A DNA stretch of 56,870 nt from Bacteroidales bacterium (GTDB lineage Bacteria > Bacteroidota > Bacteroidia > Bacteroidales > UBA932), in the NCBI GenBank assembly GCA_017454265.1, contig JAFTDJ010000052.1:1-56870 (forward strand), written 5' to 3'. The stretch's first letter is position 1. Each line of letters begins with the position of its first letter. Made by a program: the position numbers and the translations under genes. The notes beneath the pieces were generated by a model. It saw nothing but the letters and a program-made list of their open reading frames with translations, had not been told where the DNA came from and did not search any database. Below, piece by piece: positions 1 to 56,870 of this stretch.

Positions 1-291
1 TGTACCAGGGGTGGCCGCGCGGCAGGGGCGGGACGCCCCTATGAGCGCAATATATATCCACGAACCACCCCGTTGAGTCGAAGGGAAAACATTCCATCAA
101 CTTTGTTAAAATAAATTTTGAAAAGTCTTAGAATACAGGTGGGCCAGTATATCAAGAACTTTACCGGGGAGATGTGTGTGAATCTGGGATGCATAGGTGC
201 GGAAGATAGAAAAACGGGGCCGGAATAATCCAGCCCCAAAGCAACAATAATTCCAGACGGAAACTAATACGGCTTTACGCCTTGCCAGAAA
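1..291. other. Non-coding left edge
   Basis: I see no convincing gene here. A perfect 7-bp inverted repeat (24-30 with 34-40, loop GGA) lacks a T-run on either strand, so it is a palindrome of unknown role. The right part holds the terminator of the lipoprotein gene that follows. A 66-codon minus-strand reading frame across 39-239 has no family resemblance and runs through that terminator, so I did not call it. Confidence 0.5.
210..237 (-). terminator. Intrinsic terminator of the VWA/FISUMP lipoprotein gene
   Basis: Read on the minus strand, GGGGCTGG pairs with CCGGCCCC (one T-G wobble, loop ATTATT) and is followed by G and five T. It lies about 55 bases past the stop codon of the lipoprotein gene at 292, where its transcript should end. 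Confidence 0.75.
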
Positions 292-3200
292 TTATTCTGT
301 GACAGCACGGACAGATAGCCCGTCGGCGCGATAGTGGCTGCTGACGGAGAAGTTTTTGTTTCCGAAGCCAATGCTAAGCCCGCTGTAACAGTTGTCCGCG
401 AAATCCGTTCTGAGGGAGGAGGACCAGTAGGAGCCGACGTTCCCTGGCTCGTAAAGAATCGTGCCGCGCCGATATCCTGTGGGGCGAAGGAAGATTGACT
501 TGTCGGTGTAACCGGACTTATTGCTGGTTACTCTATATCCGCTTTTCCCGTTTTGTGTAGTCCATGTCCATGTGCAATTATTTATCAACTCTGTCCATTC
601 AGCATCTGTAGGCATTCGCCAGTTGCCGCCCCAATTCGCACGGGCTGCGTCGTCGGACAATTCCAATACGGTTCTGTTGTCTACTGTTCCGGCATTGTTT
701 GAAAGAACATACTTGGTAAAACGTCTGGAGCTTTCGTTCCACCACCTATAGCTAGACCACGTATAACCAGCCGTCTTGTCGGATTTCCACACAGGACTGT
801 TTGTGATTGAAAATACATAACCATCCTCATAGTACGGCTCCGTTTCCCCCCATGCGAAGTAATCACCGTACTCCTCGGGAGAAGATGCTCCTACATTACA
901 GGTAGCCCACTTTACTGAGAGTCCGAGATCTACCATTTCATGATTTACCTTGCTTCTTACTGGGCGAATGGGATGACCAAGATAGCGTTGCTCAGGGCTC
1001 CAATACGAGCGAAAAGAGAGAAGTTCAGCTTGTTTAGGACTTGTTGTATTTAATGATGAAGACCAGAATTCATAATTCCAAGCATAATCTCTCACATTTG
1101 ATTCACTCCAATAACCAACCTTTGGCAGAAAAACACTTTTCCCGTTAATCTTGCTGGTTAACTGCATTCCAGGCACACCATTAAGCGTAATCCATGTATA
1201 ATTACAATTATCATATAGTTCGTCTATTTCAACTTTTGTGGGCATTCGCCATGAGCCACCGAGTTGTGTGTGTGCGGCATCGTCGTTGGCCTCCAACACT
1301 GTCTTATTATCCACGTTACCACAATCACTCAATGTATTATACTTGGAGAGTTTCATATTATCATAATAAGTCCCGCTGGTTCTAAATCTATAGTTTTCGA
1401 TAGTAAACGTTTGTTTAGGACTCGTTTCTCCCCATGCAAAATAATAGCCTGAGTTTTCTGGCGCACATGCCCCTACATTCCAGGAGGCCCAATCCACACT
1501 CAGACCGAGGTCAATGGCATCAGGTACTTGGGGGGCATCAGTCACAGACACAACACATTTCGCTGTATGACTTCCGTCATAAGTGGTCGCCGTAATGGTT
1601 GCAGTTCCAACACTTTTAGCAATTACAACCCCCTCCGCATTAACATAGACAACGGCTGTATTATCAGAAGACCAAATGATGTACTTGTTCGTGGAGTTTT
1701 CAGGCAGTACTGTTGCGATAAGCTGCTCAACATTGTCACGGTTTAATGACAGGGCGGTTTTATTAAGCCCCACCGATTTAACTGAAATGTGATTATCATC
1801 AAGAACAGGTCGGATAGGGTAACCACTTCCACGTGTGGCAAAGTTTGTTGCCCAGCAACCATTAGAAGATACACAAAGACATCGAACACAATCAACCGGA
1901 TAATTAATAATGTCCATAGTAGAAGATAAATAATAGCCAGCTGATCCAGCATATGATACTGAGCTGGAATATTTGTTTCCAGTTGCAGGGAAAAAAATAC
2001 TATTCCCGTTTTTTCTGCTTGTCAATAGAAAGCCATTTATTCCGTTCTTTGTGGTCCAAATCATGTCGCAACTGCTCTCTAATTCTTGAAACTCAATGTC
2101 AGTGGGCATGCGAAAGGATCCTCCTAAATTGGCAACAACAGCATCATCTTCAGAATAGAGAACATAATTATTGTCTATTACTCCATGTTCTATTTCAGTA
2201 TTATATTTGGAATACAATGCCTTACCCTCTGCGTCATTGCCAATCCAGTACTTATAATTATCCAAAGAATAGCTATTCTTTGGATGCGTTTCCCCCCAAG
2301 CATAATAGTCCCCAAATTCTTCAGGAGCATTTGCCCCTAAATTAACAGCGGCCCATTTGACGGATAATCCAAGGTCTACGGCCGCTTCCAGGACAGTAAC
2401 AGAGCAATATGCCACGTATCCACCATCTACTGTAGTGGCTTTAATTATCGCCGTACCAGCTTTGACTCCAGTCACAGTTCCGTTGCCATCAACTGCCGCC
2501 ACGAAACTATTGCTGCTTGTCCATTTAATGGATTGGTCTGCAGCAGTGGGTGGATTAATAGTAGCAATCAGTGAGGCTTGCCTACCTTCAAAGATTGACA
2601 ATTCAGACTTATCAAGGGATATGCCGGTCACCTCATAAGGATCAAGAGAGGCATTATACAACGTTGCGACAAAGGATTTTGCGTGGCTCTTGAGCGTTGA
2701 GAACTGATTGTCAAGCGAACGGGAGCAATCAAGGTCCAAAAGTACGACAACGGACTGCCGTGTGTGTGTAACAATGATTTTTACATCATTATCCTTGTCA
2801 AACTCGGTGTTTCCCTGCCAGAAGTCGGATGATGAGTGCGCGTACCACCAAGTCCATACTCTGTCTTTGTTGATGGCCGCCCCGCTATCCGGAATGATGT
2901 CTGAGAAAGTGTACGTAATATGGATTCCGTTCACTTTACCTTGAATCGTGCTGCCGCTACCGCAAGTCATTCCATGGTAGGTTACATTGGTCAATGCTTT
3001 AGTGCTGAGATTAAACGTCCCCTCGATATACATGGCCGAGGAAGTTGCACTTGAAGCTCCGTCCAAGGTAATGCGCCACATGGTGCCGTCAGCTTTCCCC
3101 GGGACAGTGAGTTCGAGTTGATACTTGGTTGTGCTGGTTGTCTGGCTAATCTTATCGGCAATTTCCTGGAAGCGGGCATTCACCGATGACATGTCATCCA

Positions 3201-4497
3201 CTTCATAAGCATTACTCTCAGGATAAGCCAGCTTCTTGATATTCTTGCGGAACATCTCTCTTTGCTGAGTCGTATTGACATCATTGCCGGTGAGTCCGAT
3301 TGAATAAGAAGTCAATGGTATTCCGGCATAACTAGAAGTTGCAAGCTTGTTATGGAGGGTCTCAAGACACTCATCATCAGTTGTATAGTTGTCCATCATC
3401 ATGGCAGAACCCATGTCAAGCCCGTCGGTGAAGGTGACAAGAGAGACATTATAGAGATCGTCAGGATACTGAGCCTGCTTTAGGGTGCGAAGAGACTGAT
3501 CAACCGAGTAATAAAGAAGGGTGCCGTTTTTAGTGGTCAGGCCATCGATGAACGCGTCAAAATGTGTCTTGGAGTTGGCGTCCAGACGCTCAATGTCCAT
3601 TTTGTACAGTTCGTCGTTGAACCCGATTATACCAAGATAAAGGCCGCTCTTTGTTCCGCCGCCATGCTGCTCCGGGGCTTCGATTCTGCCATCCAGCAAA
3701 CCCAGATTGAGTATGGTATTTCTTTTAACGGTGAGGGTCTTTGACGATTCAACCGTACCCAGTAAAACGCCGGAGGAATTGTAAAACTCCATTTCAAATC
3801 CGCCCGAGATAGTTCCGGGGAACATGGAAATGAAGTATTCGCCCGCGCCTGACGATGTCAGAACCTTTATTTCATCAATACTGTCTCCTGTTGGAGTAAG
3901 TCCCGATATGTCCGGGTAACCGGAAGAAACTGATACTTTTGCCCTACCGGAAGGAACAGAAGATGCCGGATGGAACAGCACGTAATATATATCGTTGCGC
4001 TGAAGCTTGAACGATATGAGGCTGGTCACATTATAAAACAAAAGATGTCCCGACTCAAGATCATCCGTGAAAGCCATAGAAGCATGTGCGGATGCAAAAC
4101 GTCCGTTTTGCTGAGGCTTGACGAGACCGTCGAGGATAAAAGCACCTCCTGACGGTATTATACTTGCCCCATATGCTGCAGCCACAAAACGGTCATCCTG
4201 GCCAAGTGTAAGTTTAAGATGTGCAGAGGAGCCGCTCACCGAAACCTCCACGTCCCTTTTTTGCATGACCGATTGGGAATAATAGTTAATCACATCCCCG
4301 GCATTCCACTGAACCTTATAACCATTAACCAAAGAAGTTTTTGTATCTTCTTTTGCAAATGATGCCTCAAACTCCCGGGTAACCATCCCGGCGTCTGTAT
4401 CTTCAACAGAGACCTCTGGCATACAAGATGCGAAGGAGAAAGACAACGCTGCCAATACAAGTGTATGGCAAATATGCTTAATGCTATGCCTTACCAT
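292..4497 (-). CDS. Large modular lipoprotein: fimbrillin-like, VWA-like, Ig-like and three FISUMP domains
   Basis: Probable surface-exposed adhesin-like lipoprotein of 1401 residues. The signal peptide ends in a lipobox with Cys25 (FASC). Residues ~36-270 look fimbrillin-like (TSLV...VQWNAGDVI). Residues ~285-455 look like a von Willebrand A fold, with a TFTDG strand near 356-360. A DCSRS motif of the MIDAS form DxSxS sits at 590-594. Two Big_2-type Ig-like domains span ~622-702 and ~905-985. Three FISUMP domains (TIGR02145 type: DLGLSV, FAWGET, GGxWRMPT, PIRPV) lie at ~705-900, ~993-1190 and ~1196-1401. The start overlaps the stop of a 44-codon gene (ATG at 4495-4497, upstream stop at 4491-4493), suggesting coupled translation. 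Domain names come from motif recognition; the ligand is unknown. Confidence 0.85.
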   Translation of the reverse strand: MVRHSIKHICHTLVLAALSFSFASCMPEVSVEDTDAGMVTREFEASFAKEDTKTSLVNGYKVQWNAGDVINYYSQSVMQKRDVEVSVSGSSAHLKLTLGQDDRFVAAAYGASIIPSGGAFILDGLVKPQQNGRFASAHASMAFTDDLESGHLLFYNVTSLISFKLQRNDIYYVLFHPASSVPSGRAKVSVSSGYPDISGLTPTGDSIDEIKVLTSSGAGEYFISMFPGTISGGFEMEFYNSSGVLLGTVESSKTLTVKRNTILNLGLLDGRIEAPEQHGGGTKSGLYLGIIGFNDELYKMDIERLDANSKTHFDAFIDGLTTKNGTLLYYSVDQSLRTLKQAQYPDDLYNVSLVTFTDGLDMGSAMMMDNYTTDDECLETLHNKLATSSYAGIPLTSYSIGLTGNDVNTTQQREMFRKNIKKLAYPESNAYEVDDMSSVNARFQEIADKISQTTSTTKYQLELTVPGKADGTMWRITLDGASSATSSAMYIEGTFNLSTKALTNVTYHGMTCGSGSTIQGKVNGIHITYTFSDIIPDSGAAINKDRVWTWWYAHSSSDFWQGNTEFDKDNDVKIIVTHTRQSVVVLLDLDCSRSLDNQFSTLKSHAKSFVATLYNASLDPYEVTGISLDKSELSIFEGRQASLIATINPPTAADQSIKWTSSNSFVAAVDGNGTVTGVKAGTAIIKATTVDGGYVAYCSVTVLEAAVDLGLSVKWAAVNLGANAPEEFGDYYAWGETHPKNSYSLDNYKYWIGNDAEGKALYSKYNTEIEHGVIDNNYVLYSEDDAVVANLGGSFRMPTDIEFQELESSCDMIWTTKNGINGFLLTSRKNGNSIFFPATGNKYSSSVSYAGSAGYYLSSTMDIINYPVDCVRCLCVSSNGCWATNFATRGSGYPIRPVLDDNHISVKSVGLNKTALSLNRDNVEQLIATVLPENSTNKYIIWSSDNTAVVYVNAEGVVIAKSVGTATITATTYDGSHTAKCVVSVTDAPQVPDAIDLGLSVDWASWNVGACAPENSGYYFAWGETSPKQTFTIENYRFRTSGTYYDNMKLSKYNTLSDCGNVDNKTVLEANDDAAHTQLGGSWRMPTKVEIDELYDNCNYTWITLNGVPGMQLTSKINGKSVFLPKVGYWSESNVRDYAWNYEFWSSSLNTTSPKQAELLSFRSYWSPEQRYLGHPIRPVRSKVNHEMVDLGLSVKWATCNVGASSPEEYGDYFAWGETEPYYEDGYVFSITNSPVWKSDKTAGYTWSSYRWWNESSRRFTKYVLSNNAGTVDNRTVLELSDDAARANWGGNWRMPTDAEWTELINNCTWTWTTQNGKSGYRVTSNKSGYTDKSIFLRPTGYRRGTILYEPGNVGSYWSSSLRTDFADNCYSGLSIGFGNKNFSVSSHYRADGLSVRAVTE

Positions 4498-4625
4498 TGA
4501 AACTCCTCCTGATTATAGTTTTCGTTATCACCGTCAAAACTATCGCAGATCAGAGCGATATCATCCTGTCGGCAGACTGCCGTTACCGGCCGAACATAGC
4601 CGGATTTCTCATTAAGTGTCTTCAT
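4491..4625 (-). CDS. Small conserved-type peptide (44 aa) ahead of a lipoprotein gene
   Basis: A 44-codon ORF begins 19 bases after the stop of the preceding lipoprotein gene and overlaps the start of the next, so it sits inside a minus-strand operon. It has no signal peptide. It aligns without gaps to the 41-codon ORF at 13551-13676: Y-V-x-P, then a Cys exactly 17 residues after the Tyr, then x-Ser, then an acidic, Gly/Asn-rich tail. I recall short ORFs of this general build near lipoprotein genes in Bacteroidales, usually annotated as hypothetical. A longer start at 4673 would run back into the upstream gene, so I prefer the Met at 4625. Function unknown. Confidence 0.65.
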   Translation of the reverse strand: MKTLNEKSGYVRPVTAVCRQDDIALICDSFDGDNENYNQEEFQW

Positions 4626-4644
4626 GTTATAAGGGACTAGACTC

Positions 4645-6975
4645 TCAAAGGCTACTTGAGGGCCCGTAAACATTCACAAATAAATAATCCTCAATAGTTC
4701 CCCAAGCGTACTCAAGGCTAACAGGGATGCGGAGAGTGTAGTCGTCGGCATGACCCATATTATTCTGATAACTGAGCGAATAGTTGGCCATGTTCGAAAT
4801 AGGGGACAGGCTTAAATTAAACACGCCGTTAGGCACGTAATTCCCGCTATTTTTATTTGTTACGCCCAACCATGCATTAGCATTTACAGAACTCAAGAGA
4901 GCATAAGATCCATCAGCCAGAGACTGGTTCGTGGCCACATGATCAAGATCGATGCTGATACTGTTGATACCATAATAGCCGCAGTAATATATGCCGGAAT
5001 ACACACCTTGAACATAGGTATCAGAGGAGCTGTCGTAATAGAATAATCTATAGCCCTGCCAATCCTCGGCACTGAAGAAGCGTCCTAGCTCAATAGAGTC
5101 TCCTCCGCCCGGGATGCCCTCAACAAAATGATTCGTGTTATCGATACTAAAGGTTATCGGGCGCAAGAAACGCACATGGATAGTCATCCTTCCCAGTTCG
5201 GTATAATTGTTATTATTGGAGTCTACATAATACGCAACGAGGTCGACATTGCAGTAGAGAATTCTGCCATTCGGATTTGCATCAGTTGGGTTGCTTGCCC
5301 AATTGATGAGTTGCTTGGACGCATCGTTATAGTTAAAAATAATCTCTCCAGTGCTTTGGTCTGTCATGCTGATAATAGCAGTGTTGTTATAACTAAGTAA
5401 CGTCGAGGACGAACGGGTAATGGCCCTACCGGCTGCTCCCACCCTTGGCTGAATCTGGCTGAACTCATATTTATAATGTATTCGCGAGCACACGCTAGCG
5501 GGAACGGCCGGGCTGACATTGACCGTCACCTGTCCACTGGTCCAATAATTATCAATCTTTATGACATATTGGGCTACATCATCTCCACCATACTCGTTAT
5601 AGGATTGAGGTATGCGGACATTAGTACGTATCGTAGAACCTGCTTCACCATTAACGTCGCCGTACCAGTAGGATGAAAACTTTGTTGCAAACGACGCGGT
5701 TGGTTTGGCCCCGATTTTTAACTTAAAGCCTATGTATATTACATCATTCTTTGCAGACACAAACTGCGCATACAGTGTTTTAGCCGTGCCGGAGCCAAAA
5801 TTATCTTCTTGGGCCTTGGAAAGAGATATAGTAAACTTATCATTTATTGAATCTGAACCGCCATTTTTCTCAAAAATCACAGAACCGCAATCATTGCTCC
5901 CCGTGCACTCTACCATTCCATTCTTGTAGCAATATGTCTTGCCGGCGACCCATGTGAAAGATTCGCGGAAGGCTGCATAATCCATCTGAAGAGTTGTTGC
6001 CATGTAGTTTGAAACAGTGCTCCAGGAAACCTCCCTGCTCCAAGTTTCGAAGAAGTAGGGGTATTCTCCAAAATCAGCGACCTGGTAAGATACAACATAA
6101 GGGGTATAGGCCCGCCATGTCAGGTCGGCATCCGGAGTACTCAAAGAGCCGAATATAGCACGTTTGATTGTAGTTTTGCTCGTGCGATTGTATACTGCAG
6201 TGGAACTGTCGTCTTTTGTAAAGGTCAAGGTAAAACCGTTCTCAAATACGGTCGGCACGAGTACAAAATAGTATGCCTTGCCCACCTGGAGCGTAGTCCC
6301 TTCCGGAGCAGAAAGAGTAATGGTGTCACTTCCCCCGGTTATACCCGCCACTGTTGGTAGTCCATTATCGTCAAAGCACGCAGTGATTGTTCCGGCGATT
6401 TGTTCGCCGGTGTTGCCTTGCAGTGCAACGCTGGTAATTCCAGACTCAGACACTGTAAACTTAATTCCGCCGCAGATGTTGTAAAACGGCATACTCAGGC
6501 CCGTGGAGCGTCCCATCGTGGGAAACAAGTCATCTGCAAACGTGTCTGCGGTCGCAATCTGCTCGGACGGAAGGATTGTGGTAATGGATGTTCCGTCACA
6601 GGAAGCGGAAGCGTTGTACGGATAAACCGCCCAGAAATACTGATTGCCCATACTGACTTCGTTGCCTCCTGTAATCACGCCGATAGAGCCCGTGAACTGA
6701 GCGACCCTGGCGGTTTCTGTATTCTGGGAAGTAAACACATTGCCGCCATCAGAGCCGCTGCCAAAGAATAAACTGATCTGGTCGCCCGGGCTCCAGAGCA
6801 CCGAGCCGTCAGCAGCACGCTCCGTGCGGGTGTTAGGTTCGCCGCTGGTGGCGGTGATGGTAATCTCCCTTTGCAATGCAGCAGGGCTGGTTTCTGCGCC
6901 TTCGGGCTCGGCAACTGTACAAGATGCTGCTAACATCATAATTGCCAATTCAACAAATATTCGGTAACGACTCAT
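4645..6975 (-). CDS. Fimbrillin-like lipoprotein with an unrecognised C-terminal half
   Basis: 776 residues with a signal peptide and lipobox (LAASC, Cys19), so probably lipid-anchored. Residues ~30-290 are a fimbrillin-like module nearly identical to those of the two lipoproteins upstream: EITITATSGEP, RTERAADGSVLWSPGDQISL, ADTFADDLFP, NICGGIKFTVSE. After ~residue 300 the sequence is unrelated to the paralogues and I do not recognise it; it is rich in Tyr, Asn and Ser. A promoter pointing the opposite way begins ~30 bases upstream of the start. The 44-codon gene follows 19 bases after the stop, so this gene, the small peptide and the VWA/FISUMP lipoprotein probably share one transcript. Confidence 0.8.
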   Translation of the reverse strand: MSRYRIFVELAIMMLAASCTVAEPEGAETSPAALQREITITATSGEPNTRTERAADGSVLWSPGDQISLFFGSGSDGGNVFTSQNTETARVAQFTGSIGVITGGNEVSMGNQYFWAVYPYNASASCDGTSITTILPSEQIATADTFADDLFPTMGRSTGLSMPFYNICGGIKFTVSESGITSVALQGNTGEQIAGTITACFDDNGLPTVAGITGGSDTITLSAPEGTTLQVGKAYYFVLVPTVFENGFTLTFTKDDSSTAVYNRTSKTTIKRAIFGSLSTPDADLTWRAYTPYVVSYQVADFGEYPYFFETWSREVSWSTVSNYMATTLQMDYAAFRESFTWVAGKTYCYKNGMVECTGSNDCGSVIFEKNGGSDSINDKFTISLSKAQEDNFGSGTAKTLYAQFVSAKNDVIYIGFKLKIGAKPTASFATKFSSYWYGDVNGEAGSTIRTNVRIPQSYNEYGGDDVAQYVIKIDNYWTSGQVTVNVSPAVPASVCSRIHYKYEFSQIQPRVGAAGRAITRSSSTLLSYNNTAIISMTDQSTGEIIFNYNDASKQLINWASNPTDANPNGRILYCNVDLVAYYVDSNNNNYTELGRMTIHVRFLRPITFSIDNTNHFVEGIPGGGDSIELGRFFSAEDWQGYRLFYYDSSSDTYVQGVYSGIYYCGYYGINSISIDLDHVATNQSLADGSYALLSSVNANAWLGVTNKNSGNYVPNGVFNLSLSPISNMANYSLSYQNNMGHADDYTLRIPVSLEYAWGTIEDYLFVNVYGPSSSL

Positions 6976-7003
6976 ACTGTTTTGAAAATATTTCTCGTAA
7001 AAC

Positions 7004-7034
7004 TTGTATTTATGAAAAAGAGCTTGTACATTTG
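7004..7034 (+). promoter_or_regulatory. Bacteroidetes-type promoter of repeat element, copy 1
   Basis: TTG at 7004-7006, 20 bases, then TACATTTG at 7027-7034, matching the known TTG/TAnnTTTG consensus and spacing. Transcription would start near 7041 on the + strand, against the flanking lipoprotein genes. Copy 2 has the same arrangement and spacing although the bases between the boxes differ. Confidence 0.75.
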
Positions 7035-7097
7035 TGCCAAGATAATACGCGATGCGTTGAGAGATAAGCGCCTCAGATTTGGCATCGAAAAACCATT

Positions 7098-7139
7098 ACA
7101 GAGTATTTCTTCGGGAGAAGCGGTACTCTGTATTTTTTT
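7098..7139 (+). terminator. Terminator-like hairpin in leader of repeat copy 1 (possible attenuator)
   Basis: ACAGAGTA (7098-7105) pairs with TACTCTGT (7124-7131), with an inner CTTC/GAAG stem, followed by A and seven T. It lies about 57 bases after the predicted start of transcription and 65 bases before the small ORF. An alternative hairpin, CTGTAT-T6-ATACAG, would use the right arm and the T-run, so the two folds exclude each other, as in an attenuator. Without antitermination the product would be an RNA of about 100 bases. Confidence 0.65.
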
Positions 7140-7203
7140 ATACAGATGCGCTAACACTTTCGAACCCGCCCATTGGACCCGAATATCTAAAACAAACGTA
7201 ATT

Positions 7204-7371
7204 ATGCGTATTATCTTTACTTCAGACGCCAAATCGGGTCGCGTTCGTATAGAGCTTAGCGAAGAGCAACCCACGGCACTTGCTCCGGCAGAAGAGCGCA
7301 AACAATCTGCCTCCAAACCGGAGAAAGTCCATGTGAGGGCCCACTGGCGACGCCGTCCGGCTAAGCCATAG
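7204..7371 (+). CDS. Small basic protein in repeat copy 1 (55 aa)
   Basis: Small ORF ending in an Arg/Lys-rich tail (HVRAHWRRRPAKP) after a Glu/Ala/Pro-rich middle. Copy 2 encodes a 56-residue version. In the shared core of about 150 bases the copies differ at four sites, three of them synonymous, which mildly favours a translated product. The frame stays open upstream to 6982, but that extension crosses the promoter and hairpin and is not listed for copy 2, so I use the ATG at 7204. I do not recognise the family. The tail suggests nucleic-acid or RNA contact, which is inference only. Confidence 0.45.
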   Translation: MRIIFTSDAKSGRVRIELSEEQPTALAPAEERKQSASKPEKVHVRAHWRRRPAKP

Positions 7372-7415
7372 GCTCTTACGGGCCTCCCGGCCCGTGCTGC
7401 CCGCCATCTGCCAAA

Positions 7416-7448
7416 GAGGGTCGCCCAGTTTATTGCCGGGAGGCCCTC
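7416..7448. other. Imperfect distal hairpin, repeat copy 1
   Basis: The equivalent of the perfect palindrome at 9944-9976. Here the arms (13 bases each, loop TTTATTG) carry one wobble and two mismatches. It lies 44 bases after the small ORF's stop with no T-run. It could be a transcript 3' stabiliser or a weak bidirectional terminator. Confidence 0.5.
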
Positions 7449-7492
7449 CGCGGCTATATCTAGCACTATCGCTTTGCAACACATCATGGCGT

Positions 7493-9502
7493 CTAATTAA
7501 GCGGTTCTTCGATAGTTCCTTCAGAGCCGCCGGTTTCCGGAGCGACCAAGATGACCGTTTCTGCAGGGATGTAATTATTGCTCCTGTCCACCGTCACATT
7601 CGGGATTGACTGGCCCTGGGCGATGTACAGGTAGCCCAGAAGGTTATTGCCCTCGGCGTCTTTCATAGGGGAACACTCCAAATACTGCAAAGCAGTGTTA
7701 TTCGCAACATTCAGACAAGTGATTAGGTTGTTGCCGCAGGATAAAATAGCCAATGCTGTATTACCAGAGATGTCCAAATTAGACAGTTGATTGGAGTTGC
7801 AACGCAATTCAACCAAGGCTATATTTGCCGATAGTTGAAGAGACGTCAAGACGTTAAGATTGCACCAAAGAGTTCGTAACTGTGTATTATTACTCAAATC
7901 CAGAGAAGAAAGATTACAGAATTGACAATCCAGCTTATCCAATGAGACATTTGCACTTACATCCAGATTGGTTAATTGTTTGTTATCACCGCAACGTAAA
8001 TAGACGAGGGAGATATTATTGCTAACATCCAAACTAGTCAATGGATTAGCGCCACAATTTAAACGAGTCAGTAGCGTATTATTGCTTATGTCTAAGCTGG
8101 GCAATTGGTTGCCATAACAATCCAATTCTTTCAGGGCAGTTTGATGACTCACATCCAAGTTTGTTAATTTGTTTGCCGCGCAATCAAAATGTGTCAACGC
8201 CGCGCATACTGTCAAATCAATACCCGTCAATTGGTTATAACCACAATATAAAGAGGATAGAGATGAGTTCTGGCTTACATCTAAAGCTGTGAGCTTGTTC
8301 TTGTTGCAATTTAGATGAGCCAAAGCCGTGCATGTTCGCACTTGAATATTATTCAACTGATTATAAGAGCAATCTACATTTACTAGCTCAGGGTTCGAGC
8401 TCAAATCCAAGGACAAAAGAACGCCATTCGGGTTGTTCAAATCAGGGCATGACCCCTTGCAAATCAAAGATTGTAAATGCAAACAGTACTCAATCCCTTC
8501 CAAAGAAGTAATATCATCAGTACACACATCTATCCTCGTCACCGCCTCAGCCTCGCTGAAATCCAGCACCCCGTTACCATTGGCATCGAAGTTCTGAATC
8601 ATGTACGCACGGAAGTTCTCGTCCGGAATCGGCACATACAGCATCTCCCACTCCAGGCCTGCATCCGGCGTGTTCATCGTGCCGAAGACCGAGCGCTTGA
8701 TGGTCGCCTTGGAGGTGATGACCCTCTCCGCCCTCGCGTAGCCCTTGCTGAAAGTCATCGTGAAGCCGCTCTGGAACACCGTCGGTACCATCACAAAGTA
8801 ATACGACTTCCCCACCTCGAAGGCCTCACCTTCCGGGGCTGTCAGCGTAATGGTGTCGCTGCCGTTGGCTACATTCGTCACCACAGGCACTCCGCCGTCA
8901 AAGGCTGCAGTTATCGTTCCCACTATCTGCTCGCCTCCGTTCGCCTTCAACGTCACACTCTTTATGTCTTCCTCCGATACCGTGAACTTGATTCCGCCGC
9001 AGATATTGTAAAAGGCCATGTTCAGCCCTTGCGAGCGTCCGATTGACGGGAACAGGTCGTCGGCAAAGGTATCGGCCGTTGCCACTTGCTCGGACGGGAG
9101 TACCGTGGTGATGGACGTGCCGTCGCAGGAGGCCGTTGCGTTATACGGATACACCGCCCAAAAGTACGTGTCTTCAACGGCAATGTTGTTGCCACCGGTA
9201 ATCACTCCGATGGTTCCGGTAAAGTTCACCGTCTTGGCAGTCTCCGTGTTCTGCGCCGTAAAGCAGCTGCCGCCATTGGTGCCGCTTCCGTAGAACAGGC
9301 TGATCTGGTCGCCGGGACTCCAAAGCACAGAACCGTCGGCCACACGCTCCGTGCGGGTGTCAGGTTCGCCGCTCGTGGCGGTGATGGTTATCTCCTTCTG
9401 CAAGGCAACGCGGCTGAGCACTGAGCCTTCCGGCTCGGCAACTGTGCAAGATGTGGCGAGGGCAAGAATTGCTAACTCAGAAAGAAATCGATAATACCTC
9501 AT
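7493..9502 (-). CDS. Fimbrillin-like/leucine-rich repeat lipoprotein
   Basis: 669 residues. Lipobox LATSC with Cys19. Residues ~35-285 are the fimbrillin-like module shared with its neighbours. A linker (PIPDENFRAYMIQNFD) leads to an EF-hand-like loop at ~305-318 (DANGNGVLDFSE) that could bind calcium. From ~325 to 620 there are about twelve leucine-rich repeats of 21-22 residues (L-x-C-x-x-N-x-L-x-x-LDxSxN). Such repeats usually mediate binding, so a surface adhesin or ligand-binding role is inferred. The last residues (GGSEGTIEEPLN) resemble the tail of the small peptide at 13551-13676. The element at 9560-9982 lies immediately upstream in the opposite direction. Confidence 0.85.
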   Translation of the reverse strand: MRYYRFLSELAILALATSCTVAEPEGSVLSRVALQKEITITATSGEPDTRTERVADGSVLWSPGDQISLFYGSGTNGGSCFTAQNTETAKTVNFTGTIGVITGGNNIAVEDTYFWAVYPYNATASCDGTSITTVLPSEQVATADTFADDLFPSIGRSQGLNMAFYNICGGIKFTVSEEDIKSVTLKANGGEQIVGTITAAFDGGVPVVTNVANGSDTITLTAPEGEAFEVGKSYYFVMVPTVFQSGFTMTFSKGYARAERVITSKATIKRSVFGTMNTPDAGLEWEMLYVPIPDENFRAYMIQNFDANGNGVLDFSEAEAVTRIDVCTDDITSLEGIEYCLHLQSLICKGSCPDLNNPNGVLLSLDLSSNPELVNVDCSYNQLNNIQVRTCTALAHLNCNKNKLTALDVSQNSSLSSLYCGYNQLTGIDLTVCAALTHFDCAANKLTNLDVSHQTALKELDCYGNQLPSLDISNNTLLTRLNCGANPLTSLDVSNNISLVYLRCGDNKQLTNLDVSANVSLDKLDCQFCNLSSLDLSNNTQLRTLWCNLNVLTSLQLSANIALVELRCNSNQLSNLDISGNTALAILSCGNNLITCLNVANNTALQYLECSPMKDAEGNNLLGYLYIAQGQSIPNVTVDRSNNYIPAETVILVAPETGGSEGTIEEPLN

Positions 9503-9532
9503 ATTAATCTTGAAATAATTGCTATAGGATTC

Positions 9533-9563
9533 TTGTAATTGTCAAATATTGCCATTATCTTTG
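9533..9563 (+). promoter_or_regulatory. Bacteroidetes-type promoter of repeat element, copy 2
   Basis: TTG at 9533-9535, 20 bases, then TATCTTTG at 9556-9563. The start of transcription would be near 9570. Spacing equals that of copy 1, while the spacer sequence is different, which points to selection on the boxes themselves. Confidence 0.75.
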
Positions 9564-9625
9564 TTGCCAGATGATATGCGATGCATTGAGAGATAAGCGC
9601 CTCAGATTTGGCATCGAAAACCATT

Positions 9626-9667
9626 ACAGAGTATTTCTTCGGGAGAAGCGGTACTCTGTATTTTTTT
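9626..9667 (+). terminator. Terminator-like hairpin in leader of repeat copy 2 (possible attenuator)
   Basis: Same stem as copy 1: ACAGAGTA at 9626-9633 with TACTCTGT at 9652-9659, then A and seven T. The overlapping alternative hairpin CTGTAT-T6-ATACAG is also intact. It starts about 56 bases after the predicted start of transcription. Confidence 0.65.
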
Positions 9668-9728
9668 ATACAGATGCGCTAACACTTTCGAACCCGCCCA
9701 TTGGACCCGAATCTTAAAACAAAATGCA

Positions 9729-9899
9729 ATGACGCATATCATTCTAACTTCAGACGCCAAATCGGGTCGCGTTCGCATTGAGCTTAGCGAAGAGCAACCC
9801 ACGGCACTTGCTCCGGCAAAAGAGCGCAAACAATCTGCCTCCAAACCGGAGAAAGTCCATGTGAGGGCCCACTGGCGGCGCCGTCCGGCTAAGCCATAG
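9729..9899 (+). CDS. Small basic protein in repeat copy 2 (56 aa)
   Basis: Paralogue of the ORF at 7204-7371, identical through most of its length (TSDAKSGRVRIELSEEQ at the N-terminal side, HVRAHWRRRPAKP at the end). The first residues (MTHIIL against MRIIF) differ, and one Glu is replaced by Lys. The hairpin at 9944 follows 44 bases after the stop. Function unknown; the reality of the product rests on the promoter, conservation and the mild synonymous bias. Confidence 0.45.
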   Translation: MTHIILTSDAKSGRVRIELSEEQPTALAPAKERKQSASKPEKVHVRAHWRRRPAKP

Positions 9900-9943
9900 G
9901 CTCTTACGGGCCTCCAGGCCTGTGCTGCCCGCCATCTGCCAAA

Positions 9944-9976
9944 GAGGGTCTCCCGGTTTATTGCCGGGAGACCCTC
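9944..9976. other. Perfect distal palindrome, repeat copy 2
   Basis: A 13-bp perfect stem (GAGGGTCTCCCGG with its complement, loop TTTATTG). No T-run on the + side. It may end or protect the small-ORF transcript, or serve the convergent lipoprotein transcript that stops at 10063. Confidence 0.6.
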
Positions 9977-10062
9977 CGCGGCGATGTCAAACACGTATGT
10001 CACCCTTAATCGCATATCATTTACGCTCTTAACGTCACGATAATCAACGCCTACTTCAAGTT

Positions 10063-13000
10063 CTAATTATAATCACCGCCGCGAAGGTCGCCTGTAACTA
10101 CAGATCCTGGCGAGTCGAATTCGAAAGTGCCATTGTTAGAACAATTGGAGAACTCAATCTGAGAATCGGCGGCGCCGCATCCAACAATACCGCCAAGAGC
10201 GGAGACCTTACTTGATGAAGGTGTTGCGGTTGAGTAAAAGCCAAGATTCCCGCTATTGATACAATTCGAATAAGTCGTGGCTCCAGCCTTGCTTGCATCA
10301 GCCACAATGCCACCGACAAAAGATCTCCAATCAGTTTTAGTTACAGCCGGATGATTAAGTTCCAGCGCTCCTCTGTTGGTACAACCACTGACTCCAAAGC
10401 AACAGCCCCCAGCTATACCACCTAGACGGTTGATGGAAGTAGGGCAAGTAATTGTAATATCGCCGTCATTCTCACTGTCGACAATCGAACCGGTCGCATA
10501 GCCGAATACTCCGCCGCAATAGTGATTGGATGTCTCTGTAAGAGTTCTTATGGTAAGGTTAAGATTTACATGATTATAGCACTTTTCGAAAAGAACTGAT
10601 GAATCAGCGGTATATGGACCGGCTGATGCCACTACTCCAGCAAAACAGCAAGAAGCAATGTTCCCTACCCCTCTATTCCCATAAGTGCCGCCTGCGCATA
10701 GCGCATCCACTGTAATCTGGCCATAGTTATGACATTGGTAGGCGCCACGCGTTACAGTGCCCCCCACTCCGGCTATCCTGACACCGGTCCAGACCAAGGA
10801 TTCGGAATCGCAAAGGATTGAAATGTTACCGCTATTGGTGCAGCCTCTCATTTGACCTTCCGTGTAACCTAATACGCCACCAATATTTGGAGACGCACCA
10901 GAACCGCCATTGATGTAGTGTATTGAAACATTCCCTTCATTTGAGCAGTTCTCGACTAATCCATAATTGCCTGGCGTTTGCTTGGCAGAAGGAGATCCTC
11001 CGACGACTCCACCCACACAGAAGAATACTGAAGTCCCATATTCGACACTGACACTTCCAATATTTGTGCAATTCACTACCATGGCTTGTCCTGCTGCCCC
11101 TTCATATATACCAACAATGCCGCCGAGGGAATGGTATGCGCCCGAAACAGGTGTGTCAACTGCAATAGCAACTCTACCACCATTGAAGCACCCACTCACC
11201 ACTCCTGTAGTATAACCAACGAGTCCACCCCAGTTACAACTTGCATTAGGAAGCGAGCCATAATGAAGGTTAATGGTTGCGTTACTGGAGCAATTAATAA
11301 TAGAACCAGCATTATTTGACACCAGTCCACCATAATTGGATCCATCAATAGGTCTGGGAAATGAAATAGTGCAATTGCTATCGAAAATAACATCTTCAAC
11401 CAATGCACTTGTGGTTGCCAAACCTATCATGCTATTGTTTAATTGAACCGATGAGAATTTAACATTGATAATGCTGCCTGTCAAGTTATTAAACAGATGG
11501 TCATTTAAGACTGCATTGCTAATAGTATGGCCCCTACCGTCAAAACTTAGGGCATATAATGCATTGTTACCAGTGATGTTCGCCCCATTCAAATCTATAT
11601 CAGCACCAAGTTCTATATTATGTATCGGATTGGAGAAAAAAGCGATAAGATCCTCCGCCGTATCAATTATAATTGGGGCCTCAGAGTCAAGTCCAGCTTC
11701 GACATAATTAATTGCCGCCAAAGAATCAAAAGACAATTCAGATAGGTTTTGGTAAGCACTCAACCAGAGCTCTTGCATGGGGTTATTCTGACACGTTAGC
11801 CTATCCAGTTGAGGAAGCATACTCACATTAAGAAAAGTAAGATTATTATTAGAGCAAAAAACATGAGTCAAAGCCGTATTGTTACTAACATCAAGGCTTG
11901 CAATCTGGTTATACGAACAGTTAAGTGTTGTCAAGGCAGGACAATCACTTACATCAATGCCAGTCAACTGGTTACTCAGGCAAGCTATCCAGAATAGTTC
12001 CGGATTACCACCCACATCTAAAGAAGTCAAAGCATTGTTATAACAAAACAGTTTTTTCAACGCGCAACATCCTGTGACATCTACGCTGATTAAACAATTG
12101 TTATAGCAATACAGTCGCTCCATAGCTATACAACCGTCCACATTGATACTCGTCAACATGTTGTTGTTGCAAGTGATATATGTCAAGGAAGATAGATTGC
12201 TTGCGTCAAGGCTGATAAGTTGATTATTGCTACAATTCAATGCCTTCAGCGCTGTATTTCTGCTTACGTCAAGGATTGTTAGTTTATTTTCCCAGCAATA
12301 CAATGTTTCCAACTCTGTATTATTGCTTGTGTCCAAAGCGGACAATTGATTGCCCGCACATGATAAGTAGGTTAAGGCTATATTGTTACTTATATCCAAT
12401 GTGGTCAATTGGTTCGAAGTGCAAGACAAACGTTTCAGAGCAATATTCGAACTCACGTCCAAACTTGTCAACGAGTTGGAACCGCAATACAATTGTTCAA
12501 GATTGACAAGGTATTCAATTCCTGCCAAAGAGGCAATATTTTGAGAATATACATTTATCTTTCTGACTGATGCAGCTTCAAGTTCGTCAACTTCGCCATC
12601 TCCATTGGAATCGAAATTTTGAATCATATATGCCCGGAAGTTCTCGTCCGGAATTGATACATATTGCATCTGATTCCATTCTAAGCCAGAATCCGGGGTA
12701 GCTAAGCTTCCAAAAACAGAACGTCGGATTGTAGTGCTTTGAGTTCGATTATAAGTTGCCCATATATTTCCCTTGTTGAAAGTCAGCGTAAAACCATTTT
12801 CGAACACCGTAGGGACGAAAACCAGATAATACGCCCGCCCCACCTCAAGTGTCTCACCTGCCGGAGCTGCCACTGTTACGTAATCCGTGCCGTCTGCAAT
12901 GTTGGTGACTACAGGAAGTCCGTTGTCGTCATAGCCCACAGTAATCTTACCCGCTATTTGTTCGCCTGAGTTGCTCCTTATTGTAACGCTCTTGATTCCT

Positions 13001-13530
13001 TCTTCAGATACCGTGAACTTGATTCCGCCGCAGATATTGTAAAAGGCCATGTTCAGCCCTTGCGAGCGCCCGATTGACGGGAACAGGTCGTCGGCGAAGG
13101 TATCGGCCGTTGCTACCTGCTCGGACGGGAGTACCGTGGTGATGGAAGTGCCGTCGCAAGACGCAGTTGCGTTATACGGATACACCACCCAAAAGTACGT
13201 GTCTTCTACGGCTATGTTGTTGCCGCCGGTAATCACTCCGATGGTTCCGGTAAAGTTCACCGTCTTGGCGGTCTCGGTGTTCTGCGCAGTAAAGCAGCTG
13301 CCGCCATTTTCGCCGCTGCCATAGAACAGGCTGATCTGGTCGCCCGGGCTCCAGAGTACCGAGCCGTCGGCTGCACGTTCAGTACGGGTGTCCGGCTCGC
13401 CAAGTGAGGCGACAATTGTTATCTCTTGCTCTCCTAAAACCGGGGAACAGACAATCTCGGGCTGTGAAACGGTACAAGACACAGCTAACGCAACCACTGC
13501 GGCCGCGGCGGATAAAAGGTTATACCTCAT
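10063..13530 (-). CDS. Fimbrillin-like/leucine-rich repeat/GLUG-like lipoprotein
   Basis: 1155 residues from the Met at 13530. Reading on to 13611 adds a 27-residue Arg-rich segment that overlaps another small gene in a different frame and would bury the signal peptide, so I reject it. Lipobox ALAVSC (Cys19), then the shared fimbrillin-like module (~35-285), an EF-hand-like loop (DSNGDGEVDELE, ~310-320), and leucine-rich repeats to ~640. The C-terminal half has many short Gly/Asn-rich repeats such as GGLVGYTTGVVSGC and GGIVG, typical of GLUG-type beta-helical adhesin segments. Probably a surface adhesin. The 41-codon gene at 13551-13676 lies 20 bases upstream on the same strand and is probably co-transcribed. 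Confidence 0.85.
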   Translation of the reverse strand: MRYNLLSAAAAVVALAVSCTVSQPEIVCSPVLGEQEITIVASLGEPDTRTERAADGSVLWSPGDQISLFYGSGENGGSCFTAQNTETAKTVNFTGTIGVITGGNNIAVEDTYFWVVYPYNATASCDGTSITTVLPSEQVATADTFADDLFPSIGRSQGLNMAFYNICGGIKFTVSEEGIKSVTIRSNSGEQIAGKITVGYDDNGLPVVTNIADGTDYVTVAAPAGETLEVGRAYYLVFVPTVFENGFTLTFNKGNIWATYNRTQSTTIRRSVFGSLATPDSGLEWNQMQYVSIPDENFRAYMIQNFDSNGDGEVDELEAASVRKINVYSQNIASLAGIEYLVNLEQLYCGSNSLTSLDVSSNIALKRLSCTSNQLTTLDISNNIALTYLSCAGNQLSALDTSNNTELETLYCWENKLTILDVSRNTALKALNCSNNQLISLDASNLSSLTYITCNNNMLTSINVDGCIAMERLYCYNNCLISVDVTGCCALKKLFCYNNALTSLDVGGNPELFWIACLSNQLTGIDVSDCPALTTLNCSYNQIASLDVSNNTALTHVFCSNNNLTFLNVSMLPQLDRLTCQNNPMQELWLSAYQNLSELSFDSLAAINYVEAGLDSEAPIIIDTAEDLIAFFSNPIHNIELGADIDLNGANITGNNALYALSFDGRGHTISNAVLNDHLFNNLTGSIINVKFSSVQLNNSMIGLATTSALVEDVIFDSNCTISFPRPIDGSNYGGLVSNNAGSIINCSSNATINLHYGSLPNASCNWGGLVGYTTGVVSGCFNGGRVAIAVDTPVSGAYHSLGGIVGIYEGAAGQAMVVNCTNIGSVSVEYGTSVFFCVGGVVGGSPSAKQTPGNYGLVENCSNEGNVSIHYINGGSGASPNIGGVLGYTEGQMRGCTNSGNISILCDSESLVWTGVRIAGVGGTVTRGAYQCHNYGQITVDALCAGGTYGNRGVGNIASCCFAGVVASAGPYTADSSVLFEKCYNHVNLNLTIRTLTETSNHYCGGVFGYATGSIVDSENDGDITITCPTSINRLGGIAGGCCFGVSGCTNRGALELNHPAVTKTDWRSFVGGIVADASKAGATTYSNCINSGNLGFYSTATPSSSKVSALGGIVGCGAADSQIEFSNCSNNGTFEFDSPGSVVTGDLRGGDYN

Positions 13531-13550
13531 AATGTTATTGTGGTTTAGTA

Positions 13551-13676
13551 TTAAGGAAAAAGCGGCTCTTCGCCTGTTCCTTCGGTCTCGCCTACGCCGG
13601 GAGAACCACACAACATCCCTGTGAATTGAACATACAACAGTTTCGCACTAGGCTCAACATAGACTTGCTTCTCCAT
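13551..13676 (-). CDS. Small conserved-type peptide (41 aa) ahead of a lipoprotein gene
   Basis: 41 codons from ATG at 13674-13676 to TAA at 13551-13553, ending 20 bases before the LRR/GLUG lipoprotein gene. The N-terminal part has Y-V-x-P. A Cys lies 17 residues after that Tyr, followed by G-S, and the C-terminus is Gly/Glu-rich (GETEGTGEEPLF). This matches the layout of the 44-residue peptide at 4491-4625 with no gaps. No signal peptide or membrane segment. Function unknown; candidates include a co-regulated secreted peptide or a translation-coupling leader, both inference. Confidence 0.65.
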   Translation of the reverse strand: MEKQVYVEPSAKLLYVQFTGMLCGSPGVGETEGTGEEPLFP

Positions 13677-13992
13677 TGCTTAATGGGGCCGGCTCCTGGG
13701 TTAAAAGGTGGTACAAATACGACAAAGGTGTGAAGCCGTTTTCGTATCTTCTGCTGGACGTTCTGGACAAACGCTAGAATAAAGAAACAATCGTACCCCA
13801 CACCCGCTCAGTATGGAGTACAGATGAGCAGAAGCCCACCGACCGCATAGACATGAGAAAGGCGGAGTGTCAACGACTGAGCCCATTCTAGTTTTGAAAA
13901 TTGTCCAGATTTCCAACAGGGTCAGCGAAAAACACTTTCGCGTATGTAAACAGATATCAAAGATATCGCTCAAATATAGCAACTATTTCAAT
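13677..13992. other. Spacer between trigger factor terminator and lipoprotein island
   Basis: About 315 bases with no gene I can support. Short ORFs on both strands here are unlike any family and lack promoters. It should contain the minus-strand promoter for the small peptide and LRR/GLUG lipoprotein, but I found only imperfect -7 candidates. Confidence 0.4.
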
Positions 13993-14037
13993 AAAAAACA
14001 AGCATCTCCCCCGAAGGAGCTTCGGGGGAGATGCTTG
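13993..14037 (-). terminator. Intrinsic terminator of tig
   Basis: A perfect 18-bp stem (13999-14016 with 14020-14037, loop GAG) is followed on the minus strand by six T. It starts 16 bases past the trigger factor stop and is the strongest terminator in the window. It separates the housekeeping operon from the lipoprotein island. Confidence 0.95.
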
Positions 14038-14053
14038 ACATGGTGGACGGGAC

Positions 14054-15049
14054 TTACAGTTCCCTGAACTTCTCAGCGGAGATTTTCTTGTCTTTGAAGG
14101 TAATGGTCTCCTTGATCTTGCCAAGGACCTTGTTGTCCTCTACCTGCTCGGAGAGACGCTCCACCTGGCGGCGGTCCTTGAGGATGTTGCCAACGGCCTC
14201 GGCAATCATATCTTCAGGCACGTTGCCCAGGCCGTACATTGCATACTGATAGGTCACGTAAGCCTTTGCGGCTTCATAAATGTCGTCGTGCTCAACCTTG
14301 AAGCCAAACTTCTGCATAAGTGAGCCGCGTACCAGCTGCCACTTGAAGTCCTCACAGAATCCGGCAAAGTCCTTCTCGATATCCTCCTTGTTGAGCTTGC
14401 CCTGGTTGGCGGCAAAGAGCCAGCGCTTCAGGAACTCCTCGGGGAGCTTGACGCCTGCCTTGTTCACGTAGAAATCACGGATATCCTTGCTCAGGCGCCA
14501 TTCAGCCTCCTGGCGGTGATTCTCCTTGAGGCGTTCAGCCACCTCTTTCTCGATTTCTTCGTCGGTCTTAGCTTCTGCCTCCTTGTTCTCCACGTAGAAC
14601 TTTTTCATATTCTCTATCATGGAAGCCTTCTCCTTGGCAGAAGTGGTAATGCTGTACTTGACAACCTCGTCGGCCTTCTCCACCTCAACATTAACCTCGG
14701 GAGAAAGAGCGGCATCGAACACGAAGGTAAAGGAATTACCGTCCGCCCATTCAATCTCGGGCTGGCTATCGCTGCCGAGAGGCTCGCCGAGAAGATGCAG
14801 GCCGTTATCCGTGATATACTTATCCAATGAAGTGGTGATAACGTCGTTCACAGCATCTACAAGCACCTGCTCGCCATATACCCTCTTAATAAGGGAAGCG
14901 GGTACCATACCTTTGCGGAAGCCCTTGAACTCGGCATTACGCCTGCGTTCTGCAAGTTTCTTGCGCACCTCTTCTGCATAATCTTCAGGGGCGATCTCGA
15001 GAGTGAGCTCGAGATTCAAATCGTCAATTTGTTTTTTGGTCAGGTTCAT
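14054..15049 (-). CDS. tig: Trigger factor, short form lacking the PPIase domain
   Basis: Ribosome-associated chaperone for nascent chains. The N-terminal ribosome-binding domain is clear, with the signature GFRKGMVP at ~43-50. The C-terminal helical chaperone domain follows from about residue 150. At 331 residues it is about 100 shorter than E. coli trigger factor (432), and the middle FKBP-type PPIase domain is absent: the N-domain runs almost directly into the C-terminal arms. It is the last gene of a minus-strand run (spt, SDR, pgpH, tig), 4 bases after pgpH, and ends at a strong terminator. Confidence 0.9.
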   Translation of the reverse strand: MNLTKKQIDDLNLELTLEIAPEDYAEEVRKKLAERRRNAEFKGFRKGMVPASLIKRVYGEQVLVDAVNDVITTSLDKYITDNGLHLLGEPLGSDSQPEIEWADGNSFTFVFDAALSPEVNVEVEKADEVVKYSITTSAKEKASMIENMKKFYVENKEAEAKTDEEIEKEVAERLKENHRQEAEWRLSKDIRDFYVNKAGVKLPEEFLKRWLFAANQGKLNKEDIEKDFAGFCEDFKWQLVRGSLMQKFGFKVEHDDIYEAAKAYVTYQYAMYGLGNVPEDMIAEAVGNILKDRRQVERLSEQVEDNKVLGKIKETITFKDKKISAEKFREL

Positions 15050-15053
15050 AATA

Positions 15054-17081
15054 TCATTTAAAATTTAAAAATTTCTTCTTGGGAGCAGGATATGCCACCC
15101 TGCCGTGATGCATCTGGGCAAGGTAGGACTTGAGCGCAGCCTTCACCTCGTTCAGTTCCTTGATTGTAATCTCGGCGTCCAGCAGCTGTCCCTGGTCCAC
15201 CTTTCCTTGAACTATTTTCTCGACGAAGGATGAAAAAGCCTCCGGAGTATAATCGGTGAGCGTACGGGAAGCAGCCTCTACGCTGTCGCAGAGCATAAGG
15301 ATCACCTGTTCTTTTGATGTAGGAGCAGGACCGGGATAAGTAAAGGAGTCCTTGTTCTCCGGTTTGCCCTTCTGGGCCAGGTATTTGCTCCAGAAATAAC
15401 CGGTCACCGTGGTTCCGTGATGAGTGCGGATGAAATCGACCACCACATCCGGAAGCCGGTGCTTGCGCGCGAGCTCAAGACCGTCCGTGACGTGCCTGAT
15501 GATATCCTCTGCGCTCTGCAAAGGAGAAAGGCCGGTATGATACTTCTGGTCTTCAGATTTATTGAGCAATGATTCGTTCTCTACAAAGCAGATGGGGTTG
15601 GTCATCTTGCCTATGTCGTGATAAAGGGCACCTACCCTGAGCAGCAAAGGATTGGCATCTATGGCGCGGGCGGCCGCATCTGCCATGTTCATAACCTGCA
15701 GGGAGTGCTGGAAGGTGCCGGGGGCCTTGATCTCGAGGTCTCTGAGAAGAGGAGACGACGTGTCTGCAAGTTCAGCGAGCCTGGAGTTGGAGACCAGATT
15801 GAAAAGCTTCTCGAACAGATAAATGAGAGGATAGCCGGCAACGGCAAGGAAGGAGGCGATAAAGAGCCTGAGCAGATCGTGCCAGAACAAACCGCTCACA
15901 TTGCCTGTAAGCCGCATGGTGATGTACACGAAGGCCATCGCGAGGAAGTTGATAAGGGCAAGGAGGAACTGCTTCCATCCTTTTACAAAATAGCGCGAGG
16001 CGTATATGGAAACCATACCGCCTACCAGGAAAATCACGAAAAGCGAAGATCCATGATCTGCATATACCAGCAACGGAAGCAGCGACACTATATATACGGG
16101 GACGATAACCCTGGCGCGCACGAATGCCTGGAGATAAAGGGCCGCAAGGGTAAGCGGCGTAAGGAACAGATAGTCGGAGTTAACACGGGAAATAGCGACC
16201 ACCGCCACCGAGCACAGCGTAAACACGAACAAGAGATAGTAATAACGGTTGTCCTTGAAGAAAGCTTTGCCGGTAAACAGGATGGAGAGGAAGAAAAGCG
16301 TCACCAGCAGCAATGCAAACATCACGTTGCCCAGAAACCCAAGGTATTCGGGACCCGTAGAGCCAACGTTACTGGCGTATTCTTTCTGATAAGAATCCAG
16401 GATTTGCGCCACCTCGGCAGTCACTATCTCTCCTTTCGCTACAATCAGCTGCCCGGCCGACACGTAGCCGCCTGTGGGCGAAATACGCCTGGACGCTTCC
16501 GCGTTAACCGCTTCCGTGGTCTGTGAATCGTAAATCAAGGTGGGAACCACCAGACCATATACGCCATTGGCCTTGAGCAATGAGTCTGCGGCTTCGAATC
16601 CCGTCGTTGCGCGCACGTCTTCCAGCAGAAGCGCACGAGCCTGGGACTGTCCTAAAACTTCGGAGGCAGGAACCTTCTGCGCACGCTTGTCTTTCTGTAC
16701 ATAAAGAACTTCTGCACCTTGGGGCACTTCGTCATCGGAAACGACGCCTCTTTCCATTATGTTCTTAAGGGAACCGGCCACAGCAGGTTTGAAGGAGCCC
16801 AGATCCATGCCAGCCACGGCAGACACGCTGGCCGTAGTGGCAGAAGCGGAATACTTGAAATACGGCACGTGATTCTCTGCAACCTGATCCATTTCCGCCT
16901 GAATCTGCTCGCTGGTCTTGAGAATGGGGAAATCGAAAGGCGCAAAGAGCGTCTCGTAATTCCAGACAGAGCCTTTCTTGTACTCGTAATTGAGCCTCGA
17001 TGCACGCGGTGCCACCGCCGCAATCAATGCCGCAACCAGGAGCAAAGGCAGTATCTTATTTAAACGGACTATCTTTCTCAC
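15054..17081 (-). CDS. pgpH: Membrane HD-domain phosphodiesterase, PgpH/7TMR-HD family
   Basis: 675 residues. An N-terminal membrane anchor (~10-25) is followed by a large extracytoplasmic domain (~35-245, 7TMR-HDED type, with the VAKGEIV motif), about seven membrane helices (~250-430), and a cytosolic HD domain with His459 (FQHSLQV) and the HDIGK motif at ~488. Characterised members such as Listeria PgpH hydrolyse cyclic di-AMP. That activity is likely but inferred here. Its first 26 bases overlap the 3' end of the SDR gene, suggesting co-transcription. Confidence 0.85.
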   Translation of the reverse strand: MRKIVRLNKILPLLLVAALIAAVAPRASRLNYEYKKGSVWNYETLFAPFDFPILKTSEQIQAEMDQVAENHVPYFKYSASATTASVSAVAGMDLGSFKPAVAGSLKNIMERGVVSDDEVPQGAEVLYVQKDKRAQKVPASEVLGQSQARALLLEDVRATTGFEAADSLLKANGVYGLVVPTLIYDSQTTEAVNAEASRRISPTGGYVSAGQLIVAKGEIVTAEVAQILDSYQKEYASNVGSTGPEYLGFLGNVMFALLLVTLFFLSILFTGKAFFKDNRYYYLLFVFTLCSVAVVAISRVNSDYLFLTPLTLAALYLQAFVRARVIVPVYIVSLLPLLVYADHGSSLFVIFLVGGMVSIYASRYFVKGWKQFLLALINFLAMAFVYITMRLTGNVSGLFWHDLLRLFIASFLAVAGYPLIYLFEKLFNLVSNSRLAELADTSSPLLRDLEIKAPGTFQHSLQVMNMADAAARAIDANPLLLRVGALYHDIGKMTNPICFVENESLLNKSEDQKYHTGLSPLQSAEDIIRHVTDGLELARKHRLPDVVVDFIRTHHGTTVTGYFWSKYLAQKGKPENKDSFTYPGPAPTSKEQVILMLCDSVEAASRTLTDYTPEAFSSFVEKIVQGKVDQGQLLDAEITIKELNEVKAALKSYLAQMHHGRVAYPAPKKKFLNFK

Positions 17082-17877
17082 GTGCTATGAATTTATAAGT
17101 TAATCTGTCTGTAAGGCGCGGAAAAAGGCGGTGCGCCACGACGGTCGCTTTGCCGAGGCCAGTAAGAATAAGCTCGGATTTGCGTTTTTCAAGTCCTACT
17201 GCAAGACGTTCAGCACATTCCTCGGCACTCATAAGCTTGCCTTCATCAAGAGGCGTTTCTCCCTGGGCGCTGCCGTCCGCCGTGAGAGCCGCGTTGCGCA
17301 CGTTGGAAGAAGTGTATCCCGGAGCAAAGACCAGTACTCCCAGGCCATCCTTCAGGTGCTCGATGCGAAGTGTATCCAGAAATCCGCGGATTGCATATTT
17401 GGAGGAACTGTAACCGGTCCTGGCGGGAAGTGCCGAATAGCCGGCAATACTGATTACTCCGACCACCTGCCCTTTGGCCTGAAGCAGGTAAGGAAGAGCG
17501 TACTTTGTACAATTGACAGTGCCCCAGAAGTTCACATCCATAAGGGAGTGGATAACCTTGAGGTCCAAATCCTTGAACATTGCACGCATGGAGAGGCCCG
17601 CATTGTTGACCAATATGTCTATACGGCCGAAGCGCGCCACAGTTTCCTCTACCATCGTCCGGCATTCAGATTCGGCAGAAACGTCGCAGCGCACGCAGAG
17701 CACATTTTCCGGGCTTCCGACTGAGGGCGAAAGGGAAAGGAGTTTGTCATAGGACCGGGCAGCCATCACCACCTTCGCCCCAAGGCTTCCGAACAGGCGT
17801 GCACTGGCAAGCCCGATGCCGGAACTGGCACCGGTGACTATGATTACCTTATCCTTGAAATACTGCTCCGTGCGCAT
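17056..17877 (-). CDS. Short-chain dehydrogenase, probable 3-ketosphinganine reductase
   Basis: 273 residues, classical Rossmann SDR: TGASSGIG near the N-terminus for NAD(P) binding, NNAG, and the catalytic Ser...YSSSK pattern. It starts 5 bases after the end of the serine palmitoyltransferase gene, in the same operon. The next step of sphingolipid synthesis is reduction of 3-ketosphinganine by an SDR, so this neighbour is the natural candidate. Sequence alone cannot fix the substrate among SDRs; family call strong, function inferred. Confidence 0.75.
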   Translation of the reverse strand: MRTEQYFKDKVIIVTGASSGIGLASARLFGSLGAKVVMAARSYDKLLSLSPSVGSPENVLCVRCDVSAESECRTMVEETVARFGRIDILVNNAGLSMRAMFKDLDLKVIHSLMDVNFWGTVNCTKYALPYLLQAKGQVVGVISIAGYSALPARTGYSSSKYAIRGFLDTLRIEHLKDGLGVLVFAPGYTSSNVRNAALTADGSAQGETPLDEGKLMSAEECAERLAVGLEKRKSELILTGLGKATVVAHRLFPRLTDRLTYKFIAREKDSPFK

Positions 17878-17882
17878 AGATG

Positions 17883-19148
17883 TCAGTCTATTTTCATACC
17901 GGCGATGTCGTCTCCGTCATATGCGCCGGCATCCAGCTTTGCCTTTATTTCCCTGAAGGCGTTCAAGGTATAATCCACGTCATCCATAGTATGGGCGGCA
18001 GTGGAGACGATGCGGAAAATAATCATACCCTTGGGGATTACCGGATAGATGACCATCGAACAGAATATCTTGTAATTTTCCCTCAGGTCCTTGGCAATCT
18101 TGGTTGCCTGGGCAATGCCGCCGCCGTCGATATGGATAGGGGTAACGCAAGCCTCGGCCTCACCTATGTCGAAGCCCTGCTCACGGAAACCGCGCTGCAG
18201 AGCATGGGTGATTTCCATACATTTGCGCCTGCGTTCGTCACCCTCGGCCGACATAATTATTTCCAGGCGCTTGATATTGCTGAGCACATAGGCCATGGGC
18301 TGGCTCTTGGCATACATCTGCGAGCGCATGTTAAGCCGCAGGTAGTTGATGATCTTGCGCGGACCGGCCACGAAGCCTCCTATGCTGGCCATACTCTTTG
18401 CAAACGCCCCGATGTAGATATCAACGCCGTCCATTACCCCGAAGTGCTCCGATGTTCCGCGACCATGTTCACCCAGGAGGCCGAAACCGTGAGCGTCGTC
18501 TATGAGGATACGGAAGGGGTACTTCTTCTTGAGGGCCACTATCTCATCCAGTTTCCCCAAGGCGCCGGTCATACCGTACACGCCCTCGGTAATGAGCAAG
18601 ACACCGCCACCGCTCTCGTCGGCTTCCTTGCAGGCGCGCGCAAGCACCCTTTCGCAGTCGGCCATATTGTTGTGGCGATATTTATATTTGCTGCCGGTGT
18701 GAAGGCGTATACCGTCGAGCAGGCAGGCGTGGGCTTCGTTGTCGTAAACTATGACGTCGTGACGCGCAGTGAGGCAGTCTATGGTGGAGACTATTCCCTG
18801 ATAGCCGAAATTGAACAGGAAGGCATCTTCCTTACACTCGAAGTCGGCAAACATCTTCTCCAGCTTCTCGTGATACTTGGTGTGTCCGGAAAGCATACGG
18901 CTGCCCATGGGGGCGGAAAGACCCCAGTCGGCTACAGCCTGGGTCTCGACCTTGCGGATTTCGGGATGATTGGCAAGCCCGAGGTAATTATTGAGGCTCC
19001 AGTTGAGTACCGGGACGCCGTTGAATACCATATGGGGGCCAAGCTCACCTTCCAGGCGTGGATACATATAATATCCGAATCCCTGCTCGAAATACTGTCC
19101 TATGGGACCGCCGGTATCGCGTTCTATTCTGTCAAAAATATCAAGCAT
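17883..19148 (-). CDS. spt: Serine palmitoyltransferase (alpha-oxoamine synthase family)
   Basis: PLP enzyme of 421 residues that would condense serine with palmitoyl-CoA to 3-ketosphinganine, the first step of sphingolipid synthesis in Bacteroidetes. Visible signs: NNYLGLANHP, the His of DNEAHAC (~140), DDAHGFG (~217-223), and the PLP-lysine segment AKSMASIGGF with Lys251. Family relatives are 8-amino-7-oxononanoate synthase (BioF) and glycine C-acetyltransferase. The adjacent SDR, the absence of biotin genes and the overall resemblance to Bacteroides SPT favour SPT. Confidence 0.8.
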   Translation of the reverse strand: MLDIFDRIERDTGGPIGQYFEQGFGYYMYPRLEGELGPHMVFNGVPVLNWSLNNYLGLANHPEIRKVETQAVADWGLSAPMGSRMLSGHTKYHEKLEKMFADFECKEDAFLFNFGYQGIVSTIDCLTARHDVIVYDNEAHACLLDGIRLHTGSKYKYRHNNMADCERVLARACKEADESGGGVLLITEGVYGMTGALGKLDEIVALKKKYPFRILIDDAHGFGLLGEHGRGTSEHFGVMDGVDIYIGAFAKSMASIGGFVAGPRKIINYLRLNMRSQMYAKSQPMAYVLSNIKRLEIIMSAEGDERRRKCMEITHALQRGFREQGFDIGEAEACVTPIHIDGGGIAQATKIAKDLRENYKIFCSMVIYPVIPKGMIIFRIVSTAAHTMDDVDYTLNAFREIKAKLDAGAYDGDDIAGMKID

Positions 19149-19154
19149 AATATT

Positions 19155-19180
19155 AGATCTTTCGCTTCGCTCAAGATGAC
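19155..19180. repeat. Dispersed intergenic repeat (GAGCGAAGCGAA family)
   Basis: The 45-base gap between gyrB and spt contains, on the minus strand, GTCATCTTGAGCGAAGCG followed by AAAGATCT. This resembles a short motif I remember as widely dispersed between genes in many bacterial genomes. Only one copy was seen in this window. Confidence 0.45.
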
Positions 19181-19193
19181 ATACAAAATGACA

Positions 19194-21209
<2,016 letters not shown>

Positions 21210-21222
21210 TTAAATAAACTTA

Positions 21223-21230
21223 CAAAGTTA
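21223..21230 (-). promoter_or_regulatory. -7 box of gyrB promoter
   Basis: TAACTTTG on the minus strand, placing the start of transcription about 13 bases ahead of the gyrB ATG. No clear -33 TTG at the usual distance. Confidence 0.45.
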
Positions 21231-21237
21231 ACATTTT

Positions 21238-22827
21238 TTACAAACTAAGGGTGACACCGATTACGCCGGAAGGGCCCCACTGGCAATATACCGGGCTGAG
21301 GCGTATCTCCTGGTTCAGGAGGTTGGTCCCCTTTATCCATGCGCTCAACTTGCCATTGAACTTGTACTCTGCAAAAAGGCCAAGGTCCAGATACCAGGGC
21401 ATGGTCACTGTATTCGTGCCCACCGTTGCGGAGCGCTCCGTGGACATTCCGGCGGAAACGCCTGCATAGATGCGTTTCTGCCAGTTATACGCCGCTTTGA
21501 GCTGAGCGGTAACGGCGGCAGGAGCGAACACACGGGCTTCCACCCCTTTGGGAACGAGGGTGTAATGCACGTCGGCATCCATGCTGAAACGCTTGGTCTC
21601 CCAGGCCAGGGCAAGGTTTGCATGCACCATACCGCAACTCTGCCTGACTAAGGTTTCGTAGCCATCTGCACCGACAGCCCAGAAAGGAACGTCCTGAAGG
21701 AACCGGTAGCCGCCTTTCAAATCGTAACGCAGTCCGAAACCCGTGTGCCCGCGAAAGCCGAGATACAGGTCGGCAATCTCGCGTACGGGATACGGATTGG
21801 AGTAATTGATGTAGTACTGATGTACCTGCGTCTTGTAATCCCAGTAACTCGTGAGGTTGTCCCGCCCCACTGCCCCAGCGTAGATATCGAAGGTGTTACG
21901 GAACAGATGCACTGCAAGGCGCACATCAGGACTGACGCCGAACCTGGCCGCATTGTTCCAACCGACACGAAGACCGGCATCGAAGTCCCAGTTGCCAAGG
22001 CTGAAAATGGCGTGAGGCCGCAACGAGCCTCCGTAAAAGTAGCTGTTGTACGCAAACTGAGCGTCAAGACCTATACGGCTTTTCCCGGAAACATACGGTT
22101 CAAGCGTCGCATCAACGCGCACGTCGTGATCTTCAAAAACGCCGTTACGACCGTTCCAGTCATTCACATACCGGTAGCGAGCTCCCAGATAGTACGAGAA
22201 GTCGTGAATGTCCCGTCGCGACAAGCTTATGGCAGCATAGGGAGAATGTCCAATGTCATTGCGAAACACATCATGTCCGGTAAATATGCCGTTGTATCCC
22301 AGCTCTGCACGCAACACGGCTTTACCTAAACTGAAACGGGAATCCACTCCTGCCGTGGCGCCGAAATCCCATCCCTTGTCGAATACGGATTTATCCCTTT
22401 CCAGTGTCTGGGGAGTAATACGCGCATATTTACCCCAGAAGCCATTCCCGGAAGCGAAAACATTTATGGCCGCCTTCTTACTGTCCAGTGCCGCCCAGAC
22501 AAGATCCAACTCGGGTTTCATTACCCATCCGGCACCGGCGCGCAGATACAGTCTGCGTCCGTCGTAGGCGCGCGTCGCCGGTGTTACGGTGACGGAATAC
22601 GGAGAAAACTCGTAAGCCCCCTTGTAAGGCGAATCGAACACCGAATAATCGAAATGATAGTCGAAACGGAAAAGAGAATCCGGGACCCTCATCTGCAAAT
22701 CCGCTTTGGATACGTCGCCTATTCTCGTTTCATACTCATTGGTCACCTGAACCTCAGGATTGAGATTCTGGGCATTCAGGCAGAAAGGAGCAAGGAAGGC
22801 AACCGCAAGTATATAATGCTTTTTCAT
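21238..22827 (-). CDS. Outer-membrane beta-barrel protein, TonB-receptor-like barrel without plug
   Basis: 529 residues with a signal peptide (cleavage near AQN). Alternating aromatic and polar stretches throughout are typical of transmembrane beta-strands, and it ends in a barrel-type C-terminus (GVIGVTLSL). It resembles the barrel part of TonB-dependent receptors, but no plug domain or TonB box is visible. It follows the TPR gene by 11 bases, so the two probably work together at the outer membrane. Specific role unknown. Confidence 0.7.
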   Translation of the reverse strand: MKKHYILAVAFLAPFCLNAQNLNPEVQVTNEYETRIGDVSKADLQMRVPDSLFRFDYHFDYSVFDSPYKGAYEFSPYSVTVTPATRAYDGRRLYLRAGAGWVMKPELDLVWAALDSKKAAINVFASGNGFWGKYARITPQTLERDKSVFDKGWDFGATAGVDSRFSLGKAVLRAELGYNGIFTGHDVFRNDIGHSPYAAISLSRRDIHDFSYYLGARYRYVNDWNGRNGVFEDHDVRVDATLEPYVSGKSRIGLDAQFAYNSYFYGGSLRPHAIFSLGNWDFDAGLRVGWNNAARFGVSPDVRLAVHLFRNTFDIYAGAVGRDNLTSYWDYKTQVHQYYINYSNPYPVREIADLYLGFRGHTGFGLRYDLKGGYRFLQDVPFWAVGADGYETLVRQSCGMVHANLALAWETKRFSMDADVHYTLVPKGVEARVFAPAAVTAQLKAAYNWQKRIYAGVSAGMSTERSATVGTNTVTMPWYLDLGLFAEYKFNGKLSAWIKGTNLLNQEIRLSPVYCQWGPSGVIGVTLSL

Positions 22828-22838
22828 ACTCAGTCGCT

Positions 22839-25784
22839 CTAGTTAAGTTTTTCAAGTCTCAAACTCACCATATCCTGGATATCGTCATCTGCACGCTCTG
22901 CAGTGTAACCGTCCCGAATGCTGGCCAGCGTGGCCTTGGCCTGGTCGGTCTTGCCAAGCTGCACGAAAGTATCGGCGAGCGTAATATAAGTCCTGGCAAG
23001 CCAGTAGTTCTGGCCTCCGGACTTTTCCGAGAAGTCAAAGACCCGGTTCTGAACCCCGTCGTAGTCGGCACGGTCGTACGCATCCTGAATCAAGATGTAG
23101 CAGGCCTCCGCGCCTTCATTGGTGGAAGGCTGCGACGCCAGCGTGGAGAACACGGCCAGCGCCTCGTCACGGCGGCTTGAGGAGAGGTAGGATTTTGCCC
23201 TGATGTACTGCGCCTCCCGCTTGCCCGCTTCGGTCTGGTCCTGCATAATTTCCACAGCAAGCGCAGCATCTGCGGCCTGCTCGTAAGACCTTGCCTTGTA
23301 AGCAGAACGCATCATCCCGTAGAGTGCCTGGCTGCGGTTACCCTCAAGCCTTGCGCTGTTGCGCAGGCGATGATAAGCCTCGTACGCATCGGAATAGCGT
23401 TCAAGACTGTAATTGAGCTCCGCAAGCCTCAGCATGGAAGTCTCAGCGAAGGATCCGGCATCGGGGGCGTCGATCACTTTGCCGTAGAAGTCGCAAGCCT
23501 TTTCTTTGTTACCCAATGCAGAATAAGACTCTCCCATATAGAAAAGGGCATTGGTAACGTGATTTCCCTGAGGATAGTTGTCGAGGTACTTTTGGAGGGA
23601 GGCAGCCGCCTGTACGTAATTACCGGAGAGATAAACTTGTTCTGCCGTATTAAAATAGAGTTCCTCCTTATCGGCGTCGGTCCTGCCGGAATTGAGGTTG
23701 TTGTTCTCTACATACTCGAGATACTTTTCAGGCGTCTTGAGGGTCTGGTATATGGACTCGATAGCGAACATCGCATCCTCGGCATACTGGCTTCCGGGAA
23801 GCAGGTTCACAACTTCCTTGTAGCAATTGAGAGCAGTCTCGTAATCCGATGTATTGCGGCTGACCATACCCATGCCAATCAGGGCCCTGGCCTTGTTTTC
23901 CTTGTCAAGTGAATTGTTCTTGAGCAGGCTGAAAGCAGTCATAGCCTTACCATTTTCGGAGATATCCATATAGGCCCGGCCCAATTCGTAAAGGCCCTCG
24001 GCATACATAGGAGTCTCAGGGTCGGCATTCATCACAAACGACAACGCCTCGGCCTTGGCCTTTTTGTCTCCGGTGAGGCCATAACAGAGAGCGAGCTGGT
24101 GATAGGGGTAAATATTTTCACTCACGCCAATCTCCTTGACCGCATTGCGATAACTGACGATCGCAGCTTTGTAGTCCCGGCGCACATAGTCACAGTCGCC
24201 CCTGCGCATGAGGGCATCCTTGCGGCAACTTCTGTCTCCGTCGCCAAGGTATATGTCGAACCAGCGGGAAGCTGAAGGATACTCCTTGTTCTTGAGATGG
24301 GAATAGGCAACATTGTATGGCAGCAGTGCGCCTTCGGGCTCTCCTTCGAGAGCAGAAAGGTTGTACAGGTCGGCATACAGGCTGGCCGCTTCGCCGTAAT
24401 TCTCTGAGCGGTATGCAGACTCGGCCTGCCAGTAGCGGGCCAGCTGTCCGAGCTTATCGTGCTTGGGAAGATAATAGGCGGCGGCCTTCAGGCAGGGAAC
24501 GGCGTCCCGGTATGCCCCGCTTGCAATAAGCTGCTCAGCACGAAGATAATATGCCTTGATGTAATTGCTCCGCTGGTCTTTGTCCAGGTCGTCTATCTTG
24601 TCATAGGCTTCCACCGCCCCGGCATAATCCCGGTTGTACAGGGAAGCCAGTGCCATATAACTGTAGATTTCATCTCCGCGGCGCGAGGTGTTATAGTCTG
24701 CAATGTAATCTGCGAAGGGCTTTGTATCCTTGTTCAGGTCGAAGGCAAGTTTTGCATAGTTGAACATTGCATCCTCCCTCATCTTCGGATTCCATGACAC
24801 GGTGGATGCATCCTTAAAAGAATTCATGGCGGCAACATTGTTGCCGATATTGAGGAATGCATTGGCCATCTGATAGTTGGCTATTTGTCCGAGAGAGTCT
24901 TTACGCTCGGTCATCCTGGAGAAATTATCTATGGCTCCCTTCCAGTCATCCACGGAATACAGCACGGAGCCGGCATAGAAAAAGTCGGAACGCGTCATGT
25001 TGCTCCTGGATGTGGCGACATAGTATTCCTTGGCTTTGACCTTTTGTCCCTTCACCAGGTAAGATTCGGAAATGATCCTGGCAAGGCGGTTGCGGCGCAG
25101 CTCGGGTTGAGAGTCAAACATGGCCACTCCTTCATCGAGTACATAGTCGTAGTCCTTCTGCATAAAATGGCAGTCCACCAGATAAAATTCAGACAGCTCC
25201 GAAAAGCGGGGATCCGTAGCCGACTGCTCAAACCATTTCTGGGCGCCCTTGAAATCTTTTGCCGTGTAAGCTATGTAGCCGAGTGCGTAACGTGCCGGAG
25301 CCTTATAATCAGACATAGGAAGAGCATCGACTTTCATAAACTCAGGAGCAGCTTCCGAATACTTGCCCTGGGCGAACTCACTGTAGCCTTTCTTGAATGC
25401 AAGCTCGGGGAGGAGCACTTTCTCCAGGCGCCTTTCATCCACTTTCGCCAGCCTGGAGCAAGCCTCGGCATAGCGCCCCTGGTCGAAAATGAGCCGGGCA
25501 TATTCCCAATCGATATCGTTGCTCAGGGCCGAGCGCACCCACTGCTCTTCGTATTCAGCCACCTTGCGGTCTGCATCGGACGACTGCATCTTGATCGTGC
25601 AGAGCAATGCGTAGCCATCGGCTACAGGCTCACCGCGCATTCTTTCGAACAGCGCCGAAGCCCTTTCGTACATTCCGTTGTTGTATAGCGTAACTGCTTC
25701 CCTGAAAAGTTCAGAACTCCTGTCCGGCGCCGCTATAAGCGACGTTGATAGGAGGATGGCAGCCATTAAAAATCTTACTCGCAT
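22839..25784 (-). CDS. Large periplasmic tetratricopeptide-repeat protein
   Basis: 981 residues with a signal peptide (first ~20 residues). Nearly the whole mature protein is TPR repeats (ALxxxGxxYxxxxxYxxAxxxY patterns, e.g. FYMGESYSALGNKEKACDFY), giving an extended scaffold for protein contacts. It lies just upstream of the barrel gene in one transcript. The pair suggests a scaffold plus outer-membrane partner; no enzyme motif is seen. Confidence 0.8.
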   Translation of the reverse strand: MRVRFLMAAILLSTSLIAAPDRSSELFREAVTLYNNGMYERASALFERMRGEPVADGYALLCTIKMQSSDADRKVAEYEEQWVRSALSNDIDWEYARLIFDQGRYAEACSRLAKVDERRLEKVLLPELAFKKGYSEFAQGKYSEAAPEFMKVDALPMSDYKAPARYALGYIAYTAKDFKGAQKWFEQSATDPRFSELSEFYLVDCHFMQKDYDYVLDEGVAMFDSQPELRRNRLARIISESYLVKGQKVKAKEYYVATSRSNMTRSDFFYAGSVLYSVDDWKGAIDNFSRMTERKDSLGQIANYQMANAFLNIGNNVAAMNSFKDASTVSWNPKMREDAMFNYAKLAFDLNKDTKPFADYIADYNTSRRGDEIYSYMALASLYNRDYAGAVEAYDKIDDLDKDQRSNYIKAYYLRAEQLIASGAYRDAVPCLKAAAYYLPKHDKLGQLARYWQAESAYRSENYGEAASLYADLYNLSALEGEPEGALLPYNVAYSHLKNKEYPSASRWFDIYLGDGDRSCRKDALMRRGDCDYVRRDYKAAIVSYRNAVKEIGVSENIYPYHQLALCYGLTGDKKAKAEALSFVMNADPETPMYAEGLYELGRAYMDISENGKAMTAFSLLKNNSLDKENKARALIGMGMVSRNTSDYETALNCYKEVVNLLPGSQYAEDAMFAIESIYQTLKTPEKYLEYVENNNLNSGRTDADKEELYFNTAEQVYLSGNYVQAAASLQKYLDNYPQGNHVTNALFYMGESYSALGNKEKACDFYGKVIDAPDAGSFAETSMLRLAELNYSLERYSDAYEAYHRLRNSARLEGNRSQALYGMMRSAYKARSYEQAADAALAVEIMQDQTEAGKREAQYIRAKSYLSSSRRDEALAVFSTLASQPSTNEGAEACYILIQDAYDRADYDGVQNRVFDFSEKSGGQNYWLARTYITLADTFVQLGKTDQAKATLASIRDGYTAERADDDIQDMVSLRLEKLN

Positions 25785-25804
25785 AAAAATGGTATTTTAA
25801 CTTA

Positions 25805-25812
25805 CAAATTTA
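25805..25812 (-). promoter_or_regulatory. -7 box for the TPR/barrel operon
   Basis: TAAATTTG on the minus strand, about 20 bases ahead of the TPR start codon. A weak -33 (CTG for TTG) lies 20 bases further up. Confidence 0.45.
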
Positions 25813-25824
25813 CTCAAAATAAGT

Positions 25825-25832
25825 TATATTTG
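25825..25832 (+). promoter_or_regulatory. -7 box of ftsE promoter
   Basis: TATATTTG on the + strand, start of transcription near 25839, 17 bases before the ftsE ATG. The -33 position reads TTA. It faces the TPR promoter, so the two are divergent and interleaved. Confidence 0.5.
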
Positions 25833-25855
25833 CAGAGTTTAAGTCTAGAAAATTA

Positions 25856-26524
25856 ATGAAAAATGTAATATTTTTCAAAGGCGCAGACATCACCAGCGGA
25901 GAAAGCATAGTGGTCTATGGAATGAACATGGAAGTTCATGAGGGCGACCTTGTTTACATCGTCGGCAAAGTCGGCACCGGTAAGACATCCATAATCCGTA
26001 CCATAATTGCCGAGAACCCGCTTTCGCGCGGTGAGGGCGAGGTATGCGGCTATAATCTTTCCAAACTACGGAGCCGCGACATACCTATGCTGCGCCGTAA
26101 GCTCGGGGTCGTTTTCCAGGACTTTCAGCTTCTCATGGACCGCAGTGTGGAAGCAAATCTTGATTTTGTACTCAGATCCACAGGATGGAAAGACCGGGAG
26201 GCCATGGACAAGCGGATTACCGAAGTGCTCGAAGCCGTGGGGATGCAGACCAAAGCACACAAGATGCCACACCAGCTTTCCGGAGGCGAACAACAGAGAA
26301 TCGCCATAGCGCGCGCCATACTCAACGCCCCAGAGGTGATCATTGCAGACGAGCCCACTGGTAATCTGGATGCCGAGACAGCAGAAGGCATACTTCAGTT
26401 ACTTATGAGCATCAACAAGGAAAGAGGTACGGCAATCGTTATGGTTACCCATAACCGCAGCATCCTGGACCGTTATCCTGGACGCATATTCGAGACAAAA
26501 GATGAAACTTGCAAGGAAATATGA
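25856..26524 (+). CDS. ftsE: Cell division ATP-binding protein FtsE
   Basis: 222-residue ABC ATPase. Walker [10 protein letters not shown] (~38-46), Q-loop (VVFQDFQLL), ABC signature LSGGEQQR, Walker B plus DEPTGNLD, and the H-loop (VMVTHN). FtsE pairs with the membrane protein FtsX to control cell-wall hydrolases at division. The VFQDFQLL segment and length are typical of FtsE. ftsX is not next to it here. The stop overlaps the next gene by four bases (ATGA). Confidence 0.85.
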
Positions 26525-28182
26525 AAGAATTTGAACTCAAAGCACAAAGCTGGCTCGACGGAGACTTCGACCAGGCAACAAAAATGCAGATCCTCAAACT
26601 TCGCAACGAAGATCCGGCAGGGTTGGAAGACGCCTTCTACAAAGACCTCGAGTTCGGAACGGGCGGCCTCAGGGGCATTATGGGCGTAGGCACCAACCGC
26701 ATGAACAAGTACACGGTAGGCATGGCCACCCAGGGACTTGCCAATTACATCCTTCAGCATTACGAAGGAGACGACCCGCGCGTTGTCATTTCATACGATT
26801 CCCGCAATAACAGCAAGGACTTCGCCCGCATAGCGGCAGACGTTCTTTCAGCGAACGGAATACACGTATTCATTTTCGACAACATACGCCCCACACCCGA
26901 GATGAGCTACGCCGTACGCCTGAAGAAGGCGGTGGCCGGCATCATGATTACGGCATCACACAATCCGAAGGAGTACAACGGATACAAAGTATCCTGGTCC
27001 GACGGCGGACAGGTAACCGCTCCTGTGGACAAGGAGATTGTCGCCGAGGTTGCCAAGATTACCGATCCGTCGATGGTGAAGTTCGAATCCGGCCTGCGTT
27101 GCGGCGAGATCGAGTCCATCGGCTCCGATGTTGATGAGCAGTACCTCCGAGACCTCCTGTCCCTGCGTCTCAGCCCTGACGCCTGCGCACGCCACAAAGA
27201 CATCAAGATCGTTTACACTCCCCTCCACGGATGCGGTGTAAGGCTGGTGCCCGAAATTCTCAAACGCAGCGGGTTCGAAAACATTATTCACGTGCCTGAG
27301 CAGGATATTTCCGACGGTAATTTCCCCACCTGCGTATCTCCCAACCCGGAAGAGCCCGCCGCTCTTAAAATGGCAATAGAAAAGGCAGAAGCCACCGGAG
27401 CCGACATCGTTATCGGCACAGACCCCGACGCCGACCGCGTCGGCATAGCCGTTCGCGACAACGAAGGCAAGATTGTGCTGTTCAACGGCAACCAGACGGC
27501 ATCCATGCTTACCTACTACATACTTACACGCTGGAAGGAGCTCGGCAAACTCGTCCCTGGCAAATACGTAGTAAAGACTATCGTTACCACAGAACTCATC
27601 ACAGATATCTGCAAGAGCTTCGGCGTTCCGGTATACAATGTGCTTACCGGTTTCAAGTACATCGCCGAAGTGGTCAAGCGCAAGGAGGCTGAAGGCGGTG
27701 AATTCATATGCGGAGGCGAAGAGAGCTACGGATTCAACGTCGGCCAGTTCGTTCGCGACAAAGACGCTCCGGTAAGCTGCATGATGATTGCCGAATGTAC
27801 CGCCTGGGCCGCCGACCAGGGCCTCACCCTCTATCAGCTGATGCAGAAAATCTACACTCAGTTCGGATACCGCAAAGAAGGCCTGGTAAGCTTGGTGCGC
27901 AAAGGCATCAGCGGCGCCCAGGAAATTCAGCAGATCATGTCCGGACTGCGCAGCAATCCCCCCTCGGAGCTGTGCGGCTCCAGGGTAACTGCAGTCATAG
28001 ACTACCTTGAGCCGGAGAAGACCGGACAGCCCAAGTCAAACGTACTGCAGTTCTTCGACGAAGCCGGCGATGTGGTTTCCGTGCGTCCTTCCGGCACCGA
28101 GCCCAAGATAAAGTTTTACTTCGGAGCCAAGGGAGCTGATGCAGACGAGAAGATTGCACGGCTCAAGGAGCAGTTCACATAG
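26521..28182 (+). CDS. Phosphoglucomutase/phosphomannomutase family protein
   Basis: 553 residues. Alpha-D-phosphohexomutase interconverting sugar 1- and 6-phosphates. All four signature loops are present: catalytic serine TASHNPKEYNGYK, metal-binding DPDADRVG, sugar-binding GEESYGF, and phosphate-binding RPSGTEPK. The ATG at 26521 overlaps the ftsE stop by four bases; a start twelve bases earlier is possible but less likely. Substrate (glucose, mannose or both) cannot be decided from sequence. Confidence 0.9.
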   Translation: MKEFELKAQSWLDGDFDQATKMQILKLRNEDPAGLEDAFYKDLEFGTGGLRGIMGVGTNRMNKYTVGMATQGLANYILQHYEGDDPRVVISYDSRNNSKDFARIAADVLSANGIHVFIFDNIRPTPEMSYAVRLKKAVAGIMITASHNPKEYNGYKVSWSDGGQVTAPVDKEIVAEVAKITDPSMVKFESGLRCGEIESIGSDVDEQYLRDLLSLRLSPDACARHKDIKIVYTPLHGCGVRLVPEILKRSGFENIIHVPEQDISDGNFPTCVSPNPEEPAALKMAIEKAEATGADIVIGTDPDADRVGIAVRDNEGKIVLFNGNQTASMLTYYILTRWKELGKLVPGKYVVKTIVTTELITDICKSFGVPVYNVLTGFKYIAEVVKRKEAEGGEFICGGEESYGFNVGQFVRDKDAPVSCMMIAECTAWAADQGLTLYQLMQKIYTQFGYRKEGLVSLVRKGISGAQEIQQIMSGLRSNPPSELCGSRVTAVIDYLEPEKTGQPKSNVLQFFDEAGDVVSVRPSGTEPKIKFYFGAKGADADEKIARLKEQFT

Positions 28183-28211
28183 AAAACTTCATTTACACTA
28201 AAACAACACCA

Positions 28212-28685
28212 ATGACAGAACGACAGATTAAAGTCAGATATCAGGAATTCGCATCGATTGATGAGCTGAATGCCGAGGACCGCGAACTGGCGCAGGCTGC
28301 GATAGAAGGTATGAGGGGGTCTTATGCCCCGTACTCCCATTTCAACGTTGGAGCCGCCGTACGCATGTCCAATGGTCAGATAGTACGCGGCTCCAACCAG
28401 GAAAATGCCGCTTTTCCGTCCGGCCTGTGTGCTGAGCGCACGGCAATGTTTGCCGCCGGGGCCAAGTATCCCGACAAAGATATGTGCAGCATAGCGCTTG
28501 CCGGTGGCATATACGGGCGCATCACCGATGATCCGGCGACCCCTTGCGGCGCCTGCCGTCAGGTTATGGCACAGTATCAGTCCAAGGCCGGAAAGCCTAT
28601 GGGCGTCATAATGGTCGGTGGCAAGAAAGTGTGGAAATTTGAAAGAGTTGACGATATCCTGCCCCTGATTTTTGACAGTATTTGA
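28212..28685 (+). CDS. cdd: Cytidine deaminase
   Basis: 157 residues. Zinc-dependent deamination of cytidine and deoxycytidine in pyrimidine salvage. Shows the catalytic CAERTA motif (zinc Cys and catalytic Glu) and PCGACRQV with the other two zinc cysteines, plus NVGAAV and the ENAAFPSGLCAE substrate segment. It follows the phosphohexomutase by 29 bases and ends just before a strong terminator. Confidence 0.93.
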   Translation: MTERQIKVRYQEFASIDELNAEDRELAQAAIEGMRGSYAPYSHFNVGAAVRMSNGQIVRGSNQENAAFPSGLCAERTAMFAAGAKYPDKDMCSIALAGGIYGRITDDPATPCGACRQVMAQYQSKAGKPMGVIMVGGKKVWKFERVDDILPLIFDSI

Positions 28686-28690
28686 TTCAA

Positions 28691-28724
28691 AAAACGGAGA
28701 AAGTTCTGCTTTCTCCGTTTTTTT
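28691..28724 (+). terminator. Intrinsic terminator of the ftsE-cdd transcript
   Basis: A perfect 13-bp stem (28691-28703 with 28709-28721, loop TTCTG) running into a T-run, five bases past the cdd stop. Its T-run abuts the -7 box of the SRP RNA promoter. Confidence 0.9.
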
Positions 28725-28726
28725 AT

Positions 28727-28734
28727 TATCTTTG
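28727..28734 (+). promoter_or_regulatory. -7 box of SRP RNA promoter
   Basis: TATCTTTG, six bases before the predicted 5' end of the SRP RNA. The -33 region falls inside the cdd terminator stem and reads TTC rather than TTG. Confidence 0.6.
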
Positions 28735-28739
28735 CGGCA

Positions 28740-28838
28740 GGGAAAGTCCTTTACGACCAGCTCCCTCAAAACTCCCCCAGGGCCGGAAGGCAGCAAGGGT
28801 ATGAGGTTGTAGCGGTGCGATAAAGCAAGCTTTCCCTT
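28740..28838 (+). ncRNA. ffs: Small signal recognition particle RNA (4.5S type)
   Basis: About 99 bases. Contains the conserved SRP domain IV core (GGCCGGAAGGCAGCA). The 5' end GGGAAAG pairs with 3' CTTTCCC, closing a long hairpin, and a T6 run at 28837-28842 ends it. It binds Ffh and guides membrane-protein targeting. Ends are inferred from the pairing and the upstream promoter. Confidence 0.93.
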
Positions 28839-28864
28839 TTTTCGTTTACTTGCTTCCGGCACTG

Positions 28865-29635
28865 CTAGATGCAAGTATATCCACCGTCCACTGCAATGTT
28901 CTGACCGTTGACGTAAGTGCTGGCGGGAGAAGCAAGGAACAGTGCGCAGGTGTCAAGTTCTCCGGATTTGCCATAACGTCCCATGGGGATGTTGTTCTTG
29001 GCAATGGCCTGGAAGAAATCCGAATCAAGAGTGGCGGTAGTAAGGTCGGTATAGAAATAACCGGGGCAAATGCTGTTCACAGTGATTCCGTATTTACCCC
29101 ATTCGGCCGCCAGTGCACGCGTCAGGTTAACCACACCGCCCTTGGCTGCATGATAAGGAGCGCTGCCCACTATGAGGTTGCCTACCAGGCCGTACATTGA
29201 AGCAATGTTGATTACACGGCCGAATCCGGCCTTGATCATCTCCTTGCCGAATTCACGGGCGCAGACGAATGTGCCAAAAAGGTCAATCTGCATTTCGTGC
29301 TTGAACTGGTCGTCTGTAATCTCCTCGGCGGGAGCTACGGCACCCGTACCTGCATTGTTCATCAGGATATCAACCCTGCCGAACTTCTCCATGGTAGCGG
29401 CTACAGCAGCCTTGACCCTCTCTGTATCGGTAATATCACAGGCGAAAGGCAGAACCTCAACGCCAAATTCTTCGGTAATAGCCTTTGCATTCTCTTCGAG
29501 AAGGTTCATACGCCTGGCAAGCAACACCAGATTTGCGCCTTGGCTTGCGAATGCCCTCGCCATCTGAAGTCCCAGTCCTGTGGATGCGCCGGTTACAACT
29601 GCAACGCGGCCGGTAAGATCAAAATAATTTTTCAT
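28865..29635 (-). CDS. Short-chain dehydrogenase/reductase (gluconate 5-dehydrogenase-like)
   Basis: 256 residues, classical SDR: TGASTGLG, NNAG, Ser...Y-H-A-A-K active site (APYHAAKGG) and the NSICPGYF segment, ending GQNIAVDGGYT. Closest in look to gluconate 5-dehydrogenase and 3-oxoacyl-ACP reductase types. It is the last gene of the glycine-cleavage operon, nine bases after the phosphoesterase. Substrate uncertain. Confidence 0.8.
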   Translation of the reverse strand: MKNYFDLTGRVAVVTGASTGLGLQMARAFASQGANLVLLARRMNLLEENAKAITEEFGVEVLPFACDITDTERVKAAVAATMEKFGRVDILMNNAGTGAVAPAEEITDDQFKHEMQIDLFGTFVCAREFGKEMIKAGFGRVINIASMYGLVGNLIVGSAPYHAAKGGVVNLTRALAAEWGKYGITVNSICPGYFYTDLTTATLDSDFFQAIAKNNIPMGRYGKSGELDTCALFLASPASTYVNGQNIAVDGGYTCI

Positions 29636-29644
29636 AAATAATTG

Positions 29645-31273
29645 TTATTGAATGTCTTTATTGAATGTTTTCGGGCGGGTGACAGTTTCCTCATACAGCA
29701 CGGTGCCGGACTCGTCGCTGACCCGTACGATAACAGGAGCCGTTGCAGTTGTTGCAGTTGCCACGAAACTGTGCGGGGTCTTCCTGTCTTTCATCGCGGA
29801 CTTCGACGCGACGCTGTCATCATCGAGTTTCGGAGTCACATAAGTTATCACGTAGAGAGGTTCATCGAGTTTGGACCTGGTAACCTTCAAAGGCTTGCCG
29901 GCCTCGAACACTTCCACCTTCTGGCCAGGCGCATACCCCCAGTAATTCACATAAATCATATTTTTGAACCCGGGGTCGGCATACCAGCTGCGCTCGGGAT
30001 AAAGTTTATGGAAAATACGGCACTGAGGATCGTTACGATAAAACTGCCCCACAGCGTTCATATCATACACACGCATCATCTTGGGGCTGCCATTGACGGC
30101 TACATAACGGGGACGAGGGTCCTTCACACTACAGTCCATCACATTGAACGCCTGATTGCATGCGTCGGAGCCGATGGCCTGGTACCCTTCCGGATGCTGC
30201 CACATACTGCCTGATGTGGCGCTGAAAATAAACTGACGGAAGCGGGTAAACCGCCCCATATCTGTATTGATATGCTTATGAGTATGACCGGAGTATATGT
30301 ACACAAGCGGGAAATCCTTGAAAATTTCATAAAGCTTCTCGGCCTGCCCCGGCTGCAGCACTTCCGACTTGCTGGCATCGTTAACCACGGGCACGTGACA
30401 ACAGAAGAATATTCTGGTATCGGGCTTCACGAACTTGAGGTCTTCCCGGAGCCACTCGAGATCCTTTTCAAGGAAACGGCAGTTATAATTCCTGCGCCCG
30501 TTGATATTCTTATGCTTGGCATCAGGCTCGCCGTCGTTGATATATTCTACGGAATCCATGAATACCCAGTGGTCCCCCCCTATGTTTACGGAGTAGCAGG
30601 CGGGGCCCCATGTATGACGGTAGTTCCACGCCGAAACGAAGTCGGTATTCTCTCCAAGCCCTGCAACGGCGCCGTCGTTATCGTGATTGCCAGTTACTGA
30701 ATAGATTGGACAGGGATACCCCGCGCCCGCGAGGAACTGCTCTGCAGCATACTCGTTAAGGCCAAAGTCGTACCAGTAGCGGTCGTGGGAAAAGTCGCCC
30801 AGGTTCACTGAATAGACAGGGCCGCGAGCCGCAGCCGTTTCATATTCCCGCTGTATAACGGGAAGCACCGTAGTCTTGAAGCGCTCAAGATCGTTGCGCG
30901 AAGGGTCTGCGGCGAAATGGGTGTCTGTAATGAAAATGATGCTGTACCCCTTCTGATCCTCCGGCACAAGATTGAAGTTATGCACCTCTCTCTTACGCGG
31001 GGGCTTCGTCAGGGATTGCCAGAACCCGGGCCTTATGGCATCTATCATCTCGGCTTTGTAGCCGGAAGGAGTGGTGATGAATACTATGCTGTCCGCCTTG
31101 TCGGTTTTCATTTTGTACCGGCCACGGGCATTAGTGAGGACAATCTGCCGGCCGTCGGAGACCTGCACCCCGGCCAGTGGCTTTCCCTGGGCCATAACAC
31201 GTCCCTTAACCACCCCGGCCTTAAGCACAAAAGGAGCAAGCGCAAGAGCGGCAAATAACAATAATCTCTTCAT
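29645..31273 (-). CDS. Secreted calcineurin-like metallophosphoesterase
   Basis: 542 residues with a signal peptide (first ~19 residues), so periplasmic or surface. A short beta-sandwich N-domain (~20-110) precedes the catalytic core with all metal-binding motifs: DTHF, GDFSHDRY, GNHDN, CCHVP, SGHTHKH. A C-terminal beta domain follows (~400-542). The three-part layout matches Bacteroidetes MetallophosN/Metallophos/MetallophosC proteins. Its ATG shares one base with the gcvPB stop (TAATG), so it is translationally coupled to the glycine cleavage genes; no functional link is obvious. Confidence 0.85.
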   Translation of the reverse strand: MKRLLLFAALALAPFVLKAGVVKGRVMAQGKPLAGVQVSDGRQIVLTNARGRYKMKTDKADSIVFITTPSGYKAEMIDAIRPGFWQSLTKPPRKREVHNFNLVPEDQKGYSIIFITDTHFAADPSRNDLERFKTTVLPVIQREYETAAARGPVYSVNLGDFSHDRYWYDFGLNEYAAEQFLAGAGYPCPIYSVTGNHDNDGAVAGLGENTDFVSAWNYRHTWGPACYSVNIGGDHWVFMDSVEYINDGEPDAKHKNINGRRNYNCRFLEKDLEWLREDLKFVKPDTRIFFCCHVPVVNDASKSEVLQPGQAEKLYEIFKDFPLVYIYSGHTHKHINTDMGRFTRFRQFIFSATSGSMWQHPEGYQAIGSDACNQAFNVMDCSVKDPRPRYVAVNGSPKMMRVYDMNAVGQFYRNDPQCRIFHKLYPERSWYADPGFKNMIYVNYWGYAPGQKVEVFEAGKPLKVTRSKLDEPLYVITYVTPKLDDDSVASKSAMKDRKTPHSFVATATTATAPVIVRVSDESGTVLYEETVTRPKTFNKDIQ

Positions 31274-32682
31274 TATTTTGTATATTTCAATACAGGTTGG
31301 CGGGCAGCGCCAGTCTCATCAGGCCTGCCTATAGGAGTATTGTGGGGAGCGGTATGCAGCAGCTCCGGATTTTCCGCAGCCTCTCGTGCAATCACACGCA
31401 TCACCTCAATAAAAGCATCCAGGGTCTCGAGCGACTCTGTTTCGGTAGGCTCTATCATAAGCGCCTGATGGAAAAGCAGCGGGAAATAGATGGTAGGAGC
31501 GTGGAACCCATAATCCAGCAATCTCTTCGCCACGTCCAGGGTCGTGACCCCATTAGGCTCGGCAAGACCGTCGAAAACAAACTCGTGCTTGCACACTGTC
31601 TGTATAGGCAGCTTGAAGCAATCCTTAAGGGACTCCTTTATGTAATTTGCAGAGAGCGTAGCAAGAGGCCCGGCCATCTTCACGTTCTCGCGTCCAAGCA
31701 TAAGGATGTAGGCACAAGCGCGAAGAATGATGCCGAAGTTACCGTGGAAACCGCTGGTACGGGGAACATCCAGCAACGGTACGAGCCGCTCTGCGACACC
31801 TACCGGACCGCTTCCGGGACCGCCGCCTCCGTGAGGAGTGGAGAAGGTCTTGTGAAGATTGAGATGCATAATGTCAAAGCCCATGTCACCCGGGCGGACA
31901 ACGCCGAGCAAGGGGTTCATATTGGCACCGTCATAGTAAAGCAGGCCGCCACACTCATGCACAAGTTCCGCGATTTCCTTGATGTCGCGTTCGAAGAGTC
32001 CAAGGGTATTGGGATTGGTCATCATGATACCCGCGACGTCGGGACCGAGCAGAGGCTTAAGGTCCTCTACATCAACAAGTCCGTCAGGACGGGACTTTAC
32101 CACGACTATATCCAGTCCGCATACGGCTGCGCTGGCGGGGTTAGTGCCGTGAGCGCTATCCGGTACGATTACCTTGGTGCGGGCCGTATCGCCGCGACGC
32201 ATATGGTACTCGCGCATTATCATCAGTCCGGTAAGCTCGCCGTGCGCTCCCGCACAGGGCAGGAAGGTGAAATGCTTCATTCCGGTAATCTCGGCGAGGG
32301 CGCCGTCGACAAAGTCGAGCACCTCCAGGGCGCCTTTGACGGTATTCTCGGGCTGAAGGGGGTGCAGGCCGTTGAATGCCGAGACTATTTCTTCGTTAAT
32401 CTTGGGGTTGTACTTCATAGTACAAGAACCCAGAGGATAGAATCCGGTATCCACACCGAAATTCATCTGACTCAGATTCGTATAATGACGGACCACGTCA
32501 GGTTCGCTGACTTCAGGGAGTGTTAATGGCGTTTCACGCCACACGCCGCCTGATACCGGCGCTTCCTTAGAGCCGACGTTGCTACAAGCACATTCCTTGC
32601 CGCCTAAAATAGATGCAGGCAGAGAATAGCCGCAACGGCCGGGCCTTGACAGCTCGAATATCAGTTTGTCGTAGTATTTCAT
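31273..32682 (-). CDS. gcvPB: Glycine dehydrogenase (decarboxylating) subunit 2
   Basis: 469 residues, the C-terminal half of glycine decarboxylase P-protein in the split form. Contains the PLP-lysine segment [16 protein letters not shown] and the [12 protein letters not shown] and DGANMNPL motifs. With GcvPA it decarboxylates glycine and passes the aminomethyl group to lipoylated GcvH. Overlaps gcvPA by four bases (ATGA). Confidence 0.95.
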
Positions 32683-33992
32683 AGCTCAGCCTCCTTTACA
32701 ACTTTGACCAGGGCGTCAATCTCCTCGCGCGTACGCCTCTCGGTAACGCAGAAAGTCACGTAACCTTCCTCCGTCTGGAGAGCGGCGAAGAATCCGGCGT
32801 CGAGAAGCGCCTGCTGGAGTTTCTTTACATCGCACAAGGGCTTGAGGGCAAATTCCTTGAGGAACTCCCTGCCCTCGAAAGGATCGGCGAACTTGCCTGT
32901 GGCAAGAAGAGCGTCGTGAAGGTAATGTGATCCCTCGTAGCAAAGAGCGTTGAGTTTCCGCATTCCCTCGGGGCCCATCAAGGATAGGTACACCGTGCAC
33001 CAGAGCGCCATAAGCGATTCGTTGGAACATATGTTGGACGTGGCTTTCTCACGGCGGATGTGCTGCTCGCGGGCCTGCAGGGTAAGAACGAATGCGCGGC
33101 GTCCTTCTGCATCGGCGGTCTGCCCTACTATGCGTCCGGGAAGTTTCCTCATCCACTGTTCGCGACAGGCAATGAAACCCACATAAGGGCCGCCATAGCA
33201 AAGAGGGATACCCAGACTCTGTCCGTCTCCGACAGCGATGTCCGCGCCCCATTCCGCAGGCGTCTTGACCACGGAAAGGGCTGAGGGGTCACAGTATTCC
33301 ACCAGCAAGGCGCCGGCTTCGTGCACGAGGTCCGCCAGTCCCAGGTGTCTTTCGATGACGCCAAAACGGTTTATGGACGGCACAATGACACCGGCCAGAT
33401 CCAGCGTTCCTTCGCCCACCGCTTCGTAAACATCCCAGGTTTCCACCAGATTGATGCCGGAATAGCGGGCATAGGTACGCAGGGTCTCGAGCACATTTGG
33501 CAGAAGGCCCGAAGAAGCGACCACCGTGTTGCGCTTGCGGGTACAGGCGACGCACATACGCATGGCCTCGGCTGCGGCAGAAGGCCCGTCATACACGGAG
33601 GCATTTGCCACATCCATACCGGTAAGGGCGCAAATCATAGTCTGCCACTCAAAAATATACCTCAGCGTTCCCTGGGAAATCTCGCACTGATACGGAGTGT
33701 ATGCCGTAAGGAACTCGGAACGGGAAGTGATATAAGGAATTACCGAAGGAGTATAATGGTCGTACGCACCGGCGCCGACGAAAACCTTCAGCTCCGTATT
33801 TTTGCCGGCCAGGTCTTTAAACCAGGCACGGACCTCCTCCTCGCTCCTGGCGGAAGGAAGCCCGTACTCACCTTTGTGAATAAACTCGGAGGGCACGTCT
33901 GCATAGAGCTCGTCCAGCGAGCGAACGCCTATGCGATCCAGCATTGTGCGTATATCCTCCTGAGTATGAGGGAAATATGTAAAAGTGCCCAT
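32679..33992 (-). CDS. gcvPA: Glycine dehydrogenase (decarboxylating) subunit 1
   Basis: 437 residues, the N-terminal half of the split P-protein. Motifs: [47 protein letters not shown], and the [15 protein letters not shown] segment. Starts two bases after the gcvH stop. The split gcvPA/gcvPB form is less usual in Bacteroidetes than a single fused P-protein, so it is worth noting. Confidence 0.95.
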
Positions 33993-33994
33993 TG

Positions 33995-34372
33995 CTACTT
34001 CAGGGATGCAGTATAAGCGGCAGCATCCATGAGGGCGTCAAGTTCGGACTCGTCGCTCAGGCGCACCTTGATTATCCAGGCTGCATATGCATCCTCATTA
34101 ACCTTCTCAGGGGCGGACTCCAGTTCAGAATTAACTTCTTCTACAGTGCCGCTGACCGGGCTGTACAGCTCGCTGGATGCCTTCACGCTCTCCAATGCGC
34201 CGAATTCCTCTCCGGCAGAGACCTCATCTCCCTCGGACGGCAGGTCAACATAGGTAATATCACCCATCTCTGCCTGCGCATAATCTGAAACACCTATGAC
34301 GGCAAGGCCGTCTTCAATTTTTACCCATTCGTGTGACTCGCTGTAAAGGAGTCCTTCGATGACTTTGCTCAT
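33995..34372 (-). CDS. gcvH: Glycine cleavage system H protein
   Basis: 125 residues. Lipoyl carrier of the system; the lipoyl-lysine is Lys64 in ESVKASSELYSP. Other family marks: SHEWVK, GVSDYAQAEMGDITYVDLP, PYxxGW-like end replaced by AWIIKVRLSDESELD. Its start overlaps the stop of the LplA-GcvT gene by four bases. Confidence 0.95.
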   Translation of the reverse strand: MSKVIEGLLYSESHEWVKIEDGLAVIGVSDYAQAEMGDITYVDLPSEGDEVSAGEEFGALESVKASSELYSPVSGTVEEVNSELESAPEKVNEDAYAAWIIKVRLSDESELDALMDAAAYTASLK

Positions 34373-36171
34373 TTTTTATAATTGGTTTTGTAAAATCTCT
34401 TTTTTATTACTTCCCCGGCGAAAACGCGCTTGCGTATGCGCACGTACAAAGCAGTGCCCAGTGCAGTATAGGCGCTGTCGACCAATGCGAAGCACAGGCT
34501 CTTGTCAAGTGATATGGAATGATATCCGGTGGTTACAACGCCTACCTGCGTTCCGTCCTCAAGTTCCACCGGATAGCCGGCACGGGGGACTGCGTTGTCC
34601 TTGAGTTCGATTCCGACTATTTTGCGGGCGACGCCTTCAGTCTTCTGAGCTACCAGCGCATCCTTTCCGATGAACTCGGGCTTGTCCAGTTTACAGAACA
34701 TGGACAGACCTGCCATCACGGGTGATATTTCGGGGCTCAGTTCATCTCCGTACAGGGGAAGGCCGGCTTCGAAGCGGAGGGTGTCGCGGCAACCGAGGCC
34801 GCAGGGTTTGACGCCGTCTTCCAGCAGGGCCGCCCACATATCCCTGATATTCTCAGGATCTGCGTAAATCTCGAATCCGTCTTCTCCGGTATATCCGGTC
34901 CGGCTCACTATAATGCGGCCGCCGTCCTCGTCTTCAAGGTCATAGAAAGTATAGAATTCGAGGTCGCGGAGTTCCTCGATGCCGAAGTACCTTATCAGCG
35001 CATTCTCCGCCGCAGGTCCCTGCAGGGCGATTTGTCCCCAGGAATCCGAGTCGTTGAACACTTCCACTTTGAAAGCGGAAGCCTGTTCCAACATCCACTT
35101 GTAATCCTTTTCGATGTTGGCGGCGTTGACCACAAGCAGGAAGCCCGCTTCAAATTCCTTGTACACGAGCAGGTCGTCCACCACTCCCCCGTCGGGATAG
35201 CACATCATGCCGTACAGGATGTGGCCGGGTTCAAGGCCTCGTACGTCGTTGGTAAAGATGTGGTTCACAAAGGCCTCGGCGTCGGGCCCGTCTATAAAAA
35301 TTTCGCCCATATGCGATACGTCGAACATTCCGGCAGCCTTGCGGACTGCATTGTGCTCATCTATGATGCCGGAATATTGTATGGGCATATCGAAGCCCGC
35401 GAAAGGGCTCATTTTTGCCCCGAGTGCAATGTGCTCCTCGTGAAGGCAGGTTGTTTTCAGCTCTTGGTCCATAGTTGTGTCAAATATAGGATTTTTATAG
35501 CGCTTTTCCAAACACTTTATCTCTTCAATTGCTGTTTCGCCCAAAGTAACGGAGCCGTCGCAAAACGCTGCGACAAGTGAATCCGCCAAAGAATCAATGC
35601 TCAAGCTGAAACCGAGGTCGCGAAGATTCGCCACCCGCTGCCTGACTGACTGTACACCGTGTCGCTCAAGTTTGGCCGGAGGCGGAGTAATCGCCCGGGA
35701 CAAAGCATCCAGATCCACGCTGTGCAGCAAAGTGCCGTGTACAATACTACCTGAGGGAAGGCTGAAGAAGGCGCTTCCCGAAACTTTATGGCCGGAGACC
35801 ATAATATCGTTCCGCTCCGAACTGACTGCATCGAGACCCAGTGAACGCAAGGCGGCGGAAAACTTTTCCACATATTCGCGAAAAACGGAATCCACACCTT
35901 TGCGTGTGGTGATGTATGAAATCATCAGGTTCCCCTTGTCTGCATAGACGCAACCGCCGCCGCTCTTGCGGCGCACAATGTTTATCCCGTTCTGCAAACA
36001 GAAAGGCAGATTAATCTCAGCCTCGGGCAATTGATTCCGGCCGATAATGACCGTGGGCTCCACCCTCCAGACAAAAAAGCCGCAGCCATAGGCCGCAGCA
36101 ACATATTCCTCCATCGCCAGATAGAAGGTCAAAGGCCTTTCAACAGCATCCGGGAGCAGGATATTGCGCAT
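34369..36171 (-). CDS. gcvT: Lipoate-protein ligase A fused to aminomethyltransferase GcvT
   Basis: A single 600-residue frame. Residues 1-~230 are a lipoate-protein ligase A: VIIGRNQLPEAEI, RRKSGGGCVYAD, the catalytic-lysine region SGHKVSGSAFF, HGTLL, and the closing EKRYKNPIF. Residues 234-600 are a complete GcvT (T-protein): PFAGFDMPIQYSGI, FDVSHMGEI, SRTGYTGEDGFEIY, CRDTLRFEAGLPLYG, which moves the aminomethyl group to tetrahydrofolate. Met234 could serve as an internal start giving free GcvT. The fusion puts lipoylation of the adjacent gcvH product and a GcvH client enzyme in one polypeptide. gcvH overlaps downstream. Confidence 0.92.
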   Translation of the reverse strand: MRNILLPDAVERPLTFYLAMEEYVAAAYGCGFFVWRVEPTVIIGRNQLPEAEINLPFCLQNGINIVRRKSGGGCVYADKGNLMISYITTRKGVDSVFREYVEKFSAALRSLGLDAVSSERNDIMVSGHKVSGSAFFSLPSGSIVHGTLLHSVDLDALSRAITPPPAKLERHGVQSVRQRVANLRDLGFSLSIDSLADSLVAAFCDGSVTLGETAIEEIKCLEKRYKNPIFDTTMDQELKTTCLHEEHIALGAKMSPFAGFDMPIQYSGIIDEHNAVRKAAGMFDVSHMGEIFIDGPDAEAFVNHIFTNDVRGLEPGHILYGMMCYPDGGVVDDLLVYKEFEAGFLLVVNAANIEKDYKWMLEQASAFKVEVFNDSDSWGQIALQGPAAENALIRYFGIEELRDLEFYTFYDLEDEDGGRIIVSRTGYTGEDGFEIYADPENIRDMWAALLEDGVKPCGLGCRDTLRFEAGLPLYGDELSPEISPVMAGLSMFCKLDKPEFIGKDALVAQKTEGVARKIVGIELKDNAVPRAGYPVELEDGTQVGVVTTGYHSISLDKSLCFALVDSAYTALGTALYVRIRKRVFAGEVIKKRFYKTNYKK

Positions 36172-36635
36172 TACTGAAGCAGTTTCAGATCTTTTTTCAG
36201 AATCATTTTGGGCTCCATCATAGAGACCTTCTGGAAAAGCCTGACGCGGTTACCCAGCGACAAATAGACTTTATCTTCGTGTTTTCCTTTACGCCACCAT
36301 TTATAGAATCCGACAGGATCGTTCTCGTAAGGTATCTTGGCCAGAATGCCGGTACTGTAGCCCGGATAGTCGATTATGAGCTGCAGACCCATGAAACGCT
36401 TGTAATACTCGGGATCCGCACGGCGGAGTTTGCTCACCAGGGGGTTAAGGACCTCAAAATTGTCAACTTGCAACACCTTGTCCTTTACTATCATTTTATG
36501 GATCCGGACCGGATCGGCATTCAGCCAGGCCCCGACTTTCATCGTTACAGGGCCCTCATCGGTGTCGAGCGTGAGCTCGTCCATCGAGTAGTAAATCTTC
36601 TCCTGATCCAGAGGGAACAGCGCTTCTGCTTCCAT
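36171..36635 (-). CDS. Unrecognised protein heading the glycine cleavage operon
   Basis: 154 residues, no signal peptide or clear membrane helix. I do not recognise a family. Notable stretches are an acidic N-terminal third, an aromatic patch (GFYKWWRKGK) near ~120 and a Lys-rich end. The stop shares one base with the ATG of the LplA-GcvT gene (TAATG), and a perfect promoter lies 30-60 bases upstream, so it is the first gene of the operon. A role linked to lipoylation or glycine cleavage is suggested only by position. Confidence 0.6.
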   Translation of the reverse strand: MEAEALFPLDQEKIYYSMDELTLDTDEGPVTMKVGAWLNADPVRIHKMIVKDKVLQVDNFEVLNPLVSKLRRADPEYYKRFMGLQLIIDYPGYSTGILAKIPYENDPVGFYKWWRKGKHEDKVYLSLGNRVRLFQKVSMMEPKMILKKDLKLLQ

Positions 36636-36662
36636 TAAAAAATAGTATTCACTGGTGTACAG

Positions 36663-36693
36663 TTGGCAAATTTAAGAAATTTTTTTAGATTTG
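36663..36693 (+). promoter_or_regulatory. Promoter of arginase-fold gene
   Basis: TTG at 36663-36665, 20 bases, TAGATTTG at 36686-36693. Transcription would begin about at 36700, almost at the ATG (36702), giving a leaderless or near-leaderless mRNA. It also argues against starting the protein at 36663. Confidence 0.75.
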
Positions 36694-36698
36694 TTCAA
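36667..36698 (-). promoter_or_regulatory. Promoter of the glycine cleavage operon
   Basis: On the minus strand: TTG at 36698-36696, 21 bases, TAAATTTG at 36674-36667. Leader of about 25 bases to the ATG at 36635, so no room for a glycine riboswitch. The two promoters here occupy almost the same bases in opposite directions. Confidence 0.75.
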
Positions 36699-36701
36699 GT
36701 T

Positions 36702-37346
36702 ATGAACATATTTATTAACATCAGTGGCGTTTATGACGAAGAATCCTGGGCACTTCCGGAGGCGGCGGTGCTGGACTTGCGGCATCTTGACGGCTGCTGC
36801 TGTTACTGCGACACGGAGGCCGAAGAGACAATCCGGAACGCCATCAGCGGTTTCGACGTCTGCAGCGTTCACTGGATAGATACAGGTGATTACCACTACA
36901 TCTCCAAGTTGTGGATGGAAAAGATACAGGAGCCTTTCGTCCTGGCCTTGTTCGACAATCATCCCGATGACCAGGAGCCAGGCTTCGGACGTATTCTCAG
37001 CTGCGGAAGCTGGGTCCTTGCAGCAAGAGAGAGTCTGCCTAACATGAAGTCAGACTACCTGAATACTGCGCATATTCCGGACAACCTCCCTGTATATCTG
37101 TCCATAGACCTGGACGTTCTGTCCAAACAATTTGCCAGGACAGGCTGGAGTCAGGGAGGAATGAAGCCGGACGATCTTTTATCTGCAATCGGTTCTATTG
37201 CGTCAGGGCACAATATACTCGGCATAGACATTTGCGGCGGGTTGACCGCCGCCAAAGGGGCGCGGGCGGAAGACTTCACGGTCAACGCCCGCACCCGAAA
37301 CATTCTGGCGGCTTATTTCTCGAGCCACCCGTTGCTCCACGGGTAA
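36702..37346 (+). CDS. Arginase/ureohydrolase-fold protein
   Basis: 214 residues from the Met at 36702. Metal-site motifs of the ureohydrolase fold are visible: DNHPDDQ and SIDLDVLS. It is shorter than true arginases and agmatinases (~300), and I do not see the usual GGDHS-type motif near the N-terminus, so the substrate is doubtful. It ends 34 bases inside the 3' end of the convergent pilus-tip gene. Confidence 0.65.
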   Translation: MNIFINISGVYDEESWALPEAAVLDLRHLDGCCCYCDTEAEETIRNAISGFDVCSVHWIDTGDYHYISKLWMEKIQEPFVLALFDNHPDDQEPGFGRILSCGSWVLAARESLPNMKSDYLNTAHIPDNLPVYLSIDLDVLSKQFARTGWSQGGMKPDDLLSAIGSIASGHNILGIDICGGLTAAKGARAEDFTVNARTRNILAAYFSSHPLLHG

Positions 37347-39997
37347 AGATCCCCGTATTTCCAAAGCACCAGGTCGTAGCCCGAAGCATAGCCCTCGGGC
37401 ACCCTGAGGCTGAAACCGGGAAGAAGGCTTGACGGTCCCGGCTCCATTTCCATATTCCGGAATGCAAAGTCCGGGGAAACAGAAGACCGAAGCACATCGG
37501 CACTGTAACCGTATATAACGTACAAGCGCCTGTACATACCTTCGGCGTAAGCGCTTCCGTCGCAATTGCTGCCCACGGATTTGTTTTCCAGATATGAAAG
37601 AAGGCCCTCGTCACGGCGGGGGAAACTCCATTCCAGACTTATGTCACAGCCTCCGGCTCCATTGTCTTCCGCCACTCCGCCTACAGCAAGGTTCACAGTA
37701 AACTGCGCCTCGTATCTGAAAGGCGACTCATAGACTTCGGAAGAGTTGCGATTGATCATTGTCGGTATCATGTAGAAATAGCGTTCGGGCATAGCCGATT
37801 CGCAATTATCGCCATAGAGTACGGTGACCCTGAAACTGTTCCTGTCCGGGAAGCTGAAACTATACTTATTCTCCTCGTTGAAGGCATACCTTGCTCCAGC
37901 GTAACTGCTGTCGTTGCCCGGATGCACCAGATTGGGAACGGCAAAATCGAATACTTCATCGTGCTCCGTCTCATCGTACCAGCGTGCAAGGGCCCAGCTG
38001 GACTTTGCCCCCAGATTGCACGACGAGCCAAAAGGGTCTTCGGTATATAGTCTTGCACTAGTTCCACTCACGCCCGTTCCCGTATCGCACGGTACGGCCA
38101 CAAGCCGCTCAAGATACACTGGGCCGCTGCTGAAATCGTAATTCTCCGCTATATTCCGTCTTCCGTAGCTAAGCGCTCCCAAACAGAAAGAGTACGCGTT
38201 GAAGTCGTCTGAAAGGGGCTCCTGCACCACAACGGGATTCGCTACCGGGTAAGCCCGACTCCAGAAACTGCCCAGCATACCGTTGTCCAGTTCCCGGCTC
38301 ACAGTAACATCCAGCAGGTCGTAATACAGTTCACTCACAAAATCATCGTAGTACAGCCGGCTGCCGTCTTTCCTGTAATAATATGGCCCGCAATCAACCG
38401 AAGCACCGTCCAGGGGGAGAAAAATGTCTTCTGAAGGGAAACGCAGTTCCGGCGCCAGTATCATGAGCGGAACAGAACCTGCCGGGACGCCATTCACGCT
38501 GACTTCCAGCAAGTCTTCCCCAGCCTTTACAGCATCCGCATACCAGACGGAACCGCTGCGCCAGACAGTACAGCAGCCCTGAGTGCTCCTTACGCTCACA
38601 GCCCCCGTAGGATAAGCGCCGGAGCTCTTGTCGGCTATTAAAAGTGCTCCCTGCTGGGCAACGTACAACAATCCGGAACCGCTCCTCCATACAAAATCAT
38701 AATCCTGCGAGTAATTGCGCACGACTTGAGTACGGTGCAGCGTCCGAATCACGCCATCCCATGTAGAAGCAAGGATCTCGAGGTAAACTCCGTCCGGCGC
38801 AGTAGCGGAACTGCGGATGTGAAAGACAGATTCATCCATTTCGTAACTCACATCGAAGCACGACAGGTCCCCGCTCAAGGTGTATCCGAAGTCCCGGTCC
38901 TCATAACACAGGTTCGTTTCCAGGAACACGCCGACAGATTCACCAGGTTCAACGGTTCTCGACTCACCATCGAAGGCCAGCGTCCTGCTGTCTTCGAGAT
39001 TGCAGTCTATCTTCCAGTCTGTACGCAGGCAACCGTTGTCAGTAATGCTCAGCCGGACTGTATAGCTGCAGTTCCGACTTACATCAAAATTGGAGCAGGC
39101 GTCTTCTCCAAGGTATAGCCTGGCCGTCACCGGCTCTCCTTTCAGGTAGCCCGAAAGATCGGTATATATGCCCCGAAGTTCTATATAGGTACACAAATCC
39201 GGATTGCCCCCCGCTGCCTCAACCTCGTCCGGAACTTTGCGCTCGGGATCTGTATTGCCACGCAAAATCGAGCCTTGCTTGTTTTCCATAACATAAAACG
39301 ATATCGGTCGCCCCCAGTTCAAAGACGATATGTCCGAGACTTTTGAGAGGTCTCCGTCACATACATCCGTACCGTCGGAAGCCCTGCCCTCTCCAAAGAA
39401 AGGGCAGACGGTGTTCATCTGACGGACTGTGGCGGAAGTAAAAAAAATAGTACCGTGCTGCATGCCGGAGGTATCGACGCTCAAGTCCAGACGGGCCAGA
39501 AGCCTCGTCAGGGCCACATCGACCACGGAAGATGCGGAGCCCGGAATAAACCTTACACGTCCGCTCATAGGCAATCCTTCGCTGTTCCAGCCGGCTATGC
39601 CGGTATTGCCGCACTTCATGGATGAAATGGCCTCGTCCAGCATATCAGGAGCGTTGTGTTCCGATTCATTCGCCACCACTAAAGCCTCATACATACGCCC
39701 AGGGGCAAGCTCGGCCGGCACACTGCAGGATGACGCGCGCCCGGCATCGGCGCTAAACGCGGCAACCTTACGCCCGCTCACAGCGTCGTAAACATATATA
39801 TCTATCGTGCCAAGTGCGTTTTCGGAAGACGTGACGCTGCTTCTGGTCTGCAGGGCCTGTTGCTCGCTGCCACGAATCCTGAACTCCACCCTGCAGACGG
39901 CATTGTCCAGTTCCCTGCCCTGCCATAAAGACTCGGCGGTACAGGAAAGCAGCAGGAATGACGCGCAAAAAAACAATATCAACTTATTCGACACCAT
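37313..39997 (-). CDS. Large pilus-associated lipoprotein, DUF4906-like (probable type V pilus tip)
   Basis: 894 residues with lipobox LLLSC (Cys19). The N-terminal region resembles other type V pilus subunits (TRSS...IDIYVYDAVSGRKVAAF), with a DUF4906-like central region (ARLYLGEDACSNFDVSRNCSYTVRL, TDWKIDC). It is the last gene of the ssb-fimbrillin-Mfa2-like operon. Position, size and anchor suggest a tip adhesin. The rest of the C-terminal part is not recognised. The 3' end overlaps the convergent arginase-fold gene by 34 bases. Confidence 0.7.
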   Translation of the reverse strand: MVSNKLILFFCASFLLLSCTAESLWQGRELDNAVCRVEFRIRGSEQQALQTRSSVTSSENALGTIDIYVYDAVSGRKVAAFSADAGRASSCSVPAELAPGRMYEALVVANESEHNAPDMLDEAISSMKCGNTGIAGWNSEGLPMSGRVRFIPGSASSVVDVALTRLLARLDLSVDTSGMQHGTIFFTSATVRQMNTVCPFFGEGRASDGTDVCDGDLSKVSDISSLNWGRPISFYVMENKQGSILRGNTDPERKVPDEVEAAGGNPDLCTYIELRGIYTDLSGYLKGEPVTARLYLGEDACSNFDVSRNCSYTVRLSITDNGCLRTDWKIDCNLEDSRTLAFDGESRTVEPGESVGVFLETNLCYEDRDFGYTLSGDLSCFDVSYEMDESVFHIRSSATAPDGVYLEILASTWDGVIRTLHRTQVVRNYSQDYDFVWRSGSGLLYVAQQGALLIADKSSGAYPTGAVSVRSTQGCCTVWRSGSVWYADAVKAGEDLLEVSVNGVPAGSVPLMILAPELRFPSEDIFLPLDGASVDCGPYYYRKDGSRLYYDDFVSELYYDLLDVTVSRELDNGMLGSFWSRAYPVANPVVVQEPLSDDFNAYSFCLGALSYGRRNIAENYDFSSGPVYLERLVAVPCDTGTGVSGTSARLYTEDPFGSSCNLGAKSSWALARWYDETEHDEVFDFAVPNLVHPGNDSSYAGARYAFNEENKYSFSFPDRNSFRVTVLYGDNCESAMPERYFYMIPTMINRNSSEVYESPFRYEAQFTVNLAVGGVAEDNGAGGCDISLEWSFPRRDEGLLSYLENKSVGSNCDGSAYAEGMYRRLYVIYGYSADVLRSSVSPDFAFRNMEMEPGPSSLLPGFSLRVPEGYASGYDLVLWKYGDLYPWSNGWLEK

Positions 39998-40000
39998 AAT

Positions 40001-40771
40001 CTAGAATTCTATTTGTGTGTATTGCTCTTCCCGCCAGGGGGCCACTTCAATAAAAGCATAAGACTTGTCAAGATCCACGGTCAGGCTGATATCCATCAGG
40101 TTTTCGTCGTCGAAACGATATCCGCTCGTGTCTATCAGCTTTCCTATCGGGACCTTCCTCATTACCGTTTTCCCATAGCTGACGTACAGGAGCAAACCAT
40201 CGTCAAGCTGTCTAGGAAGCCTTGTATGATACAAGTTGCCGCCCCGGGGCTCAGGAGCGCTGTTAAACGCTCCCAGATACGGTACGGCATCCGAGACTTC
40301 ATACCCCCTCACCGTACCGTAAACGCTCATGGTAGCGCCTTCAGGCCTGCCCAATACCGTCAAATACAGGTTTGCGTAGTTCTTGTGCATATCCACGGAG
40401 CAGACACAGGTATCAGTTTGAAGATATGCCTCTTCGCTGCTGCTGTAAACCTCGTCGCAAGAATTCTCGTAGCGTATATCGAGCCGTCTCCCCTGAAGCG
40501 TGTTCATACTGGTAATTCCGGTAAAAACCGTGACCGATGCAGGTCCGCGCGGTACAAGGAGACGGCACTTTCCCTTTTCGAAATCGTCTTTGTCCAGCAT
40601 CCCCTGCTTTACCACGTTGCCTCCCTGCATGACGCTTATCAGCACACGTCCGTCCGTTTCAAGGGGAGCAGACGGCTTTACCAGCAACTCGCATGGGCAG
40701 CCGGAACGGTTTTCTTTGACCGAACAGGCGCACATAGCCACAAAGGCTGTTATGCAGAGAATACGGCGCAT
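40001..40771 (-). CDS. FimB/Mfa2-family pilus anchor protein
   Basis: 256 residues. Lipoprotein signal (MCAC). Family marks: NRSGCPCEL just after the lipid Cys, a regular beta-sandwich pattern, and YGTVRGYEVSDAVPY. Mfa2/FimB proteins anchor type V pili in the outer membrane and limit their length. It sits three bases before the tip-like gene and five after the fimbrillin gene, the standard order of such loci. Confidence 0.8.
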   Translation of the reverse strand: MRRILCITAFVAMCACSVKENRSGCPCELLVKPSAPLETDGRVLISVMQGGNVVKQGMLDKDDFEKGKCRLLVPRGPASVTVFTGITSMNTLQGRRLDIRYENSCDEVYSSSEEAYLQTDTCVCSVDMHKNYANLYLTVLGRPEGATMSVYGTVRGYEVSDAVPYLGAFNSAPEPRGGNLYHTRLPRQLDDGLLLYVSYGKTVMRKVPIGKLIDTSGYRFDDENLMDISLTVDLDKSYAFIEVAPWREEQYTQIEF

Positions 40772-40776
40772 ATGCT

Positions 40777-41817
40777 TCAGTCAAAGGTTTCTTCATAAGA
40801 ATAATCCAGCCCCCAGGGCGCGACAGTAATGTTGAAAGAATAGTCCACAGTGGAATCGACTTCGCCGCCGGGGTTGTCAGGATCCGGCGAGCCGGGACGC
40901 TTCAGAATCAGTTTCGAAATATGGTAGAGCCTATTCCTCTCCAGAGAACCTGCTTTTCCGTTGATGACTGGAGGAAGTGTAATGGGATAATAGCAAGGGC
41001 TGCCGTTGTAAAGACATTCTATAACCAGTCTAGTCTTCTTGTATCCGTCGTTCCCCGAGCCCGGATGATCATCCCTGATATGATTGGGATACACGTAAAA
41101 TGTATGTGGAGTATCATAGGCATCTCCATCGTACAATACTCTGTTTATATCGTAGTCATAAATGAGGTCTGCCGCACCTGAAGGCAAATCATCATCAACC
41201 ACCCCTTTCCAGTTGTAATATCCGACAGTAGTACCCGATGCAGCCACGTTGGTATGGCTGGAGGCGTTGCTTATATAGATATTCTTTATCTCGAGCGGGA
41301 TTGCAGAAAACCTTCCGTCTTCGAAATTACGTTCTATCCGGTCTATGATAATCTTGCTCGCAAAGCGCTCCAGAGCCATATCCAGAGAGCCCGCCTCGCT
41401 GATGTCCGGACGTTTTTCCACGCTCATAATGAATTTATTCAGGCTGTTGTCGCCAAGTGCGTAGTTGATATCCAGGAGGGAATTCAAGTCTGCGGGGCTG
41501 ACTGCCGACGGCAGGTTCCCAAGCGCCCATATCGTTTTGGAACCGGGTATTACATCCAGATTAACCCTGTCCATGGATGATGTAAGAAGGCCTGAAGACG
41601 TTTCCAGAACAAAATTCGAATTGAACACCAGTACCTGGACGTTATGCAAGGTGGCGTCATCGTCATCGTCATTGTCTACATAAGCCTTGGTCCCGGGCTC
41701 ATGCAGATTTACGGTAAGGGTAACCTTTTCGTCCGCGGACGACTGCTCCGGCACATAGTCGGCAGAGCAGGAAGCCAACAGCAGGGTTGCTGCAACAAAA
41801 AAGAACGTTCTTCTCAT
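40777..41817 (-). CDS. Type V pilus fimbrillin (Mfa1/FimA-like)
   Basis: 346 residues from the Met at 41817. The reading frame continues to 41850, but only the Met at 41817 directly precedes a signal peptide with lipobox LASC (Cys17). The mature protein starts with the usual Thr-Lys-Ala segment (PGTKAYV), an Asp run, and VQVLVFNSNFVLETSS, typical of fimbrillin N-domains. A long C-terminal strand (VDYSFNITVAPWG) fits donor-strand assembly. Probably the shaft or an accessory subunit. It starts 13 bases after the ssb stop. Confidence 0.8.
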   Translation of the reverse strand: MRRTFFFVAATLLLASCSADYVPEQSSADEKVTLTVNLHEPGTKAYVDNDDDDDATLHNVQVLVFNSNFVLETSSGLLTSSMDRVNLDVIPGSKTIWALGNLPSAVSPADLNSLLDINYALGDNSLNKFIMSVEKRPDISEAGSLDMALERFASKIIIDRIERNFEDGRFSAIPLEIKNIYISNASSHTNVAASGTTVGYYNWKGVVDDDLPSGAADLIYDYDINRVLYDGDAYDTPHTFYVYPNHIRDDHPGSGNDGYKKTRLVIECLYNGSPCYYPITLPPVINGKAGSLERNRLYHISKLILKRPGSPDPDNPGGEVDSTVDYSFNITVAPWGLDYSYEETFD

Positions 41818-41830
41818 GACACACGCCCTC

Positions 41831-42178
41831 CTACATTTCGTATTGAACATCGGTGTCTGAAGGGAGTATGACCAGTTTGGTACATATCACATCCACTGCA
41901 GTACGGTCCACTCCGTCGATCCCGGTATATTTCTGCACCTGAAGACGCCCCCAAACATGCACCGCACAGCCTTTTTCCACTTTTTCAAGTTCCTGCACGT
42001 TCTTTCCTTCAAAGGCTGTAACATTGTGCCATTGGGTTTCGATTACCGGCTCCCCTTCCTTATTTTTGTAAGCGCGGTTGGTAACCATAGTGAATTTTGC
42101 CATCTTTCTGTCGTTAATGCGCTGCTGACGCACGCTCCCGACGACTCCCAGCAACTCGATCCTGTTGATCTGTTCCAT
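41831..42178 (-). CDS. ssb: Short single-stranded DNA-binding protein
   Basis: 115 residues. OB-fold SSB: NRIELLGVVGSV, FTMVTNRAYKNKEGEPVIETQWHNV (split motifs), VHVWGRLQVQKY. It lacks the acidic DDDIPF-type tail that recruits partner proteins in housekeeping SSBs; it ends DTDVQYEM. It is the first gene of the pilus transcript, 13 bases ahead of the fimbrillin gene. It may be a second SSB or a regulator of the locus, which is inference. Confidence 0.85.
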   Translation of the reverse strand: MEQINRIELLGVVGSVRQQRINDRKMAKFTMVTNRAYKNKEGEPVIETQWHNVTAFEGKNVQELEKVEKGCAVHVWGRLQVQKYTGIDGVDRTAVDVICTKLVILPSDTDVQYEM

Positions 42179-42457
42179 TTGTTTTTCATTTTTTAAGTTA
42201 GGACACGGGCTCCCCGGCGCGGATACGCCATCGGCCCGGGAACAAAGGAAGCAAATAAAAAACAGAACTGACAGCTGAATGTGCCTTACGACGCATTATT
42301 TTTACGATTCTTCTTAAAGACCAGGACGGTCAAAAATATTGTGTCTCAATCTTTTAAACTGTAAGATAATCTTCAGTAAGAAGAATCCGCAATATTTGCG
42401 TTACGATTATTATGATTCCTTGGATGTACGGTAAAGCATACCGATATTTAAGGCGCT

Positions 42458-42823
42458 ATGTATAAACTGTACGACAATGAAAACGGGCATTGCCTGGAAT
42501 GCGGGGAGCCCATTTACGGCAGGACCGACAAGAGATTCTGCAACCGCGCCTGTAAAAACCGGTGGCACAACGGAATCAGGCACAGGCACGAGCGACAATA
42601 CAACCTTGTGCTGAAGGCACTGGAAACCAACTATACCGTGTTGGAGCACCTGTATAAATTTAAGAATTTCAGCTGTCCTGTTCAGGAGCTTCTGAAGATG
42701 GGTTTCAGTACAGACATCTCCACACACCTGGTGCAAAAAAAAGGAAAGCACCTGGAATACAGGTGCTTTGACTTCATTTATAATCTTAGCTGCAACAAGC
42801 TCTTCAACCTCAGGCGGCTCTAA
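42458..42823 (+). CDS. Small zinc-finger protein
   Basis: 121 residues. The N-terminus has a zinc-ribbon pattern C-x2-C-x11-C-x3-C (CLECGEPI...FCNRAC) followed by a basic stretch, suggesting nucleic-acid binding. The remainder is predicted helical. Similar short Zn-ribbon proteins occur in Bacteroidetes; no function is known to me. The last codons overlap the convergent secA stop by four bases, and the secA terminator lies inside this frame. Confidence 0.6.
   Translation: MYKLYDNENGHCLECGEPIYGRTDKRFCNRACKNRWHNGIRHRHERQYNLVLKALETNYTVLEHLYKFKNFSCPVQELLKMGFSTDISTHLVQKKGKHLEYRCFDFIYNLSCNKLFNLRRL
42735..42769 (-). terminator. Intrinsic terminator of secA, inside the zinc-finger gene
   Basis: A perfect 10-bp stem (AAAGCACCTG at 42745-42754 with 42760-42769, loop GAATA) is followed on the minus strand by CC and eight T. 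It lies about 50 bases past the secA stop. The same bases encode the C-terminal part of the convergent zinc-finger protein. Confidence 0.8.
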
Positions 42824-45800
42824 AAGAGGTCTTTTCCGTGGCAGTTTTTATACTTTTTCCCACTTCCGCAAGGGCAGGGATCGTTTCGGCCTACCCTCTT
42901 GTCCACTTTCACAGGAGTGTTGGTCTTCTGCTCTCCATTGGTACTCAGGTCGTTGTGCTGAGTCTGCATCTGTGACATATCAGTACGTCTCTGCATTGCC
43001 CTCTGGGGAGGCTGGCTGCGGTCCTGCAGGGGAACGAACGCACGGAAAAGGAACGAAAGAACATCCTGGTTGAGTTCCTCCAGCATCTCGGAGAAAAGAT
43101 TGTAGCTCTCGAGTTTGTAAACCACTATCGGATCTTTCTGTTCGTAGGCTGCGTTCTGGACGCTCTGTTTAAGGTCGTCCATATCGCGCAGATGCTCCTT
43201 CCAGTGCTCGTCTATCTGGTAGAGAACGATATTCTTGCTGAGAGTCTTGGATATTTCCTTGCCTTCGTTGCCATAAGCTTTCTCCAGGTTCACGGAGAGG
43301 TTGATTACCTTGCGACCGTCAGAAACCGGGATGGCTATGTTCTGGTACATCGAGCCCTGTTTCTCATACACTTCCTTGATAATCGGATACAGTTTCTCAT
43401 CCAGGGCGTCCATACGCCTCCTGTAGGTCTCTTGCATCACCTGGCATATCCGGCGTACAAGCTCCTGCTTCTTGATTTTCTCATACTCAGCCGGCTCAAT
43501 CTCCAGGTCAACGGAATACTTTGCGATAAGCGACTCGCGGAATTCATTACATCCCATGCCATCACATTTATCAACAAATATGGATGCAGAATCCACCATC
43601 ATATTCTGGAGGTCGATTTCCACCTTCTCACCGGAGATCGCGTTACGGCGCCTGGAATAAATGGCCTCACGCTGATAGTTCATTACGTCATCGTATTCCA
43701 GCAGACGCTTTCGTATGCCGAAGTTATTCTCTTCCACCTTCTTTTGGGCGTTCTCGATTGCACCGGACAGCATGGAGCTGACCAGTGCTTCGTCATCCTT
43801 CATGCCCATCCTGTCCACCATTCCGGCGATACGCTCCGAGCCGAACAGGCGCATGAGCTTGTCTTCCAAAGATATGTAGAAAGTGGACGACCCTGGATCT
43901 CCCTGACGTCCGGCGCGTCCGCGCAGCTGCCTGTCCACACGGCGGGAATCGTGACGCTCGGTACCTATGATAGCCAGACCGCCCGCCGCCTTCACCTCGT
44001 CCGACAGCTTGATATCAGTACCACGTCCAGCCATGTTGGTGGCGATGGTAACGGTTGAACTCTGACCTGCCTGGCCTACTATTTCAGCTTCACGCGCGTG
44101 CTCCTTTGCGTTGAGCACATTGTGACGTATTCCGCGCATACGGAGCATGCGGGAGAGCAGTTCAGATGTTTCCACATCCGTAGTACCCACCAGCACGGGG
44201 CGCCCTGCGGCAGACAGCTCTGCCACCCGGTCGATAACTGCAGCGTACTTGGCTTTCTTGGTCTTGTATATGCGGTCATCCTGGTCGTCACGGATTACCG
44301 GGCGGTTCGTGGGTATCACCATCACGTCCAGCTTGTAGATGCTGTAGAATTCTCCGGCTTCCGTTTCCGCGGTACCGGTCATACCTGCAAGCTTGTGGTA
44401 CATACGGAAGTAATTCTGCAGCGTAATGGTGGCAAAGGTCTGCGTGGCTGCTTCCACCTTAACGTTTTCCTTGGCTTCCACCGCCTGGTGCAGTCCGTCG
44501 CTCCAGCGGCGGCCTTCCATAATACGGCCAGTGCTCTCGTCGACTATCTTCACTTTGCCGTCTTCGGAAATGATATAGTCAACATCTTTTTCGAACATCG
44601 CATATGCCTTGAGCAACTGCTCTACCACGTGCACTCGCTCGCTCTTGAGGGAGAATTCTTCCATCAAGGCATCTTTCTGCGCCTGTTTCTCTGCGAGTGT
44701 GCCCTCGCCATGCATAATCTCCGCGGTGCGCGCTCCTACGTCCGGAAGCACGAAGAAATCTTCCGCGCCAACGGCCGAAGCCAGCATCGCATCGCCCTTA
44801 TCGGTCTTGATGACGGAATGAAGCTGCTCGTTGATGACGAAGTAAAGGGGATCGGTGATAACCGGCATCTCCTTCTCGTTGTCCTGGATGTAGTAGTTCT
44901 CGGTCTTCTGGAGAATCACCTTGATACCGGGCTCAGAGAGGTATTTGATGAGGGGCTGATACTTGGGAAGGCCCTTGTGAGCCCGCAGCAACAGCTTGCC
45001 GCCCTCTGCTTCATCACCGGCGGAAATGAGCTTCCGGGCTTCGTTCAGACACTGGTTGACCAGCTGGCGCTGTGCCTGGTACATTCTTTCTACATAGGGC
45101 TTGAATTCGTTGTATTGGGCATCGTCGTCACTGCTCTTTTGCACGGGTCCGGATATAATCAAAGGGGTACGTGCGTCGTCGATAAGCACGGAGTCAACCT
45201 CATCCACAATGGCGTAGTGGTGTTTACGCTGCACGAGGTCCTCCTTTGCCACGGCCATATTGTCCCTCAGATAATCAAAACCGAATTCGTTGTTGGTACC
45301 GAAGGTGATGTCGCAGTCATATGCGCGCTTGCGTGCATCGGAATTCGGCTGATGCTTGTCGATACAGTCCACGCTGAGGCCGTGGAACATGTACAGAGGC
45401 CCCATCCACTCGGAGTCTCGCTTGGACAGGTAATCATTCACCGTCACCACGTGCACGCCCTTGCCGGCAAGCGCATTCAGGAAAACCGGCAGCGTCGCCA
45501 CGAGGGTCTTGCCCTCTCCGGTGGCCATTTCTGCAATCTTGCCCTGATGAAGCGCAATGCCGCCGATGAGCTGCACGTCGTAATGTACCATATCCCAGGT
45601 AACCTCGTTTCCGCCTGCCACCCAGTGGTTACGGTACAAGGCCTTGTCGCCTTCAATGGTCACGAAGTCGTGATTTACGGAAATGTCGCGGTCGAACTGA
45701 TTTGCGGTAACCTCTATGGTCTCGTTTTCCTTCAACCTTCGTGCGGTACTCTTGATAATGGAGAAAGCCTCCGGCAGAATGTCGGTAAGGCAAGCTTCTA

Positions 45801-46098
45801 TAGCCTCGTCTTCGTCTTTTACGAGTTTGTCGGATTCCGTAGCCAGCTTCTCCTTCTCCTCAATGGGTATATCCTCTCCCAACTGGACGCGGATCTGTTC
45901 CATCCTCTCCTCAAAAGGGGCTTCCACCTCGCGCAGGCGCTCCCGCAAAGCCGCTGAGCGGGCACGGAGCTCGTCGTTGGAAAGGGCGTCAATCTCGGGA
46001 TATACTGCAAGTATCTTGTTCAGAACTGGTTTTACGGCCTTGTAATCTCGCTCAGCTTTAGAACCGAAAACCTTCTTGATGATGTCTGCTAATGCCAT
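42820..46098 (-). CDS. secA: Preprotein translocase ATPase SecA
   Basis: 1092 residues from the Met at 46098 (MALADIIKKVFGSKAERDYK). The frame is open to 46128, but that start lies on or beyond the probable promoter -7 box. Motor ATPase of the Sec pathway: Walker A ATGEGKTL, DEVDSVLIDDAR, GTDIKL, GRAGRQGDPG. The C-terminus carries the zinc SEC-C motif CPCGSGKKYKNCH. Longer than E. coli SecA (901), as usual in Bacteroidetes. Confidence 0.95.
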   Translation of the reverse strand: MALADIIKKVFGSKAERDYKAVKPVLNKILAVYPEIDALSNDELRARSAALRERLREVEAPFEERMEQIRVQLGEDIPIEEKEKLATESDKLVKDEDEAIEACLTDILPEAFSIIKSTARRLKENETIEVTANQFDRDISVNHDFVTIEGDKALYRNHWVAGGNEVTWDMVHYDVQLIGGIALHQGKIAEMATGEGKTLVATLPVFLNALAGKGVHVVTVNDYLSKRDSEWMGPLYMFHGLSVDCIDKHQPNSDARKRAYDCDITFGTNNEFGFDYLRDNMAVAKEDLVQRKHHYAIVDEVDSVLIDDARTPLIISGPVQKSSDDDAQYNEFKPYVERMYQAQRQLVNQCLNEARKLISAGDEAEGGKLLLRAHKGLPKYQPLIKYLSEPGIKVILQKTENYYIQDNEKEMPVITDPLYFVINEQLHSVIKTDKGDAMLASAVGAEDFFVLPDVGARTAEIMHGEGTLAEKQAQKDALMEEFSLKSERVHVVEQLLKAYAMFEKDVDYIISEDGKVKIVDESTGRIMEGRRWSDGLHQAVEAKENVKVEAATQTFATITLQNYFRMYHKLAGMTGTAETEAGEFYSIYKLDVMVIPTNRPVIRDDQDDRIYKTKKAKYAAVIDRVAELSAAGRPVLVGTTDVETSELLSRMLRMRGIRHNVLNAKEHAREAEIVGQAGQSSTVTIATNMAGRGTDIKLSDEVKAAGGLAIIGTERHDSRRVDRQLRGRAGRQGDPGSSTFYISLEDKLMRLFGSERIAGMVDRMGMKDDEALVSSMLSGAIENAQKKVEENNFGIRKRLLEYDDVMNYQREAIYSRRRNAISGEKVEIDLQNMMVDSASIFVDKCDGMGCNEFRESLIAKYSVDLEIEPAEYEKIKKQELVRRICQVMQETYRRRMDALDEKLYPIIKEVYEKQGSMYQNIAIPVSDGRKVINLSVNLEKAYGNEGKEISKTLSKNIVLYQIDEHWKEHLRDMDDLKQSVQNAAYEQKDPIVVYKLESYNLFSEMLEELNQDVLSFLFRAFVPLQDRSQPPQRAMQRRTDMSQMQTQHNDLSTNGEQKTNTPVKVDKRVGRNDPCPCGSGKKYKNCHGKDLF

Positions 46099-46125
46099 AA
46101 TTTGTTTTGATTTTTCTAAAACGGA

Positions 46126-46133
46126 CAAATTTA
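46126..46133 (-). promoter_or_regulatory. -7 box of secA promoter
   Basis: TAAATTTG on the minus strand; start of transcription near 46119, 21 bases before the ATG at 46098. No clear -33 element. Confidence 0.45.
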
Positions 46134-46145
46134 GTAAAAAATCCG

Positions 46146-46153
46146 TATTTTTG
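46146..46153 (+). promoter_or_regulatory. -7 box for the first GT2 gene
   Basis: TATTTTTG on the + strand, 8 bases before the ATG at 46161, so the mRNA would be nearly leaderless. No TTG at the -33 position. Confirms the start at 46161 over the longer frame from 46107. Confidence 0.45.
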
Positions 46154-46160
46154 TAAAGAT

Positions 46161-47066
46161 ATGCCTGACGTTAGTATTGTAATAGTCTGTATGAACCGGC
46201 CGGACAACTTGCGGCCGTGCCTGCTCAGCATCAAAAAAAATACCACTGCAGAATACGAGGTAATTGTCGTCGCATACCTTTTTTCCGCTGACAATCTGTC
46301 AGCTGTGAAAGCGGAGTTTCCGGATGTCAGGTTTATTGTCAATAACGCCCTGAGCGGCTTTTCTGAGAACAACAACATAGCTCTCAGACAAGCCCGTGGG
46401 AAGTTTTGCTTGATCTTGAACGATGACACGGAAATCCCCGGTCCTGCGATAGACAGGCTGCTGGAGGACTTCGGCAAGCTACCCGAAGATGCCGCTATAG
46501 TAGCCCCAAAACTGCTCAACGCAGACGGAAGCCTGCAGCTTTGCGGGCGTCCGGACTATCCGACCATCAACTACCTGCGTCAGCAGTGGCACTGCTACAA
46601 GGAGCCTGTCGACAACGGTAGCGGCCTATTTCGCACTTACAACGTCAGCGGAGCCGCTTTTCTCATAAAAACAGATGTATTCCGTTCCCTCGGATGGTTC
46701 GACGAGCGCTACTTCTTCACCCCGGAAGACATCGCCCTCTCCACCCTCGCACGCGAGCGCGGCTACTCTGTCTGGTGCGACTCCGAGGCGGAGGTAATCC
46801 ATAAATGGCGCACCACGGCATCCGGAATCGCCCCGGCAGTGAGGCCCGCTGCCGTTCGCGGAAGCCTCATCTTCTTCAGCAGGGGCAATCCCCTAAGATA
46901 CTGCCTCCTGGCGGCGGGCGTATGGTGCGCAGAAATGACCAAACGCATAAAGGCCAGGCTGCAAGGCCGGAAAGAAGACTACAAAACCTTCCGCAACATT
47001 AGCAGAAGCATATTTACCCGTAAGGCTCCAAAAGAAATATTCATACGCTACTACAATGAACTCTGA
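46161..47066 (+). CDS. Family 2 glycosyltransferase
   Basis: 301 residues from the Met at 46161 (MPDVSIVIV). GT-A fold: VSIVIVCMNRP, the nucleotide-sugar DDT motif in LILNDDTEIP, and FFTPEDIALSTLARERGY in the acceptor region, typical of rhamnosyltransferase-like GT2 enzymes. Probably adds a sugar to a cell-surface glycan. The 3' end overlaps the next GT2 gene by 11 bases. Confidence 0.85.
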   Translation: MPDVSIVIVCMNRPDNLRPCLLSIKKNTTAEYEVIVVAYLFSADNLSAVKAEFPDVRFIVNNALSGFSENNNIALRQARGKFCLILNDDTEIPGPAIDRLLEDFGKLPEDAAIVAPKLLNADGSLQLCGRPDYPTINYLRQQWHCYKEPVDNGSGLFRTYNVSGAAFLIKTDVFRSLGWFDERYFFTPEDIALSTLARERGYSVWCDSEAEVIHKWRTTASGIAPAVRPAAVRGSLIFFSRGNPLRYCLLAAGVWCAEMTKRIKARLQGRKEDYKTFRNISRSIFTRKAPKEIFIRYYNEL

Positions 47067-47916
47067 AATACTCGTAGTCATAGTAACTTTCAACGGGATG
47101 CGATGGCTGGAACGATGCATCGGTTCCGTGCGCCGTTCCGAAGTGCCCGCCGACATACTGGCAATAGACAACGGATCCACCGACGGCAGCATAGAATGGA
47201 TGCAGGGTAAAGGCATCGACGTGGTATGTAACCGCACGAACCTGGGATTCGGTGCAGCCAACAATATCGGAATACGTCGCGCAGTGGAAGAAGGCTACTC
47301 GTACGTTTATCTTCTCAATCAGGATGCATGGTTAGCTCCCGACACCCTGGGAAAACTCCTCAAGGCGTTCGAGTTCAGCAATTTCGGTATACTGAGCCCG
47401 GTCCAGACCGACGCGGGCGGGAAGAAGATGGACAGGCAGTTTGCGAAGCGCTGCGGACGTCTGATAAGGAGGCATAAGGGAGAACAAATAGTTGAAGTGC
47501 CATTTGTAATGGCGGCCCACTGGATGATAAGCCGCGGATGCTTGATGCAGACCGGCGGCTTCTCCCCCGCTTTCACCCATTATGGCGAGGATGACAACTA
47601 TCTGGACCGGGCACGCTGGTTCGGATGGCGCTGCGGGGTGGCGACTGAAGCCAGGGCCGTTCACGACAGGTCGGACCGTAAAGCAACTCCTGAACAAAGG
47701 ATGTACCTGAAATGCAACGGCTCCGTAATCCGTATAAGCAATCCGGCAGGTGGCGTACTGCTTCGTATGCTGTGGGAGCCGATAAGGCTTGCGGGGACAG
47801 GATGCCTGCATCTGAGCGGAGCACCGTTCCGCTTCATCGGCACGCTCATAAGGCGCTATCCGGAGCTTTTGAGATACCGCAAGCAGAGCCGCAAGAAAGG
47901 GGCTTTTTTACTTTAA
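47056..47916 (+). CDS. Family 2 glycosyltransferase
   Basis: 286 residues. GT-A fold: ILVVIVTFNG, AIDNGSTDGS, NLGFGAANNIGIR, LNQDAW as the DxD-like motif, and HYGEDDNYLDRARWFGW. The build is that of dTDP-rhamnosyl- or galactofuranosyl-transferases. Sugar donor not determinable. Overlaps the preceding GT2 gene, and its 3' end overlaps the convergent DUF616 gene by nine bases. Confidence 0.85.
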   Translation: MNSEILVVIVTFNGMRWLERCIGSVRRSEVPADILAIDNGSTDGSIEWMQGKGIDVVCNRTNLGFGAANNIGIRRAVEEGYSYVYLLNQDAWLAPDTLGKLLKAFEFSNFGILSPVQTDAGGKKMDRQFAKRCGRLIRRHKGEQIVEVPFVMAAHWMISRGCLMQTGGFSPAFTHYGEDDNYLDRARWFGWRCGVATEARAVHDRSDRKATPEQRMYLKCNGSVIRISNPAGGVLLRMLWEPIRLAGTGCLHLSGAPFRFIGTLIRRYPELLRYRKQSRKKGAFLL

Positions 47917-48669
47917 CTTCCGGCGGAGAAGCCACTTCTCGATGCGCCGGACGGCATCGTGATACTTTTTTACAATCCATGGACGGGACGGGCCTTTGTC
48001 GTGTCTGACATAGACAAACCAACTGCTGTCCCTGGTTTTCATTCCCGTCGGAAGGAGGGGAACTATGGAGACGCCGCATTCGCGGGCGCAATACATCAAA
48101 GACAGCTGATCCCTTCCTGAAAGGGTCTGCAGGCAGTTCCACCACATATTGTGCATCCTCTGCAGCGCCGGGTCGCCGCCGCGACGAAGCAGCAGGTTAT
48201 TTTCGAAGAGTCCGGCGTGCCTGGGGTAAGCATGCGAGCGCAGGAAGTCCACTACCCTGGCCGCCGGGACATAGCGTTCCTTGCCCGCATGTACTACGGC
48301 ATAAACTTCGTCGTAAACGCAGTCCCGCAGAGGGTGGAGCGGTGCCGCCATCTGCACGTCAGCAGCAATAAGTTCTTCAATACGAGCGTAAAACTCTTCG
48401 TTACGGATACAGATGTTTCCATCAATCCAAAGTGTCCAAAGGTAACCCGGAAGCACTTCGTCCGGATGGAGCTTCGGATAGCGGGACAACATACGGCCAT
48501 CGCTGCAGTCGAAAGGAATCTCGCGCAGCTCCCATACCCCCAGCCTGCCACCGGCGGCCTGCCCGCGGCGCACAAAGCATATATAGTCGTAGCGCCCGTC
48601 AACCATATGCGGCTGCATCAAGCGATCCGGTCCGCCGACGATGGACGTATATATCACGCGCTTTTTCAT
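47908..48669 (-). CDS. DUF616-family glycosyltransferase-like protein
   Basis: 253 residues from the Met at 48669, whose ATG overlaps the stop of the flippase fusion (ATGA). Pattern of DUF616 proteins: VIYTSIVGGPD near the start, YDYICFVRRG, LSRYPKLHPDEVLPGY, LWIDGNICI. These are related to GT-A folds and found in polysaccharide loci. Probably acts on the same surface glycan as its neighbours. Confidence 0.75.
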   Translation of the reverse strand: MKKRVIYTSIVGGPDRLMQPHMVDGRYDYICFVRRGQAAGGRLGVWELREIPFDCSDGRMLSRYPKLHPDEVLPGYLWTLWIDGNICIRNEEFYARIEELIAADVQMAAPLHPLRDCVYDEVYAVVHAGKERYVPAARVVDFLRSHAYPRHAGLFENNLLLRRGGDPALQRMHNMWWNCLQTLSGRDQLSLMYCARECGVSIVPLLPTGMKTRDSSWFVYVRHDKGPSRPWIVKKYHDAVRRIEKWLLRRKLK

Positions 48670-51017
48670 TTGTCGCAAGGAAGTTTGAGCAGGCGGCCCA
48701 TCTGCAGGTCCTGAGTCTCTGTCTCAAGCGGCATGAAGCCTCCGCAGGGATAAAAAGTCATTTCAGAAAACAACACCTTACCGTCCACCTGATAAAAATC
48801 AACACGAACGAACGGTATTCCTTCAGACAGGCTGCGACTCATATCAAGCATGGTTTCCAAGCCTGAAGGACGCGGCGGAAGCACATCGAAAGGCCGGTAG
48901 TCGCTGCGGCGGAAAGGTGCAGGAGTCCAGTCCGGATACAGGAAATCCATTCGCGCCGAGCTATGGTCGTCCAGCCCGAGAGAAACGTATAGCAACTTAG
49001 GTTCTCCGTTGAAGCAGAAGAACTTATAATCGGTCAATCCGGCACCTGGAGCATCCTCTATAAAAGGTTCGGCTATTATCTGCGGCACAATGTCCCTGTA
49101 GGCCCACTCGCGCGAGACCCTCCAATACCTGGTGCCGAGAGCGGAATGCAATGCGGCAACGGCCTCTCTCCTGTCGAAAGATGACTTGTCCTTGCAAAGT
49201 ATGACGCTGCCGCTGTCGTGGGTACACTTGAGAACGAAGCGCTCCGGCAGCAAATCAAAGTTTATGTCTTCCGCCCGCGACCACACACCTATCGACGGGA
49301 TAATATGCCCGGAACCAATTTTTTCCGCGACGAGCCGCTTGGCAGACGCCTTGTCGGACAAGCTTACATACTCAGGTCTCCGGTCGTGGAGTTTAAGCCA
49401 CTGGATTTTCTCCGAAAAAGCTTCCGGCCGCTTCAGATGCAGGGGCCGCCCCATCAACGTGCGGTAACGGTAACGCAGAAACGGAGCATCAGGGACGAAT
49501 CGCCCGATTTTTCTCATACAGAACTCCTTCTCACCATCCGTAAGCGCAAACAGCCAGCACGCGGCAGGCATCAGCATCAGTTCTGCCGCAAAAACGGCAG
49601 CCAGCCTCCACAGAGGCGACATAATAAGGTAATGACACAGGCAGGGAACGGTTGCGCTGAGCAGCAAGACAAGAGTTACCGGCAGAAGCGCTTCCTTGAA
49701 CAGCATACCCACGGGGTAACCGGTCAAGCGCTTGGCGTAAAGCACTTTAATTGCATCTACCAGCAAATAGACCGCGACGAAGAAAAGATAAGGGACGTAT
49801 GCTCCGGCTCCGGCCCTGAATGCAAGCCACGACAAGACAAAAACGAGCAGCGCCACGGCGGAACTTACCAAATAGTATCCCTTCACCCTGCCGTCAGCCT
49901 GAATAAGCGTCAAAAGAGGGTTGAACAGTAAATCCGCCATGATGCAGAACAGCGTGAGACGGGTGAAGATCACCGCATATTCCGGCACTTTGCCCAGCCA
50001 AAGCTGAAGCAGAACCGGAGCCTCCAGCAGAAGGGGGATACCTATTGCAGTGAGTATCAGGCCGCTGATCTTCACTCCCTTGCCGACAAGCCGGAAACTG
50101 TAATCCCGGCTTCCTGAGGCATAGGATTTTGTAATTTGCGGGTTAAGTGCGGTAAGGAAGTTTGTAATGAACTGCTTGATAATGTTCTCGACCTGAAGGG
50201 CGACCAGCCTGGCTCCGTTGACGGCCACTCCGAAGAATATGTTGACCAGTTGGTTTATGCCCTGAGTGTTAACGATATAAGCACCGCTTCCCAGCATATT
50301 CCATCCGGCAAAGGAGGTCATTTCTTTAAGAAGACTCCTGTCGAAACAAGTCTTGCCCCGAGTCTCAGGGAAAAGCCGCCTGCAAGTTATGCCGTAGGCC
50401 AGTCTAACGAGCACTGCCACCACAAGCATAAGTACGGCGTATGTTTTAAGTTTGTCTGACGGCGAAAGCATCAGCAGAAGGGCTACGGCAAGTTTAAGCA
50501 GCGCCTCACCTATGCTTATCCAGGCGAATACGTCCATCCGCTCGTGGGATATGATTGTCGCGTTGAATGGAACGCTGAGAAGATTCACCATAAGGACGGC
50601 CATCGAGCACTGCAGAACCCAGTGTGCCACTTCGGTCCGGCCAACAGGAATATTCATCTTATGCTCCAGCCACCATATACCGAGGGTCTCGGTGAGAATA
50701 AGCAGCAGCAGACAGAAACCGAATTGCATCAGAACTGCCGTAGAAAACACCCGGTGGAGGGTGTCCTTTCCCGTAGAGCCAGTGCCGAGATGCCAGGTGA
50801 TATAGCGGCTGATCGATTGGGAAACAGAGTTCGTAAGCACGGTGAAGAGCATTACGAGGCCGCCTACGGCACCATAAACACCATAATCTTCAATACCGAG
50901 GGCTTGCAGGACTACGCGGGAAGTGAAAAGCCCGATACACATCAGAAGCAGCATCCTGAAATAAAGCAGGACTGTGTTTTTGGCAATGCGTCGGCTATTT
51001 TCTGAAATCCGGTCCAT
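48666..51017 (-). CDS. Polysaccharide flippase fused to a TupA-like ATP-grasp domain
   Basis: 783 residues in one open frame. Residues 1-~495 are a MATE/Wzx-type flippase with about 12-14 hydrophobic helices (NTVLLYFRMLLLM at the start, YGVYGAVGGLV, NPQITKSYASG). Residues ~503-783 match TupA-like ATP-grasp proteins: SEKIQWLKLHDRRPEY, LSDKASAKRLVAEKIG, LPERFVLKCTHDSGSV, VRVDFYQVDGK, FSEMTFYPCGGF. TupA-like enzymes usually occur as separate proteins in glycan loci, attaching amino-acid-like or polyglutamate groups. The fusion suggests modification coupled to export, as inference. Confidence 0.85.
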   Translation of the reverse strand: MDRISENSRRIAKNTVLLYFRMLLLMCIGLFTSRVVLQALGIEDYGVYGAVGGLVMLFTVLTNSVSQSISRYITWHLGTGSTGKDTLHRVFSTAVLMQFGFCLLLLILTETLGIWWLEHKMNIPVGRTEVAHWVLQCSMAVLMVNLLSVPFNATIISHERMDVFAWISIGEALLKLAVALLLMLSPSDKLKTYAVLMLVVAVLVRLAYGITCRRLFPETRGKTCFDRSLLKEMTSFAGWNMLGSGAYIVNTQGINQLVNIFFGVAVNGARLVALQVENIIKQFITNFLTALNPQITKSYASGSRDYSFRLVGKGVKISGLILTAIGIPLLLEAPVLLQLWLGKVPEYAVIFTRLTLFCIMADLLFNPLLTLIQADGRVKGYYLVSSAVALLVFVLSWLAFRAGAGAYVPYLFFVAVYLLVDAIKVLYAKRLTGYPVGMLFKEALLPVTLVLLLSATVPCLCHYLIMSPLWRLAAVFAAELMLMPAACWLFALTDGEKEFCMRKIGRFVPDAPFLRYRYRTLMGRPLHLKRPEAFSEKIQWLKLHDRRPEYVSLSDKASAKRLVAEKIGSGHIIPSIGVWSRAEDINFDLLPERFVLKCTHDSGSVILCKDKSSFDRREAVAALHSALGTRYWRVSREWAYRDIVPQIIAEPFIEDAPGAGLTDYKFFCFNGEPKLLYVSLGLDDHSSARMDFLYPDWTPAPFRRSDYRPFDVLPPRPSGLETMLDMSRSLSEGIPFVRVDFYQVDGKVLFSEMTFYPCGGFMPLETETQDLQMGRLLKLPCDK

Positions 51018-51022
51018 TCAAG

Positions 51023-51052
51023 TTGTGAAGATACGATTTTTTTGTATCTTTG
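51023..51052 (+). promoter_or_regulatory. Promoter of tRNA-Gly
   Basis: TTG at 51023-51025, 19 bases, TATCTTTG at 51045-51052. Transcription would begin within a few bases of the mature tRNA 5' end at 51062. Confidence 0.75.
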
Positions 51053-51061
51053 CAGTCACAA

Positions 51062-51132
51062 GCAGGATTAGCACATCGGTAGTGCATTGGCTTCCCAAGC
51101 CAAGGAGGAGGGTTCGACTCCCTTATCCTGCT
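51062..51132 (+). tRNA. tRNA-Gly (anticodon CCC)
   Basis: 71 bases with a full cloverleaf: acceptor GCAGGAT/ATCCTGC, D-arm GCAC/GTGC, anticodon stem TTGGC/GCCAA with loop TTCCCAA (anticodon CCC, decodes GGG), T-arm GAGGG/CCCTT with loop TTCGACT, discriminator T. CCA is not encoded. Confidence 0.95.
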
Positions 51133-51137
51133 CTGAA

Positions 51138-51168
51138 GCAGGCCGTCTTAAGCGGCCTGCTTTTTTTT
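51138..51168 (+). terminator. Terminator of tRNA-Gly
   Basis: GCAGGCCG/CGGCCTGC stem (51138-51145 with 51153-51160), loop TCTTAAG, then eight T. The loop contains the stop codon of the convergent TMEM43-family gene, so the tRNA terminator and that gene's last codons share the same bases. Confidence 0.9.
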
Positions 51169-52338
51169 GCTCTTCCTGCCAAGGAACCAGATTAGCGCCG
51201 CAGCTGCCGCAAGCAGCACAATCCCGAGTACCGGCCTGTAGTATATCCAGGCTATGGCTATCACCACAAGGGACCAGGCAAGGGCAAGAACTCCGGATAC
51301 CAGATTCACGCCAAGGTTGGCTATGTTGCCAAGGAACGGGAGCACCTTTAAAAGCTGGGTAACCAGGTTGAAGATGTTGTGGAAGCCGAAGAATATCATC
51401 AGGATACCCACAAGCCGGAGTATCCAGGCCATCGTCTTGTTGCCGGAATGCTCGGTAGCGAACATACTCTCCATCCCGATGACGCCGTCCTGCAGCGTCA
51501 TCATGGAGTAGCCGTTCCGGGCCACGAACTTTTCGAAGGTATTTCCATTCGCTACCGCCAGGATGGAAACGTCTCCGGGGAGTACTTTGCTGTAGGTCAC
51601 CCGCACGTCCCCCACTTTGGGACTGCCAGGATTGATTCCAAGATAAAGTACGTTCCCGGAAGGATGCACGAAAGTTTCCCCCTCGGCCACATCGAACTCG
51701 CGATGAAAATCAGCTTCATATTTCAGACGTACGTCATCGGGCAGCTCCACTACCAGAGGCTGGACATTGTTCATTTGCGAAATCAGGCCGTCCGGCAGGC
51801 GGTAGGCCCCGAAGCTGACGTTTTGTGCCTGCCATGTCTTGCCGTCCACGTTAAGCAGCACGTCATTGCTGATGTTGCGGTAGTCAGGATCTTCAAAGCC
51901 GGACGAGTTCACCGGCGTGCTTACCCATTCCTTGCTGTAAGTGTAGGTTGTAATGGTCTCCTGGCCACCACCCACTTTGTCGCGGGTCTCGGTACTCTGG
52001 TGCTCCACCCACTGGTAATACTCGGTATTACGTATGAGTTTTATGGCGTTGAGAGAGAGGCCGAACTGGCTGTCGGTAAGGATTTCGTCCGTGCTGGCGA
52101 ACCCGGTAGCATGAATCATCTTGCCGTTGAGCTCGGCATTCACGCTGGACGGGTCACTCAGTTCCACACAGGCTTTCTGGGCCTCCTTCAGCATTCTGGT
52201 GGTCTTGACTGTACGCCCTTCGTTCCAGAAGAGAAGCACTGTACCGACAATCAGCAGTAAAAATCCCATTCCAACGCCGCCCAGGGCGTTCTTGAGGCGT
52301 CCGCCGTAAGATGTAGTGGTTACTTTTTGGTATGCCAT
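51148..52338 (-). CDS. TMEM43-family membrane protein
   Basis: 396 residues. An N-terminal membrane helix (GMGFLLLIVGTVLLFWNEGR, ~23-42) is followed by a large extracytoplasmic region and three or four C-terminal helices. This layout and the WNEGR segment fit the TMEM43/LUMA family, whose bacterial members have no settled function. Convergent with tRNA-Gly. Confidence 0.8.
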   Translation of the reverse strand: MAYQKVTTTSYGGRLKNALGGVGMGFLLLIVGTVLLFWNEGRTVKTTRMLKEAQKACVELSDPSSVNAELNGKMIHATGFASTDEILTDSQFGLSLNAIKLIRNTEYYQWVEHQSTETRDKVGGGQETITTYTYSKEWVSTPVNSSGFEDPDYRNISNDVLLNVDGKTWQAQNVSFGAYRLPDGLISQMNNVQPLVVELPDDVRLKYEADFHREFDVAEGETFVHPSGNVLYLGINPGSPKVGDVRVTYSKVLPGDVSILAVANGNTFEKFVARNGYSMMTLQDGVIGMESMFATEHSGNKTMAWILRLVGILMIFFGFHNIFNLVTQLLKVLPFLGNIANLGVNLVSGVLALAWSLVVIAIAWIYYRPVLGIVLLAAAAALIWFLGRKSKKKQAA

Positions 52339-52353
52339 ACGCTTTAGTTTATC

Positions 52354-52384
52354 TTTGCAAAAATACGCATATTATTTATATTTG
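52354..52384 (+). promoter_or_regulatory. Promoter of HI0933-family flavoprotein
   Basis: TTTG at 52354-52357, 19 bases, TATATTTG at 52377-52384: a full-consensus match. Start of transcription near 52391, 14 bases before the ATG. It lies in the divergent gap shared with the TMEM43-family gene. Confidence 0.75.
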
Positions 52385-52404
52385 CGTACTGTTAATCAAC
52401 AATT

Positions 52405-53769
52405 ATGAAATACGACATTCTGGTCATTGGCGCCGGCGCTTCCGGCCTTATGGCAGCTTATTCCGCTGCCAGGACTGCGTCCGAAGCCGGTCGGAGCCTC
52501 CGCGTCTGCATACTTGAGAAAATGCCCCGCCCCGGACGAAAAATCATGATAACCGGTAAAGGCCGCTGCAATTTCACCAATGTCAAGGACTGGAATGCCT
52601 TCTCCACACACGTTCGCTCAGGTTCAAAATTCCTCCGCCCTGCATTCTACACCCTGCCTCCGGAGAAGCTTGTTGAGTTCTTCAGGAGCTACGGTATGGA
52701 GAGCGTCGTCGAGCGTGGCGACCGTGCCTTTCCGGCATCCCACCGTTCGGCAGATGTGGTGGATACGCTGGTGTTGGCCTGCAAGGGAGCCGGAGTGACG
52801 CTAGAAACGGAATTTGAAGTATCGTCGATACGCAAAAAGGCCGATGCCTTCGAGCTCGAATCCTCAGACGGCCGCAGCCACAGCGCACCGCGCCTCATCA
52901 TTGCCACCGGAGGTCTCAGTTACCCCGGCACCGGATCTACGGGAGACGGCTACGCATGGGCGGAAAGCTTCGGCCATCATATCACGCCCCTGTTCCCCTC
53001 CCTTACGGCGCTGGTCCCGAGAGGCTACAAAGGCTCCGGCACATCACCGAAAGGCCATATTCCTCGTGAAACGCCACTGAGCGAACTTGGCGTCAGGCTC
53101 TGCGGAGTGCAGCTTAAAAATATAGGCGCCACGCTTCTGGTCCAAGGTCAGGAAGCCGGAGCCGAATTCGGAGACATAGACTTCACAGACGGCGGGATCG
53201 AAGGGCCTCTGGGTTTTCAGTTGAGCCGAAAGGCCGTGAAGTCGCTGATAAACGGTTCAAAAGTAGCGTTGGAGCTGGACCTGAAGCCGGGAGTGGGCCT
53301 CACGGAGCTCACCGGCAGGATAAAGGAACTGTGGGAAGAAATAGCCCGTGATCCTCGCAGCAGCCGGATAAGGGAAAAAGAACGCTGCCGGATTCTGCTG
53401 GGAAAACTTATGCCATGGGAACTCATTCCCGGTTTTACCGCATCGCACCCGGAGATAGTCACCCTCGAGCGACGAGGGCGGGCCGACACTAAAGTATGGG
53501 TCAATCTGGTGAGCATTGCCAAAGCGCTCAAGGCATGGCACTTCGACATTGACGGATATGTGGGATGGGAGCGCGCCGTCATCACCGCTGGTGGCATCTG
53601 CCTGGACGAAGTCTTGCCGAAGACTATGGAATCGCGCCTGGTACCGGGGCTCTATTTTTGCGGAGAAGCCCTGGATATTGATGCAGATACAGGCGGATAT
53701 AACCTGCAGACAGCGTTTGCGACCGGATTCCTGGCCGGCATGAAAGCCGGCTCTGCCAGCAACGAATAA
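52405..53769 (+). CDS. HI0933-family FAD-dependent oxidoreductase
   Basis: 454 residues. FAD-binding Rossmann motif GAGASGLMAA, then the family motif GKGRCNFTN, a second GGLSYPGTGSTGDGYAWA segment, and the C-terminal FAD contact GEALDIDADTGGYNLQ. Family members (YhiN, BaiN-like) are flavoproteins of mostly unknown substrate. Called a NAD(P)/FAD-dependent oxidoreductase by homology pattern only. Confidence 0.85.
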   Translation: MKYDILVIGAGASGLMAAYSAARTASEAGRSLRVCILEKMPRPGRKIMITGKGRCNFTNVKDWNAFSTHVRSGSKFLRPAFYTLPPEKLVEFFRSYGMESVVERGDRAFPASHRSADVVDTLVLACKGAGVTLETEFEVSSIRKKADAFELESSDGRSHSAPRLIIATGGLSYPGTGSTGDGYAWAESFGHHITPLFPSLTALVPRGYKGSGTSPKGHIPRETPLSELGVRLCGVQLKNIGATLLVQGQEAGAEFGDIDFTDGGIEGPLGFQLSRKAVKSLINGSKVALELDLKPGVGLTELTGRIKELWEEIARDPRSSRIREKERCRILLGKLMPWELIPGFTASHPEIVTLERRGRADTKVWVNLVSIAKALKAWHFDIDGYVGWERAVITAGGICLDEVLPKTMESRLVPGLYFCGEALDIDADTGGYNLQTAFATGFLAGMKAGSASNE

Positions 53770-53777
53770 GGGGAGCG

Positions 53778-55142
53778 TCAGACCCTGAAGAACTTGTCTA
53801 TCTGCTTGATAGTCTGAGGAAGAGCAAGGATGGCGACACGGTCGTAATCCTCTATCCGGGTATCGCCCACGGCGATGAAGGAATCGCTGCCGCGAACAAC
53901 ACCGGCAATAATGGCGTTCTCCGGAAAATCCAGGTCTTTGAGAGGTTTCTTGGTGACGGCGCTGCCGGGAGCCACGGTATATTCGATAATCTCGGCGTTA
54001 CTGCCGGACATATACTTCACGAAGCGAGCCTTGCCGGATAAAGTAAACTTGAATATCTTGCCGGCCGTTACCAGTTTTTTGTTGATTACAGTATCAACGC
54101 CCATCTCCTCGGCAAGACGAATGTACTCGATATTCTCGACCTCTGCGACGGTACGCGCAACGCCGAATTTCTTTGCCACCACGCATGAGAGGACATTGCT
54201 CTCGTCGCTGTCTGTGAGGGCAATAAAGGCGTCGTAATCGCGTATCCCCTCCTCGTAAAGAAAATCCGAATTGCTGCCATCCCCGTTTGCAATCATCACA
54301 GTGTCGGGCAGGCGTTCAGACAAGGCGATGCAGCGCTCCTTATCTTTTTCAATTATTTTCACGGCCGTCATCTGCGGCGCCAGCGTCCTTGCGACCATCT
54401 CCCCAATAGGCGCGCCGCCAAGAATCATCACCTTGCTTATCGCCTTGTCTGTCTTTCCGAAATACTTGACGATACTCTTCATGCCCTCACGTTTAGACAC
54501 CGTAAACAACAAATCGCCGAAAAGGAACTTGGTATCGAACTTAGGAATAATGGTCTTCTCGTCCCTGGATATTGCAATAATACGGAAAAGCGATGTTTCC
54601 TCGGGCGTCATCATCTGGATGAATTCCTCGAGCTTGAGATCCACCATCGGAGAGTCCTCATCGATCTTGAAGACGGATATCTGCAGTTTTCCGTGCGCAA
54701 AATCCATGGTATCGGAAGATGAAACGTGCTTCAGGGAACTTACTATTTCATCCGCGGCGCTCTTCTCGGGATAAAACATAAGTTCTATACCCAGTTCCTT
54801 GAACAGCAGACGGTTCTCCGCAGCCAGGTAATCTTCGTCGTTGATGCGCGCAATCACTTTGGCCGCCCCGAGCTGTTTGGCCAGTAAGGCGCCTACGATG
54901 TTCACCTCCTGGGTCGTAAAAGGATAGACGGCGATAAACAGGTCTGCCCGGGCCACTCCGGCATCCCGCAAAGTCTTGATAGACGAAGGGTTGCCGAGGA
55001 ACGTCTCCACGTCGGCATACCCGCTCAGCGCAGTGAGCCTGTGGGAATCGTTGTCGATCACCGTGACCTCGTTGGCCTCGGCCCGAAGCATCTTGGCAAG
55101 GTGTGAGCCAATCTCACCTGCTCCTTCAATAACTATCTTCAT
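53778..55142 (-). CDS. trkA: Trk potassium uptake regulator TrkA
   Basis: 454 residues with two RCK repeats. The first (~1-220) begins GAGEIGSHLAKML with the acidic DNDSHRL nucleotide contact. The second begins GGAPIGEMVARTL at ~235. Each is followed by a TrkA-C half (FGDLLFTV; DRVAILAL). It gates the K+ channel TrkH by binding NAD(H) or ATP. trkH is not in the window. Its 5' end overlaps the GT2 gene by 17 bases. Confidence 0.9.
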   Translation of the reverse strand: MKIVIEGAGEIGSHLAKMLRAEANEVTVIDNDSHRLTALSGYADVETFLGNPSSIKTLRDAGVARADLFIAVYPFTTQEVNIVGALLAKQLGAAKVIARINDEDYLAAENRLLFKELGIELMFYPEKSAADEIVSSLKHVSSSDTMDFAHGKLQISVFKIDEDSPMVDLKLEEFIQMMTPEETSLFRIIAISRDEKTIIPKFDTKFLFGDLLFTVSKREGMKSIVKYFGKTDKAISKVMILGGAPIGEMVARTLAPQMTAVKIIEKDKERCIALSERLPDTVMIANGDGSNSDFLYEEGIRDYDAFIALTDSDESNVLSCVVAKKFGVARTVAEVENIEYIRLAEEMGVDTVINKKLVTAGKIFKFTLSGKARFVKYMSGSNAEIIEYTVAPGSAVTKKPLKDLDFPENAIIAGVVRGSDSFIAVGDTRIEDYDRVAILALPQTIKQIDKFFRV

Positions 55143-56172
55143 AACGTCTCAAATAAGTGAATATTCCACCTCCGCGCAGGAGGCTCTGCAATATAATGTT
55201 TATTTCGAAATATCCGTCAACACCTGCAACGGATACTTTATCGTTACGTTCTGGAGACCGAAGCTTCCTATAGCCCTTGTGGGCGCGCCATACCGCCCTG
55301 AAGCAGGCGGGGCGGAAGCTGAACAGGTAAATGAGCGCAGAAACGCCGTCCAGGAACATTCGGAAGCGTATCCGCCGGTACGCTTTCCTCCGGCCTATAG
55401 TAGAAGGCAGGTTATTGTCAAGGAGCAGCAGGTTGTTTCGGTAGTTCAGCTCAAGTTTCCACGGAGAATCAGGCGCAAGGGTTCCGCCTCCCAGGTGCCA
55501 TACGGTACTTTGCGGTATCACGTCAACCGTGTATCCCCTCAGCTGCGCCCGCCAGCAATAGTCTATTTCCTCCATGTGCGCAAAGAAACGTCCGTCGAGG
55601 CCGCCCAGATCCCGCCAAAGGGAGGAACGCGTCAGCAGGCAAGCGCCGCTCACCCATAGTATGCCGGACGCTCTGTCATACTGCCCCCTGTCGGGCTCGG
55701 TACGCTTGAGCACACGTCCGCGGCAGAAAGGATAGCCATACCTGTCTATACGGCCGCCCGCCGCGCCTGCATATTCGAAGATGTCAGTCCGCGTCCAACC
55801 GTCTCCATGTGGCAGCAGGGCATGCAGTTTGGGGCCGCAAATCCCGCATCGGGGATGCGTATCCATATACTCAACAAGCGGCTCCAGCCATCCGGGTGAC
55901 ACCATGATGTCGGAATTGACGAGCAGATAATACTCCGCCTCAACCTGGGCGAGAGCACGGTTGTAACCGCCTGTGAACCCGTAGTTTGAGCCAAGCGCAA
56001 TTGTACGCAGGCCGGGAAATTCCCTGGAGAGGAACTCCAGGGAGCCGTCGGCAGAACCGCTGTCTGCAACTATCACCTCCGCGTCCTCGGGGCACGAAGC
56101 CACAAGTGCAGGCAGGAACGCCCGCAGGTATCGCTCCGTGTTCCAGTTGAGTATGACGACGGCCGTTTTCAT
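55126..56172 (-). CDS. Family 2 glycosyltransferase
   Basis: 348 residues. GT-A fold: TAVVILNWNTERYL, VADSGSADGS, NYGFTGGYNRAL, LVNSDIMV (DxD-like), and FFAHMEEIDYCWRAQLRGY. Typical of rhamnosyltransferase-like GT2 enzymes, with a membrane-associated stretch near 280. It starts three bases after the SlyD stop and overlaps trkA, so the three share an operon. The functional link is unclear. Confidence 0.85.
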   Translation of the reverse strand: MKTAVVILNWNTERYLRAFLPALVASCPEDAEVIVADSGSADGSLEFLSREFPGLRTIALGSNYGFTGGYNRALAQVEAEYYLLVNSDIMVSPGWLEPLVEYMDTHPRCGICGPKLHALLPHGDGWTRTDIFEYAGAAGGRIDRYGYPFCRGRVLKRTEPDRGQYDRASGILWVSGACLLTRSSLWRDLGGLDGRFFAHMEEIDYCWRAQLRGYTVDVIPQSTVWHLGGGTLAPDSPWKLELNYRNNLLLLDNNLPSTIGRRKAYRRIRFRMFLDGVSALIYLFSFRPACFRAVWRAHKGYRKLRSPERNDKVSVAGVDGYFEINIILQSLLRGGGIFTYLRRYEDSY

Positions 56173-56175
56173 CGG

Positions 56176-56766
56176 TTATTCTCCGCCGCCACAATCCCCC
56201 TGGCAGCCGCAATCGCCGTCGCAGTCTTCACAGCCGCCTTCTTTGCAGCCGCCGTGGCAGCCGCCGCAACCGCCTTCCGGCGGGAGGTATTCTCCGTGCA
56301 GGCCTTCCTTCAGTTCCTTTTCCGTAGCCTCGCGCACAGATTCCACCTTACCCGTGAAATGCAGGGTCTTGCCCGCCATGGGATGGTTGAAATCCATGGT
56401 GACGGTATCTTTTTCCACGTCTATTATAACGCCGCGGACCACCTGCCCTTCGCCGTTCAGCATAGGAAGCGTGCGCCCGGTCTGAAGGAGGTCGGCAGGC
56501 ACCTTACCATCAATCCGGAAGGCATCCATTGGAATTCTTGCAATATAACCGGGATTGTACTGGCCGTATCCCTCGGAAGGGGGCAGGGTGAATTCAAAAG
56601 CGTCTCCGGGCATTTTCCCTTCGAGCGCAGCTTCGAATTTAGGGAGCAGCATTCCGGTACCGTGTATGTATTCCAGGGGGGCGTCGGAACCCGCCTTGTC
56701 GGCGATCTGCCCTTCGACTTCCAACTCGTAGCTCACCGCCACGACCTTTTCTTTTTCTATTTTCAT
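56176..56766 (-). CDS. slyD: SlyD-like FKBP-type peptidyl-prolyl isomerase
   Basis: 196 residues from the Met at 56766. The alternative Met at 56778 would lie at the start of transcription. FKBP core (VVAVSYELEVEG, EYIHGTGMLLPKFEAALEGK) with the IF insert (~70-130), DFNHPMAGKTLHF, and a Cys/His/Gly-rich tail (GGCGGCHGGC and beyond) that would bind nickel or other metals. The window's trigger factor lacks a PPIase domain, so this may be a main cytosolic isomerase. Confidence 0.9.
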   Translation of the reverse strand: MKIEKEKVVAVSYELEVEGQIADKAGSDAPLEYIHGTGMLLPKFEAALEGKMPGDAFEFTLPPSEGYGQYNPGYIARIPMDAFRIDGKVPADLLQTGRTLPMLNGEGQVVRGVIIDVEKDTVTMDFNHPMAGKTLHFTGKVESVREATEKELKEGLHGEYLPPEGGCGGCHGGCKEGGCEDCDGDCGCQGDCGGGE

Positions 56767-56785
56767 TTTTATGAGCATTAAAATG

Positions 56786-56793
56786 CAAAGTTA
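56786..56793 (-). promoter_or_regulatory. -7 box of slyD operon promoter
   Basis: TAACTTTG on the minus strand, start of transcription near 56779. The -33 position reads CTG rather than TTG. Confidence 0.45.
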
Positions 56794-56806
56794 ATTATTT
56801 TTTCCT

Positions 56807-56814
56807 TACCTTTG
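56807..56814 (+). promoter_or_regulatory. -7 box of the right-edge gene
   Basis: TACCTTTG, nine bases before the ATG at 56823, implying a nearly leaderless mRNA. No TTG at -33. Confidence 0.45.
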
Positions 56815-56822
56815 CAGTCCGT

Positions 56823-56870
56823 ATGAAATACGGATTCGACAACGAGAAATATCTCAAAATTCAATCAGAA
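56823..56870 (+). CDS. DUF1846-family protein, 5' fragment
   Basis: Only 16 codons are inside the window. They read KYGFDNEKYLKIQSE after the Met, which matches the N-terminus of DUF1846 (UPF0371) proteins as I remember it. The family is usually ~500 residues with no settled function. The gene runs off the right edge. Confidence 0.6.
   Translation, partial: MKYGFDNEKYLKIQSE

Follow-up and report, generated by a model that had tools for sequence, protein, structure and literature searches.

A duplicated small unit among surface lipoprotein genes

In the window, that is, the whole 56,870-nt stretch of Bacteroidales DNA analysed here, two copies of a small plus-strand unit lie among genes for surface lipoproteins (Table 1). 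Copy 1 (7031-7455) and copy 2 (9560-9982) share 93% identity across 424 bases, so that the two near-identical copies of about 420 bases described in the first-pass annotation are borne out, as are the TTG-N20-TAnnTTTG boxes of a Bacteroidetes promoter at both of them. Its further description of the unit, with a structured leader, a terminator-like hairpin, a basic ORF of 55 or 56 codons and a distal hairpin, is also supported, and each unit does run against its neighbours, being divergent from the preceding lipoprotein gene and convergent with the following one. No further copies are found in the same genome, where one 24-base match besides these is due to chance. Since the lipoprotein genes are also repeated in their N-terminal part (D1/D2), the pair of units in the window looks, from its sequence, like a segmental duplication.

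Table 1. Features of the two units and their neighbouring genes, in window coordinates
Feature	Position	Strand	Remarks
Lipoprotein gene	4645..6975	-	Divergent from copy 1; without Pfam match
Promoter, copy 1	7004..7034	+	TTG 7004-7006, N20, TACATTTG (-7 box) 7027-7034; read from sequence
P1 5′ arm, copy 1	7039..7050	+	Expected RNA 5′ end (putative start); pairs with 7206-7217
Hairpin A, copy 1	7051..7086	+	Stems 7051-7055/7082-7086 and 7057-7061/7072-7076; loop AGAUAAGCGC 7062-7071; covariation, 22 sequences
Hairpin B, copy 1	7097..7139	+	Intrinsic-terminator-like; T7 7133-7139; sequence, covariation
P5 5′ arm CAGATG, copy 1	7143..7148	+	Pairs with 7405-7410
Small ORF, copy 1	7204..7371	+	55 aa; basic C-terminus VRAHWRRRPAKP; contains P1 3′ arm 7206-7217
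P5 3′ arm CATCTG, copy 1	7405..7410	+	
Distal hairpin, copy 1	7416..7448	+	GAGGG...CCCTC, no T-run behind; sequence, folding
Leucine-rich-repeat lipoprotein gene	7493..9502	-	Between the copies
Promoter, copy 2	9533..9563	+	TTG 9533-9535, N20, TATCTTTG 9556-9563; read from sequence
P1 5′ arm, copy 2	9570..9580	+	11 bp with 9733-9743
Hairpin A, copy 2	9580..9615	+	Covariation
Hairpin B and T-run, copy 2	9625..9667	+	
P5 5′ arm CAGATG, copy 2	9671..9676	+	Partner 9933-9938
Small ORF, copy 2	9729..9899	+	56 aa
Distal hairpin, copy 2	9944..9976	+	Placed by offset from copy 1
LRR/GLUG surface protein gene	10063..13611	-	Convergent with copy 2

Occurrence of related units

Covariance models, run on 400 genomes of the genus, detected the leader at E<1e-4 in 25, of which 15 had themselves supplied sequences to the model. 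Order-level searches of 295 and 247 genomes gave best E values of 0.004 and 0.0074 outside the own genome, under strict filters that weak relatives could escape, and the phage, plasmid and viral collections gave no convincing match (E 0.3 or worse). From a search that returned ten genomes, the own genome (G000) and G071 were accepted as true, and the other eight were dropped as chance matches from their translations. The relatives lie in many unrelated loci, for example: four units (G213, G233, G027 and G130) lie in apparent capsule-type polysaccharide loci, one (G394) in what we take to be a type I restriction locus, and one (G064) presumably at a chromosomal site adjoining an alr-like gene. 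Five leaders are not followed by a small ORF (L023, L027, L032, L035 and L036), and three copies are decayed (L026, L073 and L085). The units are thus far dispersed in sequence comparison, and they are probably mobile.

Conserved hairpins and two long-range helices

The 415-nt transcript of copy 1 folds better than all 100 of its dinucleotide shuffles (z -5.1), and its 165-nt leader alone is moderately special (z -2.3, with 3 of 200 shuffles equally good). Among 22 sequences, hairpins A and B have both sides changed in 11 of their 19 base pairs; their covariation score is 0.330 as against 0.137 for shuffled alignments (0 of 500 shuffles), and the excess of pair types stays within the shuffle range (59/500). 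Alignment A6 omits L022, L038 and L069. A long leader fold without the helix described below was superseded once the full unit had been aligned.

Absent from the first-pass annotation is a variable 5′ tag: the RNA begins with nucleotides that can base-pair with the region around the start codon of the same unit's ORF (helix P1). Of 20 units, 19 preserve this pairing although its sequence differs between units (0/100,000 permutations), and in a comparison of three sequences 6 of the 12 pairs are changed on both sides. For 15 units, with the L026 region located through the pairing itself, the cognate duplexes had a mean energy of -15.3 kcal/mol and a mean run of 12.1 nt, compared with -5.4 kcal/mol and 6.3 nt for non-cognate ones, and 0 of 100,000 permutations were as good. 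The corresponding energies for the 20 units, a total that omits L099 (the ortholog of L031), were -15.1 and -6.3 (0/100,000), and a nine-unit subset of these, six of which had entered via a model without P1 or with P1 unmodelled, gave 1/100,000. The unit L158 of G027 has no convincing P1 (-6.9 kcal/mol). The TAnnTTTG box, itself the anchor for the units, has the same position in 21 of 21 listed units; in L107 and L111, where the model match was misplaced, it was set by eye.

It is because of helix P1 that the region following the promoter changes in step with the first codons, and the divergence noticed in the first-pass annotation has its cause in this variable tag that pairs with the start codon. 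Judged from the alignments, a pairing that is kept while its sequence is free, and that overlaps the first codons of a protein, shows strong selection for long-range pairing. The arrangement is not that of an inverton, since the P1 arms sit behind the promoter and no inverted repeats flank the latter. Within the window the insulation is incomplete, since the tag of copy 2 still pairs with the start of copy 1 at -14.0 kcal/mol.

When full transcripts were folded free of pseudoknots, P1 formed in 14 of the 21 units (p>0.5), with competing helices prevailing in the other 7. A second long-range helix, P5, connects the leader with the 3′UTR, and its motif pair is present in 15 of 19 units, in a scan that omits L022 and L073. 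Since P1 and P5 cross each other, they would form either a pseudoknot or a mutual switch.

The small ORF and its product

Values of dN/dS were 0.10-0.36 for type a ORFs (6 pairs), 0.14-0.50 for type b (22 of 28 pairs, the other 6 being saturated) and 0.10-0.41 for type c (6 pairs). By this measure the ORF beyond its first codons is under purifying selection. The first 7-8 codons vary fast, with a pN between the window copies of 0.19 there versus 0.01. A basic C-terminus is present in all 17 aligned proteins, and the product is a small basic protein that probably binds nucleic acids.

The small protein had nothing above cut-off in the Pfam, NCBIfam and PHROGs profiles, its weak matches being phrog_7328 (E 0.012-0.023) and scattered Pfam entries (each hit by a single one of the 17 members, best E 0.011), and nothing meaningful among the PDB sequences. 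In Rfam the unit had no match at or above the gathering score (best GibS, 21 bits, E 1.5, threshold 115). The view that the unit fits no named family in Rfam, Pfam or NCBIfam thus stands, and neither a known Rfam family nor a frame on the minus strand only, both among the outcomes named in advance as counter-evidence, was found: it is the plus-strand ORF that is under selection, and no reverse frame is open throughout in all 15 units checked. Candidate minus-strand genes at 6972-7487 and 9602-10015 were dropped for this last reason.

A proposed lock on the start codon by the RNA's own 5′ end

Taken together, comparison of the units demonstrates, at the level of sequence, a promoter box, hairpins A and B supported by covariation, a private complementarity in P1, the P5 helix, an ORF that is coding and changes fast at its start, and scattered loci. 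We think it rather likely that each unit is complete in itself, a small-protein gene controlled by attenuation in which the 5′ tag of the RNA closes off the start codon. RNA polymerase would start near 7039 in copy 1 and near 9569 in copy 2, and hairpin B would end much of the RNA, leaving a leader of some 100 nt that comprises the 5′ tag and hairpins A and B; with read-through the product would be an mRNA some 410 nt long. There the tag would base-pair with the start-codon G and with codons 2-5, which should keep ribosomes off, and P5 would tie the leader to the 3′UTR as a pseudoknot or switch with P1. Once released with the terminated leader, a tag might in addition block mRNAs missing their own 5′ end, and, being nearly private to each unit, the tags would leave the copies within one genome largely insulated.

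To our knowledge, mRNAs of the phylum Bacteroidetes are without Shine-Dalgarno sites, and we know of little on RNA control at the start codon in this phylum. Working as proposed, the unit would be a simple private lock for each copy of a repeated gene. A wider reading, which we find rather unlikely, would make it a one-strand mobile module of an addiction or defence type, placed in surface, capsule and restriction loci. Its one promoter would give both a guard RNA, by attenuation, and the small-protein mRNA, and a hypervariable 11-15-nt tag co-evolving with the first codons would make each copy respond mainly to its own guard RNA.

Alternative explanations

It is possible, without being probable, that hairpin A of the leader, with its invariant loop, is bound by the unit's own small basic protein, which would regulate read-through or translation in the manner of ribosomal-protein autoregulation, P1 being the output of the switch. 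The basic C-terminus and the strongly conserved loop of hairpin A would agree with this; four units (L029, L105, L110 and L111), however, have lost the loop yet keep P1, and the Y1-transposase-like genes that follow this same type of leader make no such protein.

An unlikely reading is toxin-antitoxin-like on one strand, such that freely made protein would harm the cell and the terminated leader would act in trans as the antitoxin on processed, tag-less mRNAs. The sporadic, scattered and multi-copy occurrence, the largely private pairing between copies and the decayed copies all speak for it, but the protein is basic whereas type I toxins are usually hydrophobic peptides, and the tag is already present in cis. 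A conserved antisense promoter is absent as well, as the minus-strand TAnnTTTG box, the type scanned, lies inside the unit in only 2 of 21 cases. A scan of 19 orphan and RAYT-type tags from outside the window against their own loci also gave no second local target, the match being the tag itself and the next sites having at least two mismatches. Long-range pairing that leaves an mRNA inactive, as predicted here, has been described among type I toxins (PMC11228461) and speaks for the reading.

We regard it as quite improbable that Y1 (RAYT-like) transposases mobilise the units in trans as non-autonomous DNA elements, with the hairpins and P1 acting as DNA. A few leaders do precede a Y1-transposase-like gene, with P1 absent there: L077, L079, L081 and L098 have the same kind of promoter, hairpin A and hairpin B before RAYT-like genes, and the leader-linked genes have invariant HxH and Tyr (L108 against Y1_Tnp gave E 0.0011, below cut-off). 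Also in favour are two 530-bp copies in G027, identical at 527 of 530 positions and bounded by TAAC, and reciprocal empty junctions in G213 and G233. An empty site for the G347 unit was sought in 41 genomes, whose flanks were too diverged to be informative. By eye, moreover, the leader stands in 0 of 14 assessable regions upstream of RAYT-like genes in general, the -7 box conservation and the constraint on the coding sequence require transcription, and it is the G027 unit that lacks P1, all of which speaks against this reading.

Antisense or trans regulation of the neighbouring surface lipoprotein genes is very unlikely. Type a units do lie among such genes (window, G071, G299, L073 and L069) and 19 of 23 units, counted by hand, are convergent with their 3′-side gene, but the remaining types lie in unrelated loci, and nearby tag complements in the scan of 19 orphan or RAYT-type leaders from outside the window had two or more mismatches. 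The earlier proposal of a regulator paired with variable surface proteins is not supported, the same leader being present in apparent polysaccharide, restriction-modification and other loci, and was set aside as a general reading since most other unit types are located elsewhere. Finally, it is hardly credible that the unit is solely a structured, non-coding RNA whose ORF is incidental: the conserved structure is strong, but dN/dS is mostly 0.1-0.4 in three ORF types.

Comparison with known systems

The locked gene that we favour resembles type I toxin-antitoxin systems in its small ORF, an mRNA predicted to be inactive by long-range pairing, several largely insulated copies, and an RNA complementary to the translation start of the mRNA; unlike in those systems, this RNA comes from the ORF's own strand and promoter, no antisense promoter is conserved, and the protein is basic. 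Type III (ToxIN-like) operons have the RNA, terminator and ORF in one operon, an order that the unit shares, but its leader is without tandem repeats (by reading, and in a repeat search with a minimum of 30 nt), its RNA pairs with the mRNA start and its protein has about 50 aa. For a retron, no ORF of sufficient length lies between the non-coding RNA and the next lipoprotein gene.

IS200 elements have attenuation in the leader, and IS200/IS605 and RAYT leaders, with a hairpin and an internal terminator before the gene, are similar to the unit, some RAYT-like genes even carrying this very leader; a transposase is, however, missing from most units, and those of the window encode solely the 55/56-aa protein and no Y1 (HUH) transposase. 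Attenuators and riboswitch-type leaders likewise combine a terminator hairpin with a helix over the start codon, whereas the closing helix of the unit is hypervariable and private, has no Rfam match and precedes non-metabolic genes. The GibS-type sRNAs of Bacteroides use a 5′ seed to pair with regions of translation start, and they have an intrinsic terminator (PMC7366714). The unit differs from GibS in its score (21 bits versus the threshold of 115) and in having its target in its own read-through transcript, but it shares with GibS the 5′ seed on a translation start and the intrinsic-terminator-like hairpin.

Architecture of the two units and pairing of the tag with the start codon

As the first-pass annotation had described, a TTG-N20-TAnnTTTG promoter, a hairpin-bearing leader, a small ORF of 55 or 56 codons and a distal hairpin are present in both window units, and its placement of the unit outside named families also held, with no fit in Rfam, Pfam or NCBIfam. 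The promoter is the primary sigma factor consensus of Bacteroidetes, according to PMC7366714. The two copies are 93% identical and are the sole units of their genome (1.94 Mb, 76% complete). The N-terminal part of three adjacent lipoprotein genes is likewise repeated (6369-6960, 8896-9487 and 12927-13518), the third repeat being without an adjoining unit; positions 28733-28840 hold an ordinary Bacteroidales small SRP RNA (Rfam RF04183).

The start-codon region is complementary to the first nucleotides past the expected transcription start (the variable tag), giving a helix designated P1. Over 20 units, the cognate tag/start duplex averages −15.1 kcal/mol versus −6.3 for all other pairings, a value matched in 0 of 100,000 permutations, and it reaches −11.4 kcal/mol or stronger in 19 of them, the exception being stretch L158 (−6.9). 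Most units have 9 to 15 uninterrupted P1 pairs, which are broken up in L029, L067 and L110, and the −7 box lies 147-175 nt from the AUG. Even L026, with a decayed ORF, keeps 12 perfect P1 pairs, in a region itself located via the pairing. Cross pairing in the window is asymmetric, weak for the copy-1 tag with the copy-2 start (−5.3) and strong for the copy-2 tag with the copy-1 start (−14.0); within genome G234 and within genome G130 it is weak.

Coordinates of P1 and of leaders and units in related stretches
Feature	Stretch	Positions	Strand	Remark
P1 of copy 1	window	7039-7050 with 7206-7217	+	
RAYT-like gene behind leader	L077	4055-4972		no P1
RAYT-like gene behind leader	L079	855-1778		no P1
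RAYT-like gene behind leader	L081	1531-2451		no P1
RAYT-like gene behind leader	L098	1617-2537		no P1
Type c unit	L152	650-1013		
Two unit copies	L158 (G027)	3998-4527, 5421-5950		527/530 identical; each directly 3′ of a stop codon, TAAC-bounded
Two consecutive leaders	L130 (G234)	1908-2272		no small ORF; then conserved 3′ hairpin

Conserved leader hairpins and the crossing helix P5

Hairpin A consists of two stems enclosing the loop AGAUAAGCGC, and hairpin B reads ACAGAGYA...URCUCUGU, followed by U. Among 22 sequences, 11 of the 19 pairs in these hairpins show changes on both sides, and the covariation score is 0.330 versus 0.137 after shuffling, a value reached in 0 of 500 shuffles. Pairing stands at 91%, against at most 47% in slid controls; the count of additional pair types (24 versus 21.5) falls within the shuffles (59/500). 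The more distant members L029, L105, L110 and L111 have lost the loop sequence but kept hairpin B.

In addition, a leader motif past the terminator pairs with the 3′UTR (helix P5), as CAGATG/CATCTG in type a units, the ORF type of the window copies, CGGATG/CATCCG in most others and CGGGCAG/CTGTCCG in L031. The motif pair occurs in 15 of 19 scanned units and, by eye beyond the scanned stretch, in L025 and L111; it is absent in L099 and L158. P1 and P5 mutually cross. When the whole transcripts of 21 units were folded without pseudoknots, P1 had p>0.5 in 14 of them and did not form in the other 7. Without the first 20 nt, predicted AUG openness rises from 0.29 to 0.57 in copy 1 and from 0.38 to 0.63 in copy 2, and is little altered in several other units.

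Coding constraint on the small ORF

The ORF body has dN/dS values of 0.10-0.36 (type a), 0.14-0.50 (type b, with saturation in 6 of the 28 pairs) and 0.10-0.41 (type c), and a basic C-terminus is found in 17 of 17 proteins. The first codons change faster than the body, with pN of 0.19 versus 0.01 between the window copies, 0.29 versus 0.07 for L025-L046 and 0.46 versus 0.08 for L103-L107, so the protein start follows the tag; the contrast is weak to absent in the most distant pairs.

Distribution of the family

When 200 genomes of the genus were searched at the protein level, the window genome and G071 were the only ones with true relatives; eight further weak matches were put down to chance. 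First entry to the wider family came from a covariance model of three sequences (R1). A second model (R2), built on 22 leaders with P1 left out, matched 32 of 400 genus genomes at E≤0.1 and 25 at E<1e-4, of which 15 had supplied model sequences and 10 had not. A pattern of hairpin A and the beginning of hairpin B matched 16 stretches in a collection of 84,980 species genomes and had no match in viral contigs. Of these stretches, 15 carry the title Bacteroidales or that of a taxon assigned to it (two Candidatus Cacconaster, one Rikenellaceae) and one the title Bacillota. The search across the order gave marginal matches only. The Bacillota-titled contig (L074), whose leader has a Bacteroidetes-type promoter box, is possibly mis-binned.

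Genomic settings, probable mobility and RAYT-like genes

Type a units lie among surface lipoprotein genes. Other units sit among apparent genes for capsule-type polysaccharides, in a type I restriction locus and elsewhere, the gene names being provisional except where genes were run against Pfam; the genes flanking the L152 unit presumably correspond to hsdS and hsdR of such a restriction system. By hand count, 19 of 23 units are convergent with the next gene. A motif resembling TTAACATTTAAC, perhaps a regulator site, recurs just upstream of the promoter in L028, L045, L035 and L085 (three genomes).

In G213, a unit separates genes two and three of a capsule-type cluster, a junction closed in G233; a distinct unit in G233 separates genes one and two, a junction closed in G213. 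These reciprocal closed junctions, together with the near-identical G027 copies, which are without P1, point to mobility.

The same promoter and hairpins A and B also precede some RAYT-like (Y1-transposase-like) genes, L108 being more distant. In these leader-bearing proteins the HxH and Tyr are invariant. By eye, a tRNA-like sequence lies near the L077, L079 and L081 genes, and those of L079 and L081 adjoin lipoprotein genes. RAYT-like genes are present in 23 of 27 genomes searched, and the leader was seen by eye in 0 of 14 assessable upstream regions of the others.

Proposed mechanism and comparison with known systems

We favour a reading in which hairpin B would attenuate the transcript and the tag would lock the unit's own start codon in cis. 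A putative trans-acting guard RNA and a putative toxin-like product are also compatible with this reading. No title in the literature searched, whose coverage omits most subscription papers, describes a unit of such design. As for known systems, GibS shows that a 5′ seed directed at translation starts is functional in this phylum (PMC7366714), and PMC11228461 describes the primary mRNAs of type I toxins as folded and inactive.
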